DNA of 64,000 nucleotides from Sphingopyxis alaskensis RB2256 (GTDB lineage Bacteria; Pseudomonadota; Alphaproteobacteria; Sphingomonadales; Sphingomonadaceae), in the NCBI RefSeq assembly GCF_000013985.1, contig NC_008048.1:1860001-1924000 (forward strand), written 5' to 3'. A program made the translations under genes and the position numbers. The notes under the pieces are model-generated. The model did no database searches. It saw nothing but the letters and a program-made list of their open reading frames with translations, and had not been told where the DNA came from. Below are positions 1-64,000 of this stretch, in pieces; position 1 is the stretch's first letter, and every line of letters begins with the position of its first letter.

Positions 1-1019
1 TGGCCGCAGGAGGTGAGCTTGCCCGGCAGGTCGTGCGCGGTCGGCGAGAGATAGGAGCCGCCGCCGCCGGACTCGGTCATGCCGTAGAATTGCACGAAAT
101 CGCACCCGAAGGTCGCCCGCGCGCGGCGCAGCACATCCTCGGCGATGGGCGACGCGCCATAGGCGATCGACTTGAGCTGGGGATAGGGGCCCGCACCCGC
201 CGCGGGATCGAGCAGCATCATCTGGATCATCGCGGGGGCAAGGAAGGCGTGCGCGACATCCTCCTCACGCAGCATCCGCACCGCGTCGGCCGCGCTGAAA
301 TCCTTGACGAGGACCAGCCGCCCGCCCTGTGCCAGCCCCGAGAAGCTGACATTCGTTCCCGCGACGTGGAACAGCGGCATCACGATCATCACCGTCTCGT
401 CCTCGCCATAGGCAAAGCCGTCAACCCGCGTCGCGGCCTCCAGGAAGGTGCGGTAATTGGCGTTGGTGAGAACCACGCCCTTGGGCAGGCCCGTGGTGCC
501 GCTGGTATAGAGCTGGAGCACATCGTCGGCGCGCTGCGGCGCATCCTTTGGCGCGGCATCGGACGCCCCGGCAAGCCAGCTGTCGAGCGGCTCGAACGCC
601 GGATGCGCGCCGTAAAGCGCGATCAGCCGCGGCGGCGCCGACAGGTCGGCGACGGCCGCGAGCGCGCAGTCGAAGAAATCCTCGCCCACGAACAACAGCT
701 TCGGACCGGCATCGCCGAGGATGAAGCCGATTTCGGCGGGCGCGAGGCGGCAGTTGATCGGCGCGAAACAGGCGCGCGCCCGCGCAGCGCCGAAGAAGAG
801 CGGATACCAGCTGTCATGGTTTTTCGTCAGCGCCGAAACGCGGTCGCCGGGCACCACGCCCGCCGCGACCAGCGCATGGGCAACGCGGTTCGACGCCGCA
901 TCGAGCGCGGCAAAGCTCGTCTCGCGATCCCCGAACTTCACCGCCGTCGCCTGCCCGCGCACGCGTGCCTGCGCCGCCGGTATGTCCGCCAGCGTCCGGA
1001 TGGCCTCCAGATCGATCAT
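1..1019 (-). CDS. Acyl-CoA synthetase (AMP-binding enzyme), 3' part outside window
   Basis: The reading frame starts at an ATG at 1017-1019 (MIDLEAIRTLADIPAA), preceded by a GGGAGAG ribosome site, and is still open at base 1. It encodes the N-terminal ~340 residues of an ANL-superfamily enzyme, which activates a carboxylic acid as an acyl-AMP and then an acyl-CoA. The phosphate-loop signature LYTSGTTGLPKG is visible around 457-516. The true substrate cannot be told from this part; fatty or aromatic acids are both possible. The gene is divergent from the decayed MetE-like fragment that follows. Confidence 0.88.
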   Translation of the reverse strand, partial: MIDLEAIRTLADIPAAQARVRGQATAVKFGDRETSFAALDAASNRVAHALVAAGVVPGDRVSALTKNHDSWYPLFFGAARARACFAPINCRLAPAEIGFILGDAGPKLLFVGEDFFDCALAAVADLSAPPRLIALYGAHPAFEPLDSWLAGASDAAPKDAPQRADDVLQLYTSGTTGLPKGVVLTNANYRTFLEAATRVDGFAYGEDETVMIVMPLFHVAGTNVSFSGLAQGGRLVLVKDFSAADAVRMLREEDVAHAFLAPAMIQMMLLDPAAGAGPYPQLKSIAYGASPIAEDVLRRARATFGCDFVQFYGMTESGGGGSYLSPTAHDLPGKLTSCG

Positions 1020-1105
1020 TTCGCTCTCCCAACCGTCGTTTCGACTTGAATTAGATAGAATGCTAAATAACCGTCCGGCCAGCCCGAAAATCAAAAGGAC
1101 CGGCC

Positions 1106-1413
1106 TTGTTCGACCATCCCATCCTGCCCACAACCATCGTCGGAAGCTACCCCCAGCCTGACTGGCCGATCGACCGCGACCGACTGAAGGCCAGCCCGCC
1201 GCCGCGCGACCGCGCTGTCGGGGATCGACCGTGAAAAGCATGGCGCCGCGATCGACCGCACGGGCAATGCCAATCCGGTGCCGCTCGTCTCCGGCCCGAT
1301 CCGCCGCGTGGTGCCGATCGAGGCGCAGGATACGGCGTTTCTCCGCCGCCATTCGACGCGGCCAGTGCAATTCACCCTGCCCGGCCCCTGCACGATGACG
1401 CCGAGTTTCCGGA
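1106..1413 (+). pseudogene. Remnant of cobalamin-independent methionine synthase-like gene (MetE family)
   Basis: The first frame from a TTG at 1106 reads LFDHPILPTTIVGSYPQPDW, the typical N-terminus of the short MetE-like family (about 370 residues). It hits a stop near 1233. A second frame then continues with DRTGNANPVPLVSGPIRR and RPVQFTLPGPCTMT, which in the family lie about 60 residues further on. After about 1410 no similarity is seen. So an internal deletion with frameshift and loss of the C-terminal two thirds have destroyed the gene. An AAAAGGA ribosome site still precedes it. Family assignment is from remembered motifs; the broken state is seen directly. Confidence 0.7.
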
Positions 1414-1544
1414 TCAGTTTGAGCTTCGGCGCCGGGGCGATGGCGCGCCCGATCGCCCCCGATTCGGGCAGGACCCCGGCCGCGACGGTCGGGCGCCCCC
1501 CGAATCCCGGAGCGAGCGACCCGTGACCGATGCGATACGCGACG

Positions 1545-2522
1545 TCATGCCGATGTCCTTTTCCATTGGGCGACCACGACGTCGACCGGCTGCGGCCCGA
1601 GCAGCCACGCGCGCACCTGTTCGCGCACGATGCGCCGATGCCGGGGGTCGGTGAGATAGGGCGCGGGCGATTTTCCCTCGACGCGGGCGAGGAGCAGCGC
1701 GGCGGTCAGCCCGCCTGCACGGCGCAGCAGGTCGGCGTCATCCTCCCAGTCGGTAGCAGCACGATAGGCCGCGACCAGCGCATGCGCGGCTTCGGTCAGG
1801 CGGGGATCGTCAAGCCACACCGCCTTCAGGAGCAGATGCGTCGTGCAGAAGGCGAGATCGAACGCTGGATCGCCATAGACGGCGCATTCGGCGTCGAGAA
1901 AGACGGGGCCATCCTTGCCGACGAGGATATTCTTGGGGCTGACGTCGCCATGGACGAGCGCAATCTTGCGCGCCGCCAGATCGTCGGCGAGCGCGTAAAG
2001 CGCCGGCGCCATCTCGGCCTCCTTCTGCGCCACGTACAGCAGGAAGGGGTCGATGCGCAGCGCGCGGAACATGGCGTCGGTCGCAAAGGCGTGCCGATCG
2101 GCGGGGCTGTTTGCGGTGGCCGAATGGACCGCGGCGAGGCTTCGCCCCACCGCGGCGGCAAAAGCGACATCGACGCGCCCCGCGATCAGCTCGTCCTTCC
2201 AGACCGGCGCGTCCGGCAGGAAGCGCATCGCAAAGCCATAGCCGGGCAGTTCGGCGAGCACTTCGGGCGCAATCGCGGGATCGACGCTGCGCGCGCGTCT
2301 GAGCCAGCGCACCTCGCTCTGCCCGCGCTCGATCGGCGCGTGCCATTCGGCAGCGACGCGCAATCGTTCGAGCGGGCGTTTGACGACGATCGGCCCGGTC
2401 GGCGCATCGACCTTCCACACATCGCACGACACACCGCCGGTGAGCGGTTCGAGCACAATATCGCCCGCACCCACCAGCCCGGCGGCGCGCAGGTCGTCGA
2501 TGATGTCGGCGTCCGCCGTCAC
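1545..2522 (-). CDS. APH-family phosphotransferase
   Basis: This 325-residue protein starts at a GTG (2520-2522; VTADADIIDDLRAAG), immediately after the stop of the hydrolase relic upstream. It has the kinase-like fold of the aminoglycoside/choline phosphotransferase family: the catalytic motif HGDVSPKNIL lies in the middle, followed by LDAECAVYGDPAFDLA with the metal-binding acidic residues. Such proteins in alphaproteobacteria are mostly not antibiotic-resistance enzymes, and the substrate is unknown. A longer start at 2567 would overlap the hydrolase relic and is less likely. It was probably co-transcribed with the gene at 2524-3035. Confidence 0.75.
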   Translation of the reverse strand: MTADADIIDDLRAAGLVGAGDIVLEPLTGGVSCDVWKVDAPTGPIVVKRPLERLRVAAEWHAPIERGQSEVRWLRRARSVDPAIAPEVLAELPGYGFAMRFLPDAPVWKDELIAGRVDVAFAAAVGRSLAAVHSATANSPADRHAFATDAMFRALRIDPFLLYVAQKEAEMAPALYALADDLAARKIALVHGDVSPKNILVGKDGPVFLDAECAVYGDPAFDLAFCTTHLLLKAVWLDDPRLTEAAHALVAAYRAATDWEDDADLLRRAGGLTAALLLARVEGKSPAPYLTDPRHRRIVREQVRAWLLGPQPVDVVVAQWKRTSA

Positions 2523-2523
2523 G

Positions 2524-3035
2524 TCACAGCTTCTCCCTGATCCACGCGCTGACAAGGTCGGCGGCATTTTGCCGTTCCTCGATCGAATCCCCGAAATAAT
2601 GCGCGGCGGGGCTCAGTTCGAGCCGTTTGTCGCGGCCGCCGGGGAAATCGAAGATCTTGCGCGCGTCGCTGGGGCATACGCCGGTCTCGGCGGTGCCCCG
2701 CGCCGCCAGCGCGGGCGTGTCATGCTTCGCAAGGTGCGGCTGTCCCTGGCGGGGGAGGTTTTGAGGCTCCCCATGTTGAGCCAGGTTTTGAGCATATTGG
2801 CGCGGCCGAGGCTCGGCGGGCGGTTCGCGGTCGCCGGGCCGCCGCGGTAGCACCCTTCGGGTTTGCGGCCCGACGGGTCGATCGCCGGATCGACGCAGCG
2901 CAAATCGCCCCAGCAGCGGGCCATCGGAAAGATGCGGTCGGGGATGCCAGCGGCGTTCAGCCGCGCCAGCTCGGCCCTGGCCCAGTCGATGATCCGGTCG
3001 ACCGTCAGCGGCACAGTCGGCATCAGACCGTCCAT
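2524..3035 (-). pseudogene. Alpha/beta hydrolase-like protein, frameshifted
   Basis: The frame starting at ATG 3033-3035 (MDGLMPTVPLTVDRI) runs through LDPAIDPSGRKPEGCYRG-like sequence to about 2740. From there the matching sequence continues in another frame (PHLAKHDTPALAARGTAET, then SPAAHYFGDSIEERQNAADL and EKL) to a TGA at 2524. The end looks like the last strand and catalytic-His region (GAHYF) of an alpha/beta hydrolase. A single frameshift near 2730-2750 separates the halves. The N-terminal hydrolase core is not visible, so the gene may also be truncated at its 5' end. Family assignment is moderate; the frame change is clear. Confidence 0.5.
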
Positions 3036-3128
3036 GCAGCTCCTCTCCCGATTTCTAATGGATCGCATACTAAGTATTTTGCCTTGACAAGGCCTGGCCT
3101 GTCTTGCGTCGTGCCGTCTGCTCTTCTA

Positions 3129-3391
3129 GGGTCAGGACCCATTAATTACCCGTTCGAGGTTTGAAGCGATTTGCTCAGGGCGAGGAGAAAAGGCGCGGGA
3201 ATATGGATATATTTCAAGACTTTTCGACGCTGCCATGGGCAAAATCGGTCAAATCCCGAAGGGACGCCGAAATGGCTTCAATCTCGGACCTTCGCGGCCT
3301 TGCGGGTAGCGATGCTACCCGCCGCACCCGCCAAGGCCCGATATCTTCGCCATTTCGACGCCTCGAACGGGTAATTAATGGGTCCTGACCC
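3129..3391. mobile_element. 263-bp MITE-like element with 31-bp perfect terminal inverted repeats
   Basis: The left end (3129-3159, GGGTCAGGACCCATTAATTA...) and right end (3361-3391) are exact inverted copies over 31 bases. The element is flanked by TA on both sides (3127-3128 and 3392-3393), as expected for a TA target duplication of the IS5 or IS630 type. No ORF large enough for a transposase is inside, so it would have to be moved in trans. A perfect 9-bp hairpin, GCGGGTAGC-GAT-GCTACCCGC, lies at 3302-3322. The right end is directly followed by the IS481 element. Confidence 0.8.
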
Positions 3392-3394
3392 TAG

Positions 3395-4398
3395 GTGTTT
3401 GGTCCCAGCATGTGATGGTGTAGACTTGTCGCCGTTGCAGCGGAGGGAGCTATGGGACAGATTTTACACGGGAGCGCCAAGACCACGCACGCCATTCGAG
3501 GCGAGCTACAGCGATCGCAAGCTTCGGTCGCGAGCCTCGCGAGGAAGTACGGGATCAACGAGAAGACCGTCTTGAAGTGGCGCCATCGGCAGTCTGTGGA
3601 CGACATGCCGATGGGGCCGAAGGAGCGCCGCAGCACCGTCCTCTCGCCTATGGAAGAAGCTGCCATCGTGGCGTTGCGGGTTCAGGCGCGGTTGCCGCTC
3701 GACGACGTCTACATCGCGCTAAAGGACGTGATCCCGCAGTTGACGCGCTCGTCGCTGCATCGCTGCCTGCAACGGCATGGCATCAGCCGCCTGCCCAAAG
3801 CGGACCGCGAGAAGCCGAAGAAGTTCAAGGATTATGAGATCGGCTACTTCCACATCGACATCGCCGAGCTACGCTATGAGGGCGGCAAGGCCTTCCTCTA
3901 TGTGGCGGTGGACCGCACCTCGAAGCTGGTCTTCGCCCGCATCTATCGCAAGGCCACAAAGCTTGCCGCCGCAGCTTTCCTCAAGGTGCTGGTCAAGACC
4001 GTGCCTTACAGGATCCACACCGTGCTGACCGACAATGGCGTCCAGTTCGTCCAGCCCCAGCGCGGCCAGAGCCGGCAATGGCTGATCCACATCTTCGAGC
4101 GGGTCTGCCTCGAAAACGGCATCGAGCATCGGCTGACCAAGCCCTACCACCCATGGACCAATGGTCAAGCCGAGCGGATGGTCCGAACCATCAAGGAAGC
4201 GACCGTCAAATCCTTCCATTATGCCTCGATCCAGGAACTGCGACGACACGTCAGCGACTGGCTGATCGCCTACAACTTCGCCAAGCAGCTCAAGGCTCTC
4301 AAGTTCAGGACACCATATGAAGCCATCGAGGAACTCTGGAAATCAAAGCCCGATGTCTTTATCGTCAAACCCAACCATCACATGCTGGGACCAAACAA
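3395..4398 (+). mobile_element. IS481-family insertion sequence, copy 1 (1004 bp)
   Basis: Terminal inverted repeats begin GTGTTTGGTCCCAGCATGTG at the left and mirror this at the right, except for the outermost base (A instead of C at 4398). It is flanked by CTAG at 3391-3394 and 4399-4402, which I read as a 4-bp target duplication. The left CTAG is made of the last C of the upstream MITE-like element, its TA duplication and the following G. The element holds one transposase gene and is the same length as copy 2 at 16472-17475, so transposition was recent. Confidence 0.9.
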
Positions 4399-4402
4399 CT
4401 AG
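3452..4402 (+). CDS. IS481-family transposase (copy 1)
   Basis: A 316-residue DDE transposase. A helix-turn-helix region fills about residues 1-65 (SVASLARKYGINEKTVLKW). The integrase core (rve) follows, with acidic residues visible in YFHIDIAEL, VLTDNGVQF and NGQAERMVRTIKE. A GGAGGGAGCT ribosome site precedes the ATG. The coding sequence runs through the right terminal repeat, and its TAG stop (4400-4402) lies in the CTAG target duplication outside the element. The protein ends GPNN, where copy 2 ends GPNT; otherwise the two translations look identical. Confidence 0.93.
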   Translation: MGQILHGSAKTTHAIRGELQRSQASVASLARKYGINEKTVLKWRHRQSVDDMPMGPKERRSTVLSPMEEAAIVALRVQARLPLDDVYIALKDVIPQLTRSSLHRCLQRHGISRLPKADREKPKKFKDYEIGYFHIDIAELRYEGGKAFLYVAVDRTSKLVFARIYRKATKLAAAAFLKVLVKTVPYRIHTVLTDNGVQFVQPQRGQSRQWLIHIFERVCLENGIEHRLTKPYHPWTNGQAERMVRTIKEATVKSFHYASIQELRRHVSDWLIAYNFAKQLKALKFRTPYEAIEELWKSKPDVFIVKPNHHMLGPNN

Positions 4403-4452
4403 CGTGCGCGCGCCGACACGCCGTCGACCGCGAGAGCCTTCCTTTCCATCCT

Positions 4453-4908
4453 ATGCGCACCCACCAGCTGATCATCGCCCTGTTCCAGCGTTTCTGCTGG
4501 CTCGACGAAGGGTTGCAGGCACGGCTTCACGCCCGCGGCTGGCCCGACGTCAACCGGCCACAATCGATGGTGATGACCAATATCGTCAGCGGCATCGTGC
4601 GCCCGTCGGACATCGCCCGCAACCTCGGCGTACCGCGGCAGGCGATCCACAGCACCATCAACCAGATGGTGAGGCTCGGGATCGTCCGGCTCGACGTCGA
4701 CCCCGACGACCGGCGGCACATGATCGTCTCGTTCACCGAAACCGGCGCCCGGATGTGCAAGGACGCGCAGCGCGCGATGGATGCGCTCGCCGCACAGATC
4801 ACGGCGCGGATCGGGCAGGACCGGTTCGACGCGCTGTTCGACGCGCTCGAAGCCGACTGGGGCGACAATATGGCGGGCGCGCCCGCTCCCCGGCGCGCAG
4901 CATGCTGA
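4453..4908 (+). CDS. MarR-family transcriptional regulator
   Basis: A 151-residue winged-helix protein. The DNA-binding region is at about residues 40-100 (RPSDIARNLGVPRQAIHSTI, then DPDDRRHMIVSFTETG, the wing of MarR proteins), with helices at both ends for dimerisation. The ligand and target genes are unknown. The start is only about 50 bp from the IS481 right end, so its native promoter or a few N-terminal codons may have been lost. It faces tsaC/sua5 tail-to-tail. Confidence 0.75.
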   Translation: MRTHQLIIALFQRFCWLDEGLQARLHARGWPDVNRPQSMVMTNIVSGIVRPSDIARNLGVPRQAIHSTINQMVRLGIVRLDVDPDDRRHMIVSFTETGARMCKDAQRAMDALAAQITARIGQDRFDALFDALEADWGDNMAGAPAPRRAAC

Positions 4909-4962
4909 TGGGACGTGAGCAGCGGAAGCGCGGAAAGCCACCAGAGCTGAAGTCGATACAGC

Positions 4963-5910
4963 CTAGACCGCGGCCCTCGCCAACCGGTCGTTGATCGCCG
5001 CGCCCAGCCCTTCCACCGGTATCGCCGCCACCGCAATGTTCGGCTTTGCGCTCGCTGCCCCCGCGTGCAGCGCGTCGAAAAGCCGCGCCGCCGCCTCGGT
5101 CAGATCGCCCGCCGCGCTCAGGTCATAATCGCCAGCGAGCCCCCCAAACCCGATCCCGAACTCGTCATCCGCAAACTCGACCGCGCCCAGCCGCACCGGC
5201 TTGCCCGGCGCATAATGGCTCGCCAGCATTCCCGGCGCGACGATGTCCGACCCCTTGCGCTCGATCACCGGCAATCCGCTCGCCATCGCCAGCATCGCCG
5301 CCGTAACCGGCCCCGGCCGCAACACTTCGATCGCGCCGTCCTGGACGCGCGCAATCGTCGATTCGACCCCCGCGCGCGTCGGCCCGTCGTCGATCACCAG
5401 CGCGATCCGGCCATCGAGGCTCGCAAGCACATGGTCCGCCCTTGTCGGGCTCACGCGCCCGCTCGCATTGGCGCTCGGCGCCGCGAGCGGGGCGCCCGTG
5501 CCCGCCAGCAAGGCCTGCATCGCGCGATGCCCCGGCACCCTGAGGGCAATCGTGTCGAGCCCCGCGGTCGCGATGCTGGCGACCGGGCATCCGGCCACGC
5601 GCGGCACCACCAGGGTCAGCGGTCCCGGCCAGAAGCGCGTCGCGAGCGCACGTTCGGCGGCGCCGAACTGTCCCAGCGTCTCCGCCGCAGCAAGGTTCGG
5701 CACATGGACGATCAGCGGATTGAAATCGGGGCGCCCCTTCGCGGCATAGATGCGCGCGACGCCGTCGGCGCTCCGCGCATCGGCGGCAAGCCCGTATACC
5801 GTCTCGGTCGGCACCGCGACCGGCTGCCCGCCCGCGATCAGCGCCGCCGCCTCGGCGATCGCCGCGCTATCGAACGCGCGAACAATTGTGGACTTTGAGC
5901 CTTCGGCCAT
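4963..5910 (-). CDS. L-threonylcarbamoyladenylate synthase (Sua5/YwlC type)
   Basis: This 315-residue enzyme makes threonylcarbamoyl-AMP from threonine, bicarbonate and ATP, the first step of the t6A37 modification of tRNAs. The YrdC domain occupies about residues 15-210, with AKGRPDFNPLIVHV and APSANASGRVSPT matching the family's nucleotide-binding motifs. The remaining C-terminal ~100 residues form the Sua5 domain that distinguishes it from the shorter TsaC form. It is divergently arranged with the acyl-CoA dehydrogenase, with a 52-bp gap. Confidence 0.92.
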   Translation of the reverse strand: MAEGSKSTIVRAFDSAAIAEAAALIAGGQPVAVPTETVYGLAADARSADGVARIYAAKGRPDFNPLIVHVPNLAAAETLGQFGAAERALATRFWPGPLTLVVPRVAGCPVASIATAGLDTIALRVPGHRAMQALLAGTGAPLAAPSANASGRVSPTRADHVLASLDGRIALVIDDGPTRAGVESTIARVQDGAIEVLRPGPVTAAMLAMASGLPVIERKGSDIVAPGMLASHYAPGKPVRLGAVEFADDEFGIGFGGLAGDYDLSAAGDLTEAAARLFDALHAGAASAKPNIAVAAIPVEGLGAAINDRLARAAV

Positions 5911-5962
5911 GCCGCGCTATAGCGCCCGCGCAACGAGATTCATCAAGAAAGTCGGCCATCGC

Positions 5963-7705
5963 ATGACCTACACGCCGCCCACCGCCGAACAGCTCTTCGT
6001 CCTCAATCATATCGCGCGCATCGACGCCATGGCGCAGCACGATCGTTTCGCCGCCGCAACCCCCGACATGGTCGAGGCGATCGTCGCCGGCATCGGTGAG
6101 TTTGCGGCGGAGGTCTATGCGCCCCTCAACCGCGTCGGCGACACGCAGCCTCCCAAATGGGACAATGGCAAAGTCACGATGCCGCCGGGCTTCAAGGAGG
6201 CGTATAAGGCGTTCGTCGAGGCGGGCTGGGGCAGCATCGACGGCCCCGGCGACTATGGCGGACAGGACCTGCCCTTCACCCTCGCGACCGTGGTGATCGA
6301 GGCGCTGGGCAGCGCGAACATGGGCTTTTCGCTGTGCAGCATCCTGACCCCCGGCGCGATCCACGCGCTGATGGCCTATGGCACCGAGGAACAGCGGCAG
6401 ACCTGGCTCCCCAAGCTGATCACCGGCGAATGGAACGGCACGATGAACCTGACCGAGCCCGCCGCGGGCAGCGACGTCGGCGCGCTGCGCTCGACCGCCG
6501 AAAAGGTCACCGAGGGCGAGCACGCGGGCCTTTACCGGATCAAGGGCCAGAAAATCTTCATCACCTTCGGCGAGCATGACCTCACCGACAATATCGTTCA
6601 CCTCGTCCTCGCGCGGACACCGGGCGCGCCCGAGGGCACGCGCGGCATCTCGCTCTTTCTCGTCCCCAAATACCGCCTCGACGCCGACGGCAATCCGACG
6701 ATCTCCAACGGCGTCCATTGCGCGTCGATCGAGCACAAGCTCGGCATTCACGGCTCACCGACCGCGGTGATGGTCTATGGCGAGGATGAGGATTGCCTGG
6801 GCGAGATTGTCGGCGAGGAAATGGGCGGGATGCGCGCGATGTTCGTGATGATGAACAATGCGCGGCTGATGATCGGCTGCCAGGGCATCCAGATCGGCGA
6901 GCGCGCGATGCAGCAGGCACAGCGCTTCGCCGCCGAGCGCGTCCAGTCGGCGCTCGCGGGATCGCCCGACCGCACGCCCGTCACCATCGACAAGCACCCC
7001 GACGTCAAGCGGATGCTCTGGCGGATGCGCGCGCAGACCGAGGCGGCGCGCGCGCTCGTCTATTATGCCGCGGCGCAGACCGACTTCGGCAAATTGGGTG
7101 ACGAGGCGGCGGCAAGCCGCGCCGACGTGCTGATCCCGCTCGCCAAGGCGCACGCGACCGACATCGGCTGTGAAGTCGCGAGCCTCGGCATCCAGGTCCA
7201 TGGCGGCATGGGTTTCATCGAGGAAACCGGCGCCGCGCAGCATTATCGCGACGCGCGCATCGCGCCGATCTATGAAGGCACCAACGGCATCCAGGCCGCC
7301 GATCTCGTCGGACGCAAGCTCGGCATGGCGGGCGGCGACCTCGTCCGCGCGCTCATCGACGATATCGCGCGCGGCGCCGCCGATTTCCCCGAATTGCAGC
7401 AGTTGGTGGAGGCCTGCCGCACAGTCACCGACTGGATGGTCGGCGCGAACACCGCCGACCGGCTCGCGGGCAGCTACCCCTATCTCACCATGCTCGCGAC
7501 CGCGACGTGCGGCTGGCTGATGGCGATCCAGCACCGGGCGGCGCGCACCGCGCTGGCCGAAGGCAGCGGCGACCGCGCCTTCCTGAACGCCAAGCTCACC
7601 TCGACGCGCTTTTACCTTGCGCAGATCGTCCCCGCGGCAACCGGACTCGCACGCTCGGCGCTGGCGGGCGACGCCGCGCTGGCAGCGCTGCCGCCGATCG
7701 GCTGA
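5963..7705 (+). CDS. Acyl-CoA dehydrogenase
   Basis: A 580-residue FAD-dependent acyl-CoA dehydrogenase that introduces the 2,3 double bond in an acyl-CoA. The start MTYTPPTAEQLF is chosen because the open frame further upstream is only the antisense of the Sua5-type gene. The FAD/substrate region MNLTEPAAGSDVGALR, the IQVHGGMGFIEETG loop and the catalytic glutamate in YEGTNGIQAADLVGRKL are all visible. The long C-terminal extension after the catalytic Glu puts it in the ~590-residue subfamily that also includes DmdC (methylmercaptopropionyl-CoA dehydrogenase). The substrate chain is unknown. A long hairpin follows the stop codon. Confidence 0.9.
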   Translation: MTYTPPTAEQLFVLNHIARIDAMAQHDRFAAATPDMVEAIVAGIGEFAAEVYAPLNRVGDTQPPKWDNGKVTMPPGFKEAYKAFVEAGWGSIDGPGDYGGQDLPFTLATVVIEALGSANMGFSLCSILTPGAIHALMAYGTEEQRQTWLPKLITGEWNGTMNLTEPAAGSDVGALRSTAEKVTEGEHAGLYRIKGQKIFITFGEHDLTDNIVHLVLARTPGAPEGTRGISLFLVPKYRLDADGNPTISNGVHCASIEHKLGIHGSPTAVMVYGEDEDCLGEIVGEEMGGMRAMFVMMNNARLMIGCQGIQIGERAMQQAQRFAAERVQSALAGSPDRTPVTIDKHPDVKRMLWRMRAQTEAARALVYYAAAQTDFGKLGDEAAASRADVLIPLAKAHATDIGCEVASLGIQVHGGMGFIEETGAAQHYRDARIAPIYEGTNGIQAADLVGRKLGMAGGDLVRALIDDIARGAADFPELQQLVEACRTVTDWMVGANTADRLAGSYPYLTMLATATCGWLMAIQHRAARTALAEGSGDRAFLNAKLTSTRFYLAQIVPAATGLARSALAGDAALAALPPIG

Positions 7706-7711
7706 ACCGGC

Positions 7712-7755
7712 CGGAATCCTGCGCCTTCCGCCGCGCCGGAAAGCGCAGGATTCCG
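7712..7755 (+). terminator. Stem-loop after acyl-CoA dehydrogenase gene
   Basis: The arms CGGAATCCTGCGC (7712-7724) and GCGCAGGATTCCG (7743-7755) pair perfectly over 13 bp, and the loop can pair further (CTTCCG with CGGAA). There is no T-run after it, so it is either a weak terminator or a 3'-end stabilising hairpin. Confidence 0.5.
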
Positions 7756-7819
7756 TTCATGATTAACGCGATGATAACCGACTGGGACTAGACGCAACGG
7801 GCAATTGCTGGAGACGTGC

Positions 7820-10111
7820 GTGCCCATCCCGGTCAAGAGTCTGATCATCAGCTGGCGCAGCATCGGCTTGTCGCTGTTGATTGCCCTCGTAGTGGGCATA
7901 ACGGCGGCCGGCGAAGTGGCGGACCGCGTGCTCGACGCCGTGGTGGGGCGTCTCGCGATGCGTCCGGTAAGCGGCGAAGTGGTGATTGTAGCGCTGGACG
8001 AGCGCACAATTACGCAATCGCCCAGCCGCAACTTCTCGATGACCCAATATGCAAATGTCGTCGAAGCCGTGGACAAGGCTGGAGCGAGGCGCCTTTTCAT
8101 AGACTTCTATTTCGACCGGCGCGAGGCCGACCATGATTTTCCACGTTTCGTCAGTGCGGTGAAGAATATGGGCGACCGCATTGTCCTCGCGGTTTCGACA
8201 CGTCAGGTTCCCGGTCGCGAAGATAAGGTCACAACATTCCCCAGCAAGAAGTTCGGTCCCGATGTTCCCATCGCAAGCATCGCTGTAGAAAGCGAGTTTT
8301 GGCAGGTATGGCGCGTGCCAATTGCGTATCGCGCCGAAGGAAAGTTGCTGCCGACCTTTGCATCTATCATGGCAGGGAAGAGCAGCGATACACCCAAAAG
8401 TTTTCGTCTGGACCTGAGCTACGACACTCGCACGATTACGGAGTATAGTGCCGCAGACTTGCTTTCAGGCAAGATCGGAGCACGCGAACTGGCTGGAAAG
8501 GATGTGATATTCGCGCCAACGGCACCGAGCTTTCAGGATTATTTCTATTTGCCTGGCCATGATCGCGTCCCTGGAGGTTTCATTCACGTCATCGCGGCCG
8601 AAACGTTGAAGCGGGGCGACCCGATCGATATCGGTTGGCTACCACCGTTGCTCGTCGCAATCGCGCTGACGGGGATAACGCTTCTTCGGCGCTTCCAGCG
8701 TGCCGTTCTGCCCGCAATAATCGGCACGATCGTTATCCTGATCGGTGGCAAGATCGTACTTGGGACCATGCTTGTGACGTCATGGATCGGCGCGGCACTA
8801 GTCTACGTCGCGGCGATCGCGACCAACGTCTCGCGAACCCGCAGGCGTAGTTCGGCGCAGCGCGAAAATCCGGTCTCTGGGCTGCCCAACTTCGAGGCGC
8901 TCCGTTCGCTCCCGCCCTTCGGCAGCGCGACGGTGATTGCCGCCAAGGTCGTCAATTTCGAGGATCTCGCTGCCTTCATTCCGGGCGACGGCATTGGCAA
9001 GCTGGTCGAACAGGTCACGCGCCGCCTCCAGCTCGCGTCGCAGGGCACGACATTGCACCACGACCTCGACGGCACTTTCGCCTGGCTCGTGCCCTATTAT
9101 CAGCACAGCCAGATCGAGGGCCAGCTCGCCGGGCTCGCCGCGCTGTTCAACGCACCGCTGACGATCGGCGACCTGCGCGTCGACGTCGCGATCGCCTTCG
9201 GGGTCAATGACGAGTTCGAGGGGTCGAACGCCCAGCGGCTCGCCGCCGCGCTCGTCGCCGCCGAGCGCGCGATCCGCACCCGCGCATTGTGGACCAAATA
9301 TACGCCGCGGCAAAAGGACGGCGCCGGCTGGCAGCTGTCCTTCCACTCGCAGCTCGAGGATGCGCTCACCGGCGGCGACATCTGGGTCGCCTTCCAGCCG
9401 CAATATGAGATCGCCACCCGTCGTCTGGTCGGGGTCGAGGCGCTTGCGCGCTGGACGCACCCGACGCGCGGCCCCATTCCGCCCGATGAATTCATCATTC
9501 AGGCCGAAAAAAGCCAGGACATCTATCGTCTGACGCTGTTCGTGATGGATCAGGCGATCCGCTCGGCGGCGGAGCTGCGCGGACGCGGTGTCCATATCAA
9601 CATGTCGGTCAACCTGTCGGCGACCCTGCTCGATCACAGCGATCTGGTCGGGACGATCCGCGTCATGCTCACCGCGCATCATCTGCCGCCCGAAACCCTG
9701 ACGATCGAGATCACCGAAACCGCGCAGATCGAGAACAGCCGGCAGGCGCGCCAGACGCTGGCACAGCTGCGCCGGACGGGCATCCGCCTGTCGATCGACG
9801 ATTATGGCACCGGCCAGTCGAACCTCGAATATCTGACCGAGATCGAAGCCGACGAGATCAAGATCGACAAGCGATTCGTTTCGACGATGCACGATTCGCA
9901 GCGCAACCGCGAAGTCGTCAAATCGACGATCGATCTGGCGCACCGGCTCGGTGCTGTCGCGGTTGCCGAAGGCATTGAAGATGCAGAAACAATGGCCCTG
10001 CTCGCCAGCCTCGGCTGCGATGTCGGCCAAGGCTATCATCTTGGAAAACCACAATTGTTTTCCGACCTCATCGCCGCCCTGACGACCCCGCCCCACAGCC
10101 GCTCCGCATAA
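7820..10111 (+). CDS. Membrane CHASE2-EAL protein, probable c-di-GMP phosphodiesterase
   Basis: I chose the GTG at 7820 because GGAG lies 6 bases before it; a TTG at 7805 is possible. The ~763-residue protein has an N-terminal membrane segment (SLLIALVVGITAAGEVA) and a periplasmic CHASE2 sensor domain (about residues 40-280, GEVVIVALDERT). Two to three membrane segments follow (LPPLLVAIALTGI, AIIGTIVILIGGKIVLG). A GGDEF-like domain lacks the GGDEF signature (DLDGTFAWL at that place). The C-terminal EAL domain has EALARW, EITE, DDYGTG, KIDKRFV and EGIED, so phosphodiesterase activity is plausible and cyclase activity is not. Its signal is unknown. Confidence 0.88.
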   Translation: MPIPVKSLIISWRSIGLSLLIALVVGITAAGEVADRVLDAVVGRLAMRPVSGEVVIVALDERTITQSPSRNFSMTQYANVVEAVDKAGARRLFIDFYFDRREADHDFPRFVSAVKNMGDRIVLAVSTRQVPGREDKVTTFPSKKFGPDVPIASIAVESEFWQVWRVPIAYRAEGKLLPTFASIMAGKSSDTPKSFRLDLSYDTRTITEYSAADLLSGKIGARELAGKDVIFAPTAPSFQDYFYLPGHDRVPGGFIHVIAAETLKRGDPIDIGWLPPLLVAIALTGITLLRRFQRAVLPAIIGTIVILIGGKIVLGTMLVTSWIGAALVYVAAIATNVSRTRRRSSAQRENPVSGLPNFEALRSLPPFGSATVIAAKVVNFEDLAAFIPGDGIGKLVEQVTRRLQLASQGTTLHHDLDGTFAWLVPYYQHSQIEGQLAGLAALFNAPLTIGDLRVDVAIAFGVNDEFEGSNAQRLAAALVAAERAIRTRALWTKYTPRQKDGAGWQLSFHSQLEDALTGGDIWVAFQPQYEIATRRLVGVEALARWTHPTRGPIPPDEFIIQAEKSQDIYRLTLFVMDQAIRSAAELRGRGVHINMSVNLSATLLDHSDLVGTIRVMLTAHHLPPETLTIEITETAQIENSRQARQTLAQLRRTGIRLSIDDYGTGQSNLEYLTEIEADEIKIDKRFVSTMHDSQRNREVVKSTIDLAHRLGAVAVAEGIEDAETMALLASLGCDVGQGYHLGKPQLFSDLIAALTTPPHSRSA

Positions 10112-10151
10112 TCGCCAGAATGGCGACAATCTTTATAGTTAAGACTCGATT

Positions 10152-10170
10152 TACCTTATTAATTAAGGTA
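10152..10170. promoter_or_regulatory. AT-rich palindrome upstream of small ORF
   Basis: TACCTTA-TTAAT-TAAGGTA is a perfect 7-bp inverted repeat in an unusually AT-rich 80-bp stretch. Just left of it, TTAA-N7-TTTA (10139-10153) is one base from the CtrA consensus TTAA-N7-TTAA. It could be the promoter/operator of the small gene at 10220; this is inference. Confidence 0.35.
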
Positions 10171-10219
10171 TACGCCCTGTTAACTGTTCTGCGTGGGCAG
10201 TCTTATCAGGAGATTTGTC

Positions 10220-10282
10220 ATGGGTTGGTTTTGGCGCTTCCTGGGCGGCGGTGGCACTGACAGTGCTGGCGGCCAGGCCTAA
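10220..10282 (+). CDS. Candidate 20-residue small protein MGWFWRFLGGGGTDSAGGQA
   Basis: An ATG with a good ribosome site (AGGAGA, 6-base spacing) opens a 20-codon frame that ends in TAA. A strong rho-independent terminator follows 21 bases later, and an AT-rich promoter-like stretch with a palindrome precedes it, so this looks like a complete small transcription unit of its own. The product has an aromatic amphipathic start (GWFWRFL) and a Gly-rich tail, compatible with membrane association. I recognise no family. It could instead be a leader peptide or a small RNA with a chance ORF. Confidence 0.5.
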   Translation: MGWFWRFLGGGGTDSAGGQA

Positions 10283-10303
10283 TCTGGAACGATTTTAAGA
10301 CAA

Positions 10304-10334
10304 GGGCTCCGGCATCGCCGGGGCCCTTTTCTTT
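10304..10334 (+). terminator. Rho-independent terminator of the small transcription unit
   Basis: GGGCTCCGGC-ATC-GCCGGGGCCC forms a 10-bp stem with one G-U pair and is followed by TTTTCTTTT. It ends the unit with the 20-residue ORF at 10220. Confidence 0.85.
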
Positions 10335-10768
10335 TGCGTGAACGCCGGGCGTCGATTCGCCCGCGGAGATTGGCTTCCGGTCGCTCCCATAGCCCGTCAT
10401 TCGGGAGACTTGATCCGCGATCCATGGCAGCGCGCAGTCATGCCGGATCAAACCTGTCTTCCGCCCGCAGCAAGCTCCGGGGTAGCGTGGGGGCAATGAA
10501 GGCGAAGGCCGCCTGTGGTCGTCGGCGATGGCCGGATCCGCATACCTCCGCCGATGCCGGCACGGTTCTTGATGCTCTCCATGCTCTCCCGCCCGCGTCG
10601 CCGCCCGCGCCGCAGGCCGCGGAAACGCTGGCGCCGCGCGTCCCGGCGCGCGTTGCCGTCGACCAGTCGAATCAAATTATCGACGAGTTGAGTCCTCGAT
10701 CCGTCATTTACCGTCTTGCATCGTCGCGCCGACGTGGCACTATGGGTGGTGGGTCAACCACGGGGGCA
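10335..10768. other. Long leader/intergenic stretch before nrdA, no gene seen
   Basis: About 430 bases with only short shadow frames on both strands. Apart from the nrdA promoter region at its right end I see no recognisable RNA, repeat or gene. I looked for a cobalamin riboswitch and found no convincing B12 box. Confidence 0.5.
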
Positions 10769-10784
10769 CCCCAATAAATAGTGT
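10769..10784 (+). promoter_or_regulatory. Possible NrdR box upstream of nrdA
   Basis: CCCCAATAAATAGTGT matches the known NrdR-box consensus (acaCwAtATaTwGtgt) at about 13 of 16 positions. A weaker match (GCACTATGGGTGGTGG) lies about three helical turns upstream near 10737. NrdR normally represses ribonucleotide reductase genes through such paired boxes, so the location fits. Confidence 0.4.
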
Positions 10785-10963
10785 CAGGCTGGAAGTGGCG
10801 GATTTCCGTCGCCCATCGCATATGGGCCCGGAAAAACCCTGCTTGCGCCCAAAAAAGGTGCCCACGCCGAGGGGTAAAGATGCTAAGACCGGGGCTTCGC
10901 CCTGAGTCGAACAAGACAGGAACATGTGCGCGCTTGCGCGCATTCAGATCGGGGGCGAACAGG

Positions 10964-12910
10964 ATGGATTTTCGGGACAGCGAACGGGTGGAGACGAACG
11001 ACGTGGCGACGGTGGAACTGACGAAAATTGATGCTCCAGCAGCGCCGGAGGCAAAGGGCGAATCGACGCCCGCGTCCGCCGCGAAGCCGGGCGACGGCGG
11101 CGAACCCAAGGTCCACGCGCGCCGATTCGCCATCGTGACCGATGCGAGCCGCGATGCGCTGCTTACCGATTTCGGCAAGGAAACGCTGCAGGACCGCTAC
11201 CTCCTCCCCGGCGAATCCTATCAGGATCTCTTCGCGCGCGTCGCCGACGCCTATGCCGACGATCAGGATCATGCCCAGCGGCTCTACGACTATATCTCGA
11301 AGCTGTGGTTCATGCCCGCGACCCCCGTGCTCTCGAACGGCGGCACCGGCCGCGGCCTGCCGATCAGCTGCTACCTCAATTCGGTTGACGACAGCCTCGA
11401 GGGGATCGTCGGCACGTGGAACGAGAATGTCTGGCTCGCCAGCCGCGGCGGCGGCATCGGCACCTATTGGGGCGCGGTGCGCGGCATCGGCGAACCCGTG
11501 GGCCTCAACGGCAAGACGAGCGGCATCATCCCCTTCGTCCGCGTGATGGATTCGCTCACCCTCGCGATTTCGCAAGGCTCGCTCCGCCGCGGCTCGGCCG
11601 CCTGCTATCTCGACATCTCGCATCCCGAAATCGAGGAGTTTCTGGAGATTCGCAAGCCGTCGGGCGACTTCAACCGCAAGGCGCTCAACCTCCACCACGG
11701 CGTGCTCATCACCGACGAGTTCATGGAGGCCGTTCGCGACGGCACCGAATTCAACCTCCGCTCACCGAAGGACAACAGCGTCCGCGGCACCGTCGACGCG
11801 CGCTCGCTCTTCCAGAAGCTCGTCGAAACGCGCCTCGCGACCGGCGAGCCCTATATCATCTTCATCGACCAGGTGAACCGCATGATGCCCAAGCATCACC
11901 GCGACCTGGGGCTCAAGGTCACCACCTCGAACCTCTGCTCCGAAATCACCCTGCCCACCGGCCGCGACCATCTCGGCAACGATCGCACCGCGGTCTGCTG
12001 CCTCTCGAGCCTCAACCTCGAAACCTGGGACGAGTGGAACGGCGACAAGCGCTTCATCGAAGATGTGATGCGGATGCTCGACAATGTCCTTCAGGACTAT
12101 ATCGACCGCGCCCCGCCCGAAATGGCGCGCGCCAAATATAGCGCCAGCCGCGAACGCTCGGTCGGCCTCGGCGTCATGGGCTTCCACAGCTTCCTGCAGG
12201 CGCGCGGCCTGCCGTTCGAGGGGGCGATGGCGAAATCGTCGAACCTGCGCATCTTCAAGCATATCCGCGCGCAGGTCGATCAGGCATCGATGCTGCTCGC
12301 CAAGGAACGCGGCCCCTGCCCCGACGCCGCCGATCAGGGGGTGATGGAACGCTTTTCCTGCAAGATGGCGATCGCGCCGACCGCGTCGATCAGCATCATC
12401 TGCGGCGGCACCAGCGCGTGTATCGAGCCGATCCCGGCGAACATCTACACGCACAAGACGCTCTCGGGCAGCTTCTCGATCCGCAACCCGCACCTCGAGG
12501 CGCTGCTCGTCGACAAGGCGAAGAACAGCGACGCGGTGTGGAACTCGATCCTCGAGCGCGGGGGCAGCGTCCAGCACCTCGACTTCCTGACGCAGGACGA
12601 AAAGGATGTGTTCAAGACCAGCTTCGAGATCGACCAGCGCTGGCTGCTCGAACTCGCCGCCGACCGCACGCCCTATATCGACCAGGCGGCATCGCTGAAC
12701 CTGTTCATCCCGGCCGACGTCGAGAAATGGGATCTGCTCATGCTCCACTATCGCGCGTGGGAACTCGGCATCAAATCGCTCTATTATCTCCGCTCGAAAT
12801 CGGTGCAGCGCGCCGGCTTCGCGGGCGGGGTCGAGGCCGACAACACGCCCGAGGCCGCGAAATTCGAACTCGCGACCACCGATTACGACGAGTGTCTGGC
12901 TTGTCAGTGA
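10964..12910 (+). CDS. nrdA: Ribonucleoside-diphosphate reductase class I, alpha subunit
   Basis: A 648-residue catalytic subunit that reduces ribonucleotides to deoxyribonucleotides. I chose the ATG at 10964 (MDFRDSERVETNDVATV, AGG just before); the open frame reaches further upstream but has no homologous look. After a ~55-residue Ala/Pro/Glu-rich start comes the barrel: PISCYLNS holds one active-site cysteine, TTSNLCSEITLPT the thiyl-radical cysteine with its Glu, and AVCCLSSLNLE the partner. The C-terminal CLACQ (C644, C647) is the thioredoxin/glutaredoxin-reactive pair. No N-terminal ATP-cone sequence is apparent, so overall activity regulation by dATP is doubtful. Partner nrdB lies downstream, and grxC is also in the window. 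Confidence 0.96.
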   Translation: MDFRDSERVETNDVATVELTKIDAPAAPEAKGESTPASAAKPGDGGEPKVHARRFAIVTDASRDALLTDFGKETLQDRYLLPGESYQDLFARVADAYADDQDHAQRLYDYISKLWFMPATPVLSNGGTGRGLPISCYLNSVDDSLEGIVGTWNENVWLASRGGGIGTYWGAVRGIGEPVGLNGKTSGIIPFVRVMDSLTLAISQGSLRRGSAACYLDISHPEIEEFLEIRKPSGDFNRKALNLHHGVLITDEFMEAVRDGTEFNLRSPKDNSVRGTVDARSLFQKLVETRLATGEPYIIFIDQVNRMMPKHHRDLGLKVTTSNLCSEITLPTGRDHLGNDRTAVCCLSSLNLETWDEWNGDKRFIEDVMRMLDNVLQDYIDRAPPEMARAKYSASRERSVGLGVMGFHSFLQARGLPFEGAMAKSSNLRIFKHIRAQVDQASMLLAKERGPCPDAADQGVMERFSCKMAIAPTASISIICGGTSACIEPIPANIYTHKTLSGSFSIRNPHLEALLVDKAKNSDAVWNSILERGGSVQHLDFLTQDEKDVFKTSFEIDQRWLLELAADRTPYIDQAASLNLFIPADVEKWDLLMLHYRAWELGIKSLYYLRSKSVQRAGFAGGVEADNTPEAAKFELATTDYDECLACQ

Positions 12911-12978
12911 GTGGTCCCTCTCCCACCGGGAGAGGGAGGGAGGCGCGAAGCGCCGGAAGGGAGGGGGTGACGACCCCG
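12911..12978. repeat. Palindromic intergenic repeat (CTCTCCC...GGGAGAG family)
   Basis: CCCTCTCCCACCGGGAGAGGG forms a hairpin and is followed by a smaller GGCGCGAAGCGCC stem. Related units lie at 13309-13455, so the DUF559 gene is bracketed by the same repeat type. Confidence 0.7.
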
Positions 12979-13419
12979 ATGCGGACCTATCGCAATCAAC
13001 CCGCCGGCACTGTCTCCCGCGCTCGCACCCTGCGCAAGCATGCCACCGGCGCTGAAAAGCGGATGTGGCAGGCGCTGCGCGAAACCTTCCCGGCCCTCAA
13101 ATGGCGGCGACAGGTTCCGATCGGCCCCTATTTCGCCGACTTCTTCAGCTTCGCGGCGAAGCTGGTGATCGAGGTCGACGGCGGCCAGCACGCGGAAGCG
13201 GCGTCCTATGACGCCCGCCGCACCGAATTTTTGCAAGCGCAGGGCCTCACCGTCCTCCGCTTCTGGAACAACGACGTCCTGGAAAACACACGCGGCGTCA
13301 TGGAAACAATCTCCCTCTCCCTCCGGGAGAGGGAAGGAGCGACGCAGTCGCGGAAGGGTGAGGGCGACCAATCGCCGTCTGCACCCAACCGCCAACCACC
13401 CTCACCTTCCCAAGGCTGA
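12979..13419 (+). CDS. DUF559 endonuclease-like protein
   Basis: A 146-residue protein starting MRTYRNQPAG (a GTG 12 bases earlier is also possible). The family resembles very-short-patch and restriction-type nucleases. Visible motifs are RTLRKHATGAEKRMW, FPALKWRRQVPIGPYFADF with the conserved Gln/Pro and Asp, LVIEVDGGQH with acidic residues, and VLRFWNNDVLENTRGV. The last ~35 residues (SLREREGATQSRKGEG...) are translated from the palindromic repeat, so the C-terminus has been extended by it. It separates nrdA from nrdB without an obvious functional link. Function in the cell is unknown. Confidence 0.8.
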   Translation: MRTYRNQPAGTVSRARTLRKHATGAEKRMWQALRETFPALKWRRQVPIGPYFADFFSFAAKLVIEVDGGQHAEAASYDARRTEFLQAQGLTVLRFWNNDVLENTRGVMETISLSLREREGATQSRKGEGDQSPSAPNRQPPSPSQG

Positions 13420-13455
13420 CGCCTTGGGCCCCTTCCTCTCCCGGTGGGAGAGGAG
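13309..13455. repeat. Palindromic repeat units overlapping and following the DUF559 gene
   Basis: Units CTCCCTCTCCCTCCGGGAGAGGG (13309-13345 region) and CCTCTCCCGGTGGGAGAGG (to 13455), with a CCAAGGCTGACGCCTTGG hairpin between them, belong to the same family as 12911-12978. They reach into the last codons of the DUF559 gene. Confidence 0.65.
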
Positions 13456-13485
13456 TAAAGACATGCCAGTCCGGAGACCGATGAG

Positions 13486-14550
13486 ATGCCCCTTCTAGAA
13501 GCCCGCAAGACCTACAAGCCCTTCGAATATCCCTGGGCGTTCGATTTCTGGAAGCGCCAGCAGCAGATCCACTGGGTGCCCGAGGAAGTGCCGCTGGGCG
13601 AGGATTGCCGCGACTGGGCGCAAAAGATCAGCGACCATGAACGCAACCTGCTCACCCAGATTTTCCGCTTCTTCACCCAGGCCGATATCGAGGTTCAAGA
13701 TTGCTACCACGAAAAATACGGCCGCGTGTTCAAGCCGACCGAAATCAAGATGATGCTGACCGCGTTCAGCAACATGGAGACGGTGCATATCGCGGCGTAC
13801 AGCCACCTGCTCGACACCATCGGCATGCCCGAAAGCGAATATGGCATGTTCCTCGAATATGACGAGATGCGCGCCAAGCATGATTATATGCAGCAGTTCG
13901 GCGTCGAAACCGACGAGGACATCGCGCGCACCCTCGCGATGTTCGGCGGCTTTACCGAGGGGCTTCAGCTCTTCGCCAGCTTCGCGATGCTGATGAACTT
14001 CCCGCGCTTCAACAAGATGAAGGGCATGGGCCAGATCGTCAGCTGGTCGATCCGCGACGAAAGCCTGCATTGCGAAGGCATCATCAAGCTGTTCCACGCC
14101 TTCACCAAGGAACGCGGCTGCCTGACCAAGGCGGTGAAGGAAGACATCATCGACACCTGCCAGAAAACGGTGCGGCTCGAGGATGCGTTCATCGACCTCG
14201 CGTTCGAACAGGGCCCCGTCCCCGGCATGACGCCCAAGGAGATCAAGCGCTACATCCGCTACATCGCCGACTGGCGCCTGGGGCAATTGGGGTTCCAGCC
14301 GATCTACATGATCGACGAACACCCCCTCCCCTGGCTCGCCCCGCTGCTGAACGGCGTCGAGCACGCCAACTTCTTCGAAACGCGCGCGACCGAGTACAGC
14401 AAGGGCGCGACGCGCGGCGACTGGAACACGGTGTGGACCAGCTTCGACAACCGCAAGAAAGCCAAGGCGAACGACGACGGCGCGACGACTCCCGCCGCCG
14501 AAAGTGACGGCGAGGATATGTTCGCCAAGGCAGGGATCGCCGCCGAATGA
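13486..14550 (+). CDS. nrdB: Ribonucleoside-diphosphate reductase class I, beta (radical) subunit
   Basis: The 354-residue R2 subunit carries the diiron-tyrosyl radical centre. Putative residues align with the E. coli enzyme at identical spacing: D67 (TQAD), E98 and H101 (SNMETVHIAAY) and the radical tyrosine Y105. The second Glu/His set is seen in the SIRDESLHCEGIIKLFH segment. The C-terminal ~35 residues (KKAKANDDGATTPAAESDGED) are a flexible tail that docks in NrdA. The start MPLLEARKTYKP follows palindromic repeat sequence, so nrdB may be transcribed separately from nrdA or through the repeat. Confidence 0.95.
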   Translation: MPLLEARKTYKPFEYPWAFDFWKRQQQIHWVPEEVPLGEDCRDWAQKISDHERNLLTQIFRFFTQADIEVQDCYHEKYGRVFKPTEIKMMLTAFSNMETVHIAAYSHLLDTIGMPESEYGMFLEYDEMRAKHDYMQQFGVETDEDIARTLAMFGGFTEGLQLFASFAMLMNFPRFNKMKGMGQIVSWSIRDESLHCEGIIKLFHAFTKERGCLTKAVKEDIIDTCQKTVRLEDAFIDLAFEQGPVPGMTPKEIKRYIRYIADWRLGQLGFQPIYMIDEHPLPWLAPLLNGVEHANFFETRATEYSKGATRGDWNTVWTSFDNRKKAKANDDGATTPAAESDGEDMFAKAGIAAE

Positions 14551-14560
14551 GACGCTGAAA

Positions 14561-14628
14561 ACCCCTCCCGCTTGCGGGAGGGGCAGCGAGACTTGCGGGC
14601 TTGCCCGCTAGTCGCAGCGGGGTGGGCA
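14561..14628. repeat. Palindromic intergenic repeat, copy 1 (AACCCCTCCC...GCGGGGTGGG)
   Basis: Contains nested stems CCCTCCCGCTTGCGGGAGGG and CTTGCGGGCTTGCCCGCTAG. Both this unit and the one at 15153-15243 share the outer AAAACCCCTCC and AGCGGGGTGGG. Confidence 0.65.
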
Positions 14629-14642
14629 GGAAGGAAAGCACA

Positions 14643-14884
14643 TTGCCCAAAGTCTTCGACTGGAACGGCTATCGCTTCCATTTCTATTCGGACGAGGCGA
14701 TCCGCGCGAACCCGTGCATGTCCACATCACCCGCGGCCGCGACACCGCCAAATTCTGGCTATGGCCCGACGTCAATGTCGCCTATAACCGCGGCTTCTCG
14801 CCCCACACGCTGCGGCTTTTGAGCAATGTGATACTGGAGCGACGCAAACAGATTGAAAGGGCGTGGAATGAGCATTTCTCCTGA
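14643..14884 (+). pseudogene. DUF4160 gene with a one-base frameshift
   Basis: The first frame (TTG start, LPKVFDWNGYRFHFYSDE) is the typical N-terminus of DUF4160 proteins. The family sequence then continues in another frame as DPREPVHVHITRGRDTAKFW and RRKQIERAWNEHFS, with a TGA at 14882-14884. One G is missing at about 14694 (GACGAGGCGATCC where GACGAGGGCGATCC is expected). Restoring it would give a normal ~80-residue protein overlapping the start of the DUF2442 gene. It may be a real inactivating mutation or a sequencing error. DUF4160/DUF2442 pairs are thought to be toxin-antitoxin-like. Confidence 0.75.
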
Positions 14885-15122
14885 ACCCGTCGCCGTTCGC
14901 TTTGACGAAGACAGCTTCTGGGTCGATCTGGAGGACGGCCGCAACCTCGGCATTCCCTTGGCATGGTTTCCCCGCCTCCTCCACGCCACCCCCGCCCAAC
15001 GCGAAGCGGTGTCGCTCAGCCGCGCCGGCCTGCATTGGGAAGAAATCGACGAAGACATCTCGATCGCCGGCCTGATTGCCGGCCGCGGCGACCAGACCCG
15101 CAACCGGAAAAAGGCCGCATGA
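14868..15122 (+). CDS. DUF2442 domain protein
   Basis: An 84-residue protein starting MSISPEPVAVRF inside the 3' end of the DUF4160 frame. The DUF2442 core is visible as VRFDEDSFWVDLEDGRNLGIPLAWFPRL and HWEEIDEDISIAGLI. Proteins of this kind are coded next to DUF4160 in many bacteria and are suspected to be DNA-binding antitoxin-like partners. Here the partner is frameshifted, so this one may be an orphan. Confidence 0.82.
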   Translation: MSISPEPVAVRFDEDSFWVDLEDGRNLGIPLAWFPRLLHATPAQREAVSLSRAGLHWEEIDEDISIAGLIAGRGDQTRNRKKAA

Positions 15123-15152
15123 GCCACTCGTCGCCGCTGAGGAATCCCTGAA

Positions 15153-15243
15153 AACCCCTCCCCTTCAGAGCCTGCCCCGGCGCAGGCCGGGGGGAGGGGC
15201 AGCGAAGCTTGCCAGCTTGCTGGCATAGCGAAGCGGGGTGGGG
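15153..15243. repeat. Palindromic intergenic repeat, copy 2
   Basis: Same outer sequences as 14561-14628 but with different inner stems (CCTGCCCCGGCGCAGGCCGGGG and AAGCTTGCCAGCTTGCTGGCATAGC). The two copies bracket the DUF4160/DUF2442 pair. Confidence 0.65.
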
Positions 15244-15289
15244 GCTCACGGCCTGAAACAATGATCGAAAAGAAAAGCCAGAGGCCAGA

Positions 15290-15520
15290 ATGACCGAAAA
15301 GAAAAAAGAAAAACTCCTGATCCTCAGCCAGCCGCAGCGCGCCTGCCTGGAGGGCCTGTCGAACCGCCGCCCCCAACTCCCCACCGATCCCGTCCGCGAC
15401 GAACTCACCGCGCTGGGGCTGGTGGTGAAACAGGGCGCCAAATGGGCGCTGACCCCGCAGGGCAAGAAGGTGCTGGCGGCAAGCTCGAACCGGCGCAATG
15501 CGGGCGGTTTTTCGGTTTGA
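15290..15520 (+). CDS. Small protein of unknown function with a winged-helix-like tail
   Basis: A 76-residue protein with a Lys-rich start (MTEKKKEKLLIL). The segment LTALGLVVKQGAKWALTPQGKKVL resembles the last helix and wing of small winged-helix proteins. The GGCCAGA before the ATG is a weak ribosome site. I do not recognise a named family. It lies between the repeat at 15243 and the IS5-family element and seems intact. Confidence 0.55.
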   Translation: MTEKKKEKLLILSQPQRACLEGLSNRRPQLPTDPVRDELTALGLVVKQGAKWALTPQGKKVLAASSNRRNAGGFSV

Positions 15521-15655
15521 GGGAATTGCCGCGCCGATACGTCGCGTAACGGCTTGACGCCTTTCGATAGCTAGGGTCCAAACTCAATCAGCCTCTTGAA
15601 AATCGGCGCGCACATTGATTCACGGGTTCTCCGCTGAAGCAGGAGGCCTTTGGAA

Positions 15656-16000
15656 ATGTCGCGTTCGTTGTTCTGGCTGTCAGATGAAGCATGGCGGGCG
15701 ATCGAGCCCCACCTGCCGAGGAACCAGCCCGGAGCGCGGCGGGTCGATGATCGCAGGGTAATCTCCGGCATCATTCACATGCTCAAGTGCGGTGGCCGCT
15801 GGGCGGATTGCCCGCCTGAATACGGCCCATCGACAACGGTCTATAATCGCTGGAACCGGTGGAGCAGGCGGGGCATCTGGACCCGCATCCTGGCGGCGCT
15901 GACCGAGGAGGGCTGGATCGCGGAAACCGGCCAGATCGACAGCAGCTACATCAAGGCCCACCGCTCTGCCGGTGGCGCAAAGTTGAGCGCATGCCAATGA
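15656..16000 (+). CDS. IS5-family transposase, N-terminal frame
   Basis: AGGAGG nine bases before the ATG starts MSRSLFWLSDEAWRAIEPHL. The frame covers the DUF4096-type N-terminal domain (SGIIHMLKCGGRWADCPPEY) and the first acidic residue region (AETGQIDSSYIKAHRSAGGA). It ends at a TGA (15998-16000) where related transposases continue into GGRTTKIHALVD, found in the next frame. The change could be programmed frameshifting, as in some IS5-family (IS427-group) elements, or an inactivating mutation. Confidence 0.8.
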   Translation: MSRSLFWLSDEAWRAIEPHLPRNQPGARRVDDRRVISGIIHMLKCGGRWADCPPEYGPSTTVYNRWNRWSRRGIWTRILAALTEEGWIAETGQIDSSYIKAHRSAGGAKLSACQ

Positions 16001-16454
16001 TCCGGGGGATCATTGGACCGCGAAACGGGCGCGGGCCAATGCCATTGGCATCTCGCGTGGCGGCCGGACGACCAAGATCCATGCGCTTGTCGATGTCCTT
16101 GGGCGACCGCTCCGCCTCGTCCTGACGCCCGGCAACACGTCCGACGTGAAAGGCGCGGACCTGCTGATCGGCGAAACCGTCGGAATGAAGCGGGTGATCG
16201 CCGACCGTGGCTACGACGCCAACCGCATCAGGGCTGCCTTGCGCGAACAGGGCACCATCCCTGTCATCCCCGGCCGACGCAACCGCAAGCGCCCGATCCA
16301 GTATGACGAACGACGCTATAAAGATCGCTGGCGGGTCGAGGCCATGTTCTGCCGCCTCAAGGACTTCCGCCGCATCGCTACCCGCTACGATAAACTCGCC
16401 AGGAATTTCCTGTCAGCCGTAAGCCTCGCAGCCGCCGTGGCCTTCTGGCTGTGA
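15987..16454 (+). CDS. IS5-family transposase, C-terminal frame
   Basis: The open frame without its own start continues the transposase: ISRGGRTTKIHALVDVLGRP, VIADRGYDANRIRAALREQG (second acidic residue), and RRYKDRWRVEAMFCRLKDFRR with the catalytic Glu region, ending VAFWL. Translation requires a frame change from the upstream ORF near 15980-16000. Confidence 0.78.
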   Translation, partial: AHANDPGDHWTAKRARANAIGISRGGRTTKIHALVDVLGRPLRLVLTPGNTSDVKGADLLIGETVGMKRVIADRGYDANRIRAALREQGTIPVIPGRRNRKRPIQYDERRYKDRWRVEAMFCRLKDFRRIATRYDKLARNFLSAVSLAAAVAFWL

Positions 16455-16467
16455 TTGAGTCTCGACC

Positions 16468-17418
16468 CTAGGTGTTTGGTCCCAGCATGTGATGGTTGGG
16501 TTTGACGATAAAGACATCGGGCTTTGATTTCCAGAGTTCCTCGATGGCTTCATATGGTGTCCTGAACTTGAGAGCCTTGAGCTGCTTGGCGAAGTTGTAG
16601 GCGATCAGCCAGTCGCTGACGTGTCGTCGCAGTTCCTGGATCGAGGCATAATGGAAGGATTTGACGGTCGCTTCCTTGATGGTTCGGACCATCCGCTCGG
16701 CTTGACCATTGGTCCATGGGTGGTAGGGCTTGGTCAGCCGATGCTCGATGCCGTTTTCGAGGCAGACCCGCTCGAAGATGTGGATCAGCCATTGCCGGCT
16801 CTGGCCGCGCTGGGGCTGGACGAACTGGACGCCATTGTCGGTCAGCACGGTGTGGATCCTGTAAGGCACGGTCTTGACCAGCACCTTGAGGAAAGCTGCG
16901 GCGGCAAGCTTTGTGGCCTTGCGATAGATGCGGGCGAAGACCAGCTTCGAGGTGCGGTCCACCGCCACATAGAGGAAGGCCTTGCCGCCCTCATAGCGTA
17001 GCTCGGCGATGTCGATGTGGAAGTAGCCGATCTCATAATCCTTGAACTTCTTCGGCTTCTCGCGGTCCGCTTTGGGCAGGCGGCTGATGCCATGCCGTTG
17101 CAGGCAGCGATGCAGCGACGAGCGCGTCAACTGCGGGATCACGTCCTTTAGCGCGATGTAGACGTCGTCGAGCGGCAACCGCGCCTGAACCCGCAACGCC
17201 ACGATGGCAGCTTCTTCCATAGGCGAGAGGACGGTGCTGCGGCGCTCCTTCGGCCCCATCGGCATGTCGTCCACAGACTGCCGATGGCGCCACTTCAAGA
17301 CGGTCTTCTCGTTGATCCCGTACTTCCTCGCGAGGCTCGCGACCGAAGCTTGCGATCGCTGTAGCTCGCCTCGAATGGCGTGCGTGGTCTTGGCGCTCCC
17401 GTGTAAAATCTGTCCCAT
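16468..17418 (-). CDS. IS481-family transposase (copy 2)
   Basis: 316 residues with the same helix-turn-helix and DDE core as copy 1 (YFHIDIAEL, VLTDNGVQF, NGQAERMVRTIKE). The translation differs from copy 1 only in the last residue (GPNT). The TAG stop (16468-16470 on the reverse strand) is again supplied by the CTAG target site outside the element. Confidence 0.93.
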   Translation of the reverse strand: MGQILHGSAKTTHAIRGELQRSQASVASLARKYGINEKTVLKWRHRQSVDDMPMGPKERRSTVLSPMEEAAIVALRVQARLPLDDVYIALKDVIPQLTRSSLHRCLQRHGISRLPKADREKPKKFKDYEIGYFHIDIAELRYEGGKAFLYVAVDRTSKLVFARIYRKATKLAAAAFLKVLVKTVPYRIHTVLTDNGVQFVQPQRGQSRQWLIHIFERVCLENGIEHRLTKPYHPWTNGQAERMVRTIKEATVKSFHYASIQELRRHVSDWLIAYNFAKQLKALKFRTPYEAIEELWKSKPDVFIVKPNHHMLGPNT

Positions 17419-17475
17419 AGCTCCCTCCGCTGCAACGGCGACAAGTCTACACCATCACATGCTGGGACCAAACAC
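16472..17475 (-). mobile_element. IS481-family insertion sequence, copy 2 (1004 bp, inverted)
   Basis: Same length and sequence as the copy at 3395-4398 but in opposite orientation, with fully matching ends GTGTTTGGTCCCAGCATGTG. CTAG flanks it at 16468-16471 and 17476-17479. The left CTAG overlaps the right edge of the IS5-family element. Confidence 0.9.
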
Positions 17476-17479
17476 CTAG

Positions 17480-17795
17480 GGCCGCCATGAAGCATCACAC
17501 GACACAATTCACCGACGAATGCCTCCCGGAGCGCCTCAATGGCGGACAGTGCGCCATTTGCTGAAGGTTGGCCTCGGGGGCGTCGATAGATGAAAATCTG
17601 CCTTTGCTGTCGGTCGCTCGTAGTCCACAGGATCCGGCCTAAGCCGGTCGCTTGCGACCGCCAAGTTGAACGTGGGGTTCTGAGCGAAGCTGCCATGCCG
17701 CCTTCGGGATCACGCATCGACCCTGCTATGACAGCAGCCGGGTGGTTCCTCACAATCTCTGTCCCTGATCTCCAAAAACCGCGGTAGGGCGGGAT
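17480..17795. other. Intergenic stretch without recognisable gene
   Basis: About 316 bases between IS481 copy 2 and the AI-2E relic. A reverse frame crosses it but is joined to the IS end and has no family look. A short palindrome, CCGGCCTAAGCCGG, lies near 17634. Confidence 0.4.
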
Positions 17796-18157
17796 ATGAA
17801 CAATCTCCCCAACGAAACGCCCGCTCCGGTGCCACAACAGGTCGGACAGCCAAAGTGTCGGCAAGCGGTCCTGCAGCAGTTGCCCGTTCGACCCTGATCG
17901 TTCTTGCAATTGTCGGATGCGCATGGCTGCTGGTTGAGCTGAACCGGTTCTTCCTGCTGATTTTCGCAGCGATTGTTTTAGGCGCTGTGTTCGACGCGAT
18001 CGCCCAACGGATTTGTCACTGGACCGGCATCGCCCGGCCTTAAGGGCTGTCGCTGGCGATCGTTACGTATCTTGCCTTTTTCGTCGGTGCTTTCGCGCGG
18101 TTTGGGGCGCAATTGGCTGGCGATTACGATACCATCAGGAACACTGTGCTCAAAGCA
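17796..18157 (+). pseudogene. N-terminal remnant of an AI-2E family transporter (PerM-like permease)
   Basis: From ATG 17796 the frame reads MNNLPNETPAPVPQQVGQPK, then shifts. The next frame carries a membrane segment typical of this family (TLIVLAIVGCAWLLVELNRF, FLLIFAAIVLGAVFDAIAQR). It meets a TAA at 18041, continues as LSLAIVTYLAFFVGAFARFG and QLAGDYDTIRNTVLKAM, and then runs in frame into the superoxide dismutase gene. So a frameshift, a nonsense change and loss of the ~250 C-terminal residues have inactivated it. Family assignment rests on remembered sequence pattern. Confidence 0.65.
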
Positions 18158-18169
18158 ATGGAGGACAGC

Positions 18170-18889
18170 ATGAGCAACATCACACGCAGGCAAGCCATCG
18201 GCACAGCGGCATTGTCAGCGACCGGCATTGCGCTGGCAGGAAATGCAGGTGCAGCCGCCGCGCAAGGTGCTGGCAGCGGTGCGGCCGCGTTCGCAGGCAA
18301 GCACACACCCAAACAGCTGCGCTTCAATCCGGCCAAGCTAACCGGGCTGTCCGAACGGCTGATCACCTCGCACTGGGAGAACAATTACCAGGGCTCGGTG
18401 CGCGGGCTCAACACCATCGAAACCCGGCTTGCCGCAGCCATGGCCGACCCGGACTTCCCAGCAGTTGCCTATGCTGGGCTGAAGCGTGAGGAGTTGCACC
18501 GGACCGGATCGATTGTGCTGCACGAATATTACTTCGATGCGCTGGGCGGCAGCGGCAATCCGGGCGGGTCGATCTACGAAGCGCTGGACGGATGGTTCGG
18601 CAGTTTTGCCGCGTGGGAGGCGGAGTTTCGCCGCACGGCGATGTCGCTGGCAGGCGGGTCAGGCTGGTGCATCCTCAGCTACAACCGTCACACCGCCTCG
18701 CTGCACAATTACTGGGCGTCGGATCACATGCACGGCGCGATCAATGCCGCCCCGCTGATCGCGCTCGATATGTATGAGCACAGCTATCACATGGACTACG
18801 GGGCCGCGGCAGCGAAATATGTCGATGCCTTCATGGCCAATCTGGATTGGGAGGTGGTGGACGCGCGGTATCGGGCCGCGCTGTCATAG
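18170..18889 (+). CDS. Fe/Mn-family superoxide dismutase with Tat signal
   Basis: 239 residues. Start MSNITRRQAIG is set by GGAGGACAGC just upstream. The RR motif plus ALSATGIALAGNAGAAAAQG is a twin-arginine signal, so the enzyme acts in the periplasm, detoxifying superoxide. Metal ligands are visible: H68 (TSHWEN), H118 (VLHEYYFDALG), D200 and H204 (DMYEHSYHMDYG). It is longer than cytoplasmic SodB (~195) because of the signal and linker. It sits next to the metal-efflux operon and may protect against metal-induced oxidative stress (inference). Confidence 0.85.
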   Translation: MSNITRRQAIGTAALSATGIALAGNAGAAAAQGAGSGAAAFAGKHTPKQLRFNPAKLTGLSERLITSHWENNYQGSVRGLNTIETRLAAAMADPDFPAVAYAGLKREELHRTGSIVLHEYYFDALGGSGNPGGSIYEALDGWFGSFAAWEAEFRRTAMSLAGGSGWCILSYNRHTASLHNYWASDHMHGAINAAPLIALDMYEHSYHMDYGAAAAKYVDAFMANLDWEVVDARYRAALS

Positions 18890-19234
18890 CTTCACGCCGA
18901 ACTGGCCGAGCGCCCACACCATCACCAGATAGAGCGCCACGGTCAGCGCGCAGCCGATGGCCAGCGCACTCCAGAACCCGATGCCACGATTGAGTAGCAG
19001 CGGGATCACCAGGAACATCGGCAGGCTGGGCAACACGAACCAGAAGGTCGCGGTGGCGTGTTCGGCCATGCGCGCAGTATCCTGCGTATCGCGCCACAGC
19101 CAGATCATCCCCAGCACCGAGATCAGCGGCAGCGATGCGATCAGTGCGCCAAGCCCTGGCGCGCGGCGGGCAACTTCACTGACGATCGCGATGATCAAGC
19201 CCGACAAGGCAGCCTTCAGAAGCAAATAGGCCAT
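18884..19234 (-). CDS. DUF3147 family membrane protein
   Basis: 116 residues with four predicted membrane segments (LLLKAALSGLIIAIVSEVA; LGALIASLPLISVLGMIWL; FWFVLPSLPMFLVIPLLL; ALAIGCALTVALYLVMVWAL). Function unknown. It is the last gene of the reverse-strand metal-efflux operon, 15 bp after the pump gene, and its stop overlaps the end of the convergent superoxide dismutase gene by 6 bp. Confidence 0.8.
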   Translation of the reverse strand: MAYLLLKAALSGLIIAIVSEVARRAPGLGALIASLPLISVLGMIWLWRDTQDTARMAEHATATFWFVLPSLPMFLVIPLLLNRGIGFWSALAIGCALTVALYLVMVWALGQFGVKL

Positions 19235-19249
19235 CGCAATGCTCCTTCC

Positions 19250-22200
19250 TTACGCGGCACTCTCTGCGCGCCGCCGTGCAGGCCATTTCACGCCCCAGCC
19301 ATCGCGCGTGACCTTGAGATAAAGCGCGGGTAGCACCAGCATGTTGAGCACGGTCGAACTGGTCAGGCCGCACAGGATAACGATCGCCATAGGCGCCTGA
19401 ATCTCGCTCCCCGGCTCGCCCAGTGCAATCGCCAGCGGCAGCAGCGCGAGACCTGCGGAGATCGCAGTCATCAGGATCGGCACCAACCGTTCCTCGGACC
19501 CGCGCCTTACCGCTTCGGCCAGATCGGTTACGCCCTCGACTGCTTGCAAATGCTTGATATGCGTCACCATCATAACCCCGTTTCGGGTGGCAATGCCGAA
19601 CAGCGTGATAAAGCCGACGATGGTCGCCACCGAAAGCACCCCGCCAGTCAGCCACAGGCCAACCACCCCGCCGACCAGCGCCAGCGGCAGGTTGATCATC
19701 ACCAGCAACGCATCGCGGCCCGAGCGGAACGCCTGTTGCAGCAGCAGGAACATGCCGACCAGCACGATCAGTCCCAGCGCCAGCAGTGTGCGGCCCGCGC
19801 TCGCCGCGCTTTCAAACTGCCCGGCCATCTCGATATGAACGCCCTGCGGCAGAGCGATACCGTCGAGCGCAGTGTCAATATCGGCCACCACTGCGCCAAG
19901 ATCGCGGCCCGATACGTTGGCGAGCACCAGCTGCATCCGCTCCACGCTCTCACGGGTGATCGCGTTCGGGCCGGTATCGCGCACCACATCGGCAATCGCG
20001 GAGAGCGGGATCAGCTGTCCGCCCGGAGCTGCGATCAGCATGGTATCAAGCTGCCCGGCATCGGCATATTGCACCGGATCATAGCGCACCACGACATCGG
20101 TGATCACCGGGCGCTCGATAAGCTGGCCGACCTCGGCCCCGGCGATGGCGGCTTCAATCGCGCCGGTTACGTCTTCCACCGCGAGACCATAGCTGGCCAG
20201 ATCGGCGCGCCGCAGCCGCACCCGCAAATAGGGCACCAGGCTTTGCGTATCGCGCTGCACATCGACCGTGCCGGGAATGGCAGCAACGGCGTTTTCGACC
20301 TGTGTGGACACGCGCTGGAGCGTGTCGGTGTCCGGCGCGAACACCTTGATCGCAATGTTTGCGCGCGCGCCTGAAAGGATGTGATCGACCCGGTGACCGA
20401 TCGGCTGGCCAAAGATCGCCTGCACCCCCGGCACCGTGCCGACTGCGTCGCGCAGCGCCGCGAGCAATTCGTCACGGTCGCGGCCCTCATCATTCAAACT
20501 GGCTTCGATTTCCGAGGCGAACACTTCCTGTGCGTGCGGATCGCCCGGCGCTCGGCCGGTGCGGCGCGCCGTCGTGCGCACTTCGGGCTGGGACAGCAGC
20601 GCCGCCTCAACCTCGCTCGCCGCGCGGTCACTATCGGCAAGGCTGGTGCCGGGCAGCGTGGTGACATTGACTGTCAGCGAGCCTTCGTTGAATTCGGGCA
20701 GGAAAGCGCGGCCCGCCAGTGCAATTCCGATCCCGGCCACCACCACCATGACCATCGATCCCACCGCCAGCACCCTCCAGCGATCGAGCCAGCGGTCAAG
20801 CAGCGCGACATACCATGCCTTCATCCGGATCACCCATCCCGGCTCGTGCCCGACATCATCGGGGCGGCGGCTGAGCAGGTCGTAGCTGAGCGCAGGCGTC
20901 AGGGTCAGCGCGACCGCAAGGCTTGCCAGCAGCGAAACTCCATACGCCAGCGCCAGCGGTTGCAGCAAACGCCCCTCGATGCCTGAAAGCCCGAAGATTG
21001 GCAAGAACACCAGCAGGATGATCAGCGTCGCAAATATGATCGCCCCTTGCACCTCGCCCGTCGCCGCTGCGACCACCGCAATATCACTTTGCTGTTCATC
21101 TGTCGGCTTGGCGCGCTCCAGACGCAACCGGCGCACCACGTTCTCGACCACGATGATCGCATCATCGACCAGCATGCCGAGCGCAATCGCGAGCCCGCCC
21201 AGTGTCATGGTGTTGATGGTGCCCCCGCCGGCATTGATGACGATAATTGCGCTCACCACCGACACCGGGATCGCCGCCAGCGCCACCGCGGTGGCACGCC
21301 AGCTGACGAGGAAGATGAACACGATCACCGCGACCAGCACCAGACCTTCGATCAGCGCGGTGGTGACGTTATCGACCGAACGCTGGATGAAATCGGCCTG
21401 CCTGAACACCCGCGTTTCCAGCACCATGCCATCGGGCAGGGTACGCTGAAGCTCGGCAAATACGGTATCGAGCCGGTCGGTGAGTTCCAGCGTGTTGGCG
21501 CCCGGCTGTTTCTGGATCGCAAGGATCACCGCAGGCTTGCCATTGAAGGCGCCGGTACCGCGTTTCAGTCCTTCGCCGATGCGGATATCGCCGATCTCGC
21601 GCGCCAGCACCGGCACCCCGCCTGCATCGCCCACCACGACACTGCCGAAATCATCGGCCACTGCGGCGCGGCCAACGCCTTCGACCAGCAGTTCCTGTCC
21701 GTTAGCCACCACAACACCCGCGCTGCGATTGTCGCTGGCAGCCGACATCGCATCGATCACCTGGTTCATGCCGATCCCGCGCGCCGACATCCGCGCCGGA
21801 TCGACCAGCAATTGCACCTGCCGCTCGTCCCCGCCGATGGTCAGCACCTCGGCAATGCCGGGCACCGACATGACGCGGCGGCGCACGATCCAGTCGGCGG
21901 TGGATTTGAGATCCATCGGGCTGGCGCTGTTCGACCTGAGGGCGACGAACATGATCTCGCCCATCACGGAACTGGCCGGTGTCATATGCGGCGGAGGCAG
22001 ATCGGCGGGCAATTCGTCGCCTGCGGTCTGGAGCCGTTCGGCTACGATCCGCCGCGCGCTTTCGGGCGGTGTGGCCCAATCGAACTCCAGCGTCACCACT
22101 GCGAGGCCGGTGGCGCTGTTTGAACGGATGCGCCGCAATCCGGGCGATCCGTTGAGCGCGGTTTCCAGCGGAATGGTGACGCGCTGCTCCACCTCGGTCG

Positions 22201-22387
22201 GGGTATAGCCCCCGGCATCGACCACCACTGTCACGGTCGGCGCGGTCAGATCGGGCAACACATCGACCGGCGTGCGCAGCGCTGTCCAAGCGCCGAACGC
22301 GGTCAGCAGCGCAGCGATGGCATAAACGATGGCGCGGTTTTCAAGGCTCCAGCGGACGAGGCGTTCAAGCACAGTGCCGCCCCTCAA
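19250..22387 (-). CDS. Heavy-metal-type RND efflux pump, inner-membrane permease
   Basis: 1045 residues, the usual length for the CzcA/CusA (HME-RND) family of proton-driven metal exporters. Twelve membrane segments in two sets of six and large periplasmic loops are evident (start VRWSLENRAIVYAIAALLTA; TTALIEGLVLVAVIVFIFLV). In the fourth membrane helix, where CzcA has D402, D408 and E415, this protein reads IALGMLVDDAIIVVEN: the first Asp is an Ala, the second Asp and the Glu are kept. The exported ion is therefore uncertain, though Co/Zn/Cd or Cu/Ag is usual. Its start overlaps the adaptor's stop by 4 bp. Confidence 0.9.
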   Translation of the reverse strand: MRGGTVLERLVRWSLENRAIVYAIAALLTAFGAWTALRTPVDVLPDLTAPTVTVVVDAGGYTPTEVEQRVTIPLETALNGSPGLRRIRSNSATGLAVVTLEFDWATPPESARRIVAERLQTAGDELPADLPPPHMTPASSVMGEIMFVALRSNSASPMDLKSTADWIVRRRVMSVPGIAEVLTIGGDERQVQLLVDPARMSARGIGMNQVIDAMSAASDNRSAGVVVANGQELLVEGVGRAAVADDFGSVVVGDAGGVPVLAREIGDIRIGEGLKRGTGAFNGKPAVILAIQKQPGANTLELTDRLDTVFAELQRTLPDGMVLETRVFRQADFIQRSVDNVTTALIEGLVLVAVIVFIFLVSWRATAVALAAIPVSVVSAIIVINAGGGTINTMTLGGLAIALGMLVDDAIIVVENVVRRLRLERAKPTDEQQSDIAVVAAATGEVQGAIIFATLIILLVFLPIFGLSGIEGRLLQPLALAYGVSLLASLAVALTLTPALSYDLLSRRPDDVGHEPGWVIRMKAWYVALLDRWLDRWRVLAVGSMVMVVVAGIGIALAGRAFLPEFNEGSLTVNVTTLPGTSLADSDRAASEVEAALLSQPEVRTTARRTGRAPGDPHAQEVFASEIEASLNDEGRDRDELLAALRDAVGTVPGVQAIFGQPIGHRVDHILSGARANIAIKVFAPDTDTLQRVSTQVENAVAAIPGTVDVQRDTQSLVPYLRVRLRRADLASYGLAVEDVTGAIEAAIAGAEVGQLIERPVITDVVVRYDPVQYADAGQLDTMLIAAPGGQLIPLSAIADVVRDTGPNAITRESVERMQLVLANVSGRDLGAVVADIDTALDGIALPQGVHIEMAGQFESAASAGRTLLALGLIVLVGMFLLLQQAFRSGRDALLVMINLPLALVGGVVGLWLTGGVLSVATIVGFITLFGIATRNGVMMVTHIKHLQAVEGVTDLAEAVRRGSEERLVPILMTAISAGLALLPLAIALGEPGSEIQAPMAIVILCGLTSSTVLNMLVLPALYLKVTRDGWGVKWPARRRAESAA

Positions 22388-23907
22388 TGCGCATGGCCGT
22401 GGCCGAAAGCATCGGGCGTCGCCGCTGCTGCTCTGACCGCCGCCGCACCGCGCGTGACCACCCGTTCGCCTGCTTTGAGCTGGCCTTCTATCGCCACCCG
22501 AGTGCCGCTACGCGCCAGCACGGTGACCGCGCGGCGCTGGAAGGTTTCGCCGCCGAGCTGCACGTAGACTACATCCTGCCCGCTTTCGTTGAGCAAGGCG
22601 CTGGCCGGAATGGTCAGCCGCCGTGTCGCATAGCCGGTGCGCAGCAGTCCCTGCACCCGCTGGCCGGGGCGCAGTGCGCGGCTGTTCCAGGCATAGATCA
22701 CCGAAAGGGTGCGGGTCTGTGGGTCAATCGCCGCACCGCGCTGCACCAGCTGGCCGGTGCCATCGCCAAGCGTGATCACCCGATCGGGCAGTTGCAGGTC
22801 GATCCCGTTGGGTGTCCCGACCATGGCCGCCATTGCTTCGGGCACACGGGCAACCAGCCACAGCGCCGCTGGATCGCCGATCCGCAACAAGCGTTGTCCG
22901 CCGGTGACGCCCGCGCCTTGCACCAGGGCGCTATCGAGCACCTCCCCGGAGATTGGGGCAACCACCGGCACGCCCGCGCCGCCGCCTGCCACAGCTGAAC
23001 GGCGCTGACTAGCCGACCGCAATTGCGCCTCAGCCATCCGCAACGCGGTGCGCGCTTCATCGAGCCGCCGTGCCGGCACGGCTTCGGCTTCGACCAGCTG
23101 CGTCATGCGTGCGACTTCGCGCGCGGCCGCATCGCGGGCGATCCGCGCTTCGTTGATGGCAAGATCAAGGGTCGCAACATCCTCGCCGCCACCCAGAGTG
23201 GAAGAAATGCTGGCGAGCACCTGCCCGCGCCGCACCCGGTCGCCCGCAGCAGGCATCCTCGCCGCGCGCAGAATGCCGTCGACCGGAGCTGAAACAATCG
23301 CTTCGGCCTGGGGCTGGATCTGGACATCGACAGTGACCGGCACTGTCTCGGCAAAATTGGTGACCTGCGCCGCCGTGGTCATGAACGGGATGCGCCATTG
23401 CACTTCCTTGGAGAAAGCGACCGCGCCTTCCTCCTCGGCTTCGGCGGGAGCGGCCTTGGCGCCTTCTGCGCTCGTGGCCCACACGGTGACCTCGCCCAGA
23501 TCGTGAACCGATTGACCCTTGGGGTTGCCCAGCACCAAGCGCAGCCGCGCCTTGCCGCTTTTGGACGCCTTCAGCAGCGGTCTGAAGATGCCCTGGACGT
23601 CGCTCGGCCCGGCCTTGGCCGTGTCTATCGTGCCATCGGGCCACACCAGTTCGGCGGTCAGCGTGCCATCGGTCACCGGCTTGTAGCTGTCGAGCCAGGT
23701 GAGATGCGCATCGAACCGCCGGTCCTTGCCCTGCACCAAGGGGCGGTATTCGACGAACAGCTCGGTCGAAGGTGCAAAATGCGTGACCACGATCCCGCCG
23801 CCGCCATCAGCCTCCGCCTGTTCGTCCGGGGACAGCAATCCGCACCCTGCCAAGGACAGGGCCAGAACAGGTGCGGCAAGCGCCGCAAGCAGGCGAGATC
23901 GGGTCAT
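22384..23907 (-). CDS. RND efflux periplasmic adaptor (membrane-fusion) lipoprotein
   Basis: 507 residues, starting MTRSRLLAALAAPVLALSLAGCG, a lipoprotein signal with lipobox LAGC. About 130 residues of an extra N-terminal beta domain (FVEYRPLVQGKDRRFDAHLT) precede the usual lipoyl/barrel-sandwich (VSAPVDGILRAARMPAAGDR), coiled-coil (DLAINEARIARDAAAREVAR) and beta-barrel parts. It links the inner-membrane pump to the TolC-like channel. The C-terminus is His-rich (FGHGHAH), possibly metal-binding. An upstream extension to 24015 would overlap the small gene before it and is rejected. Confidence 0.88.
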   Translation of the reverse strand: MTRSRLLAALAAPVLALSLAGCGLLSPDEQAEADGGGGIVVTHFAPSTELFVEYRPLVQGKDRRFDAHLTWLDSYKPVTDGTLTAELVWPDGTIDTAKAGPSDVQGIFRPLLKASKSGKARLRLVLGNPKGQSVHDLGEVTVWATSAEGAKAAPAEAEEEGAVAFSKEVQWRIPFMTTAAQVTNFAETVPVTVDVQIQPQAEAIVSAPVDGILRAARMPAAGDRVRRGQVLASISSTLGGGEDVATLDLAINEARIARDAAAREVARMTQLVEAEAVPARRLDEARTALRMAEAQLRSASQRRSAVAGGGAGVPVVAPISGEVLDSALVQGAGVTGGQRLLRIGDPAALWLVARVPEAMAAMVGTPNGIDLQLPDRVITLGDGTGQLVQRGAAIDPQTRTLSVIYAWNSRALRPGQRVQGLLRTGYATRRLTIPASALLNESGQDVVYVQLGGETFQRRAVTVLARSGTRVAIEGQLKAGERVVTRGAAAVRAAAATPDAFGHGHAH

Positions 23908-23932
23908 TATCAATACTCGGATCGAGAGGGCA

Positions 23933-24124
23933 TCAATGGTCGTGCGGCACGGATTCATCGTGCGGCTCGTCCTCGTCGTGGGCTTCGGCGACGGGTTCGG
24001 GTGCGTCGTTATCATCGTCTGCTTCAGGCGCAGCTTCGGGCGCTTCGGCGGTGTCGGCTGCCTCGCCGCAGGCGGTCAGCGTCAGCAGGCCCGGTATCGC
24101 GGCAATCAGGATCGTCTTTTTCAT
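23933..24124 (-). CDS. Small acidic, His-rich lipoprotein in the metal-efflux operon
   Basis: 63 residues: a signal with lipobox (MKKTILIAAIPGLLTLTACG) and then a ~43-residue tail almost wholly of D, E, A, P and H ending DESVPHDH. The tail should be disordered and able to bind divalent metal in the periplasm. It begins one base inside the stop codon of the TolC-like gene (TGATG), so translation is probably coupled, and it is placed between channel and adaptor genes. A role as metal chaperone or buffer for the pump is inference. I do not recognise a named family. Confidence 0.7.
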   Translation of the reverse strand: MKKTILIAAIPGLLTLTACGEAADTAEAPEAAPEADDDNDAPEPVAEAHDEDEPHDESVPHDH

Positions 24125-25338
24125 CAGTAGCTCCTTCCAGTGGTAAGATCGTAGGTAACCGCCGCCAGCGCGGCATCGAGCGCGAAAGCGACCACAGAAA
24201 GGTCAGCGTCGCGCGCGGCTTCGTAGGCGTCGAGCAGTTCGACGACCCCGATTTCGCCCGATTGGTAAGCTGTATTGGCTATCGTGCCGAGCCGCCCGGC
24301 ATCATCGCGCGCGCTAATGGCGGCCACGGCAGCAGCGCGTGAGGAGGACAGCCGCGCGCTGGCTGCGGACTGTTCGGCGGCAATCTGGCGGCGGGCGATG
24401 GCTAGTTCCGCCTCCAGCGAAGTGCGCCTTGCATCTTCCTGCCGCACAGCCGCACCGCCGCCGTTCCAGAGCGGCAACGACACCCCAAGCGAGATGGTCG
24501 GGCCATATCGCGTGCCCGTACCATCATCGAGCCCGCGCACCCCGGCACCGACCGAAAGCTGCGGCCAGCGCGCGCGTTCAGCCGCAGTGATCCGATACTC
24601 GGCGGCGGTGATCCGCTGCTGCTGCGCGATCAGATCAGCGCGTTCGCCCGCTGATGTGTCGGCTTGGCCAAGCGCGGTGATCGCCTCGATCGCGACCGCC
24701 GGATCAGCCACCCCGGTGAGCCCGCCCAGCGTGGCGCAATCCGCCCGGCGCGCGCCATCAGCCTGCAAGCGCCCGGCCTCTGCCGCGCTGGCCTGCACCC
24801 GCACCCGGCGCACGTCATACACCGCCGTATCCCCCGCCTCCGCCCGCGCAGTGGCAATCCGCAGCGCTTCGTTCACATCGGCGATGTAGGCCTGCCAGAT
24901 ATCGGCCTGCGCCGAAGCCGCCGCACAGCGGACATAGGCGCTGCGCACATCGGCGATCATCAACTGGCGCCGGCGTTCGATATCGGCAGCGGTCGCCTCA
25001 GCGTCGGCCCGCGCCGCATCGCGCAAGGCGGCGCGGCGGCCGACCAGATCGATCGGCTGCACCAGATGGAGCTGATATTCGGTTTCACCCCCGCCGCCTT
25101 CGCGCGCCAATTCCAGCTGCGGATTGTCGAGCGGGCCGATCACATCGACCTCGGCCGCCGCAGCAGCGCGGTCGGCATCATCGCGCCCGGCGATCCCTTC
25201 CTGCGCCAGCGCCAATGCGATCGCACGGCTCTCTGTCAGGGGTTCCTGCGCCGCAACAGGTGTAGCAAGCGACGGGGCCAGCACACCCAGCGTGGCAGGG
25301 ATGAGACAGGATGCGCAGCGCATCCACTGAATTGACAT
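24124..25338 (-). CDS. TolC-family outer-membrane efflux channel
   Basis: 404 residues, start MSIQWMRCASCLIP with GGAGAATATC upstream, signal ending near TPVAAQ. The two long helical repeats of outer-membrane efflux proteins are visible (ALALAQEGIAGRDDADRAA; LIAQQQRITAAEYRITAAER), with the PLWNGGGAAVRQEDARR and YQSGEIGVVELLDAYEAARD segments typical of CzcC-like members. It provides the outer-membrane duct for the RND pump encoded downstream. Confidence 0.87.
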   Translation of the reverse strand: MSIQWMRCASCLIPATLGVLAPSLATPVAAQEPLTESRAIALALAQEGIAGRDDADRAAAAAEVDVIGPLDNPQLELAREGGGGETEYQLHLVQPIDLVGRRAALRDAARADAEATAADIERRRQLMIADVRSAYVRCAAASAQADIWQAYIADVNEALRIATARAEAGDTAVYDVRRVRVQASAAEAGRLQADGARRADCATLGGLTGVADPAVAIEAITALGQADTSAGERADLIAQQQRITAAEYRITAAERARWPQLSVGAGVRGLDDGTGTRYGPTISLGVSLPLWNGGGAAVRQEDARRTSLEAELAIARRQIAAEQSAASARLSSSRAAAVAAISARDDAGRLGTIANTAYQSGEIGVVELLDAYEAARDADLSVVAFALDAALAAVTYDLTTGRSY

Positions 25339-25387
25339 GATATTCTCCGCATGGGTCAGACGACCGGGCCATCGCCCGGCAGGCGCG

Positions 25388-25786
25388 TCAGACCGTTCGC
25401 GGAGGTCTCAGAAGATTGTTCGGTGGGCTTTCGGGCGCGCCAAATGCAAGCGGTGCTGCACGGCGCCGTTCGGCCAGCAGGAAGCGGTCATTCAGCATGG
25501 GCGCATATTCGGGTCCGGCCAGGACCGAAAGCACGTCCGCAGCAAGGTGGTTGTGGGCAAGTGCGGGCCCATGATCGCTGTCATCGCACGGGCTGGCATC
25601 GTCAGGGCTGGCATCATGTTCATGCCCGACCTCGTTTGCTGCAACCGTGTGGACATGATCATCATGGTGAACATGGTCTTCGGACGATTCCAGCGACTGC
25701 CCGTGTTGCCCCATATGCTCCGCCCACGCCGCCCTCGGCACAACGAGTGCGCACAGAAGCAGAGCAAGAGCGAGAAGCCGGGTCAC
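25388..25786 (-). CDS. Histidine-rich periplasmic protein heading the metal-efflux operon
   Basis: 132 residues from a GTG start: signal peptide (TRLLALALLLCALVVPRAAWA) and then HMGQHGQSLESSEDHVHHDD, HVHTVAANEVGHEHDA and HNHL, with about a dozen His and many acidic residues. Metal binding in the periplasm is likely. Similar proteins lead czc-type operons in other sphingomonads as far as I recall. It is 49 bp before the TolC-like gene and only 43 bp after the end of the integrase relic. Confidence 0.72.
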   Translation of the reverse strand: MTRLLALALLLCALVVPRAAWAEHMGQHGQSLESSEDHVHHDDHVHTVAANEVGHEHDASPDDASPCDDSDHGPALAHNHLAADVLSVLAGPEYAPMLNDRFLLAERRRAAPLAFGAPESPPNNLLRPPRTV

Positions 25787-25828
25787 GTCGCAGGCATAGC
25801 GGCAGGGTTCCTGTCGATCAATTGGTGA

Positions 25829-26398
25829 TTACGGCCCGCACCGTGTTCTCCATCTTGCAGTGGCCAAGAAGAATCTGGACGGCACGGAGATTGCCGGTAG
25901 CCCTGAAGATGATCGACGCCTTGGTTCGCCGAATCGAGTGAGTGCCGTATTAGCTTCGCCTCATGCCAACCCCGGTCACCCATTCATCAACAAGCCGAGC
26001 ATATTGGCGGCTGCTAAGATGCCCGCTGCAATCGACCCGGCTGGGAACGACTTAATCATCCAACGGCCGTCTCGGCGTTCAAGCCATGCCAGCAGACTGG
26101 CCCCGGCGTCCGGCAAAAGCTCGAACTGAACAGGGCAGCCAGTCTTCTGCTGCATAACAATTGCGCGCGTTCGAATCTGACCGCCGCTGACGATGTCGCC
26201 GATCGTCATTCGCACATGGCCGCAGCTTGCTATCATTCGCGAGGCCAAACAGCGCGCGATCACGCAAGCGGCGGCTTTCATTGAGTATCGGATTTCCCAT
26301 ATTTGCTTCGGCCTGAGCACGCGTGTCGCGCCAATGGAACTTATTGCATTCCAGACACGTCGCCTGGTGCCAGTTTTTTCTGTTTCAGGCATCTCCAT
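25829..26398 (-). pseudogene. Decayed tyrosine integrase
   Basis: From ATG 26398 the frame gives MEMPETEKTGTRRRVW and LRPKQIWEIRYS. The family segment RRLRDRALFGLANDSKLR follows in a second frame, then MTIGDIVSGGQIRTRA, MQQKTGCPVQFELLPDA and ASLLAWLERRDG return to the first. SSRQYARLVDEWVTGVGM and, after a TAA, YGTHSIRRTKASIIF and LRAVQILLGHCKMENTVR follow in another frame. The R and H catalytic residues are there, but the sequence breaks off at TVRAVITN where the nucleophile Tyr (TVRYLG) is expected. Several frameshifts, a stop and truncation make it dead. It lies ~280 bp from tRNA-Arg, as island integrases often do. Confidence 0.8.
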
Positions 26399-26678
26399 GA
26401 TGGTCCCCAGTGACCAGAATGGTTATACGAAGAATGTCCGGTCCGACGATAGATTTGCTGCGGCGGCCATCGACCCATTGCAATCAGTGTTCGGAGTAAG
26501 TGGGCATGCCGGATGTCAATATGGGCAGACCCGGTCATTCGGTATCCCGTTGAGGAACGTCGAGCTCAGTCCGACAACCCGTTGATCGGAGGCCCGGCGA
26601 AGAACGGAATTCTGCCACGAACGCTACGCTAATTCCGCATTGAAGCGCCGCTTCCCGTAGTAACTGCGATTTGAAAAC
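26399..26678. other. Intergenic stretch between integrase relic and tRNA-Arg
   Basis: 280 bases with no convincing gene. A minus-strand frame of 65 codons (26341-26538) is mostly the shadow of the integrase start. Confidence 0.4.
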
Positions 26679-26755
26679 TGGTGCGCCCGACAGGATTCGA
26701 ACCTGTGGCCCCCAGATTAGGAATCTGATGCTCTATCCTGCTGAGCTACGGGCGC
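26679..26755 (-). tRNA. tRNA-Arg (anticodon CCT)
   Basis: Reads GCGCCCG (acceptor) - TAGCTCAGCAGGATAGAGCA (D arm) - anticodon stem TCAGA/TCTGG with loop TTCCTAA - T arm with GGTTCGAATCC - CGGGCGC, discriminator A and an encoded CCA. The anticodon CCT reads AGG arginine codons. The integrase relic on its downstream side suggests that its 3' end may have served as an attachment site. Confidence 0.95.
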
Positions 26756-26804
26756 GCCGAAGTCCGTCTAGCGGGGCAGCGCGTTCAGCGTCAATCGGCT
26801 TGGA

Positions 26805-27284
26805 TCAATTGACAGCATCGGGCGGCGCGAAGGGAACGAGCAACGGCATCGCAGCGATCCCGTCCTCGCGCAGCGCCTCGGCTTCGTCGCGCGAAACCTG
26901 GCCGTGGATCAGCTTCTCCGCCACGCGCCCGTCGTGCATTGCCCGCGCCGTGGCCGCGAAATCGCGACCAACCCAGCGCGATTGCGGCAGCATTTCAGCC
27001 TGCTTGGCGGCGATTTCGGCGATCACCCGGCGCACGAGTTCGACCGGCAGCGATCCATTGGCGGGCAGCGGAGCAGGCCGCGCCGCGACAGCGTGCCTCT
27101 CCGTCTTCTGGTTCGATTTCGCACCCACGCGCGGCGCCATCACCGCCTTGCTGACGTCGCTGTCACCGCAGACCGGACAAGCGATGAGGCCGCGCGCCTG
27201 CTGGTCGGCAAAGCTGTCGCTGCTCGCGAACCAGGCCTCGAACCGGTGATCGCCCGCGGCACAGCAAAGATCAAAAACGATCAC
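26805..27284 (-). CDS. DUF1178 family protein
   Basis: 159 residues with the family's N-terminus MIVFDLCCAAGDHRFEAWF, a zinc-knuckle-like CPVCGD, and RWVGRDFAATARAMHDG. Function unknown; widespread in alphaproteobacteria, often near grxC and comF as here. It is probably last in a reverse-strand operon comF-grxC-DUF1178 with very small gaps. Confidence 0.9.
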   Translation of the reverse strand: MIVFDLCCAAGDHRFEAWFASSDSFADQQARGLIACPVCGDSDVSKAVMAPRVGAKSNQKTERHAVAARPAPLPANGSLPVELVRRVIAEIAAKQAEMLPQSRWVGRDFAATARAMHDGRVAEKLIHGQVSRDEAEALREDGIAAMPLLVPFAPPDAVN

Positions 27285-27295
27285 GGCTGCGGCCC

Positions 27296-27556
27296 CTAAG
27301 CGCGCCCGATCAGCGCGTCGAGTTCACCCTTCGCATCGAGCGCGGCGAGCTCGTCACTGCCGCCGACGTGGCGGTCGTCGATAAACACCTGCGGCACCGT
27401 CCGGCGGCCGCCCGCGCGCGCGACCATCGCGTCGAACCCGGCACGGTCCATCGTCACGTCGATCTCGCTGAAATCGGCGCCCTTGCCGTCGAGCAACCGC
27501 TTTGCCCGTGTGCAATAGGGGCAGAACGCCTTGGTATATACTTCGATCCTGGCCAT
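27296..27556 (-). CDS. grxC: Glutaredoxin 3
   Basis: 86 residues with the redox pair C12-P-Y-C15, the cis-Pro site RTVPQVFIDD and the GGSDEL glutathione-binding end. A glutathione-dependent dithiol oxidoreductase that can serve as electron donor for ribonucleotide reductase (nrdAB is at 11-14.5 kb). The start MARIEVYTKAF is typical; the longer open frame upstream lies over comF. Confidence 0.95.
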   Translation of the reverse strand: MARIEVYTKAFCPYCTRAKRLLDGKGADFSEIDVTMDRAGFDAMVARAGGRRTVPQVFIDDRHVGGSDELAALDAKGELDALIGRA

Positions 27557-27560
27557 TCGC

Positions 27561-28418
27561 CTATCCTGTCCTCCTGATGCCCATATCGGAATCCAACGAG
27601 GCAATGTCAATTTCGTTGCCGGTTGCCGCATCGGGCACGACCCGCGCCCAGGTGAGCGCCGACACGCGCGCCGCGCCGCATCGACGCAGCACCCGCGCGG
27701 CGGCGCGCAGCGTCGCGCCGCTCGCGTGAACATCGTCGACCAGCACCAGATGGCGACCCGCCGCGCGCGCGCTGGCGTCGACGGCGAGCGCGAACGCCCC
27801 CGCCACGATGCGCTCGCGCTCGCGCCGTCCTTTGCCGCGCAGCGAGGGGGTCGCCCTGACGCGCCGCAGCAGGTGATGGTCGCGCGCCACGCCGGTCAGC
27901 CGCGTCAGTTCGTCGGCGATCAGCGCCGCCTGGTTGAATCCGCGCGACCAGAGCCGCCAGCGGTGCAGCGGCACCGGCACGAGCAGCATTGTCTCGACGG
28001 GCCCCAGCGCTCCGACCCGGCGCGCCATCAGCCGCGCCATCAGGCGGGCGTGGCCCGTCCGTCGACCATATTTGAGCCGCAGCGCGACCGTCCGCGCCAC
28101 CGGGCCATAAGCGACAGCGGCGGGCGCCCCCTCGAACGGGGGCACGTCGGCAAGACAGGCGCCGCACATCACCCGATCGCCTGTCATCGCCAACGGCAGC
28201 GGCAGCGAACAGGACACGCAGCAGGGATCGCCCAGAAAATCGAGCGACGACCAACAGGCGAGGCAGAATTGGCGATCCTCCCCGACAACCGTACCGCAAC
28301 CGGGGCAGCGCGGCGGCAGCGCGTAATCGATAATCGCGCGCGCGGCGGTGCGAAGCAGCAGCTGCGCCGCGCCGTTCGGCGCGCCCGATTTTTCCCCATG
28401 CCCCGTCGCACTCGCCAT
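27561..28418 (-). CDS. ComF family phosphoribosyltransferase-like protein
   Basis: About 285 residues. An N-terminal zinc-ribbon-like part has CPGCG, CLACW, CCVSC and CGAC, followed by the phosphoribosyltransferase domain with VPVPLHRWRLWSRGFNQA and the PRPP loop VLVDDVHASGATL. Homologues take part in DNA uptake or processing; the role outside competence is unclear. The start is uncertain (ATGs at 28418, 28433 and 28451, none with a strong ribosome site). Divergent from the methyltransferase gene, 4 bp before grxC. Confidence 0.88.
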   Translation of the reverse strand: MASATGHGEKSGAPNGAAQLLLRTAARAIIDYALPPRCPGCGTVVGEDRQFCLACWSSLDFLGDPCCVSCSLPLPLAMTGDRVMCGACLADVPPFEGAPAAVAYGPVARTVALRLKYGRRTGHARLMARLMARRVGALGPVETMLLVPVPLHRWRLWSRGFNQAALIADELTRLTGVARDHHLLRRVRATPSLRGKGRRERERIVAGAFALAVDASARAAGRHLVLVDDVHASGATLRAAARVLRRCGAARVSALTWARVVPDAATGNEIDIASLDSDMGIRRTG

Positions 28419-28460
28419 CGCCCGCTTGTGAAGCATCGCCGGGGACGGCACAAGCGGCGC

Positions 28461-29312
28461 ATGTCGCAGTCACCCCGTCCGCTCTTTTCCCCTGCCCGCG
28501 ACCGGGCGCAGCGCGATCGGCTGGCACGCTTGCCGCCAGATGCCAATTTCCTGGCGCCGATCATCGCAGAAACGCTGCTCGACCGGCTGGCGATGGTAAC
28601 GCGCGATTTTGCGCGCACGCTGCTCATCGGCGCGCACGACGCGGCCCTCACCGACCATCTGCGCGCGACCGGCACCGAGCTTTGCATCGTCGAGGCTGCG
28701 CCGCGCCTCGCCGCGCGCACAGGCGCGATCGCGATCGAAGCTGATGCGATCGACCTGCCGTTCGAGAGCTTCGACCTCATCGTCTGGCCCGGCGGGCTCG
28801 ACAGCATCAATGATGTGCCCGGCGCGCTGCTGCGCCTTCGCGCGCTGCTTGCGCCCGACGGGCTGCTGCTCGGCGCCTTTGTCGGCGACGGCAGCCTGCC
28901 CCGGCTGCGCCGCGCGATGATGGCGGACGGTGTCCGCCCGGTCGCGCGGATGCACCCGCAGATCGACCTTGCGGCGATGGGCAATCTGCTCCAGCGCGTC
29001 GGCTTTGCGTTGCCGGTCGTCGACGTCGAGGCTCTGACGGTGCGCTATAATGACTGGTTTGCGCTGGTGCGCGACCTGCGCGCCGCGGGCCTGTCGAACC
29101 GCCTCGATCCCGCGCCGCCGCCACTGACGCGCGACGAAGCGGGGCGCATCGCCGCCGCCTTCGCCGCCGCCGCCGACCCCGACGGCCGCATCGCCGAGGC
29201 GTTTCGACTCGTTTATTTCAGCGGCTGGGCGCCGCACCCCAACCAGCCGCAGCCCGCGCGGCGCGGCAGCGGCACGGCCTCGCTGGCAGCGGCGCTGAAG
29301 CCGAAACCCTAG
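28461..29312 (+). CDS. SAM-dependent methyltransferase-like protein
   Basis: 283 residues, start MSQSPRPLFSPARDRAQRDR. It resembles the BioC/NDUFAF5-like class: a Rossmann region (RTLLIGAHDAALTDHLRATG), ADAIDLPFESFDLIVWPGGL as the motif-II/post-I stretch, and LLLGAFVGDGSLPRLRRAMM. The glycine-rich SAM loop is poor (LLIGAHD), so activity is not certain. In mitochondria the homologue acts in complex I assembly by hydroxylating a subunit. A role here in quinone or complex I work is inference. The gene's end abuts mutT tail-to-tail. Confidence 0.75.
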   Translation: MSQSPRPLFSPARDRAQRDRLARLPPDANFLAPIIAETLLDRLAMVTRDFARTLLIGAHDAALTDHLRATGTELCIVEAAPRLAARTGAIAIEADAIDLPFESFDLIVWPGGLDSINDVPGALLRLRALLAPDGLLLGAFVGDGSLPRLRRAMMADGVRPVARMHPQIDLAAMGNLLQRVGFALPVVDVEALTVRYNDWFALVRDLRAAGLSNRLDPAPPPLTRDEAGRIAAAFAAAADPDGRIAEAFRLVYFSGWAPHPNQPQPARRGSGTASLAAALKPKP

Positions 29313-29762
29313 CTAGATCAACGCTTCCAGCAATCCGATCAACGGCTTGTCGGCGGGCGGCATCGGAAGCGCGTGAAGCTCGACCGGACGCACCCAGTCT
29401 AGCGCGCTTGCATGGCGCGCGATCGGCGTACCGCGCCATTTGCGACAGACATAAAGAAGAAGGAGAAGGTGCCGGTCGCCGAGCATGTCGCTCGCGAAAC
29501 AGGCGGGCGCAAGGCACGCCTGATCGACGGCGATCCCCAGCTCCTCATCGAGTTCACGGATGAGCGCCATCTCGGGTGTCTCGCCGGGTTCGAGCTTGCC
29601 GCCCGGAAACTCCCATAACCCCGCCATTGCAAGCCCCTCGGGCCGCTGTTGCACCAATAGCCTGCCGTCGCGGTCGACGAGCGCCGCCGCAGCGACGACA
29701 AGCGAGGTTTTTGGCGGTTTTACGGGGTCAAGCGCGGCCAAATTGTTAACCTTCCTGTGCAA
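29313..29762 (-). CDS. mutT: NUDIX hydrolase, 8-oxo-dGTP diphosphatase type
   Basis: 149 residues. The Nudix box is complete (GGKLEPGETPEMALIRELDEELGI spread over the GX5EX7REUXEEXGU pattern), with VDRDGRLLVQQRPEGLAMAG before it and ALDWVRPVELHALPMPPADK after. MutT sanitises oxidised dGTP. The first ~18 residues (MHRKVNNLAALDP) may not be translated; a start further in is possible. Confidence 0.88.
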   Translation of the reverse strand: MHRKVNNLAALDPVKPPKTSLVVAAAALVDRDGRLLVQQRPEGLAMAGLWEFPGGKLEPGETPEMALIRELDEELGIAVDQACLAPACFASDMLGDRHLLLLLYVCRKWRGTPIARHASALDWVRPVELHALPMPPADKPLIGLLEALI

Positions 29763-29806
29763 ATGTCGGCAGCCTCGGGAACTATATTTCAGTCAGGGGT
29801 GGAGCA

Positions 29807-29977
29807 ATGCGCAATCTTTACAGGCTGATGCGGTCGACCAGGGCCGCCACAGCCGTCGAATATGGGCTGATCCTGGCCCTTATCTTCCTGGCGGCCGTCG
29901 TCGCTGTGGGCAATGTCGCCAATTCGACCAACAGCATGTGGGGCAACGTCTCCCGTGCCGCCGATGCGAATATGTAG
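29807..29977 (+). CDS. Flp-family type IVb pilin
   Basis: 56 residues, with GGAGC before the ATG. The short basic leader MRNLYRLMRSTRAATAVEYG with Glu at position 5 after the likely G/A cleavage region and the following hydrophobic helix (LILALIFLAAVVAVG) are diagnostic of Flp/Fap pilins. No tad assembly genes are in the window. It is the first of a tandem pilin pair. Confidence 0.88.
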   Translation: MRNLYRLMRSTRAATAVEYGLILALIFLAAVVAVGNVANSTNSMWGNVSRAADANM

Positions 29978-30123
29978 GATCGGCGTCGGCTGTCCCGTTT
30001 CTGGCCGAATCACCGACCGAATCGCAAAAGCCCATTAAGATTTTCAAAACCTATTCGACCTAAACCGTTCATGTTGACCCAGACCAGACCGTCAACAGGG
30101 TAAGTGAAATCAGGAGACCAGTC

Positions 30124-30288
30124 ATGAAGTTCATCAAGAAGTTCGTTCGCGATACCAAAGCCGCCACCGCCATCGAATATGGCCTGATCGCGGCCCTCAT
30201 CGCCGTCGCCGGCATCTCGGCCATGGGCCTTGTTGGTAACAGCGTCAGCAACACCTTCAACGAAGTTTCGACCGAGCTGAACAAGTAA
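30124..30288 (+). CDS. Flp-family type IVb pilin, second copy
   Basis: 54 residues, AGGAGACCAGTC before the ATG. MKFIKKFVRDTKAATAIEYG is the leader and Glu-containing processing region, LIAALIAVAGISAMG the helix. It differs clearly from the pilin 146 bp upstream, so the pair is an old duplication. A strong terminator follows, so this pair forms an independent transcription unit whose assembly machinery is elsewhere. Confidence 0.92.
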   Translation: MKFIKKFVRDTKAATAIEYGLIAALIAVAGISAMGLVGNSVSNTFNEVSTELNK

Positions 30289-30338
30289 GCTCGCGCGTCG
30301 AACACGCCGCTCCTGCGGCGTGTCGATCGAAAAGAAAG

Positions 30339-30367
30339 GGGCGGTGGGTCATCCCACCGCCCTTTTT
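30339..30367 (+). terminator. Rho-independent terminator after the Flp pilin genes
   Basis: GGGCGGTGGG-TCAT-CCCACCGCCC is a perfect 10-bp stem followed by TTTTT. A second hairpin, ACACGCCGC-TCCT-GCGGCGTGT, lies just before it at about 30302-30323. The site may also serve the convergent M48 gene on the other strand. Confidence 0.92.
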
Positions 30368-30379
30368 CATGCGCCACGC

Positions 30380-31894
30380 CTACCGGCCCGAATAAACGAC
30401 GATTTTCACCTTCTGCCCCGGCGTCAGGCGGCTTGACGACGTCAGCCGGTTGAGCACCTGAAACCGCTCCGTCTGATAATCATCATAGGCCATGCGCCGC
30501 GCCAGACTGGCCACCGTGTCGCCGCGGCCCACCGTGACGACATCGACCCGCCGCGGCCGGATCGCGGCCGCTTCGGCTGCGCTCAATCGCCGCACGCTGG
30601 CGAACATCGGATCGAAGACGCCGCCACGTCCGGCCTGCGTCAGCGCCACGAAATGAAAGGCCTGACTGCCCGAAAATTCATAGGCAAAGACAGTGACATC
30701 GACCGGCCCCGACTGGCTGTTGACGCGCGCGGTCGAATAATAGGCCGGGATCCCGTTCACGGTCGTGCGCTGGATCGTTCCGGGGCTGATCGACAGATTG
30801 CCCGCAACTGCACGAAACACCGAGGCGATATAGGCGTTCATATCGCCACTGTAGGGAGCGGTCGAGAACTGCGCCTGGCCGCCATTGCCGCTGATCGACA
30901 CCGCCGTGGTGCCATTCTGCATCACATAACCGCTGGGGACGGTGAAACGAAGGCGAAGGTCGGGGTGCAGGAAACTTCGCCCTTCGACGACGCCCTGCGC
31001 GGGATCGTCGCCGTAGAGCACCCCATCGACCGACGCCAGAAAGGTGTCCGCATTGCGCATGCCGCCGACACCGCCCGCGCGGTTGGCAAGCGTTTGCGCG
31101 TTGCGCACGCGCGATGCCGGATCGGGGTGCGTGCTCGCCCATTCGGGGAGCGAGCGCGCATTGCCACCCGCGAGGCGGGCGTCGAGGCTGGTCTGGTTGG
31201 CAAGGCTCGCGAGCATCGTCGACAAGGCCATCGGATCATAACCCGCGCTGCGCAGATACTGGACGCCGAGCTGGTCGGCCTCGAGTTCCTGGCTGCGCGA
31301 AAAACCCAGCGTCGCAAGCTGCGCGATCCGCATCGAATTATTCTGGAGCAGCCCGCCCAGCCCCCCGAGCAATCCGCCATTGTCGCCGATCGCGCTGCCC
31401 AGAACGGCGCCGAGAATGCCGAGGATCGAGTTGCGCGTCGCCGCCGACTGACGTTTCTTGCTGTGCTGCGCGGCGACGTGGCCGACCTCGTGCCCCAGCA
31501 CGCCCGCCAGCTCCGCCTCGTCGTTCATCAGCGCCATCAGCTGCCGCGTGACATAGACATAGCCGCCGGGAATCGCGAAGGCGTTGTTTACCGGCGAGTT
31601 GAGCAGAGTGACGGTAAAGTCGCCGGGCGACCGCGACAGGCCCGACTGGATCGCGATATTTTGCCCCACCCGGTTCACATAGGATGCCTGCGGCCCAGCA
31701 TAGGCCCCGCCGAAATCCTGTACAAGCTGGGGATGCGCCTCGTCGCCCTCCTTGCGCTCGGCGGGCGAAATGCTCGTCGCGGTCCTGATCGGTTTTGTCC
31801 GCGCATCGGCGGTGCCGTTCATCCCCCCGCCGCCAGCTGCCGCGCAACCCGCCAGCAACGCGGCAATCACCGTCCCAGTTGTCAAGCGGCTCAT
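30380..31894 (-). CDS. M48-family metalloprotease lipoprotein with LysM-like tail
   Basis: 504 residues, start MSRLTTGTVIAALLAGCAAAG with GGGAGG upstream; the lipobox LLAGC anchors it in the envelope. The zinc site is HEVGH (GVLGHEVGHVAAQHSKK), with the third ligand in SRSQELEADQLG. A beta-rich middle domain follows, and the last ~55 residues (VVTVGRGDTVASLARRM, LTPGQKVKIVVY) look like a LysM repeat. It resembles BepA/YfgC-type periplasmic proteases that act on outer-membrane proteins. The open frame upstream of the chosen start is shadow of accA. Confidence 0.9.
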   Translation of the reverse strand: MSRLTTGTVIAALLAGCAAAGGGGMNGTADARTKPIRTATSISPAERKEGDEAHPQLVQDFGGAYAGPQASYVNRVGQNIAIQSGLSRSPGDFTVTLLNSPVNNAFAIPGGYVYVTRQLMALMNDEAELAGVLGHEVGHVAAQHSKKRQSAATRNSILGILGAVLGSAIGDNGGLLGGLGGLLQNNSMRIAQLATLGFSRSQELEADQLGVQYLRSAGYDPMALSTMLASLANQTSLDARLAGGNARSLPEWASTHPDPASRVRNAQTLANRAGGVGGMRNADTFLASVDGVLYGDDPAQGVVEGRSFLHPDLRLRFTVPSGYVMQNGTTAVSISGNGGQAQFSTAPYSGDMNAYIASVFRAVAGNLSISPGTIQRTTVNGIPAYYSTARVNSQSGPVDVTVFAYEFSGSQAFHFVALTQAGRGGVFDPMFASVRRLSAAEAAAIRPRRVDVVTVGRGDTVASLARRMAYDDYQTERFQVLNRLTSSSRLTPGQKVKIVVYSGR

Positions 31895-32028
31895 GATCGC
31901 GCCTCCCACCTTTGCTGTCATCCTCCGGGATATCCCTGTCATTGCAAAAAATAAGCGACCGCCACGACCGTCGTTTACCCTGTATCCGATAAAGGGAACG
32001 CTGACAGGGCGGAACGGTTCCGCTCTCG

Positions 32029-32976
32029 TCAGGCGCGGCCCATCGCGAGGAACTTTTCCTCTCGCGCGGCAAGCAATGTGTCGCGCGGCAGGCCCGACAG
32101 GCCGTTCAGTTCCTGTTCGAGGGCATCGCCGAGCGCGGCAATCGCAGCCTCGGGCGCGCGATGCGCGCCGCCGACGGGTTCGGGAACGATCCGGTCGATG
32201 ATCTTCAGCGCCAGCAGATCCTGCGCCGACATCTTCATCGCTGCCGCCGCCTCCGCCGCCTTGTCCGAGGTGCGCCACAGGATCGAGGCGCAACCCTCGG
32301 GAGAGATCACCGAATAGACGGCGTGCTCGAACATCAGCACGCGGTTTGCCGCGGCGAGCGCGATCGCGCCGCCCGAACCGCCCTCGCCGACCACCGCCGC
32401 GACCATCGGCACGCCCAGTGCAAGGCACTGTTCGGTCGACCGCGCGATCGCTTCGGCCTGTCCGCGCTCCTCGGCCTGGATGCCGGGAAAGGCGCCCGAC
32501 GTATCGACCAGCGTTATCACGGGCAGGCCGAAGCGGTCGGCAAGCTGCATCAGCCGGATCGCCTTTCGATAGCCTTCGGGCTTTGCCATGCCGAAATTAT
32601 GCTTCATCCGCGACGGAATATCGTCGCCCTTTTCATGGCCGATCACCATCACGCGGCGGCCCCGGAACCGCGCCAGCCCGCCCAGAATCGCCTGATCGTC
32701 GGCAAAATTGCGGTCGCCCGCGAGCGGCATCCAGTCGTCGAACAGGCCCGCGACATAATGTTTGAAATGCGGCCGGTCGGGGTGACGCGCGACCTGCGTT
32801 TTCTGCCACGGCGTCAGCCTGGCATAGATGTCGCGCAGCAATTTGGCGGACTTGTCCTCCAGCCTGGCGATGTCGCCCTCGATATCGAGCGTGGGATCAT
32901 CCCCCATTTCGCGCAGTTCGGCAATCTGTCGATCGAGTGCGGCGACCTGTTTTTCGAAGTCCAGAAAGGCTGTCAT
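32029..32976 (-). CDS. accA: Acetyl-CoA carboxylase carboxyltransferase subunit alpha
   Basis: 315 residues, the family's standard length. [74 protein letters not shown] and [20 protein letters not shown] are all characteristic. With AccD it transfers carboxyl from biotin to acetyl-CoA, giving malonyl-CoA for fatty-acid synthesis. It follows xerD on the same strand with a 9-bp gap. Confidence 0.97.
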
Positions 32977-32985
32977 GCGCCGTCG

Positions 32986-33897
32986 CTAGGCCGAAGGCGC
33001 CGTCAGGTCAACGTCATCCATATGCGCCAGCGGGTGCCGCCGGTTGACCAGTTCGACGAGGCGGCGGCTGTCGACATGCGTGTAAATCTCGGTCGTTGCA
33101 ATGTCGGCATGGCCGAGCATGAGTTGCAGCGCGCGCAGGTCGGCCCCGCCTTCGAGCAGGTGTGTCGCAAAGGCGTGGCGCAGGACGTGCGGGCTGACCG
33201 CAGCCGGATCGACGCCTGCGCGCGCCGCAAGATCGCGCAGCATCTGAAACAGCCGCACCCGCGAGATATGCGCCTTGCCGGAGGGGAAAAGCCATGGCGA
33301 TCCGTCGGCGAGCAGCGGCAGCCAGCGATCGAACGCCGCGCGTGCGCGGGCCGAAAGCGGCACCAGACGTTCCTTGTCGCCCTTGCCGCGGACGATCAGA
33401 TATTCGCGCTCGCGAAGCACCGCGCGCCGCGGCAGCGACACCAGCTCGGTCGCGCGCAGCCCCGATCCATAAAGGAGTTCGAGGAGCAGCAGCATCCGCA
33501 CCGCACCCGCGGGCGGCGCTTCGCCTTCGGCTTCGGCGACCGCCTGTTCGAACAAACGCCGGATCTCGTCGTGAGTCAGAATGCGCGGCAATGGGCGCCG
33601 CGTCGCCGGACGCGCGATGTCGAGCGCCGGATTGTCCGCGCGTTCGCCTTCGTCGAGGAGGAAGGCAAAAAATTGTCGCAGCGCCGACAGCTTGCGCGCC
33701 GCGCTGCTCGCGGACAGCGAGCGATAATCGGCCATCAATTGGCGCAGCGCCGCCGCATCGGCCGCACCCAGCGGCCCTTTGACCCGCTCGGCCGCCTGCT
33801 CCAGATCGCGGCGATAGGCAGTGAGCGTGTTGCGGGAAGCACCGCGCTCGGCCGCCATCATCTCCAGAAAGCGGTCTATTGAGGCCGCGTCAGACAC
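32986..33897 (-). CDS. xerD: Site-specific tyrosine recombinase XerD
   Basis: 303 residues. The SAM-like N-terminal domain starts IDRFLEMMAAERGASRNTL. The catalytic domain shows the Arg in SGLRATELVSLP, HVLRHAFATHLLEGGADLRA (H-x-x-R), LGHADIATTEIYTHV with the His and the nucleophilic Tyr. With XerC it resolves chromosome dimers at dif. It is distinct from the dead integrase at 25.8-26.4 kb. It overlaps the end of the upstream unknown gene by 8 bp. Confidence 0.94.
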   Translation of the reverse strand: MSDAASIDRFLEMMAAERGASRNTLTAYRRDLEQAAERVKGPLGAADAAALRQLMADYRSLSASSAARKLSALRQFFAFLLDEGERADNPALDIARPATRRPLPRILTHDEIRRLFEQAVAEAEGEAPPAGAVRMLLLLELLYGSGLRATELVSLPRRAVLREREYLIVRGKGDKERLVPLSARARAAFDRWLPLLADGSPWLFPSGKAHISRVRLFQMLRDLAARAGVDPAAVSPHVLRHAFATHLLEGGADLRALQLMLGHADIATTEIYTHVDSRRLVELVNRRHPLAHMDDVDLTAPSA

Positions 33898-35677
33898 GCA
33901 CCAGCGCTTCAGCGGCGATCATCCGCGCTTCGGCGGCGAGCCCCACCTCGCGCAGCGCGCGGACGATATTATAGAGGTGATAGGGCGGCACCTTCGACCA
34001 GTCGCCCTGCATCCCGGCTGCCGCGAGCAAGGCGACCATTCCGGGCTCCCGGCGCTCGGCCGCCGCTGCGATCGCTCGCGTCCAGCGCGTCTGCCGTCCC
34101 AGATCGACGTCGAGATCGCGCGCCGCCGCGGCGGCGGCGGCGGCATCGAGGCGTCCGAGCCCGGCAAGCCCCGCAAGCAGGAACTTCGACCGCAGAGAAG
34201 CGGCGCTGTCGTCCGCGTTCGAAAAACGCTCGACGGTGCTCGCGCTCAGGCCGTTCAGCGCGCGCGGCGAGCCGACCGCAAGGACTCCCCAGGCATGGCT
34301 TCCCGGCGTCACATTGGACGCCCACGCCAGCGCGTTGGCATCATAGCCCGCTGCGAGCATCGAACCGAGGAGCTGCCACGGATCGCCGCCGACATCGGTG
34401 CCGGGGGGAAGCGCCGCGGCCGCGCGCGCGGTCGCGATCATCGCCGCATAGGCCTCCGCGGGCGTCCTCGCCGCGCTCCAAAGTTCCTCCATCGCCGCAT
34501 AACGATCGGCACCGGCCGCCGCGCTGAACGCGGTGCGCAGCTGGACGGTCTGTGCGGTCAGTGCCTCGCTCGGCTCCTCCTCGCCCGCGGCTGCGCTCAA
34601 CAGCGACACATAAGCGTCGCTCGACAGCACGCCGCGCGCTGCCGCTTCCGGCGCCGCGGCAACGCGCTGCGCAATGTCGGTCATCGGCGCGAGGACGGTC
34701 CAGCCCTTCATATAGGCGGGCGCCGCGGCGCGCAGCGCATCGGGCACCGGAATCGCCGTCGCGGTCGCCATGCCGAAGCGCCAGCTCGTCAGCCGGTCGA
34801 CATTGTCCCATTCGATCGTCGTCGACCGCCGCCCGGCGCCCGTCGCGCCGAGTACGCGCTCAGTGAGCAGGATGTCGAAGTTCGACAGCCTGCCGCTCGA
34901 CCGCACGCGCCCGATCGCCCAGCCTGCCGGCCCCGCCTCGCCCGACAGCCCCGAACAGATCGCCGACGCAAGCCGCCAGCTATGCTCGTCGCCATGCGCC
35001 AGGCCCGCAGGCACATAGGGGCAGAGTCCCGCCGGGTCGGCAGTGGCCAGATAGACCTGTTGTGCCGCGGCGACGAGACGGGGGGTGGCGCGGTCGTAAT
35101 CGACCGACTGGACGATCCGCCGCGCCGCCGTCGATTCGCCCATGCGGAGCAGCAGCGACGCGCGCTCGGCGGCCAGGTCGGCGCCGTTGATCGTCGCGGG
35201 TGTGTCGATTGCCGAGGCCAGCGCGCGGCGGAGCAGTATCTGCCCCCAGCGCGACGCGAACTGGCCATTCGTCTTCCGCATGATCGCCGCGGCATATTGG
35301 CCGCGCACCCCAAAGGCGTCGGGCGCCATCCCGCCGGTTGCGGGGGTCAGCGGTCCGATGCGCGTCAGCAGGCGGCGCGCGCCGGGGGGCAGGTCATATT
35401 TCAGCCCGCCCGATTCGACCTCTTCGTCACCTGCTTCCTCATCATCGTCGGCATCGCTGTCGGCGCTGCCGACCGTCGGGACGACCACGGGCGGCGCGCT
35501 GCCATTCACGGGCGGCCCCGGCGTCGGCGACGGCGCGGGCGTCGGGGCGGGACGCGGCGCGGGTGTGTCGGCGGGATTGCCGAACCCTTCGGGCAACAGC
35601 GATTCCTGCGCGATCGCCGGCAGCACCAGCACCGCCGCCGACAGGCCCAGCGCCAGGGACAGGGTCGTTCGCTTCAT
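33890..35677 (-). CDS. Exported protein of unknown function
   Basis: 595 residues. Signal peptide MKRTTLSLALGLSAAVLVLPAIAQ; then a Pro-rich linker (ADTPAPRPAPTPAPSPTPGP), an acidic patch (DSDADDDEEAGDEEVESG) and an Ala-rich, probably all-helical body with repeated LLRMGESTAARRIVQSVDYD-like segments reminiscent of helical-repeat proteins. I do not recognise a family. It is first in a likely operon with xerD and accA, and divergent from aroK. Confidence 0.75.
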   Translation of the reverse strand: MKRTTLSLALGLSAAVLVLPAIAQESLLPEGFGNPADTPAPRPAPTPAPSPTPGPPVNGSAPPVVVPTVGSADSDADDDEEAGDEEVESGGLKYDLPPGARRLLTRIGPLTPATGGMAPDAFGVRGQYAAAIMRKTNGQFASRWGQILLRRALASAIDTPATINGADLAAERASLLLRMGESTAARRIVQSVDYDRATPRLVAAAQQVYLATADPAGLCPYVPAGLAHGDEHSWRLASAICSGLSGEAGPAGWAIGRVRSSGRLSNFDILLTERVLGATGAGRRSTTIEWDNVDRLTSWRFGMATATAIPVPDALRAAAPAYMKGWTVLAPMTDIAQRVAAAPEAAARGVLSSDAYVSLLSAAAGEEEPSEALTAQTVQLRTAFSAAAGADRYAAMEELWSAARTPAEAYAAMIATARAAAALPPGTDVGGDPWQLLGSMLAAGYDANALAWASNVTPGSHAWGVLAVGSPRALNGLSASTVERFSNADDSAASLRSKFLLAGLAGLGRLDAAAAAAAARDLDVDLGRQTRWTRAIAAAAERREPGMVALLAAAGMQGDWSKVPPYHLYNIVRALREVGLAAEARMIAAEALVRV

Positions 35678-35818
35678 GGCAGCGGGCTTTCGGCCATCTT
35701 GTCGTTCACATCCACCTCGATCGACCGGCGCGGAATATCGCGCGGGCTTGGTTCATCCCGTTTGGCTCGCAGCAAAACCATTGTCCCCTGCGGTCCGGGC
35801 GGTATAGCCGCGCGGACC

Positions 35819-36394
35819 ATGTCGCGAAACCCGAAAAGCCCGGCCCCTGCGTCACCCGACGCCATCCCCGCGTCGATCCGCGACCGGTCGATCGTGCTCG
35901 TCGGGCTGATGGGATCGGGCAAGTCGACCGTCGGCCGCCGTCTTGCGCAGCGGCTGCGGATGCGCTTCGCCGATGCCGACGACGAGATCGAGCGCGCCGC
36001 CGGCATGACGATTGCGGACATTTTCGCGCGCTTTGGCGAAACGCATTTCCGCGACGGCGAGCGCCGCGTCATCGCGCGCCTGCTCGGCGGCAAGCCGATG
36101 GTGCTCGCAACCGGTGGCGGCGCCTTCATCAATGACGAGACGCGCGCGCTGATCCTGAAGGACAGCCTTTGCATCTGGCTCGACGCCGACATTCCCACGC
36201 TCGTCGAGCGTGTCGGCCGCCGCAGCCACCGCCCACTGCTCAAGGATCGCGACCCCGGCGAAGTGCTGCGCGAACTGGCGGCGGTCCGTAATCCCATCTA
36301 TGCCGAGGCGCATCTGCGCGTCAGTTCGGCAAGCACGCCGCACGAACATACGGTGCGGGCGATTCTGGAGGCCCTGGCAACATGGAAAAGCTGA
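35819..36394 (+). CDS. aroK: Shikimate kinase
   Basis: 191 residues. The ATP loop GLMGSGKST is at residues 29-37, followed by RFADADDEIERAAGMTIADI, FGETHFRDGERRVIARLL, ATGGGAFINDETR and RPLLKDRDP (LID). It phosphorylates shikimate in the chorismate pathway. The much longer open frame upstream is antisense of the unknown gene at 33890. Its last 13 bases overlap the start of aroB, so the two are co-translated. Confidence 0.95.
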   Translation: MSRNPKSPAPASPDAIPASIRDRSIVLVGLMGSGKSTVGRRLAQRLRMRFADADDEIERAAGMTIADIFARFGETHFRDGERRVIARLLGGKPMVLATGGGAFINDETRALILKDSLCIWLDADIPTLVERVGRRSHRPLLKDRDPGEVLRELAAVRNPIYAEAHLRVSSASTPHEHTVRAILEALATWKS

Positions 36395-37488
36395 CCGTCG
36401 AACTGGGCGCCCGCAGCTATCCGATCCTGATCGGCGACGGGCTGATCCGCGACATTGGCGCGCATGTCGCGCCGCTGTTGAAGCGACCGCGGACCATGAT
36501 CGTCACCGACAGCCATGTCGCCGACCATTATCTTGCACCCATCGGCACCGCGCTGGCGATGGAGAATATCGCCTGCTCCTCCTTCGTGCTCGACCCCGGC
36601 GAGGCGACAAAGAGCTGGTCCGGCCTCGCGCGCCTCACCGAATGGCTGATCGGCGAAGGCATCGAACGCAGCGACCATGTCATCGCGCTGGGGGGCGGTG
36701 TGATCGGCGATCTCGTCGGTTTTGCGTGCAGCATCGTCAAGCGCGGCTGCGCCTTCATTCAGGTGCCGACGACTTTGCTCGCACAGGTCGACAGCAGCGT
36801 CGGCGGCAAGACCGCGATCAATGTCCCTGCGGGCAAGAATCTGATCGGCGCCTTTCACCAGCCGGCGATGGTGGTGATCGACCCGACCACGCTCGAAACG
36901 CTGCCCCGCCGCGAACTCGGTGCGGGCTATGCGGAAGTCGTCAAATATGGGCTGATCGACGACGCGGACTTCTTCGCCTGGTGCGAGGCGCATGGCGCCG
37001 CGCTGCTGGCAGGCGACAGTGCGGCGCGGGCCCATGCGATCGCGCACAGCGTTGCCGCCAAGGCGCGCATCGTCGCCGCCGACGAGCGCGAGACGCAGGA
37101 TATTCGGGCGTTGCTCAACCTCGGCCACAGCTTCGGCCACGCGCTCGAGGCCGAAACCGGCTATTCGGACCGGCTGCTCCACGGCGAGGCGGTGGCGGCG
37201 GGCATGGTGCTCGCACACCAGTTTTCGGCCGCGAACGGACTTTGCCCCGCCGCCGACGCGGCGCGTGTCCGCGACCATCTCGCCAGCGTTGGCCTGCCGC
37301 ACAGCCTGGCAAGCGCGGGGATCAATGGCGGCGGCGCTCAGCTCGCCGCGCATATGGCGCACGACAAGAAGGTGCGCGGCGGCAGACTGCCGCTGATCCT
37401 GTCGCGCGGCATCGGGCAGAGCTTCGTCACCGACGCATATGACCTAGATGCCGTCGCCGCCTTCCTCGACGAGCAGCGTAGCGTATGA
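36382..37488 (+). CDS. aroB: 3-dehydroquinate synthase
   Basis: 368 residues, converting DAHP to 3-dehydroquinate with NAD and a divalent metal. NAD-binding GGGVIGDLVGFACSIVKRGC, VPTTLLAQVDSSVGGKTAIN and the metal-ligand segments AGYAEVVKYGLI, LNLGHSFGHALEAETGY and LLHGEAVAAGMVLA are present. Overlaps aroK as is common in proteobacteria. Confidence 0.97.
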   Translation: MEKLTVELGARSYPILIGDGLIRDIGAHVAPLLKRPRTMIVTDSHVADHYLAPIGTALAMENIACSSFVLDPGEATKSWSGLARLTEWLIGEGIERSDHVIALGGGVIGDLVGFACSIVKRGCAFIQVPTTLLAQVDSSVGGKTAINVPAGKNLIGAFHQPAMVVIDPTTLETLPRRELGAGYAEVVKYGLIDDADFFAWCEAHGAALLAGDSAARAHAIAHSVAAKARIVAADERETQDIRALLNLGHSFGHALEAETGYSDRLLHGEAVAAGMVLAHQFSAANGLCPAADAARVRDHLASVGLPHSLASAGINGGGAQLAAHMAHDKKVRGGRLPLILSRGIGQSFVTDAYDLDAVAAFLDEQRSV

Positions 37489-37538
37489 AAAAGGGGGCGG
37501 CGCGCCAATGCCCCGCCGCCTCCTTGTGCCATCACCGC

Positions 37539-38003
37539 TCAGGCCTCGCCGAGTTCCGTCGCCAGCCCGTCCAGCAGTTCGCGCGTTCCGGCTTCGCGTC
37601 CGGCCACATCGCCGTCGAGATAGGCGCCCTGTTCGGTAAAGCGGATGCGCGCGCCCTGCCCCTCATCAAAAAACTCGACGGTCGCGAGCGACGAGGACAG
37701 CGGCTTTCCATCGACCGTCATGGCATAGGCGAAGATCAGCCGTTCCTGCGGCGCCACATCGAGGTAGGTCGTATCATTGGTCAGGACGACGTCGGCACCC
37801 GGCGGGCTGAAACGGCTTGACTCCACAGCGCCCGGTACGACTTCGGCGGGCGGATCATAGGCGTGGACGGTCCAGCCGTCGGTTTCGACAAGCCAGCGGC
37901 GCCGCGCCTCGGCACTGGTGAAGGCGGCGAAAACCCGTTGACGCGGCGAACGATAGGCGCGTTCGACGGAAAAGCTGGCGTGGTGGATCGGGCTGTCAGC
38001 CAT
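37539..38003 (-). CDS. SRPBCC (AHSA1-like) protein
   Basis: About 154 residues, start MADSPIHHASFSVERAYRSP chosen because AAGGA lies 6 bases before it. The AHSA1 fold is suggested by VFAAFTSAEARRRWLVETDG, LTNDTTYLDVAPQERLIFAY and RIRFTEQGAYLDG. Ligand unknown. Its start overlaps the upstream ArsR gene by 8 bp. This ArsR-SRPBCC pairing is common, and the ArsR protein presumably represses both. Confidence 0.85.
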   Translation of the reverse strand: MADSPIHHASFSVERAYRSPRQRVFAAFTSAEARRRWLVETDGWTVHAYDPPAEVVPGAVESSRFSPPGADVVLTNDTTYLDVAPQERLIFAYAMTVDGKPLSSSLATVEFFDEGQGARIRFTEQGAYLDGDVAGREAGTRELLDGLATELGEA

Positions 38004-38346
38004 GGTCATTCCTTTCATTTCCGGGGGATTCGCCCAGATAGTCACCGAGCCGGTCGAGTCGGCGCTCCCAGGCTTTCTTCTGCTCGGCCACCCAGCGTTC
38101 GACCTGGTGGAGCGCGGCGGGGTTCAGCGACACCGTCCGCACCCGGCCGACCTTCTCGCTGCGCACCACCTCGGCGGCTTCGAGCACCGCGAGATGCTGC
38201 ATCGCCGCCTGCAGCGACATCGGCAGCCGCCCGGCGAGCGCGCTGACCGATGCCGGCCCCTTGGCAAGCTGTTCGACCATGCCCCGCCGCGTCGGGTCGG
38301 CGATGGCATGAAGAATCGGATCGAGCGCGGCCTGATGGTTAAGCAT
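37996..38346 (-). CDS. ArsR-family transcriptional regulator
   Basis: 116 residues with the winged helix-turn-helix HAIADPTRRGMVEQLAKGPA, SVSALAGRLPMSLQAAMQHL (recognition helix) and VVRSEKVGRVRTVSLNP (wing). No Cys pair for metal sensing is present, so it belongs to the non-metal branch that accompanies SRPBCC proteins. A strong inverted repeat lies just upstream. Confidence 0.9.
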   Translation of the reverse strand: MLNHQAALDPILHAIADPTRRGMVEQLAKGPASVSALAGRLPMSLQAAMQHLAVLEAAEVVRSEKVGRVRTVSLNPAALHQVERWVAEQKKAWERRLDRLGDYLGESPGNERNDHG

Positions 38347-38366
38347 TCACTTGACTAATCACGCGA

Positions 38367-38404
38367 CCGGATAATAGTCAAGTGAGTAATTGACTATTAT
38401 CCGG
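38367..38404 (-). promoter_or_regulatory. Inverted repeat, likely operator of the ArsR-SRPBCC operon
   Basis: CCGGATAATAGTCAA (38367-38381) and TTGACTATTATCCGG (38390-38404) are perfect 15-bp arms around an 8-base spacer. A further half site, ATTCACTTGACTAATC, lies at 38345-38360 between it and the ATG, repeating TAGTCAAGTGA. TTGACT can serve as -35 of the reverse-strand promoter. Confidence 0.65.
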
Positions 38405-38480
38405 AAGGCGGGCCGTCGCCGCTGCGCGCGGCGAGGCGTCGCCGACCTTGATTGCAATCAGGAAGCGCGCACGGGAGCGA

Positions 38481-40379
38481 TCAGGTGTCGACTGTCACGC
38501 CGCTCGCATCGCTCTCTTCGCGCGCCGCCTTCGCCGCGCGGCGGCGTTGACGGAAGGTTTCGATCACGCTGTCGGCCTCGCGCCCGCCGCCGGGCCTGAA
38601 GCGATGGTCCATGCCTGCGCCGATGTCGCCTTCATCGATCTGCGCCGCCAGCCGCGTTGCGTCGAGCTGGCGGAAGGCGGCCTCGACATCCTCGATCTCG
38701 CGCGGATCGACGTCGAGTTCCTCGAGCGCCTTGCGGCCGAGCGCGACCGAGCTTTCGAACACTTCGCGCACCGCCGCCGACACGCCCGCCCCGTCGATCG
38801 CGATCAGCTGGCGGCGGTCGAACACACGCGCCAGCACACGCGCATGCGGAAACGCCTCGACGATCGGGCGCATCGTCGCTGCGTCGAATGCGGCGTCGTC
38901 GATGCAATAGATGATGAGCTTTGCGTCGTCGGCGCCTGCGCGCCGCAGCAGGTCGATCCGCAGCCCATCACCATAATAGACTTTGTTATCGTAGCGCCCC
39001 GACCGTTCGATCTGGCTCGGTTTCTTGTCAATCAAGGTGACCGAACAATCGACTGCGTGCAGCATCTGCGCCACCGTCTGTCCGAAGCGGCCATGACCGA
39101 TCACCAGCGCCGACCCGCGCGGCGCATGTTCAGGGCCGTCCATGACGGGGCCATCGCGGTCGGGTGCGAACTCCAGGTTTCGCGCGAACAGCATCAGGAA
39201 CGGCGTCGTGATCATCGACAGCGTCACCACCGCGCTGAACAGGCTCGCCGCCTCGGGCGCGATGAGCAGCGCCTGCTGAGCTTGCGTGAACAGCAGGAAA
39301 CCGAACTCGCCGCCCTGGCTGAGCAGAAGGCCGAGACCGAGCGCTGTCTTCCACGATTTGCCGAATGCACGGACAATCGCTGTCAGGACGGCGAGCTTGA
39401 CCGCGACCAGCGCCGCCGCGAGCCCGACAACGCGCAGCGGGTCGGCGAGCACGACATTGATGTCGAGCACCATTCCCACTGCGAGGAAGAAGAGGCCGAG
39501 CAGGATCAGGCGGAAGGGTTCGACATCGGCTTCGATTTCGTGCCGATAGGGCGAATCGGCGAGCATCACGCCCGCGATGAACGCCCCGAGCGCGGTCGAC
39601 AGATGCAGGCTGTGCATCAGCGCCGCGCTCGCGAGCACCGCGAGCAGGCCGACGACGACGAACAGCTCGCGTTCGCCATAGCGGCCGATAAGCCGGAGCA
39701 GCGGGTTGAGGATGAACCGCCCCGCGAGCACCAGCCCGACGATCGCACCCACCGTATAGAGCGCGAGCATCCAGCCGGGTGGCGCCGACGGGTCAGCGGG
39801 GGCGCGCGATAGCGCGGCGACGATCGTAATCATCGGTACGATCGCCAGATCCTGAAACAGCAGGATCGAAAAGGCCTTCTCTCCGAACGGCGAGTTGATG
39901 CGCCCCGAGCTTTTGAGGCCGGGCAGCACCTGCGCGGTCGACGAAAGTGCCAGCGGCAGGCCGAGCGCGATCGCGGCAGCGGGACTGAACCCCAGCACTA
40001 CGTAGATAAGAGCTGTGAGGATCAGCCCGGTGACGATCACCTGCGTCATGCCAAGCCCGAAGATCGCGCGGCGCAGCTGCCACAGCCGCCGCGGATGAAG
40101 CTCCAGTCCGACGAGGAACAGCAGGAAGGCAATGCCAAGTTCGGCAATCGCGAGCTTCGATTCGCCGCCGCCGACCAGCGCCAGCCCGTGCGGCCCGACG
40201 ATCGCGCCGGCGATGAGATAGCCGAGCACCGCGCCCAAACCGAGCCGGCGGAAAATCAGCACGAAGAGCGTTGCGACACCGAGCAGGATCGCGCCTTCGA
40301 GCAGCGCGGTATCGGTAGCGGTTTCGACCGCTTTTTCCGCCACCCGGGCGGTTGCGGCCGCAAGCGCGGGCAGGATCAT
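38481..40379 (-). CDS. Monovalent cation:proton antiporter of the CPA2 (Kef) family
   Basis: 632 residues. Twelve or so membrane segments (start TALLEGAILLGVATLFVLIF; LGAVLGYLIAGAIVGPHGLA; AFLLFLVGLELHPRRLWQLR) and then a cytosolic TrkA-N Rossmann domain (SALVIGHGRFGQTVAQMLH; VTLIDKKPSQIE). It exchanges K+ or Na+ for protons. The KefB/KefC-like layout suggests K+ efflux gated by ligand, but glutathione-sensing residues were not checked. A C-terminal region continues to about residue 630. The stop codon of this gene is followed by no clear terminator. Confidence 0.9.
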   Translation of the reverse strand: MILPALAAATARVAEKAVETATDTALLEGAILLGVATLFVLIFRRLGLGAVLGYLIAGAIVGPHGLALVGGGESKLAIAELGIAFLLFLVGLELHPRRLWQLRRAIFGLGMTQVIVTGLILTALIYVVLGFSPAAAIALGLPLALSSTAQVLPGLKSSGRINSPFGEKAFSILLFQDLAIVPMITIVAALSRAPADPSAPPGWMLALYTVGAIVGLVLAGRFILNPLLRLIGRYGERELFVVVGLLAVLASAALMHSLHLSTALGAFIAGVMLADSPYRHEIEADVEPFRLILLGLFFLAVGMVLDINVVLADPLRVVGLAAALVAVKLAVLTAIVRAFGKSWKTALGLGLLLSQGGEFGFLLFTQAQQALLIAPEAASLFSAVVTLSMITTPFLMLFARNLEFAPDRDGPVMDGPEHAPRGSALVIGHGRFGQTVAQMLHAVDCSVTLIDKKPSQIERSGRYDNKVYYGDGLRIDLLRRAGADDAKLIIYCIDDAAFDAATMRPIVEAFPHARVLARVFDRRQLIAIDGAGVSAAVREVFESSVALGRKALEELDVDPREIEDVEAAFRQLDATRLAAQIDEGDIGAGMDHRFRPGGGREADSVIETFRQRRRAAKAAREESDASGVTVDT

Positions 40380-40804
40380 GCCGCCGCCGCCCGCGCCTCG
40401 AGCGCCGCTATGGCCGCATCGAAGGGCAGCAGGATTGCCCCGTGCCGCGCCGGATAGTCACGCGCGGGGGCGAGGAGGTCGAACCCCGGCCAGTCGGGTC
40501 GCTCTTCGGCTCCCGCAAACCACCCGGCGATGCTGTCGCGCGCGCGGCAAAGGTCGGCGAGCCCGTGCCCCGGCGCATGGCGCGCGAGCAGCGCCGCCGA
40601 CGCCTGCCCCAGCGCGCACGCCTCGACGTGCAGCCCGACGCGCGCCACGCGCCCGCTCTCGTCGGTGTCGAGATCGAGGATGATCGCGCTGCCGCACAGC
40701 GGCGCGCGCTTGCTCGCCCGGTATCGCGCGTCGGGGTTCGGCAGATAATCGGCGGTGGCGATCGCCAGCGCCAAGATGTCGCGGTTATACAGCGGCGCAC
40801 TCAT
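40376..40804 (-). CDS. Iron-sulfur cluster scaffold protein (NifU/IscU-like N-terminal domain)
   Basis: 142 residues, start MSAPLYNRDILALAIATADY. CGSAIILDLDTDESGRVARV and EACALGQASAALLARHAPGH match the IscU-like pattern with two of the usual cysteines (ApLCGS, eACALGQAS). The third Cys of true IscU is not seen, so this is the divergent alphaproteobacterial form. Its stop overlaps the start of the antiporter gene, and its start overlaps cvpA by 4 bp. Confidence 0.78.
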   Translation of the reverse strand: MSAPLYNRDILALAIATADYLPNPDARYRASKRAPLCGSAIILDLDTDESGRVARVGLHVEACALGQASAALLARHAPGHGLADLCRARDSIAGWFAGAEERPDWPGFDLLAPARDYPARHGAILLPFDAAIAALEARAAAA

Positions 40805-41337
40805 GGGGCGTCCGCCTTTGCTTCGGCGTCGCGCGCCTCGGCGCGGCGTTCGGCGATCACCTTGCTCATCGCCGCCCCGCTCGCGCTCAATGCCGGATAG
40901 GAGCGGCTGGCCGTCATCCATTCGGGGCGCGGCGCAGTGCCATAGCCTATGTCGTAGAGCAAGGTCAGCAGCATGAAGCCGATCGTCGCGACCAGCAGCC
41001 CCTTGATCGCACCGAATCCGGCGCCCAACCCGCGATCGAACCCGCCGACGATCGACGCGCGGCTGCGCCGCCCCATCGCCCGCGACCCCCATTTCGCCAG
41101 CGCAAAGACGCCGCCGAACAACAGGACAAAGGCCAGAACCGCCGCGCCGCCGCCATCGCCGACCCAACCAACCGCCAGATCGGTCACGGGCGCGTGAAAA
41201 AAATAGACCGCCGCGATCGCCAGCACCCAGGCGAGCAACGTCATCACTTCCTGCACGAGGCCGCGCATGAAACCGAGCACCGCGCCGCCGCCGACGAGCG
41301 TCAGCACGATGATATCCAGAGCCGTCAGACTTCCCAT
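40801..41337 (-). CDS. cvpA: CvpA family membrane protein
   Basis: 178 residues with four membrane segments (LDIIVLTLVGGGAVLGFMRG; TLLAWVLAIAAVYFFHAPV; AAVLAFVLLFGGVFALAKWG; GAIKGLLVATIGFMLLTLLY). CvpA proteins affect colicin V export and purine biosynthesis regulation; the exact role is unknown. Placed directly after radA, a common order in alphaproteobacteria. Confidence 0.9.
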   Translation of the reverse strand: MGSLTALDIIVLTLVGGGAVLGFMRGLVQEVMTLLAWVLAIAAVYFFHAPVTDLAVGWVGDGGGAAVLAFVLLFGGVFALAKWGSRAMGRRSRASIVGGFDRGLGAGFGAIKGLLVATIGFMLLTLLYDIGYGTAPRPEWMTASRSYPALSASGAAMSKVIAERRAEARDAEAKADAP

Positions 41338-41347
41338 GTTCGCCGGG

Positions 41348-42709
41348 CTAGTCGCGACCGAGCATCAGGTCAACGAGTTCGCCGAGCCGGGCAAAGCCGG
41401 TGACGCCGATGCCGTTCACGCGCTTCATGCCATTTGGACCCCAGGCCGTTGAAAAACCGAGCTTTGCTGCTTCGCGCAAACGTAGCGCATCGTGCGATAC
41501 CGGGCGCACTTCGCCCGACAGCGACAGTTCGCCGAAGACGATCGCATCGGGGGGCACCGGCCGCTCGCTGAACGCCGAAACCAGCGCCGTGGCAACCGCA
41601 AGGTCGGCGGCGGGATCGGTCAGCCGGTATCCGCCGGCGATATTGAGATAGACTTCGGCCGCGCCCATTTGCAGCCCGCAGCGCGCCTCCAGCACCGCGA
41701 GCACCATCGCGAGCCGCCCGCTGTCCCATCCGACAACGGCCCGCCGCGGCGTTGCGCCGCTCGCGAGGCGCACGGTCAGCGCCTGCACCTCGACGAGCAC
41801 CGGCCGCGTGCCTTCCAGCGCGGGGAACACCACCGATCCCGGCACGTCGCGGCTGCGGTCGGTCAGGAACAGGCTCGACGGGTTCGATACCTCGCCCAGC
41901 CCTTCCTCGCCCATCGCGAACACGCCGATCTCGTCGGTGCCGCCAAAGCGGTTCTTGACCGCGCGCAGGATGCGATATTGATGGCTGCGCTCACCCTCGA
42001 ACGCCAGCACCGTGTCGACCATATGTTCGAGCACGCGCGGCCCGGCGATCGTGCCGTCCTTGGTGACATGCCCGACCAGCACGATCGCCGCGCCGCTGTC
42101 CTTGGCATAGCGGATCAGCTCCTGCGCGCTCGCGCGGACCTGGCTCACCGTCCCCGGCGCGCTGTCGATCAGGTCGCTGTGCATCGTCTGGATCGAATCG
42201 ATCACGACGAAATCGGCGGTCCGGCTGCCGAGCGTCGCAAGGATGTCGCGCACCGATGTCGCGCTGGCGAGTGCGACCGGCGCGTCGCCGAGCCCCAGCC
42301 GCTGCGCGCGCAATCGCACCTGCGCCGCCGCCTCCTCGCCGCTGATATAGACGACCGACCTGCCCGCCTTGGCGAGCCGTCCCGCGGCCTGCAACAGCAA
42401 GGTCGATTTGCCGATCCCCGGATCGCCGCCGATCAAGGTCGCCGACCCCGCGACGAAGCCGCCGCCCAGTGCGCGGTCGAACTCGGCGATGCCGCACAGC
42501 ATCCGCTCGGGCATCCTGCTTTCGGCATTCAGCGTTTCGAGCGGGATCGTCCGTCCGCCTTTGCTCAGGTTGTGCTTGGCCGAAAAGACGGTTTCGGCGG
42601 CCTCCTCGACCAGCGTGTTCCACTCGCCGCAGTCGGCGCACTGCCCCTGCCAGCGATAGGTGGCGGAGCCGCAATTCTGGCAGACATATTGACGTTTCGC
42701 TTTGGCCAT
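41348..42709 (-). CDS. radA: DNA repair protein RadA
   Basis: 453 residues, start MAKAKRQYVCQNCGS; the open frame upstream runs through a palindromic repeat and is not coding. N-terminal zinc finger (CQNCG, CADCGEWN), RecA-like ATPase with Walker A GGDPGIGKST, the RadA-specific KNRFGGTDEIG motif, and a C-terminal Lon-like domain (DLAVATALVSAFSERPVPPD). It drives branch migration during recombination. Confidence 0.96.
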   Translation of the reverse strand: MAKAKRQYVCQNCGSATYRWQGQCADCGEWNTLVEEAAETVFSAKHNLSKGGRTIPLETLNAESRMPERMLCGIAEFDRALGGGFVAGSATLIGGDPGIGKSTLLLQAAGRLAKAGRSVVYISGEEAAAQVRLRAQRLGLGDAPVALASATSVRDILATLGSRTADFVVIDSIQTMHSDLIDSAPGTVSQVRASAQELIRYAKDSGAAIVLVGHVTKDGTIAGPRVLEHMVDTVLAFEGERSHQYRILRAVKNRFGGTDEIGVFAMGEEGLGEVSNPSSLFLTDRSRDVPGSVVFPALEGTRPVLVEVQALTVRLASGATPRRAVVGWDSGRLAMVLAVLEARCGLQMGAAEVYLNIAGGYRLTDPAADLAVATALVSAFSERPVPPDAIVFGELSLSGEVRPVSHDALRLREAAKLGFSTAWGPNGMKRVNGIGVTGFARLGELVDLMLGRD

Positions 42710-42759
42710 ATGGGTTTCGATAGCGGGAACAAAAATGGAACGCCAGTGGATACTTTCTT

Positions 42760-42840
42760 CGTCATTGCGAGGAGCGTGGCAACGCGGCAATCCAGCGTGG
42801 CAAACCCGCCCTGGATTGCTTCGCTTCGCTCGCAATGACG
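42760..42840. repeat. Palindromic repeat family CGTCATTGCGAGG, copy 1
   Basis: The ends CGTCATTGCGAGGAGCG and CGCTCGCAATGACG pair, and the middle pairs as GCAATCCAG/CTGGATTGC. Same family as 43586-43683 and the worn copy at 60568-60653. It lies between the divergent radA and transaldolase-like genes. Confidence 0.8.
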
Positions 42841-42927
42841 AACCCAGGGGACGGTTCAGTTTTCCCGGCCATTGCTCTAGGGCAATCAGCAACCACCGAA
42901 TCGCCCTTCCTACAGAAAGCCCATCCC

Positions 42928-43578
42928 ATGAAGTTCTTCGCCGACACCGCCGAAATCGACGCCATTCAGGAACTCGCCGCGACCGGCCTGCTCGACGGCG
43001 TCACCACCAACCCCTCACTGATCGCCAAATCGGGCCGCGATTTCAAGGAAGTGACCAGGGAAATCTGCGCCATCGTCGACGGCCCCGTCTCGGCCGAGGT
43101 TGTCGCGCTCGACCACGAAACGATGATGAAGGAGGCCGAAATCCTCCGCAAGATCGCCGACAATGTCTGCATCAAGGTGCCGTTGACGATCGACGGGCTC
43201 AAGACGTGCAAGAAACTCACCGGCGACGGCACGATGGTCAATGTCACGCTGTGCTTCTCGGCAACGCAGGCGCTGCTCGCCGCCAAGGCCGGGGCAACCT
43301 TCGTCTCACCCTTCGTCGGCCGCCACGACGACAATGGCTTTGACGGGATGCAGCTCATCGCCGACATCCGGCTCATCTACGACAATTATGACTTCGGCAC
43401 CGAAATCCTCGTCGCCAGCGTCCGCCACGGCATCCATGTGCTTGAAGCCGCCAAGATCGGCGCCGACGTGATGACCGCGCCGCCGGCGGTCATCAAGGGG
43501 CTGTTCAAGCATGTCCTGACCGAAAAGGGCATCGAAGGCTTCCTTGCCGACTGGGCGAAGACCGGCCAGTCGATCTAA
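42928..43578 (+). CDS. fsa: Fructose-6-phosphate aldolase / transaldolase-like protein
   Basis: 216 residues, the short single-domain transaldolase type. [36 protein letters not shown], the Schiff-base lysine in [47 protein letters not shown] and [12 protein letters not shown] fit the family. It splits or joins fructose-6-phosphate or transfers dihydroxyacetone units. Whether it is aldolase or transaldolase needs assay. Confidence 0.93.
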
Positions 43579-43585
43579 CGAGCCT

Positions 43586-43683
43586 CGTCATTGCGAGGAG
43601 CCGAAGGCGACGCGGCAATCTCCAGCTGTCGGCGTCGCTTAAGGCCGATGCCTGGAGATTGCTTCGCTGCGCTCGCAATGACG
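43586..43683. repeat. Palindromic repeat family CGTCATTGCGAGG, copy 2
   Basis: CGTCATTGCGAGGAGCCGAA...CGCTCGCAATGACG with inner pairing GCAATCTCCAG/CTGGAGATTGC. It begins 8 bases after the transaldolase-like stop and may act as its 3' hairpin. Confidence 0.8.
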
Positions 43684-43707
43684 GCGAGAGCCGCTGCATC
43701 CTTTCCA

Positions 43708-43725
43708 GTTGACGTAAACGTCAAC
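43708..43725 (+). promoter_or_regulatory. Palindrome GTTGACG-TAAA-CGTCAAC before the enoyl-CoA hydratase gene
   Basis: A perfect 7-bp inverted repeat around TAAA. TTGACG can be a -35 with GATACT (43733-43738) as -10 at an 18-base spacing, so the dyad lies within the promoter, as for MerR-family (LiuR-like) regulators of acyl-CoA genes. The same TTGACG-N4-CGTCAA occurs at 58856-58871 before the SDR gene. Regulator identity is inference. Confidence 0.55.
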
Positions 43726-43761
43726 CAACCGCGATACTCGCCCGAAAGGGAGAGATTCGCG

Positions 43762-44556
43762 ATGACCGACACCACCATCCTCACCGAACGCCGTGGCCAC
43801 ATCCTGACCGTCACGATCAACCGGCCCGAAGCGCGCAACGCGGTCAACGCCGCGGTCCACGTCGGCATTGGCACCGCGCTCGAAACTGCGGAAAACGATC
43901 CCGAAATCCGCACGGTCATCATCACCGGCGCGGGCGACAAAAGCTTTTGCGCGGGCGCCGACCTGGTCGCCCTGTCGCGCGGTGAAAGCCTTTATCCCGA
44001 CGATCCGGCGCAGCAGGCGTGGGGGTTTGCCGGCATGGTCGCGCACCCGATCTCGAAACCGATCATCGCCGCGGTCAACGGCTTCGCCTTCGGCGGCGGC
44101 TGCGAGATCGCGCTGATGAGCGACATCATTATCGCCGCCGACCATGCGCAGTTCGGGCTTCCCGAGGTCAAGGTCGGGCTGTTCGCCGCGGCGGGCGGCG
44201 CCTTCCGCCTCGCGCAGCAAATCCCGCGCAAGCTGGCGATGGAATATCTGCTGACCGGCGACCCGATCCCCGCCGCGCGCGCCGCCGAGTTCGGCCTCGT
44301 CAACCATGTCGTCCCGCTCGCCGAGCTGATGCCCACCGCGATCGCGCTCGCCGACAAGATCGCCGCCAACGCGCCACTCTCGGTGCAGGCGTCGAAGCGC
44401 GTCGCGCTGGGCATCCAGGACGGCCGCATCGCCGCCGACGCGCCCTATTGGGAGCATAACACCCTCGAGCGCAGCGCGCTGATGCGCAGCGAGGACGCGC
44501 GCGAAGGCCCGCGCGCCTTTGCGGAAAAGCGCAAGCCCGAATGGAAAGCGCGCTAG
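43762..44556 (+). CDS. Enoyl-CoA hydratase/isomerase (crotonase family)
   Basis: 264 residues, start MTDTTILTERRGHILTV with AAGGGAGAG upstream. NRPEARNAVN, the oxyanion-hole segment KSFCAGADLVAL, and AFGGGCEIALMSDIIIAADH ending FGLPEVKVGL, with Glu residues at the active-site positions, are typical. It hydrates 2-enoyl-CoA in fatty-acid or amino-acid breakdown. The adjacent thiolase-like gene and the LiuR-like palindrome upstream support such a pathway. Confidence 0.9.
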   Translation: MTDTTILTERRGHILTVTINRPEARNAVNAAVHVGIGTALETAENDPEIRTVIITGAGDKSFCAGADLVALSRGESLYPDDPAQQAWGFAGMVAHPISKPIIAAVNGFAFGGGCEIALMSDIIIAADHAQFGLPEVKVGLFAAAGGAFRLAQQIPRKLAMEYLLTGDPIPAARAAEFGLVNHVVPLAELMPTAIALADKIAANAPLSVQASKRVALGIQDGRIAADAPYWEHNTLERSALMRSEDAREGPRAFAEKRKPEWKAR

Positions 44557-44584
44557 GATGACGATAACACTCGGCTCCCAATTT

Positions 44585-44665
44585 CCGTTCGCATCGAGCG
44601 AAGTCGAGATGCCCATCGGCGCGGCGCCTGCCTGCGGTGTGTCTCGACTTCGCTCGACACTAACG
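44585..44665. repeat. Palindromic repeat family CCGTTCGCATCGAGCGAAGTCGAGATG, copy 1
   Basis: CCGTTCGCATCGAGCGAAGT pairs with the right half GTCTCGACTTCGCTCGACAC...ACGG. Related copies are at 46187-46268 and 47840-47919, so three lie within 3.4 kb. Confidence 0.78.
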
Positions 44666-44675
44666 GAGAATGGGA

Positions 44676-46172
44676 ATGACTGATCCCGAACGCATTCCGG
44701 TCATCATCGGCGTCGGACAGGTCAACGACCGTCCAGCCGATCCCGACGACGGACTCGATTCGCTCGGGCTGATGGTCGCGGCGCTCAAGGTCGCCGCCGA
44801 TGACGCGGGGGTGTCGCTCACCGACATCGACAGCCTGGCGATCGTCGACCAGATCAGCTTTCACCATCTCGGCAAGCTGTGCGAACCGCTCGCCGCCGCG
44901 ATCGGCGCCAATCCGGCGATCAAATATCAATCCGCCGCGCCGCACGGTGACACCCCGGTGCGCCTGCTCAACGAGGCCGCGAACCGCATCGGCGCGGGCG
45001 AGGTGAAACTCGCGGCTGTCGTCGGCGGCGAAGCGCTGCGCACCGCCGCGGGCCGCGCCGCCAAGGCCGCGAGCGGCGAGGACAAGAGCTATAATGCGGT
45101 GCGCCGGGTCGCGACGCGGCGCGAGCCAAACTATGCCCAGAAGCACGGCCTCGCCGCGCCGGTCGACGTCTATCCGCTCTATGAAAACGCGACGCGCGCC
45201 GCGTGGGGACAAAGCCTTGCCGACGCCCAGCTGGAGAGCGCCGAAATCTGGTCGCGTTTTTCCGAGGTCGCGGCGGGAAATGAAGGAGCGTGGATTCGCA
45301 AACCCGCCTCGCCCGACGACATTCTCGACGTGAACGAGCGCAACCGCCCGATCGCCTTTCCTTACTCAAAGCTGATGGTCGCCAATTCGTCGGTCAACCA
45401 GGGCGCGGGTTTTCTCGTGGCCAGTCTTGCCGAGGCGCGGCGGCGCGGCATCGCCGAGGACCGCCTCATCTATATCGGCATGGGCGCCGCGGCGAAGGAA
45501 CCGGCGAGCATCCTCGCCCGCGACCGTTACGATCACAGCGTCAGCATGGAAACGTCGATCGCGCGCACGCTCGCGCTCAATGGCATGACCGCCCACGATT
45601 TCGACTGCGTCGAGCTTTACAGCTGCTTTCCCTGCGTGCCCAAAATGGCCCGCCGCATCCTTGGCTGGCCGTTGGACCGCCCCGCCTCGGTGTTCGGCGG
45701 CCTCACCTTCGGCGGCGGCCCGATCGCCAACTATATGAGTCATGCGGTCGTCTCGATGGTCGAAAAACTGCGCAGCGAGGGCCGCTACGGCTTCCTCTTC
45801 GCCAATGGCGGCTTCGCGACCGACAATCATTGCATCGTGCTGGGGAACCAGCCGATCGCCGCCGCGAGCTTCCCGCAGGATTTCGACTATCAGGCCGAAG
45901 CCGAAGCGAAGCGCGGCCCGGTGCCCGAACTGGCCGAAGATTATGCCGGACCGGCGACGATCGAAAGCTACACGGTATTTTATGGCCGCGACGGCGAGCC
46001 CAAGGCCGGTGTCGTGGTGGCGCGCACACCCGACGGGCAGCGCACGCTGGCGCATGTCGATGTGAGCGATGCCGCGATGCTGGCGTTTTTGACCGACGGG
46101 ACGCGGGAGCCGGTGGGGACCGAAGGACAGGTGGTGCAGCTTGTAGAGGGCTACGGCTGGCGAACGGCCTGA
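44676..46172 (+). CDS. Thiolase-like acetyl-CoA acetyltransferase family protein
   Basis: 498 residues, start MTDPERIPVIIGVGQVNDRP with GGAG 7 bases before. Thiolase-superfamily features are VSMETSIARTLALNGMTAHD, FDCVELYSCFPCVPKMAR, FGGLTFGGGPIANYMSHAVV and a C-terminal NGGFATDNHCIVLG. The usual nucleophile-Cys region reads YQSAAPHGDTPVRLL with no Cys, so classical thiolytic chemistry is doubtful. The C-terminal ~110 residues form an added OB-like domain seen in the SCPx-like branch. It likely works with the hydratase upstream on acyl-CoA intermediates. Confidence 0.82.
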   Translation: MTDPERIPVIIGVGQVNDRPADPDDGLDSLGLMVAALKVAADDAGVSLTDIDSLAIVDQISFHHLGKLCEPLAAAIGANPAIKYQSAAPHGDTPVRLLNEAANRIGAGEVKLAAVVGGEALRTAAGRAAKAASGEDKSYNAVRRVATRREPNYAQKHGLAAPVDVYPLYENATRAAWGQSLADAQLESAEIWSRFSEVAAGNEGAWIRKPASPDDILDVNERNRPIAFPYSKLMVANSSVNQGAGFLVASLAEARRRGIAEDRLIYIGMGAAAKEPASILARDRYDHSVSMETSIARTLALNGMTAHDFDCVELYSCFPCVPKMARRILGWPLDRPASVFGGLTFGGGPIANYMSHAVVSMVEKLRSEGRYGFLFANGGFATDNHCIVLGNQPIAAASFPQDFDYQAEAEAKRGPVPELAEDYAGPATIESYTVFYGRDGEPKAGVVVARTPDGQRTLAHVDVSDAAMLAFLTDGTREPVGTEGQVVQLVEGYGWRTA

Positions 46173-46186
46173 CGCTCCCACCTTTT

Positions 46187-46268
46187 CCCGTTCGCATCGA
46201 GCGAAGTCGGGATGCCCATCCGTCGTGCATGACTTCGGGGCATCTCGACTTCGCTCGATGCAAACGGG
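46187..46268. repeat. Palindromic repeat family CCGTTCGCATCGAGCG, copy 2
   Basis: CCCGTTCGCATCGAGCGAAG is mirrored by CTTCGCTCGATGCAAACGGG, giving a long hairpin between the convergent thiolase-like and aldehyde dehydrogenase genes; it could serve as a bidirectional terminator. Confidence 0.8.
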
Positions 46269-46290
46269 AATTGGCGGCGGGCTCCCGGGC

Positions 46291-47790
46291 CTAGAGCGCG
46301 AACGACACCCCCTGCGCCAGCGGCAGCGCGTCCGAATAGTTGATCGTGTTCGTGGCGCGCCGCATATATTGGCGCCACGCATCCGACCCGCTTTCGCGAC
46401 CGCCGCCGGTTTCCTTCTCGCCGCCGAACGCCCCGCCGATCTCGGCGCCGCTCGTCCCCAGATTGACGTTCGCGATGCCGCAATCGCTCGCCGCGAGAAA
46501 GCGCTCGGCCTCGCGCATGTCGGTGGTGAAGATCGCCGACGACAGCCCCGCGGCGACATCATTGTGCAGCCGGATCGCGGCGTCCAGATCGTCATAACGC
46601 ATGACATAGAGGATCGGCGCGAACGTCTCCTCCAGCACCGGCCCGACCTGTCCCGGCATCTCGACGAGCGCCGGACGGACATAATAGGCGGCGCCCTCGC
46701 CGACCCGTTCGCCGCCCTGCACGACGCCGCCCGCCGCCTTCGCCGCGGCCAGCGCATCCTGCATCGCGTCATGGGCGGCGCGATCGATCAGCGGCCCGAC
46801 GAGAACGTCGTTCTCCAGTGGATTGCCGACCGCGACGCTGGCATAGGCGGCCTTCAATCGCGCGACGAAAGCATCGTAAATGCTGTCGTGAACGAACAGC
46901 CGCCGCGTCGTCGTGCAGCGCTGCCCCGCCGTCCCCATCGCGCCGAACGCGACCCCCCGCAGCGCGAGGTCGAGGTCGGCCGAGGGGGCGACGATCACGC
47001 CATTATTGCCGCCCAGCTCGAGGATCGCTCGCGCAAAGCGCTGCGCCAGCCGCGGCGCGACCGCGCGGCCCATGCGGGTCGATCCCGTCGCCGAAACGAG
47101 CGCGACGCGGCGGTCATCGACCAGCGCCTCGCCCGCCTCACGCCCGCCGATCAGCAGTTGCGACAAACCTTCGGGCGCCTCGCCGAAGCGCGCGAGCGCA
47201 CGCTCGAAAATCGCCTGCGTCGCGAGCGCCGTCAGCGGCGTCTTTTCGGACGGTTTCCACACCACGCTGTTGCCGCACACGAGTGCGAGCGCCGCATTCC
47301 ACGCCCACACCGCGACGGGAAAATTGAACGCCGAAATCACCCCGACGACGCCCAGCGGGTGCCACACCTCCATCATCCGGTGCCCCGGTCGCTCGGTCGC
47401 GATGGTGAGGCCGTATAATTGCCGCGAAAGACCGACCGCGAAGTCGCAGATGTCGATCATCTCCTGCACCTCGCCCGCGCCTTCGGACGGAATCTTGCCC
47501 GCCTCGATCGTCACCAGCCGCGCCAGATCATCCTTCGCGGCGCGCAATTCCTCGCCGAACAGTCGCACCAGTTCGCCGCGCCGCGGTGCAGGGACATGGC
47601 GCCAGGCGCGAAAGGCCGAGGTCGCCCTGTCCAGCGCCTGATCGATCGCAGCGGCATCAGCGACCCGCACCCTGCCGAGACGCTCGCCCGTCAGCGGCGT
47701 CGCCGCGGGCATCGACCCGTCGGTCCACAGCGCACGGTCCACGTCCAACCCGTCGAGCAATTGCCCGATCTCTTCGCCGATCCCGGCCAT
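46291..47790 (-). CDS. Aldehyde dehydrogenase, piperideine-6-carboxylate (aminoadipate semialdehyde) type
   Basis: About 499 residues from MAGIGEEIGQLLDG (a start at 47814 would add 8). Catalytic Glu in ILELGGNNGVIVA and Cys in GTAGQRCTTTRRLFVHD, with the NAD region VGVISAFNFPVAVWAWNAAL. The ELGGNN variant (instead of ELGGK) and SGAEIGGAFGGEKETGGGRE near the end mark the ALDH7/AmaB branch, which oxidises alpha-aminoadipate semialdehyde in lysine breakdown. No other lysine-pathway gene is in the window. Confidence 0.87.
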   Translation of the reverse strand: MAGIGEEIGQLLDGLDVDRALWTDGSMPAATPLTGERLGRVRVADAAAIDQALDRATSAFRAWRHVPAPRRGELVRLFGEELRAAKDDLARLVTIEAGKIPSEGAGEVQEMIDICDFAVGLSRQLYGLTIATERPGHRMMEVWHPLGVVGVISAFNFPVAVWAWNAALALVCGNSVVWKPSEKTPLTALATQAIFERALARFGEAPEGLSQLLIGGREAGEALVDDRRVALVSATGSTRMGRAVAPRLAQRFARAILELGGNNGVIVAPSADLDLALRGVAFGAMGTAGQRCTTTRRLFVHDSIYDAFVARLKAAYASVAVGNPLENDVLVGPLIDRAAHDAMQDALAAAKAAGGVVQGGERVGEGAAYYVRPALVEMPGQVGPVLEETFAPILYVMRYDDLDAAIRLHNDVAAGLSSAIFTTDMREAERFLAASDCGIANVNLGTSGAEIGGAFGGEKETGGGRESGSDAWRQYMRRATNTINYSDALPLAQGVSFAL

Positions 47791-47839
47791 TGCCCAGCCT
47801 TTCGCTCTCGTCATCGCACCGCCCTGTAATCCCCTCTCC

Positions 47840-47919
47840 CCGTTCGTGTCGAGCGCCGTCGAGACTCCCCGGAGCCGCGCACGAACGACAGGCATCTCGA
47901 CTTCGCTCGATGCAAACGG
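47840..47919. repeat. Palindromic repeat family CCGTTCGCATCGAGCG, copy 3
   Basis: CCGTTCGTGTCGAGCGCCGT...ACTTCGCTCGATGCAAACGG, a more diverged copy. It lies in the divergent interval between the aldehyde dehydrogenase and acs genes. Confidence 0.7.
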
Positions 47920-47950
47920 CTAAGGGGAGTGCGAACAGAGGAGAGCCATC

Positions 47951-49915
47951 GTGTCCGACCTACCCCCCTCCGAACCCATGGTCCCCGTCCCCGCCGACGC
48001 CGCCGCCAACACGCATTGCAGCGCTGCCGACTATGACCGCCTCTATGCCGCGAGCATCGCCGACCCCGACGCCTTCTGGGCCGAGCAGGCGAAACGGCTC
48101 GACTGGATCAAGGCGCCGACCAGGATCGCGGGCTGGTCCTATGACCCGGTGAGCATCAAATGGTATGAGGACGGCGTTCTCAACCTCTGCCACAACGCCG
48201 TCGACCGCCATGTCGCCGCCGACCACGGCGACCGCACCGCGATCATTTTCGAGCCCGACGCGCCCGACGGCGAAACGCGGCATATCAGCTATGCCGCGCT
48301 GCTCGCCGACGTCGTTCGCTTCGCGAACACGCTCAAGAAAATGGGCGTGCGGAAGGGCGACCGCGTCACCATCTATATGCCGATGATCCCCGAGGGCGCG
48401 GTGGCGATGCTCGCCTGCGCGCGCATCGGCGCGGTGCACAGCGTCGTCTTCGGCGGCTTCTCCCCCGAAGCGATCCACGGCCGTATCGAGGATTGCGGCA
48501 GCGACTGGGTGATCTGCGCCGACGAGGGGCTGCGCGGCGGTAAGACCGTGCCGCTGAAAGCCAATGTCGACAAGGCGCTCGAACGAATCGCGGTCAGGGG
48601 TGTGCTCGTCATCGCGCACACCGGCGGCGAGGTGAACATGACCGAAGGGCGCGACCATTGGTATGATGCGCTCTCGGCCGACGTGTCCGCCGATTGCCCC
48701 TGCGAGCCGATGGGCGCCGAAGACCCGCTCTTCATCCTCTATACCTCGGGATCGACGGGCAAGCCCAAGGGTGTGCTCCACACCGTCGGCGGTTACAGCG
48801 TCTGGACGGCGACGACCTTCTGGTACGGTTTCGACTATCGGCCGGGCGAGATTTTCTGGTGCAGCGCCGACATCGGCTGGGTCACCGGCCACAGCTATGT
48901 CGTTTACGGTCCGCTCCAGAATGGCGCGACGACCCTGATGTTCGAGGGCGTCCCCAATTATCCCGACCATGACCGCTTCTGGCAGGTCGTCGACAAGCAT
49001 GGCGTCAACATCCTCTACACCGCACCGACCGCAATCCGCGCGCTGATGCGCGAGGGCGACGATTATGTCACGCGGCACGACCTGTCGTCGCTCCGCCTGC
49101 TCGGCAGCGTCGGCGAGCCGATCAACCCGGAGGCGTGGCGCTGGTATCACCAGATTGTCGGCAAGGGCCGCGTCCCCGTCATCGACACCTGGTGGCAGAC
49201 CGAAACCGGCGGGATCATGATCACCACCTTGCCCGGCGCGCATCCGATGCAGCCGGGCAGCGCGGGACGCCCCTTTTTCGGCATCCGTCCGCAGCTCGTC
49301 GATGCCGATGGCGCAGTGCTCGTCGACGAACAGACCGGCGGCGCGGCGGAGGGCAATCTTTGCATCACCCACAGCTGGCCGGGACAGGCGCGCACCGTCT
49401 ATGGCGACCATGACCGGTTCGTGCAGACCTATTTTTCGACCTACAAGGGCAAATATTTCACCGGCGACGGCTGCCGCCGCGACGCGAGCGGTTATTGGCG
49501 GATTACGGGGCGTGTCGATGACGTGATCAATGTGTCGGGGCACCGCATGGGCACCGCCGAGGTCGAAAGCGCGCTGGTGCTGCACGAGGATGTGGCGGAG
49601 GCGGCGGTCGTCGGCTTTCCGCACGACATCAAGGGCCAGGGCATTTACGCCTATGTCACGCTCAACGCCGGGGTCGAGCCGGGCGAGGACATCGTCGCGG
49701 CGCTCAAACAGCAGGTCCGCAAGGAAATCGGTCCGATCGCGACTCCCGACCATATCCACCTGACCCCCGCGCTGCCCAAGACACGGAGCGGCAAGATCAT
49801 GCGGCGGATTTTGCGCAAGATTGCCGAAAACGACTTCGGCTCGCTGGGCGACACCTCGACGCTCGCCGATCCCGGCCTGGTCGATGGGCTGATCGAGGAG
49901 CGGCGGAATCGGTAA
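47951..49915 (+). CDS. acs: Acetate--CoA ligase
   Basis: 654 residues from a GTG start with GAGGAGAG upstream. It makes acetyl-CoA from acetate, ATP and CoA. Visible are the P-loop [55 protein letters not shown] and the C-terminal lysine motif [17 protein letters not shown], the usual acetylation target that switches the enzyme off. Confidence 0.97.
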
Positions 49916-49929
49916 ACAAGCCGAATGAC

Positions 49930-50019
49930 CGTCGCCCCCGCGAAGGCGGGGGCCGCAATCGGCCTGACGCTTCAGCGTTACGTAAACCGCCGGCGGCCCC
50001 TGCCTTCGCGGGGGCGACG
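49930..50019. repeat. Palindromic repeat family CGTCGCCCCCGCGAAGGCGGGGG, copy 1
   Basis: CGTCGCCCCCGCGAAGGCGG at the left is mirrored by CTGCCTTCGCGGGGGCGACG at the right. Lies between the convergent acs and Anbu genes. A second copy is at 52563-52652. Confidence 0.82.
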
Positions 50020-50024
50020 GCCTG

Positions 50025-50756
50025 TCAGAACCGGAAATCCGGCAGTTCCGCCAGGGCGATCCCCAGCGCCTCGGCCCAGCCTTCCGACACGCGGCGGAAA
50101 TAGGGATCGTCGCGCTCGAAGCGGCGTTCGCGCACGGTCGTGAAATCGTCGCGCTCGTGGATCTTGAGGTCGATCGGCAGGTCGACCCCCGCGTTCGCGC
50201 GGATCGTCGAATCGAAGGACACGCAGAGCAGCTTTACCGCATCCTCGAACGACATGGCGGGATCATAGGAGCGCACGATGATCGGGCGGCCATATTTGGT
50301 CTCGCCGATCTGGAAAAAGGGATTGTCCTCGCCCGCCTCGATGAAATTGCCCTCGGGATAGATGAGGAACAGCCGTGGTTCGGCGCCCTTGATCTGGCCG
50401 CCGACGATCAGCGAGGCACGGAACAGCGACTCCGCGGCGGGGCCCTCGTCATTGTGGCGCATCACGACGCTGCGCAGCGTTTCGCCGATGATCGTGGCCA
50501 CCACGAACATCGATGGCGCTTCGAGGATCGACGGGTGCCGGTCCTCGGGCGCCTTGGTGCGCTCGTCGAGCAGGCTGACGACCGCCTGCGTTGTCGCCAG
50601 ATTGCCCGCCGACATCAGCGTGATGACGCGCTCGCCCGGCACGTGCCAGCTGCGCATCTTGCGCACCTGCGAAATATCGTCGACGCCGGCATTGGTGCGG
50701 GTGTCCGACATGAACACCAGCCCCTTGTTGAGCCGCATTCCCACGCAATAGGTCAT
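50025..50756 (-). CDS. Anbu, proteasome-like peptidase
   Basis: 243 residues beginning MTYCVGMRLNKGLVFMSDTR: after Met removal the N-terminal Thr is the predicted nucleophile of the Ntn-hydrolase fold. Also visible are DDISQVRKMRSWHVPGERVI and LIVGGQIKGAEPRLFLIYPE. Anbu is the 'ancestral beta subunit' related to HslV and the proteasome. Its typical partners, a transglutaminase-like protein, an alpha-E protein and a circularly permuted ATP-grasp protein, are the three genes upstream on the same strand, as in other bacteria. Substrates and purpose are poorly known. Confidence 0.9.
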   Translation of the reverse strand: MTYCVGMRLNKGLVFMSDTRTNAGVDDISQVRKMRSWHVPGERVITLMSAGNLATTQAVVSLLDERTKAPEDRHPSILEAPSMFVVATIIGETLRSVVMRHNDEGPAAESLFRASLIVGGQIKGAEPRLFLIYPEGNFIEAGEDNPFFQIGETKYGRPIIVRSYDPAMSFEDAVKLLCVSFDSTIRANAGVDLPIDLKIHERDDFTTVRERRFERDDPYFRRVSEGWAEALGIALAELPDFRF

Positions 50757-50803
50757 TCGTGCCCTAATCCCCGCCCCGGTCGCCCTGAATCATTCCCGTC
50801 CGC

Positions 50804-51613
50804 TTATTGCTGGACCTGCACCTGGACAACCAGATTTTCCTCCGCCGCGCCATAGCGCATCCCGCGTACCGGCGCGGCGTCGCGATAATCGAGTCCCGTC
50901 GCGACGCGGATATAGCGCTGGTCGGGCGAATGGCCGTTGCTGACGTCGAAGCCGATCCAGCCGATATGGTCGAAATGCGCCTCCGCCCAGCCGTGCGTTG
51001 CATCCTGGTGCGTGCGATCGTTCATCATCAGATAGCCCGAGACATAGCGCGCCGGGTGCCCCAGGTGCCGCATCGCGGCGATGAAGATATGCGCATGATC
51101 CTGGCACACCCCGCCCTCGCCGCCGAGCGCCTGTTCGGCGCTCGTCTCGGCATCGGTGACGCCGATCCGGTAGGGCAGCCTGTCCAGGATCAGCGCCGAC
51201 AGCGCGTGCGCCCGCTCGATGTCGCTTGCATGATCGCGGCCCAGCTCGGCGGAGAGCGAACGCACGCCGCGCCCCGCGCGCGTCAGCGGCGTCGGAAGCA
51301 GAAAGGTCCAGAGCGGCATCGCGCCGCGGTGCGGCCCGATCACTCCGTCCCAGGTAATCAGTTCGACCTCGCCGGTGCAGCGGACGACCAGTTCGCTCGC
51401 GCCACCGTCGACCGCGACCAGATCGACGCCATTGCCGTGATGGTCGGTATAGTGAAGCTGTTGCGCGCCGCCCTCGATTTCGATCCGCCAGTCATGAATC
51501 AACTGCTGTCCCGGCCGCTCCTTGGGCGTCAGTTTCAACTGCTGGAGCGCGTAGCGCACCGGGCTGTCATATTGATAATGGGTGATATGTTCGACGCGCA
51601 GCCGCATGGTCAC
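50804..51613 (-). CDS. Transglutaminase-family protein
   Basis: 269 residues. N-terminal beta domain (RLRVEHITHYQYDSPVRYAL) and the papain-like core with Cys (EGGVCQDHAHIFIAAMRHLG), His (THGWAEAHFDHIGWIGFDVS) and Asp/Asn (SNGHSPDQRYIRVATG), so a complete Cys-His-Asp triad is plausible. The enzyme is likely a protease or amidoligase partner rather than a crosslinker. Overlaps the alpha-E gene by 4 bp and precedes Anbu. Confidence 0.9.
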   Translation of the reverse strand: MTMRLRVEHITHYQYDSPVRYALQQLKLTPKERPGQQLIHDWRIEIEGGAQQLHYTDHHGNGVDLVAVDGGASELVVRCTGEVELITWDGVIGPHRGAMPLWTFLLPTPLTRAGRGVRSLSAELGRDHASDIERAHALSALILDRLPYRIGVTDAETSAEQALGGEGGVCQDHAHIFIAAMRHLGHPARYVSGYLMMNDRTHQDATHGWAEAHFDHIGWIGFDVSNGHSPDQRYIRVATGLDYRDAAPVRGMRYGAAEENLVVQVQVQQ

Positions 51614-52551
51614 TCCACGAAACGGTAATCGCGCTCGATCTGCCGCGCGAGAGCGGCATTGGCGCGAAGGAAATCGGTGATGAACTCGTGCAGCCCGCCG
51701 TCAAAGATCGCCGCGATCGGCCGCGACAGCCGGTCGTTGCAGATCGACGCCCCCATCCGCACCGCCTCGGTCTCTTCGCCATAAGCGCGCGCGAGCCAGC
51801 CGAGATTGTCGTTCATCTTGTCGCAGCAAAAGGCCAGGCTGCGCGGCATCTGTCTGTAGAGGATCAGGAACTCCGCGATCTTCAGCGCGCTGATTTCGGT
51901 GCCATAGAGCCAGTGATAGGCGCGATGCGCCGACACCGAACGCAGGATCGTCTCCCACTGCACATTGTCGATCGAGGTGCCGATATGCGCAACCGAGGGC
52001 AGCAGGAGATAATATTTGACGTCGAGGATGCGCGCGGTGTTGTCGGCGCGTTCGAGGAAGGTGCCGAGGCGCGAGAAATTATAGCCGTCGTTGCGCAGCA
52101 TCGTGCCCGCGAAGGCGCCGCGCACCAGCCCGCTCTGCTGGCGGATCGCCGCGAGCACGTCGGGCAGATCGTCCTCGCGCACCGGCCGCTTCAAAAGCGT
52201 GCCCAGCGTCATCCAGCTCGTGTTGATCGCCTCCCACGCCTCGCGCGTCAGATAGGTGCGTGCGGTGCGGGCATTGTCGCGCGCGCGCTTGATCACCGAC
52301 AATATGCTCGACGGATTGGCGGGGTCACGCAGCATGAAATCGACGACGCGCTGCGAATGATAATCCTCATGCGCCTGCCGAAAGGCATAGTCCTGTCCCG
52401 CGGTGACGAGCACCGACCGCCATTCGGCCGCCGCGGTGTTCGACCGCGTCAAGGCGATGCGGAACCCCGCGTCGATCAGCCGCGCATTGTTTTCGCTGCG
52501 CTCCAGATAGCGCGCCATCCAGTAAAGGGCACCGGCGGTTTTCCCTAGCAT
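51610..52551 (-). CDS. Alpha-E domain protein
   Basis: 313 residues, nearly all helical: MLGKTAGALYWMARYLERSE, NNARLIDAGFRIALTRS, GMLRNDGYNFSRLGTFLERA-like core and LAFCCDKMNDNLGWLARAYG. The alpha-E family (COG2307) has no known activity but accompanies circularly permuted ATP-grasp and transglutaminase genes, as here. Coupled to the transglutaminase gene by a 4-bp overlap. Confidence 0.9.
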   Translation of the reverse strand: MLGKTAGALYWMARYLERSENNARLIDAGFRIALTRSNTAAAEWRSVLVTAGQDYAFRQAHEDYHSQRVVDFMLRDPANPSSILSVIKRARDNARTARTYLTREAWEAINTSWMTLGTLLKRPVREDDLPDVLAAIRQQSGLVRGAFAGTMLRNDGYNFSRLGTFLERADNTARILDVKYYLLLPSVAHIGTSIDNVQWETILRSVSAHRAYHWLYGTEISALKIAEFLILYRQMPRSLAFCCDKMNDNLGWLARAYGEETEAVRMGASICNDRLSRPIAAIFDGGLHEFITDFLRANAALARQIERDYRFVE

Positions 52552-52562
52552 GGGCAGATTCC

Positions 52563-52652
52563 CGTCGCCGCCGCGAAGGTGGGGGCCGCTGGCGGCTTAC
52601 GCCGCAACGAAGGGTCAGGCTGTCGGCGGCCCCCGCCTTCGCGGGGGCGACG
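52563..52652. repeat. Palindromic repeat family CGTCGCCCCCGCGAAGGCGGGGG, copy 2
   Basis: CCGTCGCCGCCGCGAAGGTG is mirrored by CCCCGCCTTCGCGGGGGCGACG. It sits inside the Anbu cluster, between the ATP-grasp and alpha-E genes, and could reduce read-through between them. Confidence 0.78.
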
Positions 52653-52681
52653 ATCAGTTTTTGAAGCGCCGCCCATCCCCA

Positions 52682-54121
52682 TCAATCCTCCAGCACCCAG
52701 GTGTCCTTCGTCCCGCCGCCCTGGCTCGAATTGACCACGAGCGACCCCCTGGTCATCGCAACGCGCGTCAGCCCGCCCGGCGTGATGCGGATGCCCCGCG
52801 GCGACATCAGCACAAAGGGGCGCAGATCGACATGCCGCGGTGCGAGGCCCGCCCTGGTGAAGATCGGCACCGTCGACAGCGACAGCGTTGGCTGCGCGAT
52901 ATAATTGCGCGGATTGGCCTCCAGCTTCGCGCGGAAGGCCGCAAGCTCCTTCTTCGTCGCCGCCGGGCCGACGAGCATCCCGTATCCGCCCGACCCGTGG
53001 ACTTCCTTGACCACCAGTTCGGGCAGGCGGCCCAGCACCTCCTTCAGCTGGTCGGGATCGCTGCACCGCCATGTGGGCACATTGGGGAGCAGCGCCTTCT
53101 CGCCCGTATAAAATTCGATGATGTCGGGCATATAGCTGTAGAGCGCCTTGTCGTCGGCGATGCCGGTGCCCGGCGCGTTGGCGATCGTGATCCCTCCGGC
53201 ACGATAGACGTCCCAGATACCGGGCACGCCGAGCAGCGAGTCGGTTCGGAAATTGAGCGGATCGAGGAAATCGTCATCGACGCGGCGATAGAGGACGTCG
53301 ATCGGCGTATAGCCCTGCGTCGTGCGCATCGCGACGCGACCGTCGACGACGCGCAAATCATGCCCCTCGACCAGTTCGGCGCCCATCTGGTCGGCGAGAA
53401 AGCTGTGCTCGAAATAGGCGCTGTTGTGGATGCCCGGCGTCAGCACCGCGACCGTCGGCGTCCCCCCGCACGCGGGCGGCGCGCAGGCGGCGAGCGATTT
53501 CAAGAGGTTGAGCGGATAATCGCTGACCTCGCGCACCGAAATCTTCGCGAACAGCTCGGGAAACATCTGAAGCATCGTTTCGCGATTCTCGAGCATATAG
53601 GACACGCCCGACGGCGTGCGCGCATTATCCTCGAGCACATAGAAGTCGTCGGCGCCGGTGCGCACGATGTCGATGCCGCTGATATGCGTATAGACACCCC
53701 CCGGCGGATCCATGCCCATCATCATCGGCAGGAAGGCCTCGTTGCGCGAAATCAGCTCGGTCGGCACGCGCCCCGCGCGCAAAATCTCCTGCCGATGATA
53801 GATGTCGTGGAGAAAGGCGTTGAGGGCGCGCACGCGCTGTTCGATACCGCGCGACAACCGCCGCCATTCGCTCGCTGAAATGATCCGCGGCACAACGTCG
53901 AAGGGGATCAGCCGCTCGTCGGCCTCGTCCTGCCCATAGACGTTGAAGGTGATGCCCGTGGTGCGGAAAAAGGCCTCGGCCTGCTGTGCCTTGCGCTGGA
54001 TGCGCGCCGCGTCCTCGCGGCCGAACCAGTCCGCATAGTCGCGATAGGGCGCCCGGACCGCGCCATCCTGTCCCGTCATCTCGTCGAAAAAGGAAATGCC
54101 CCAGCCCTTTCCACGCAACAT
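52682..54121 (-). CDS. Circularly permuted type 2 ATP-grasp protein
   Basis: 479 residues starting MLRGKGWGISFFDEMTGQDG. The COG2308 pattern is seen in VRALNAFLHDIYHRQEILRA, DIVRTGADDFYVLEDNARTP, SGVSYMLENRETMLQMFPEL, VVKEVHGSGGYGMLVGPAAT and YIAQPTLSLSTVPIFTRAGL. Such enzymes are predicted to form peptide or amide bonds using ATP. It is the first gene of the Anbu cluster; substrate unknown. Confidence 0.9.
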   Translation of the reverse strand: MLRGKGWGISFFDEMTGQDGAVRAPYRDYADWFGREDAARIQRKAQQAEAFFRTTGITFNVYGQDEADERLIPFDVVPRIISASEWRRLSRGIEQRVRALNAFLHDIYHRQEILRAGRVPTELISRNEAFLPMMMGMDPPGGVYTHISGIDIVRTGADDFYVLEDNARTPSGVSYMLENRETMLQMFPELFAKISVREVSDYPLNLLKSLAACAPPACGGTPTVAVLTPGIHNSAYFEHSFLADQMGAELVEGHDLRVVDGRVAMRTTQGYTPIDVLYRRVDDDFLDPLNFRTDSLLGVPGIWDVYRAGGITIANAPGTGIADDKALYSYMPDIIEFYTGEKALLPNVPTWRCSDPDQLKEVLGRLPELVVKEVHGSGGYGMLVGPAATKKELAAFRAKLEANPRNYIAQPTLSLSTVPIFTRAGLAPRHVDLRPFVLMSPRGIRITPGGLTRVAMTRGSLVVNSSQGGGTKDTWVLED

Positions 54122-54303
54122 GCCACCGGCCCTGCCGCGCGCATTGGTCGGCGTGCGCGGCCGCGTTTTCCTGCCTGCTGCGTCGCTTGTCTGGCTACGC
54201 GGCCGCCAAGCTTATGCCGGGGATGCTAATCGCGCGCCTGTGCGTTGGCAAGCGGACTCATGGCGCCGATTGACGCGGTAACATCAAGGGATTGCTCACA
54301 TTA
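54122..54303. other. Promoter region of the Anbu cluster, no gene seen
   Basis: About 180 bases between the ATP-grasp start and the 267-bp element. No clear hairpin or motif beyond AT-poor sequence. Confidence 0.35.
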
Positions 54304-54570
54304 GAGCGCGATGACCTGATATTGACCCACCGTGATTGCCCCCTGAAGTTCGTCGGCAAGAAGCGTCTCGCAGGACGGGCTGGTTGCCCGGACCAGAGAC
54401 GCGCCGCTGTCCGGCGGGCTTCAGGGGGCAACCCCTCCAGGGCGGGTCGATTTTGGCCGATTGCCACGTTGCTCGTCGGGCGCGATGTCCCGCATCGCGC
54501 CGCTCCTCGCGCCTCGCACTCGGCCAAAATCGCCTCCGTCACGGTGGATCAATATCATGTCATCGCGCTC
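54304..54570. mobile_element. 267-bp MITE-like element, copy 1
   Basis: The ends GAGCGCGATGACCTGATATT and (reverse) GAGCGCGATGACATGATATT form ~32-bp terminal inverted repeats. TA flanks both sides (54302-54303 and 54571-54572). The inside is rich in nested dyads (TGCCCCCTGAAG with CTTCAGGGGGCA; GCGTCTC with GAGACGC), so a transcript would fold strongly. No transposase is encoded. Copy 2 lies inverted at 61650-61916 with the same length. Confidence 0.85.
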
Positions 54571-54628
54571 TAGAGCGGCGTGCTGCCAAGTTTCGCTGCC
54601 CTCCCCTGAAGGGGAGGGCAGGATCAGA

Positions 54629-57364
54629 TCAAATCGCCCCGTGGCAATGCTTGTATTTGCGCCCCGACCCGCACGGGCACGGCGCGTTGCGACTGATCTC
54701 CATCGCCGCATAGGGGTTCTCGCCCCTGGCGATGTCGTGCTTGGGCACCTGCATCGGGGGCAGCGTGTCGGCGATCACCCCCAGCGACCCCGCATCGACG
54801 TCGGCGCTGTTGTCCTCGCCGGTGAAGGGGTCGATGTGCGTCGTCAGGAAATCGGGAAGCTCGGGCAGCGGCATCGGTTCGGGTTCCTGGAACTGGAAAT
54901 CGATGCGCGCGACGGTGCGCGTCACATCCTCGCGGATGTTCGACAGCATCCGCTCGAACAGCGCGAACGCCTCCTGCTTATATTCGTTGATCGGCTGCTT
55001 CTGTGCATAGGCGCGCAGGAACACCACCTGCCGAAGCGCGTCGAGCGTCGCGAGATGCTCCTTCCAATGGTGATCGAGCGTCTGGAGCAGGATCGACTTT
55101 TCGATGCCCTTCCAGGTTTCCGCATCGACCAGCGCCGCCTTTTCGGCGGCTGTCGCGTCGGCCATCCGCTGCAGCCGCTCCTCGAACATTTCGGGGTCGA
55201 CGGCATCCTCCTGCATCCACTCGTCGATAGGCGGATGCAGGTTCAGAATGTTCGCCACACGCTCCTTCATGCCTTCGACATTCCATTGCTCGGGATAGCT
55301 TCCCGGCGGGCAGGCGTCGGCGACGATCGCATTGACCGTTTCGGCGCGCATCGCCGCCATCACGTCGTCGACGGTCTCGCTGTCGATGATCTCGCCGCGC
55401 TGTTCATAGATGACCTTGCGCTGGTCGTTCATCACATTGTCATATTCGACGACCTGCTTGCGGATGTCGTAATTGCGCGCCTCGACCTTCTTCTGCGCGG
55501 TCTCGATCGCCTTCGACAGCCATTTCGACCCGATCGCCTCGCCATCCTCCAGATTCTTGTTCATCATCTTGGCGAACAGCGTGTCGGGACCAAAGATGCG
55601 CAGCAGGTCGTCGTCGAGGCAGAGATAGAATTTGCTGAGGCCGGGGTCGCCCTGCCGTCCCGAACGACCGCGCAGCTGATTGTCGATGCGGCGGCTTTCG
55701 TGGCGCTCGGTCGCGAGCACGAACAGCCCGCCGGCGGCCTTCACCGCCTCGCGCTCGGCGGCGACCTCTTCGCGGATGCGCGCCTCGGCGGCGTCGCGCT
55801 CGGGCCCGGCGGGCATGTCCTTGAGCTCATCCTCGATGCGGAACTCCTCGTTGCCGCCCAGTTTGATGTCGGTGCCGCGGCCCGCCATGTTGGTCGCGAT
55901 GGTGACCGCACCGCTGCGTCCCGCCTGCGCGACGATACGCGCTTCGCTCTCGTGGAAGCGTGCGTTGAGGACGCTGTGCGCGACGCCTTCCTTTTCGAGG
56001 AAGGAGGAGAGCAGCTCGGACTTCTCGATCGACACCGTGCCGACGAGCACCGGCTGGCCGCGCTCCTGCGCCTCGCGGATCGTGCGCGCGATCGCACCGA
56101 ACTTGTCGTTGATATTTTTGTAAAACTCGTCCTCTTCGTCGATCCGCGCGATCGGGCGATTGGTCGGGATGGTGACGACGTTCATCTTGTAGATGTCGAA
56201 AAACTCGGCCGCCTCGGTCGCCGCGGTGCCGGTCATGCCCGAAAGCTTCGGATACATGCGGAAATAATTCTGGAAGGTGATCGACGCGAGCGTCTGGTTC
56301 TCGGGCTCGATCTGCACGCCTTCCTTCGCCTCGACCGCCTGGTGCAGACCGTCGGACCAGCGGCGCCCCTCCATCATGCGGCCGGTGAACTCGTCGATGA
56401 TGACGACCTTGCCGTCCTTGACGATATAGTCGGTGTCGATGCGGAACATCTGGATCGCTTTCAGCGCCTGATTGACGTGATGGACGACCTGGGTGTTTTC
56501 GATGTCGTAAAGGTTGCTGCCCTGGAGCAGCCCCGCGGCTTCGAGCAGCCGCTCGACATGCTCGGTGCCTTCTTCGGTCAGGTTGATGGACTTGGACTTT
56601 TCGTCCTTCTCATAATCCTCTTCGGTGAGCTGGAGCACCACCTCGTTGACGCGGATATAGAGTTCGGACTTGTCGTCGGTCGGCCCGGAGATGATGAGCG
56701 GCGTGCGCGCTTCGTCGATCAGGATCGAATCGACCTCGTCGACGATGCCGAAATTGAACGGGCGGTGGACCATCTGCGCGCGGTCGAACTTCATATTGTC
56801 GCGCAGATAGTCGAAGCCCAGCTCGTTGTTCGTCGCATAGGTGATGTCGCTGTTATAGGCCTCGCGCCGCTGCGTCTCGTTGAGGTTCGGGACGATCACG
56901 CCGGTGGTCAGCCCCAGGAAGCCATAGACGGCGCCCATCCATTCGGCGTCGCGGCGCGCCAGATAGTCGTTGACGGTGACGACATGCACGCCCTTGCCGC
57001 TCAGCGCGTTCAGATAACAGGGCAGGGTCGCCATCAGCGTCTTGCCCTCGCCCGTCGCCATTTCGGCGATCTCGCCGCGGTGGAGGACAACGCCGCCGAT
57101 CATCTGGACGTCGAAATGACGCATCCCCAATGTGCGCACCGCCGCCTCGCGCACCGTGGCAAAGGCTTCGGGCAGAATGTCGTCGAGCGTTTCGCCCGCG
57201 GCCAGCCGCGCGCGGAAGGTTGCCGTCTGCCCCTGCAATCCGGCGTCATCGAGCGCCTGCATCGCGGGTTCGAAGGCGTTGATCCGCTCGACGATCTTGC
57301 GGATCGAATTGACATAACGGTCGTTGGACGAGCCGAACAGGCTCTTGGCAAGGCCAGCAAACAT
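54629..57364 (-). CDS. secA: Preprotein translocase ATPase SecA
   Basis: 911 residues, full length. [20 protein letters not shown]; Walker [43 protein letters not shown]; helical scaffold and wing; and the C-terminal zinc motif [14 protein letters not shown], which binds SecB. It drives protein export through SecYEG. The gene ends ~60 bp from the 267-bp element. Confidence 0.98.
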
Positions 57365-57480
57365 GGAATGATCCTTGGAAAATCAGTAGAATGGGCGGCG
57401 TCCGCGGACGCGCGCATGTCGAAAAAGGGAAATGCCCGTTGCGGGGCGACGCCGGGGGTCCGGGCGCGGCGACCCGGCCG

Positions 57481-57747
57481 CTATTCGAGCGCGCGGTCGC
57501 TGCCGGTGAGGAGTCCGGGGAGGTGCGGCGGCGCGGCCTTGCGCGGCTTGTCGCAGGCCGTCGAACTGCGCCGCGTCGGCGCGTTGGTCGCGGGGCGGCG
57601 AACGCTGTCGCTCGCCTCGGCCTTGGTCGAGCTTTCGGCGAGCAGCACGAGCGACCCCATCGCCGCCGGCATGGCAGGCGCGGCAACCGCCCGGTCGGCA
57701 CCCGCCAGTCCGGTCAGCAAAGCCAGCAGGGTCAGCAAAAACCGCAA
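57481..57747 (-). CDS. Small exported protein of unknown function
   Basis: 88 residues: a signal peptide (MRFLLTLLALLTGLAGADRAVA) and then a short polar part rich in Ser, Arg and Pro with one Cys (RRSSTACDKPRKAAPPHLPG). No family recognised. Lies 116 bp upstream of secA on the same strand. It may be lineage-specific; a chance ORF is possible. Confidence 0.45.
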   Translation of the reverse strand: MRFLLTLLALLTGLAGADRAVAAPAMPAAMGSLVLLAESSTKAEASDSVRRPATNAPTRRSSTACDKPRKAAPPHLPGLLTGSDRALE

Positions 57748-57769
57748 GAATCGCCCCTCGTTTTCGTGA

Positions 57770-58301
57770 CGGAGCGGAAATTATTGCGCCCCGTTCGCTG
57801 AACATAGGGTGAAAGGGGGATGACGTCTAGGGGTGAGCGGAGTGCCCGCTTTGGGTGGGGAGCTGCCAGTCGTTTTCGGTTATGCAGAGCGAGGTCCGCG
57901 ATCCGGTCGGGGCAAGATCTGTGGATACTCTCCAAAGGTCAGGAAAGGTCAGCCTTATGCGGCCGCCGAACTGCCGCTCCGGTCGGACATGCCACAGTCG
58001 GCTCCTGCCCGCGCCCACAGGCCTGACAGCCATCGCTTTTGTCCGCATATTGAAAGAGCCGGGATGAAGGCTGGCACAGCCGGGTCATGTAGGACAGCGT
58101 TTTTTTGCGCAGCGGGTGTCCGGCTTGGGGTGGGGATCTGCCATAAAGCCCTCTCCCCTTCAGGGGAGAGGGTTGGGAGAGGGGGACCATCCAAACCCCT
58201 CTCAACTGCGGCTAGGCAGCAAGCTGCCAAGCCTTCGTGTCTCTCCCCTGAAGGGGAGAGAGCCCGAAATGCCAACGTCCGCAACCGGTCGAAACCGGCC
58301 A
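57770..58301. other. Long intergenic stretch with palindromic repeat
   Basis: About 530 bases with no convincing gene. The right part (58150-58262) is a palindromic repeat: CCCTCTCCCCTTCAGGGGAG is mirrored by CTCTCCCCTGAAGGGGAGAG, with GGCTAGGCAGCAAGCTGCC between. A related unit is at 59747-59866. The left part (57840-58120) has short frames only. Confidence 0.5.
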
Positions 58302-58805
58302 TCATCTCAGCTCAGGATTCAACGCCCGCACCTCCTGCAAAAAACTCTTCGGCTTCTTGAACAACCTGCTCCTGCGATTGACCTTCAGCCCCGCGACCTC
58401 GGCCAGCTCCATCACGAAATGGACGCAGTTGCGCCTGTTCAGGCTGTAGCTCGGCTGCTTGCGGTCGCGCCATTCGGCGACCTTCGCCAAAATCCGCGCA
58501 TAGGTCGCGTCGTCGACGACGACGTCGAACTGGCGGTCGCTCTTGGCGATATAATCGGGCTTCGACGATTCGACCTTGCCCTTCACCGATCCGAACAGGA
58601 TCGCCGGGCTCACCGACACAGCGGTAAAGCCGTAATTGGCGTCGACCGCCGCGCCCGTCGCGTCGAGTGTGCCCTTCATCACGATGAAGGCGTGCGGAAA
58701 GCGGTCGCCGAAATCATGGCTGTAGAAGCTGACCGTCACCGCGGCCTGCGCCGACGCAAAACAGAACAGCAACAGCGAGGCGAGCATCAGGGGAAAGCGC
58801 AGCAT
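58302..58805 (-). CDS. Exported protein, possible permuted NlpC/P60-like fold
   Basis: 167 residues from MLRFPLMLASLLLFCFASAQ, a signal peptide. An N-terminal His region (YSHDFGDRFPHAFIVMKG) and a C-terminal Cys region (YSLNRRNCVHFVMELAEVAG) have the order expected of permuted papain-like (YiiX/DUF830-like) proteins, which would place a Cys-His pair at the active site. The assignment is a motif-level guess. The last residues, FLQEVRALNPELR, are intact. Confidence 0.6.
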   Translation of the reverse strand: MLRFPLMLASLLLFCFASAQAAVTVSFYSHDFGDRFPHAFIVMKGTLDATGAAVDANYGFTAVSVSPAILFGSVKGKVESSKPDYIAKSDRQFDVVVDDATYARILAKVAEWRDRKQPSYSLNRRNCVHFVMELAEVAGLKVNRRSRLFKKPKSFLQEVRALNPELR

Positions 58806-58855
58806 CGCCAAGCTGATACCGGCCGCACCGCCGCCCGCCAAGTCGCGATTGCCGC

Positions 58856-58871
58856 TTGACGATCACGTCAA
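58856..58871 (+). promoter_or_regulatory. Palindrome TTGACG-ATCA-CGTCAA before the SDR gene
   Basis: A perfect 6-bp dyad with 4-base spacer, the same half sites as at 43708-43725. It lies 44 bp before the SDR start and 50 bp from the divergent exported-protein start, so it could control either. Confidence 0.5.
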
Positions 58872-58914
58872 CTTCGCATCTTGTGCAATTGACATGAATG
58901 TAAGGAGGGAGCGG

Positions 58915-59718
58915 ATGGCGCGGAAGGCGATTTTCATCACCGGCGGGGGTTCGGGCATCGGCCGCGCGGTCGCGCGCCATTTTGCCGGTCAGGGCTGGTT
59001 CGTCGGCATCGCCGATGTCAACGCGCAGGGGATCGACGAAACCGCGGCGCTGCTTCCCGACGGCGCCGCGTCGCGGCACGTCATGGACGTGCGCGACCGC
59101 GACCAGTGGAAAGCCGCGCTCGACGCATTCGCGCGCGCCAGCGGCGGCCGCCTCGACGTGCTGTTCAACAACGCCGGCATCGGATCGGGGGGCCAGTTCA
59201 TCGACATGGCGCCCGAAGAGGCGGACCGGCTGATCGCGATCAATTTCGGCGGCGTCGTCAACGGCATCTATATGGCGCTGCCTTTGCTGCGCGCGACGCC
59301 GGGATCGGCCATCCTCAACACGGGATCGGCGTCGGGATTCTATGGCGTCGGCGGGCTCGCGGTCTATTCGGCGACCAAATTCGCGGTGCGCGGGCTCACC
59401 GAAGCGCTCGAAATCGAGTTCGCCAAGCACGGCATCAAGGTTCGCTCGCTGATGCCCGGCTTCATCGACACGCCCTTGCTCGATCAGGTCAGCGCCGACA
59501 GCAACGAACCCGCACGCAGCCGACTGGCAGCCAGCGGGTTCGAGATTTCGCCCGTCGAGGATGTCGCGCGCGCGGCGTGGGACGCCGTCCACGGCGACCG
59601 GGTGCATGTGCCCGTCGGCAAGATGGCCCGCCGCCTCGCCCGCCTCGCCCGCTGGTTCCCCGGCCTGATCGCGCGCCAGTCGAAGAAGGTCGACGGGCTG
59701 GGCGCCGCAGGGGATTGA
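58915..59718 (+). CDS. Short-chain dehydrogenase/reductase
   Basis: 267 residues, start MARKAIFITGGGSGIGRAVA with AAGGAGGGA upstream. NAD(P) loop TGGGSGIG, NNAGIGSGG, the Ser (ILNTGSASGFYG) and YSATK (Y-x-x-x-K) active site are complete. ADVN after the second strand suggests NAD(H). Substrate unknown; the shared palindrome with the enoyl-CoA hydratase hints at acyl-CoA or lipid metabolism. Confidence 0.9.
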   Translation: MARKAIFITGGGSGIGRAVARHFAGQGWFVGIADVNAQGIDETAALLPDGAASRHVMDVRDRDQWKAALDAFARASGGRLDVLFNNAGIGSGGQFIDMAPEEADRLIAINFGGVVNGIYMALPLLRATPGSAILNTGSASGFYGVGGLAVYSATKFAVRGLTEALEIEFAKHGIKVRSLMPGFIDTPLLDQVSADSNEPARSRLAASGFEISPVEDVARAAWDAVHGDRVHVPVGKMARRLARLARWFPGLIARQSKKVDGLGAAGD

Positions 59719-59746
59719 CAGGCGGTGGCTTGGGGTTGGGGGCTGT

Positions 59747-59866
59747 CACAGCCCTCTCCCCGTCAGGGCAGAGGGTTGGAAGAGGGGGCTGACGCGGTTC
59801 AGGCCCTTCTCGACTGCGGCTGGCCGGACAGGCCGGCAAGCCGCGTATCGCGCGCCTGAAGGGGAG
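59747..59866. repeat. Palindromic intergenic repeat related to 58150-58262
   Basis: CAGCCCTCTCCCCGTCAGGG...GAGGGTTGGAAGAGGGG with CGACTGCGGCTGGCCGGACAGGCCGGC, matching the order of elements in the 58150 unit (CTCTCCCC, GAGGGTTGG.AGAGGGG, CAACTGCGGCT). It is worn at the right end. Confidence 0.6.
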
Positions 59867-59905
59867 ATTGCCGATCCCCAAACGTCCGCTTCCGGCGGAA
59901 AACCG

Positions 59906-60553
59906 TCATTCGCGCAGTCCTCGCAGCGCCGCACCCGCCGCAAACGGACCGATCACCGTCAGCAGCAGGCTCGTCGCCGCAAGCAGCTTGATCGCGCCGC
60001 GTCCCGACGGGTCGAGCATCCCGGCGCCAAAGATCAGCAGCGGCACCGCGAGCGGGAGTATGAGCAGCCCGCCGACCGCGCTCCCGCCCTTGTGACCGGC
60101 GGTCAGCGCGGCGCTCAGCACCGCAAGCGACGCGAGCGCCGGAACCGCGAGGGCAATCCCCATCGCAAGCGTTTCGACGCGCGCGGCGTCCTGCGCGAGC
60201 AGGGCGGAGGCGGGCAGGAGCGCGACGAGCAGCGGTATGCCAAAGGCGATCGCGTGCGCGACAATCTTCACGGCTGCGACCAGCTCATCGGCGAAGCCGC
60301 GGACCGCGAGCTGATCAAGCACGCCCGCGTCGCGGTCGGGCCGCACCAGCCGGTCGATCGGCAGCAGCGCGGCGAGCAGCGCGGCCACCCAGACCATTCC
60401 GCCGCCCGCACGGCGCAGCAGCGGCGCGTCGGGGCCAACCGCAAAGGGAAAGGCGGTCGCGACGAGCAGGAAGAAGAGCACCGGCAGCCACAGCGCCCCG
60501 CTGCCCCACGCGCGGCGCAGGTCGCGCCAGAAGAGGGCGATAAGTGCGGTCAT
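59906..60553 (-). CDS. ccmB: Heme exporter protein B (cytochrome c maturation)
   Basis: 215 residues with six hydrophobic segments (ALWLPVLFFLLVATAFPFAV; MVWVAALLAALLPIDRL; IAFGIPLLVALLPASALLA; LAVPALASLAVLSAALTAG; GGLLILPLAVPLLIFGAGM; LLAATSLLLTVIGPFAAGAA) and the family's RPDRDAGVLDQL. With CcmA it forms the ABC complex that releases holo-CcmE. No ccmC, D or E follows here; they must be elsewhere. Confidence 0.9.
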   Translation of the reverse strand: MTALIALFWRDLRRAWGSGALWLPVLFFLLVATAFPFAVGPDAPLLRRAGGGMVWVAALLAALLPIDRLVRPDRDAGVLDQLAVRGFADELVAAVKIVAHAIAFGIPLLVALLPASALLAQDAARVETLAMGIALAVPALASLAVLSAALTAGHKGGSAVGGLLILPLAVPLLIFGAGMLDPSGRGAIKLLAATSLLLTVIGPFAAGAALRGLRE

Positions 60554-60567
60554 GCGCGATCCCGGTC

Positions 60568-60653
60568 ACGACGAGGAGCGTGGCGACGCGGCAATCTCCG
60601 GCCATCGATGCCGCGCAATGCTTCGGGCTGGAGATTGCGTCGCTGCGCTGACG
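60568..60653. repeat. Palindromic repeat family CGTCATTGCGAGG, worn copy 3
   Basis: ACGAGGAGCGTGGCGACGCG and GCAATCTCC...GGAGATTGCGTCGCTGCGCTGACG match the inner part of the copies at 42.8 and 43.6 kb; the outer ends are eroded. It separates ccmA from ccmB. Confidence 0.65.
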
Positions 60654-60662
60654 GGGGGTGAT

Positions 60663-61247
60663 TCATGCCAACACCCCCATAACCAGCTCGTCCAGATCGG
60701 GAATCGCCAGCGCGAAATGCGACGCCAGCAACACCGCGCCGCCGTTCGCGCGGTGCGTCGCAATCGCCGCCACCAGCCGCGCGGTCGCGGCCTGGTCCAT
60801 CCCGTTCGCGGGTTCGTCGAGCAGCCAGATCGGCGCGCCGCTGGCGATCACCCGCACCATCGCCGCGCGCCTTCGCTGCCCCGTCGAAAGCATCGCCACC
60901 GGCACGTCGGCCAGGGTGTTCAGCGCCATCATGTCCATCGCCCGGTCGACGGCATGACCGTCGACCGTATCGACCCGCGCCCAGAAATCGAGCGCGCGGC
61001 GCAGCGGCAGTTCGGAATCGAGCGCCGCCGCCTCGTCGATCAGCGCGATCCGCCCGCGGCGCACGACCCTTCCCGCGGCGGGACGCAGCAGCCCGGCGGC
61101 GAGACGGATCAGGCTCGATTTGCCCGCGCCGTTCGGCCCGCGCACCCAGAGCGCATCGCCGCGGTTCAGAGCGAGCGACAGCTCCTCAAAGACCAGCCGG
61201 TCGCCGCGGATGCACGCGACGCCGTCGAGCGCCAGCAGAACCGTCAC
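60663..61247 (-). CDS. ccmA: Heme exporter ATP-binding protein A (cytochrome c maturation)
   Basis: 194 residues, a compact ABC ATPase: Walker A GPNGAGKSSLIRLA, signature MLSTGQRRRAAMVRVIASG, Walker B IWLLDEPANGMD and the switch His region (VLLASHFAL). Partner of CcmB. Its start overlaps the stop of the metallopeptidase gene upstream by 4 bp. Confidence 0.93.
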   Translation of the reverse strand: MTVLLALDGVACIRGDRLVFEELSLALNRGDALWVRGPNGAGKSSLIRLAAGLLRPAAGRVVRRGRIALIDEAAALDSELPLRRALDFWARVDTVDGHAVDRAMDMMALNTLADVPVAMLSTGQRRRAAMVRVIASGAPIWLLDEPANGMDQAATARLVAAIATHRANGGAVLLASHFALAIPDLDELVMGVLA

Positions 61248-61663
61248 GCCATATCCTCAAGCGCGTGCATATCGTCGTCGGAAAAGCCGAAATGATGGCC
61301 GATCTCGTGGATCAGCACATGGCGCACCAGCCAGTCGAGCCGTTCGCCGCCCTCGATCCATTCGACCAGGATGGGGATGCGGTACAGCGTCACCCGGTCG
61401 GGCATCCCACCGCTTTCGCCGATGCTGCGTTCGGTGAGCGGGCGCCCTTCGTAGAGTCCGGTGAGGTCATAGGGATGTTCGATGCCCAGCGAGGCCAGCA
61501 CCTCGTCGTCAGCGAACTCCTCGATCGAAATCACGACGCCCTCGATATGCGGTCTGAACACGTCGGGCATGGTTTCCAGCGCCGCTTCGGCCATCGCGAA
61601 CAGCGCATCGGCGTCGGGGGCGGCGCCGGTCCATCCGGCTGACAGGCTAGAGCGCGATGACAT
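61244..61663 (-). CDS. Zincin-like metallopeptidase whose start was replaced by a MITE
   Basis: 139 residues as now read. The catalytic motif HEIGHHFGFSDDD (HExxHxxGxxD) and SIEEFADDEVLASLGIEHPY and DLTGLYEGRPL are typical of the short zincin family next to ccmA. The 267-bp element at 61650-61916 sits in codon 5 of the original gene. The old start (MSDKS, ATG at 61930-61932) is now cut off and reads into the element for 8 codons only. The element's end provides ATG at 61661-61663, giving MSSRSSLSAGWTG where the ancestral protein would be MSDKSSLSAGWTG. The ribosome site there (GGTGGG) is weak, so expression may be reduced. Confidence 0.82.
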   Translation of the reverse strand: MSSRSSLSAGWTGAAPDADALFAMAEAALETMPDVFRPHIEGVVISIEEFADDEVLASLGIEHPYDLTGLYEGRPLTERSIGESGGMPDRVTLYRIPILVEWIEGGERLDWLVRHVLIHEIGHHFGFSDDDMHALEDMA

Positions 61664-61916
61664 GATATTGACCCACCGTGACGGAGACGATTTTGGCCGA
61701 GTGCGAGGCGCGAGGAGCGGCGCGATGCGAGATATCGCGCCCGACGAGCAACGTGGCAATCGGCCAGAATCGACCCGCCCCGGAAGGGTTGCCCCCTGAA
61801 GCCCGCCGGACAGCGGCGCGTCTCTGGTCCGGGCAACCAGCCCGTCCTGCGAGACGCTTCTTGCCGACGAACTTCAGGGGGCAATCACGGTGGGTCAATA
61901 TCATGTCATCGCGCTC
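61650..61916. mobile_element. 267-bp MITE-like element, copy 2, inside the metallopeptidase gene
   Basis: Ends GAGCGCGATGACATGATATT at both sides as ~32-bp inverted repeats, flanked by TA (61648-61649 and 61917-61918). Same length as the copy at 54304-54570 and nearly the same sequence, but inverted. Removing the element and one TA restores an uninterrupted frame ATGAGCGACAAGTCTAGCCTG. Confidence 0.88.
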
Positions 61917-61983
61917 TAGACTTGTCGCTCATCGCGCCCTTTCTTATGGCGACCGCACGGCATTGACCAGCGGGAGAAAAACC

Positions 61984-62271
61984 ATGGTGCAGAAACTCGA
62001 CGATGCGCAGCGCAGCGCGCTGCTCGCCCGCTTCCCCCAATGGACGCACGACCCGGTGCGCGATGCGATCACGCGGCAGTTCCGGTTCGACGATTTCGCG
62101 CAGGCCTTCGGCTTCATGGCGAGCGTCGCGATCGTCGCCGAAAAGCTGGACCATCATCCCGAATGGTCGAACGTCTATAACCGCGTCGACGTGCTGCTGA
62201 CGACGCACGATGCCAACGGACTTTCGGAGCGCGACGCGAAGCTCGCGGAGGCGATCGAGGCGCTGCTCTGA
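61984..62271 (+). CDS. phhB: 4a-hydroxytetrahydrobiopterin dehydratase (pterin-4a-carbinolamine dehydratase)
   Basis: 95 residues. The active-site histidines H57, H58 and H75 are in [16 protein letters not shown] and [14 protein letters not shown]. It recycles the pterin cofactor of phenylalanine hydroxylase. Its 5' region originally lay back-to-back with the metallopeptidase start; the element insertion has left about 65 bp upstream. Confidence 0.93.
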
Positions 62272-62278
62272 GCCTCGA

Positions 62279-62623
62279 TCAGAGGATTTCGCGCACCTTG
62301 TCCTGCGGTCGGCACAGCCGCACGCCCTTTTCGGTTTCGACGAAGGGGCGCTCGACATAGGCGGGATTCGCCGCCATCGCCGCGATGATCGTATCGGCGT
62401 CGGCATCGGGCAGGCCGCGCTCGGCGGCATCGGTGCCGCGCAGGCGCAGCGCGTCGCGCGGCGCCAGCCCGGCGTCGGCGAAAAGCTGGCGCAGCTTCGC
62501 CGCTTCATAGGGATTTTTGAGATATTCGATCACCGTCAGCTCGACGTCCGGCGTCGCATCAAGGATCGCCAGAGTGTTGCGCGAGGTGCCGCAGGCGGGG
62601 TTGTGCCAGATGGTCGCTTTCAT
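62279..62623 (-). CDS. arsC: ArsC-family arsenate reductase (glutaredoxin type)
   Basis: 114 residues with the redox Cys11 in IWHNPACGTSRNTLAIL, then EYLKNPYEAAKLRQLF, GLAPRDALRLRGTD and NPAYVERPFVETEKGVRLCR with the conserved Arg residues. It reduces arsenate using glutathione/glutaredoxin. No ars operon is around it, so a Spx/YffB-like housekeeping role is also possible. Confidence 0.85.
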   Translation of the reverse strand: MKATIWHNPACGTSRNTLAILDATPDVELTVIEYLKNPYEAAKLRQLFADAGLAPRDALRLRGTDAAERGLPDADADTIIAAMAANPAYVERPFVETEKGVRLCRPQDKVREIL

Positions 62624-62794
62624 GCGCGTGCGTCCTAACGCCGCCTTACCGCAGCGTAAACCCGCTATTCATGGCATATATGGCACATTTGCCCGCATGA
62701 AGGGGAACCACCAGCTTGCCTTTCGACGCGGAAACACGATTTATGCAAAGTCGAGGGACCGCCAAAGGGCGGCCGATGCGGGGTTGCTGTCAAA

Positions 62795-63532
62795 GTGAAT
62801 GAATTGATCGATCGCAGGGCATTGCTGGCCGGGCTCGCGGGTGCGGGCGCGGTGGCCGCCATTCCTGCGCGGGCGCAGCTTCCGAACTGGGTCCGGCAGC
62901 CGGTGACGCCGCCGCCGGTCGATTATCTGGCCGTAGCGAAGAAGCAGCTTGCGATGCAGGCGCGCAACATCCCGCAGACCGACCGCGTCGGTGTCGTCGA
63001 TTTCGGCCTGCCGTCGTCGCGCCCGCGCTTTGCGCTGGTCGACATGGTCGCGGGCACGGTCGACCTGTTCCCGGTAACGCACGGCCGCGGCTCGGACCCG
63101 CAGCACGACGGCTGGCTCAAGAGCTTCTCGAACCGCGTCGGCAGCCTCGCGACCTCACGCGGGGCGTATCGCACCAGCGATTATTATTGGGGCGCCAACG
63201 GGTCGTCGATGCGGCTTGCGGGGCTGGAACCCGACAACAGCAACGCCGACGTTCGCGCGATCGTCGTCCATGGCGCCTGGTACGCCGACCCGGCGCTGAT
63301 CGCGACGCAGGGCAAGCTGGGGCGCAGCGAGGGCTGTTTCGTGTTCGGCGAAGAATTGCTGCCGATGATCCTCTACAAGCTCGGCCCCGGACGCCTGCTC
63401 TTCGCCGACCGGCTGAGCGCGCCGCCACCGCTGCCCGCGCCGTTCGACCTGCCCGCCGACCCGCTGCCGGGGATGGAAAATCTGCGCCGCGCAAGCAGCG
63501 TGAACGGGCCGCTGCCGACGACGGCAGACTGA
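62795..63532 (+). CDS. L,D-transpeptidase-like murein enzyme (YkuD-type catalytic domain)
   Basis: 245 residues from a GTG start (a TTG 9 bases on is also possible). DRRALLAGLAGAGAVAAIPA is a Tat-like signal. The catalytic region shows IVVHGAWYADPALI and LGRSEGCFVFGEELL, with His, Ser-x-Gly-Cys as in L,D-transpeptidases that form 3-3 crosslinks or attach proteins to peptidoglycan. The tail is Pro-rich. Confidence 0.85.
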   Translation: MNELIDRRALLAGLAGAGAVAAIPARAQLPNWVRQPVTPPPVDYLAVAKKQLAMQARNIPQTDRVGVVDFGLPSSRPRFALVDMVAGTVDLFPVTHGRGSDPQHDGWLKSFSNRVGSLATSRGAYRTSDYYWGANGSSMRLAGLEPDNSNADVRAIVVHGAWYADPALIATQGKLGRSEGCFVFGEELLPMILYKLGPGRLLFADRLSAPPPLPAPFDLPADPLPGMENLRRASSVNGPLPTTAD

Positions 63533-63625
63533 CGAACTGACGACGAGCCGCAATGGCGGTCGGTCGGCAGCAGCGGCGAAAGACCAGCACCGCATTGTCT
63601 CACTTCGGTCGAAACCAGTCCCGCG

Positions 63626-64000
63626 CTATTCCCCGACCCCGCACGACACCGTTCCGCTGCCGACATTGCGCACCGCGCAAACGGGTCGCCCCAGCACCAC
63701 CGTCCGTCCGATGCCGCGCGCGGTGATCGCCGCGCTTTTGACCGCGCGCAGCCGGTGATCGCCCGCACCTTCGCTGTCGCTGATCAATTCGTCGACCGCC
63801 AGCGCGCCCGCATCGACCATGCCGGCACCCGACAGCGTCATCCGCGCATTTCTGGCCTTGCCGCCCAGCGTCATCGTACCGTTGCCGATCATCGCGACCT
63901 GTAACCGGTCGGCGTCGATCGCCGCAACGGTCAGCCGCCCCGGCCCGCGCAGCCCGACCATCGCGCGCTGCCCCGCCAGCCGGTCGATCGCCAGCGATCC
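63626..64000 (-). CDS. Head GIN domain (DUF2807) protein, 5' part outside window
   Basis: The frame is open to the window end. The visible 124 residues have the repeated beta-helix-like pattern of GIN domains (RLQVAMIGNGTMTLGGKARN, ARMTLSGAGMVDAGALAVDE, SAAITARGIGRTVVLGRPVC) and end SGTVSCGVGE. These are exported, adhesin-like beta-rich proteins of unknown role. Confidence 0.75.
   Translation of the reverse strand, partial: GSLAIDRLAGQRAMVGLRGPGRLTVAAIDADRLQVAMIGNGTMTLGGKARNARMTLSGAGMVDAGALAVDELISDSEGAGDHRLRAVKSAAITARGIGRTVVLGRPVCAVRNVGSGTVSCGVGE

Follow-up and report, generated by a model that had tools for sequence, protein, structure and literature searches.

The window, i.e., the whole 64-kb stretch of the Sphingopyxis alaskensis RB2256 genome analysed here, contains a minus-strand run of three genes in the order metallopeptidase, ccmA, and ccmB, from which a 4a-hydroxytetrahydrobiopterin dehydratase (PCD) gene diverges on the plus strand with its own start intact (61984..62271). 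The first gene of the run, in its present form, is an ORF of 139 aa with a Zincin_1 metallopeptidase domain (61244..61663, minus strand; PF06262, E=9e-36). It is followed by ccmA (60663..61247, minus strand; TIGR01189), whose start shares 4 nt with the end of the metallopeptidase gene, and by ccmB (59906..60553, minus strand; PF03379 and TIGR01190, the latter match lying under the TIGR01190 cut-off). A 267-bp element occupies positions 61650..61916. It is bounded by terminal inverted repeats of 32 bp, the left one on the gene side (61650..61681) and the right one at 61885..61916, and flanked by a TA target duplication (left, 61648..61649; right, 61917..61918), the ends being written TA/GAGCGCGATGACATGATATTG. 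With their flanks included, the arms are 38 nt long and 97% complementary.

The element has the features of a MITE: it is short (267 bp), has terminal inverted repeats and no transposase gene, and is present in dispersed near-identical copies. At least 17 full copies exist in the genome, the other 16 being 96–98% identical to the one described here, and all 17 have TA on both sides. The copy numbers given in this work are lower bounds because only part of the candidates was scored (40 of 68 in the own genome, at most nine per genome in the searches of 80 genomes, and two per genome in the search of 397 genomes). Within the window, the terminal-repeat motif has four matches, corresponding to two elements, vs. 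none in shuffled sequences; the second copy (54303-54570, genome copy L050) was classed as intergenic. The longest internal ORF (85 aa; 61647-61904, minus strand) begins at the inward ATG of one repeat, ends with the TAG formed at the opposite TA, and overlaps the donated ATG described below. Many close copies have this frame open, but in other and distant ones its ATG is missing or the frame is cut, so that conserved coding by the element was rejected. We also found a 65-bp mini-derivative, in which a pair of terminal repeats face each other with only a short stretch in between (G000:C2:2452906-2452970), and two relatives of the MITE with GAGCGGCGTGCTGT-ATATCTGAT ends (L057 and L059). The start of an end of this type directly adjoins the right flanks of L050 and L051, and these are nested or adjacent elements of the superfamily. 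A TAGGGTCAGGAC-like sequence, which resembles the ends at IS5-family loci (L311), directly adjoins copies L041 and L051 and appears in a shorter form at L043, L054, and L107.

Relatives of this MITE also occur outside the genus. A family-wide search of 397 genomes gave matches in 58 genomes and in 30 of the 96 sampled genera, with 28 new loci, all of them in other genera. Exact 24-mer ends were found in three of 80 genus genomes (own included), and a single contig of a named contig collection, from Sphingopyxis solisilvae R366, matched the terminal repeat exactly, in a search that may omit the window's own record. A TA duplication at YTAR is typical of the IS427-like group of the IS5 family, and the present MITE shares this trait at 16 of the 17 own copies and 39 of 44 genus sites. 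The TA duplication also fits a MITE mobilised by IS630/Tc1-mariner elements. The own genome has 11 matches to PF13340 (IS5-family), three of which were examined, and IS5-family elements of the same genus (L299, L303, L311, and L293) have ends TA/GG... or TTA/GAG...; among the 30 PF13340 loci examined in several species, none had the terminal repeat of the present MITE.

At the metallopeptidase gene, the insertion target is CTAG, with the T as third base of codon 5 and the A as first base of codon 6. Joining the flanks without the element gives ATGAGCGACAAGTCTAGCCTG..., i.e., MSDKSSL, and the element end read toward the gene is ...GGTGGGTCAATATC ATG TCA TCG CGC TC/T AGC CTG TCA, which changes the N-terminus from MSDKS/SLSAG to MSSRS/SLSAG. 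The donated ATG (61661..61663, minus strand) is in frame with the metallopeptidase, and the 139-aa ORF from this codon (61663-61661) to 61244 reads MSSRSSLSAGWTG. The severed native ATG (61932-61930, minus strand) now opens a leader ORF, MSDKSRAR followed by a stop (61906..61932, minus strand), whose stop codon (61908-61906) lies inside the terminal repeat, and the native Shine-Dalgarno (SD) sequence AAGAAAGGG (61937..61945, minus strand) is now 5' of the element. An earlier note on this DNA had proposed that any insertion in the given frame and orientation would donate the peptide MSSRS. Orientation is irrelevant for the window copy and codon phase decides, because both of its ends carry ATG; across the 17 own copies, 23 of the 34 ends have ATG and 11 have AGG. 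The second ATG of the window copy (61903..61905, plus strand) points outward, 81 nt upstream of the PCD gene and in frame with it, opening a 122-aa ORF that runs into the PCD sequence (...MVQKLDD). Apart from this in-frame extension, no convincing second gene starting with MSSRS from the repeat was found in this genome.

The metallopeptidase gene is present in 56 of 60 sampled genus genomes, own included, and its start region was read in all 56. Among the 55 other genomes, 54 have a native-type start, ATG-NNN-(GAC/TAC)-AA(G/C), which is exactly ATGAGCGACAAG in 43 of the 55; CATAAGG is found within 20 nt upstream of the start in 53, and AAGGAAGG just upstream in 46. The exception is L159, with a different start. 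The insertion of the window is absent from all 55, the own genome being the only one of the 56 to carry it. Since this start region is shared by 54 of the 55 relatives, the native protein start is MSDK. The empty sites, together with the ORF itself, confirm the central claim of the earlier note, namely that the element splits the gene after codon 5, disrupts the old start, and provides an in-frame ATG giving nearly the same N-terminus. In another Sphingopyxis species, a related MITE with other terminal repeats (L150 in G038, 695-962) has entered CCATAAGG at its TA, on the 5' side of the SD of the same gene, and the native start is retained. This is a parallel event in the same spacer, some tens of bases from the window insertion.

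The SD-like sequence of the donated start, GGTGGG (61672..61677, minus strand), had been regarded as weak in the earlier note, a view that the calculated duplexes contradict. Its duplex with the anti-SD has -6.2 kcal/mol. This exceeds the strength found in 60% of 301 genes called in the own genome, as well as that of the own native site (-3.1 kcal/mol), while the native sites of the relatives are about equal or slightly stronger (median -6.7 kcal/mol, range -7.1 to -3.8). The donated SD is ordinary, not weak. According to the folding predictions, the obstacle to the donated start is the pairing of the 32-bp terminal repeats in read-through RNA, which would bury it. The element is predicted to fold as a hairpin of -184 kcal/mol (z -15), with a mean unpaired probability from SD to ATG of only 0.004 in read-through RNA; the predicted value at the empty site is 0.58. 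When the RNA begins inside the element, 25–120 nt upstream of the ATG, the prediction is 0.48–0.54, and it is 0.48 if a ribosome keeps the leader MSDKSRAR open. Being buried in read-through RNA but open in these other RNAs, the donated start would be usable provided that transcripts originate within the element or that the hairpin opens, and not otherwise; each of these two routes we infer. A sigma-70 scan of 61560-62060 detected no promoter toward the metallopeptidase; its one match is on the plus strand, facing away.

Translation might also begin elsewhere, either at an in-frame TTG inside the element, from which a frame of 171 aa is open, or at Met24 (MAEAAL...), yielding a longer or a shorter protein, respectively. 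The gene caller in fact preferred 61594, that is Met24, and the Zincin_1 match begins at residue 41, so a protein starting there would also retain the domain (residues 41-135). However, the donated ATG has a usable SD and preserves the native length, no SD was seen by eye at Met24, and TTG is a less favoured codon. We consider a start at either of these sites quite unlikely.

Another explanation is that expression of the metallopeptidase is abolished, or almost so, by the insertion, with the in-frame ATG being a coincidence of phase and ccmA being expressed from another promoter. The burial of the donated start in the predicted read-through RNA speaks for it, as do the 11 of 34 ends with AGG, the prior of phase 3 alone (57 of 121 coding YTAR sites), and the gene-breaking copies found in other genera (L369 and L379, see below). 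Against it, the ORF is intact and its median omega vs. relatives is low (0.110, rank 8 of 54 taxa, range 0.089-0.222, with L158 and L159 excluded) and not relaxed, although a recent insertion would leave the same pattern, and omega may not reveal a change of that age. Moreover, at 25 of the 31 loci with enough sequence, ccmA begins within the terminal 4 nt of the metallopeptidase gene, own included (in 25 further loci the sequence was too short to see ccmA), and because of this overlap the loss of metallopeptidase translation would probably reach cytochrome c maturation. The replaced and extended starts described next (L130 and L179, and L108 and L131, respectively) also argue against silencing, which we view as possible but rather doubtful.

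Replaced starts were also found in two other species. At L130, in another species, the element lies in the stop TAA of one gene that overlaps codons 5-6 of the next one, and the N-terminus MSLRP/KLFRL of the empty site (relative L316, 97% identical) becomes MTSRS/KLFRL with the element; the downstream gene has no Pfam match and was found in 38 of 40 genus genomes with a loose cut-off. At L179, with a different terminal repeat, MPGSRAK, present in three of four close relatives, is changed to MAENRSK before an ABC-permease gene, and in one of the four (L343) the native ATG is replaced by ACG. Two more copies produce in-frame extensions in which the called native start is kept downstream, as judged from gene calls, sequence, and Pfam only, not from relatives: L108, in the stop of a response regulator gene, places MSSRSR ahead of a histidine kinase (its called GTG start and the T of the target TA are 4 nt apart), and L131 places MASRSNSLS before a nucleotidyl-transferase gene. 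At L111, the element end near 1768 is inserted 10 nt before a gene (MSDERIWTAAVL...) and is not in frame. The donated mini-ORF, MASCSKAKR followed by a stop, terminates exactly at the native start called there, within its ATGA, an overlap that could couple it to the native gene.

Where an ATG-bearing repeat has an outward gene start at most 30 nt away, five of six are in frame, a count in which the window metallopeptidase (L039) was placed by hand, the caller having chosen a spurious gene. For gene starts 30–150 nt away, the figure is two of six (L107, with an intervening stop, and the PCD gene at L039). The P-value for five of six is 0.018 if p is set to 1/3, 0.085 with the YTAR phase prior of 57/121, and 0.12 by Fisher's test vs. 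the far set, and this in-frame excess near gene starts, post hoc and from a small sample, is suggestive only. In the independent set from other genera (28 loci), no near-start cases were met. The clear coding insertions in the genus (L039, L130, L179, and L208, the last one being a phase-2 insertion that has an in-frame TTG) are all within the first six codons, vs. a background of six of 121 coding YTAR sites in the first 8 codons; L282, where the gene call fuses two genes, was left out. This is a tendency and not a rule, since L369 (codon 123 of 173, near 1476) and L379 (codon 165 of 183, near 1500), both in other genera and in phase 2, lie inside genes, where they donate no start and replace the C-terminus by element-coded residues. 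By eye, their hosts are a membrane-protein-like gene and a prepilin-peptidase-like gene, respectively.

Gene context was assigned with a codon-usage gene caller trained on 464 kb of the own genome (441 genes), classing the sites with TA on both sides on their joined flanks. The TA falls exactly in the stop codon of a called gene in 10 of the 17 own copies and 15 of the 27 sites in other Sphingopyxis (25 of 44 for the genus including own), and the same is true for 10 of 13 TA-TA sites in other genera. Because the first base of the element is G, the stop is rebuilt in place (TA+G = TAG). The background, derived from the own genome only and applied to other genera too, contains 61 stop-codon sites among 393 YTAR sites (15.5% expected), giving P-values for the excess of 5.5e-5 (own), 1.9e-6 (other Sphingopyxis), 3.9e-10 (genus), and 1.5e-6 (other genera). 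Vs. non-coding YTAR sites alone (61/272), they are 0.0013, 1.9e-4, 8.4e-7, and 4.7e-5, respectively, an excess that would shrink if 5' regions were removed from this non-coding background. Counting only the eight own loci supported by Pfam, P is 0.0022, or 0.022 vs. non-coding sites. Pfam backs the gene at eight of the 10 own stop-codon loci, eight of the nine tested among the 15 in other Sphingopyxis, and 10 of 10 in other genera. Two of the domains reach the last residue (244 of 244 at L045 and 315 of 315 at L375), as expected of true C-termini.

The 44 genus sites, own included, are those with TA on both sides, with L168 retained among them despite an unlikely boundary (253 bp). Another 37, not TA-TA or with poorly matching ends, were left out of the gene-context classes, and nine of these 37 have the stop of a called gene exactly at the TA side. 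The 28 loci of other genera comprise 13 TA-TA sites, 12 that are not, and three with no recognisable ends; outside stop codons, their TA-TA sites are two that interrupt genes (L369 and L379) and one classed as intergenic. L122 was called as inside a gene but is located 5' of the SD. In nearly half of the genus copies (for example L106, L113, and L120 of the 37) and at 12 of the 28 other-genus loci, the ends are intact but TA is one-sided or absent, which neither drift nor a 2-bp duplication explains well.

The residence in stop codons may involve no targeting at all, with insertion at any YTAR and purifying selection sparing the harmless copies, a view compatible with the other readings discussed here. 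It agrees with the YTAR targets of most copies (16/17 own, 39/44 genus), with a background in which coding YTAR sites are few (121/393) and stop-codon sites make up 61/393, and with the two gene-breaking copies, which show that other sites are used too. On the other hand, the excess persists when only non-coding YTAR sites are compared (P = 0.0013 own, 8.4e-7 genus, and 4.7e-5 other genera), and we give selection alone about an even chance.

The sequence shows that the MITE inserted at CTAG in the first gene of the metallopeptidase-ccmA-ccmB run, that the native ribosome site and the first five codons were thereby severed from the remainder, and that the element end now places an ordinary SD and an in-frame ATG before codon 6. 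In the reading that we favour, the gene, and ccmA through the 4-nt overlap, would now be translated from the donated ATG. In read-through RNA the paired terminal repeats would hide this start, and initiation would occur on RNAs whose 5' end lies within the element, or while a leader ribosome on MSDKSRAR holds the 5' arm open. Copies of the family usually reside in stop codons; the present one would be among the few coding insertions to be tolerated, because the protein loses only codons 2–5. Judging from the sequence, it seems fairly probable that the cut gene and ccmA are translated from the donated ATG. A phase rule for this repeat describes both situations: with the T at codon position 1 the stop is remade, and with the T at position 3 the upstream ORF terminates in the fourth element codon and the downstream ORF would restart. 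The most likely course is entry at YTAR sites followed by survival mainly in stop codons, with coding insertions faring best where, as at the present locus, the element end can restart the gene almost at once. It is unlikely, in our opinion, that the family is adapted to enter packed operons while leaving translation unbroken, with the G remaking the stop, the repeat supplying a start in one of the two coding-frame phases open to a YTAR target, the upstream ribosome opening the base of the hairpin, and the genes remaining coupled across 267 bp.

The possibility of start donation by a MITE end is already in print, in the available portions of the article on MITEAba12 of Acinetobacter, whose end could, according to its authors, donate a start and fuse with neighbouring coding sequences (PMC6382973). 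Those portions describe no start-replacing insertion, and MITEAba12 differs from the present element in its 9-bp duplications, its length of 111-114 bp, and its AT-rich targets with no motif (PMC6382973). The enterobacterial ERIC/RU-1, RU-2, and RU-3 resemble our MITE in their TA duplication, stable stem-loop, and fusion to gene ends, and YP_0349 consists, in its N-terminal part, of RU-2 sequence, as far as the accessible text of both sources goes (PMC2759123, PMC2229807). RU-1 at ECA3499 removes the stop and lengthens the protein, unlike the present element, which rebuilds it (in the same portions of PMC2759123, PMC2229807). The Rickettsia palindromic elements, as presented in part of a review (PMC10969869), are likewise short palindromes in coding genes with a compatible frame, but translation passes through them and yields a fusion, whereas the present MITE would be bypassed, with a stop before it and a restart after. 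Literature searches on stop-codon insertion, which covered their sources in part, returned no report of MITEs residing in stop codons, the terms "start codon" and "stop codon" are absent from the main text of a 2024 review of prokaryotic MITEs, and a literature search yielded no paper on MITEs in Sphingomonas.

The phase relationship seen here would be a simple rule for the entry of mobile elements into dense bacterial genomes, one phase rebuilding stops and another one starts. As the stop is rebuilt at once, the element can often enter crowded DNA with little damage. The replaced starts and the empty sites in close relatives represent natural test pairs for transposon ends as translation starts, and the stop-codon habit in Sphingopyxis, repeated in other genera, provides a testable rule of target choice or selection.
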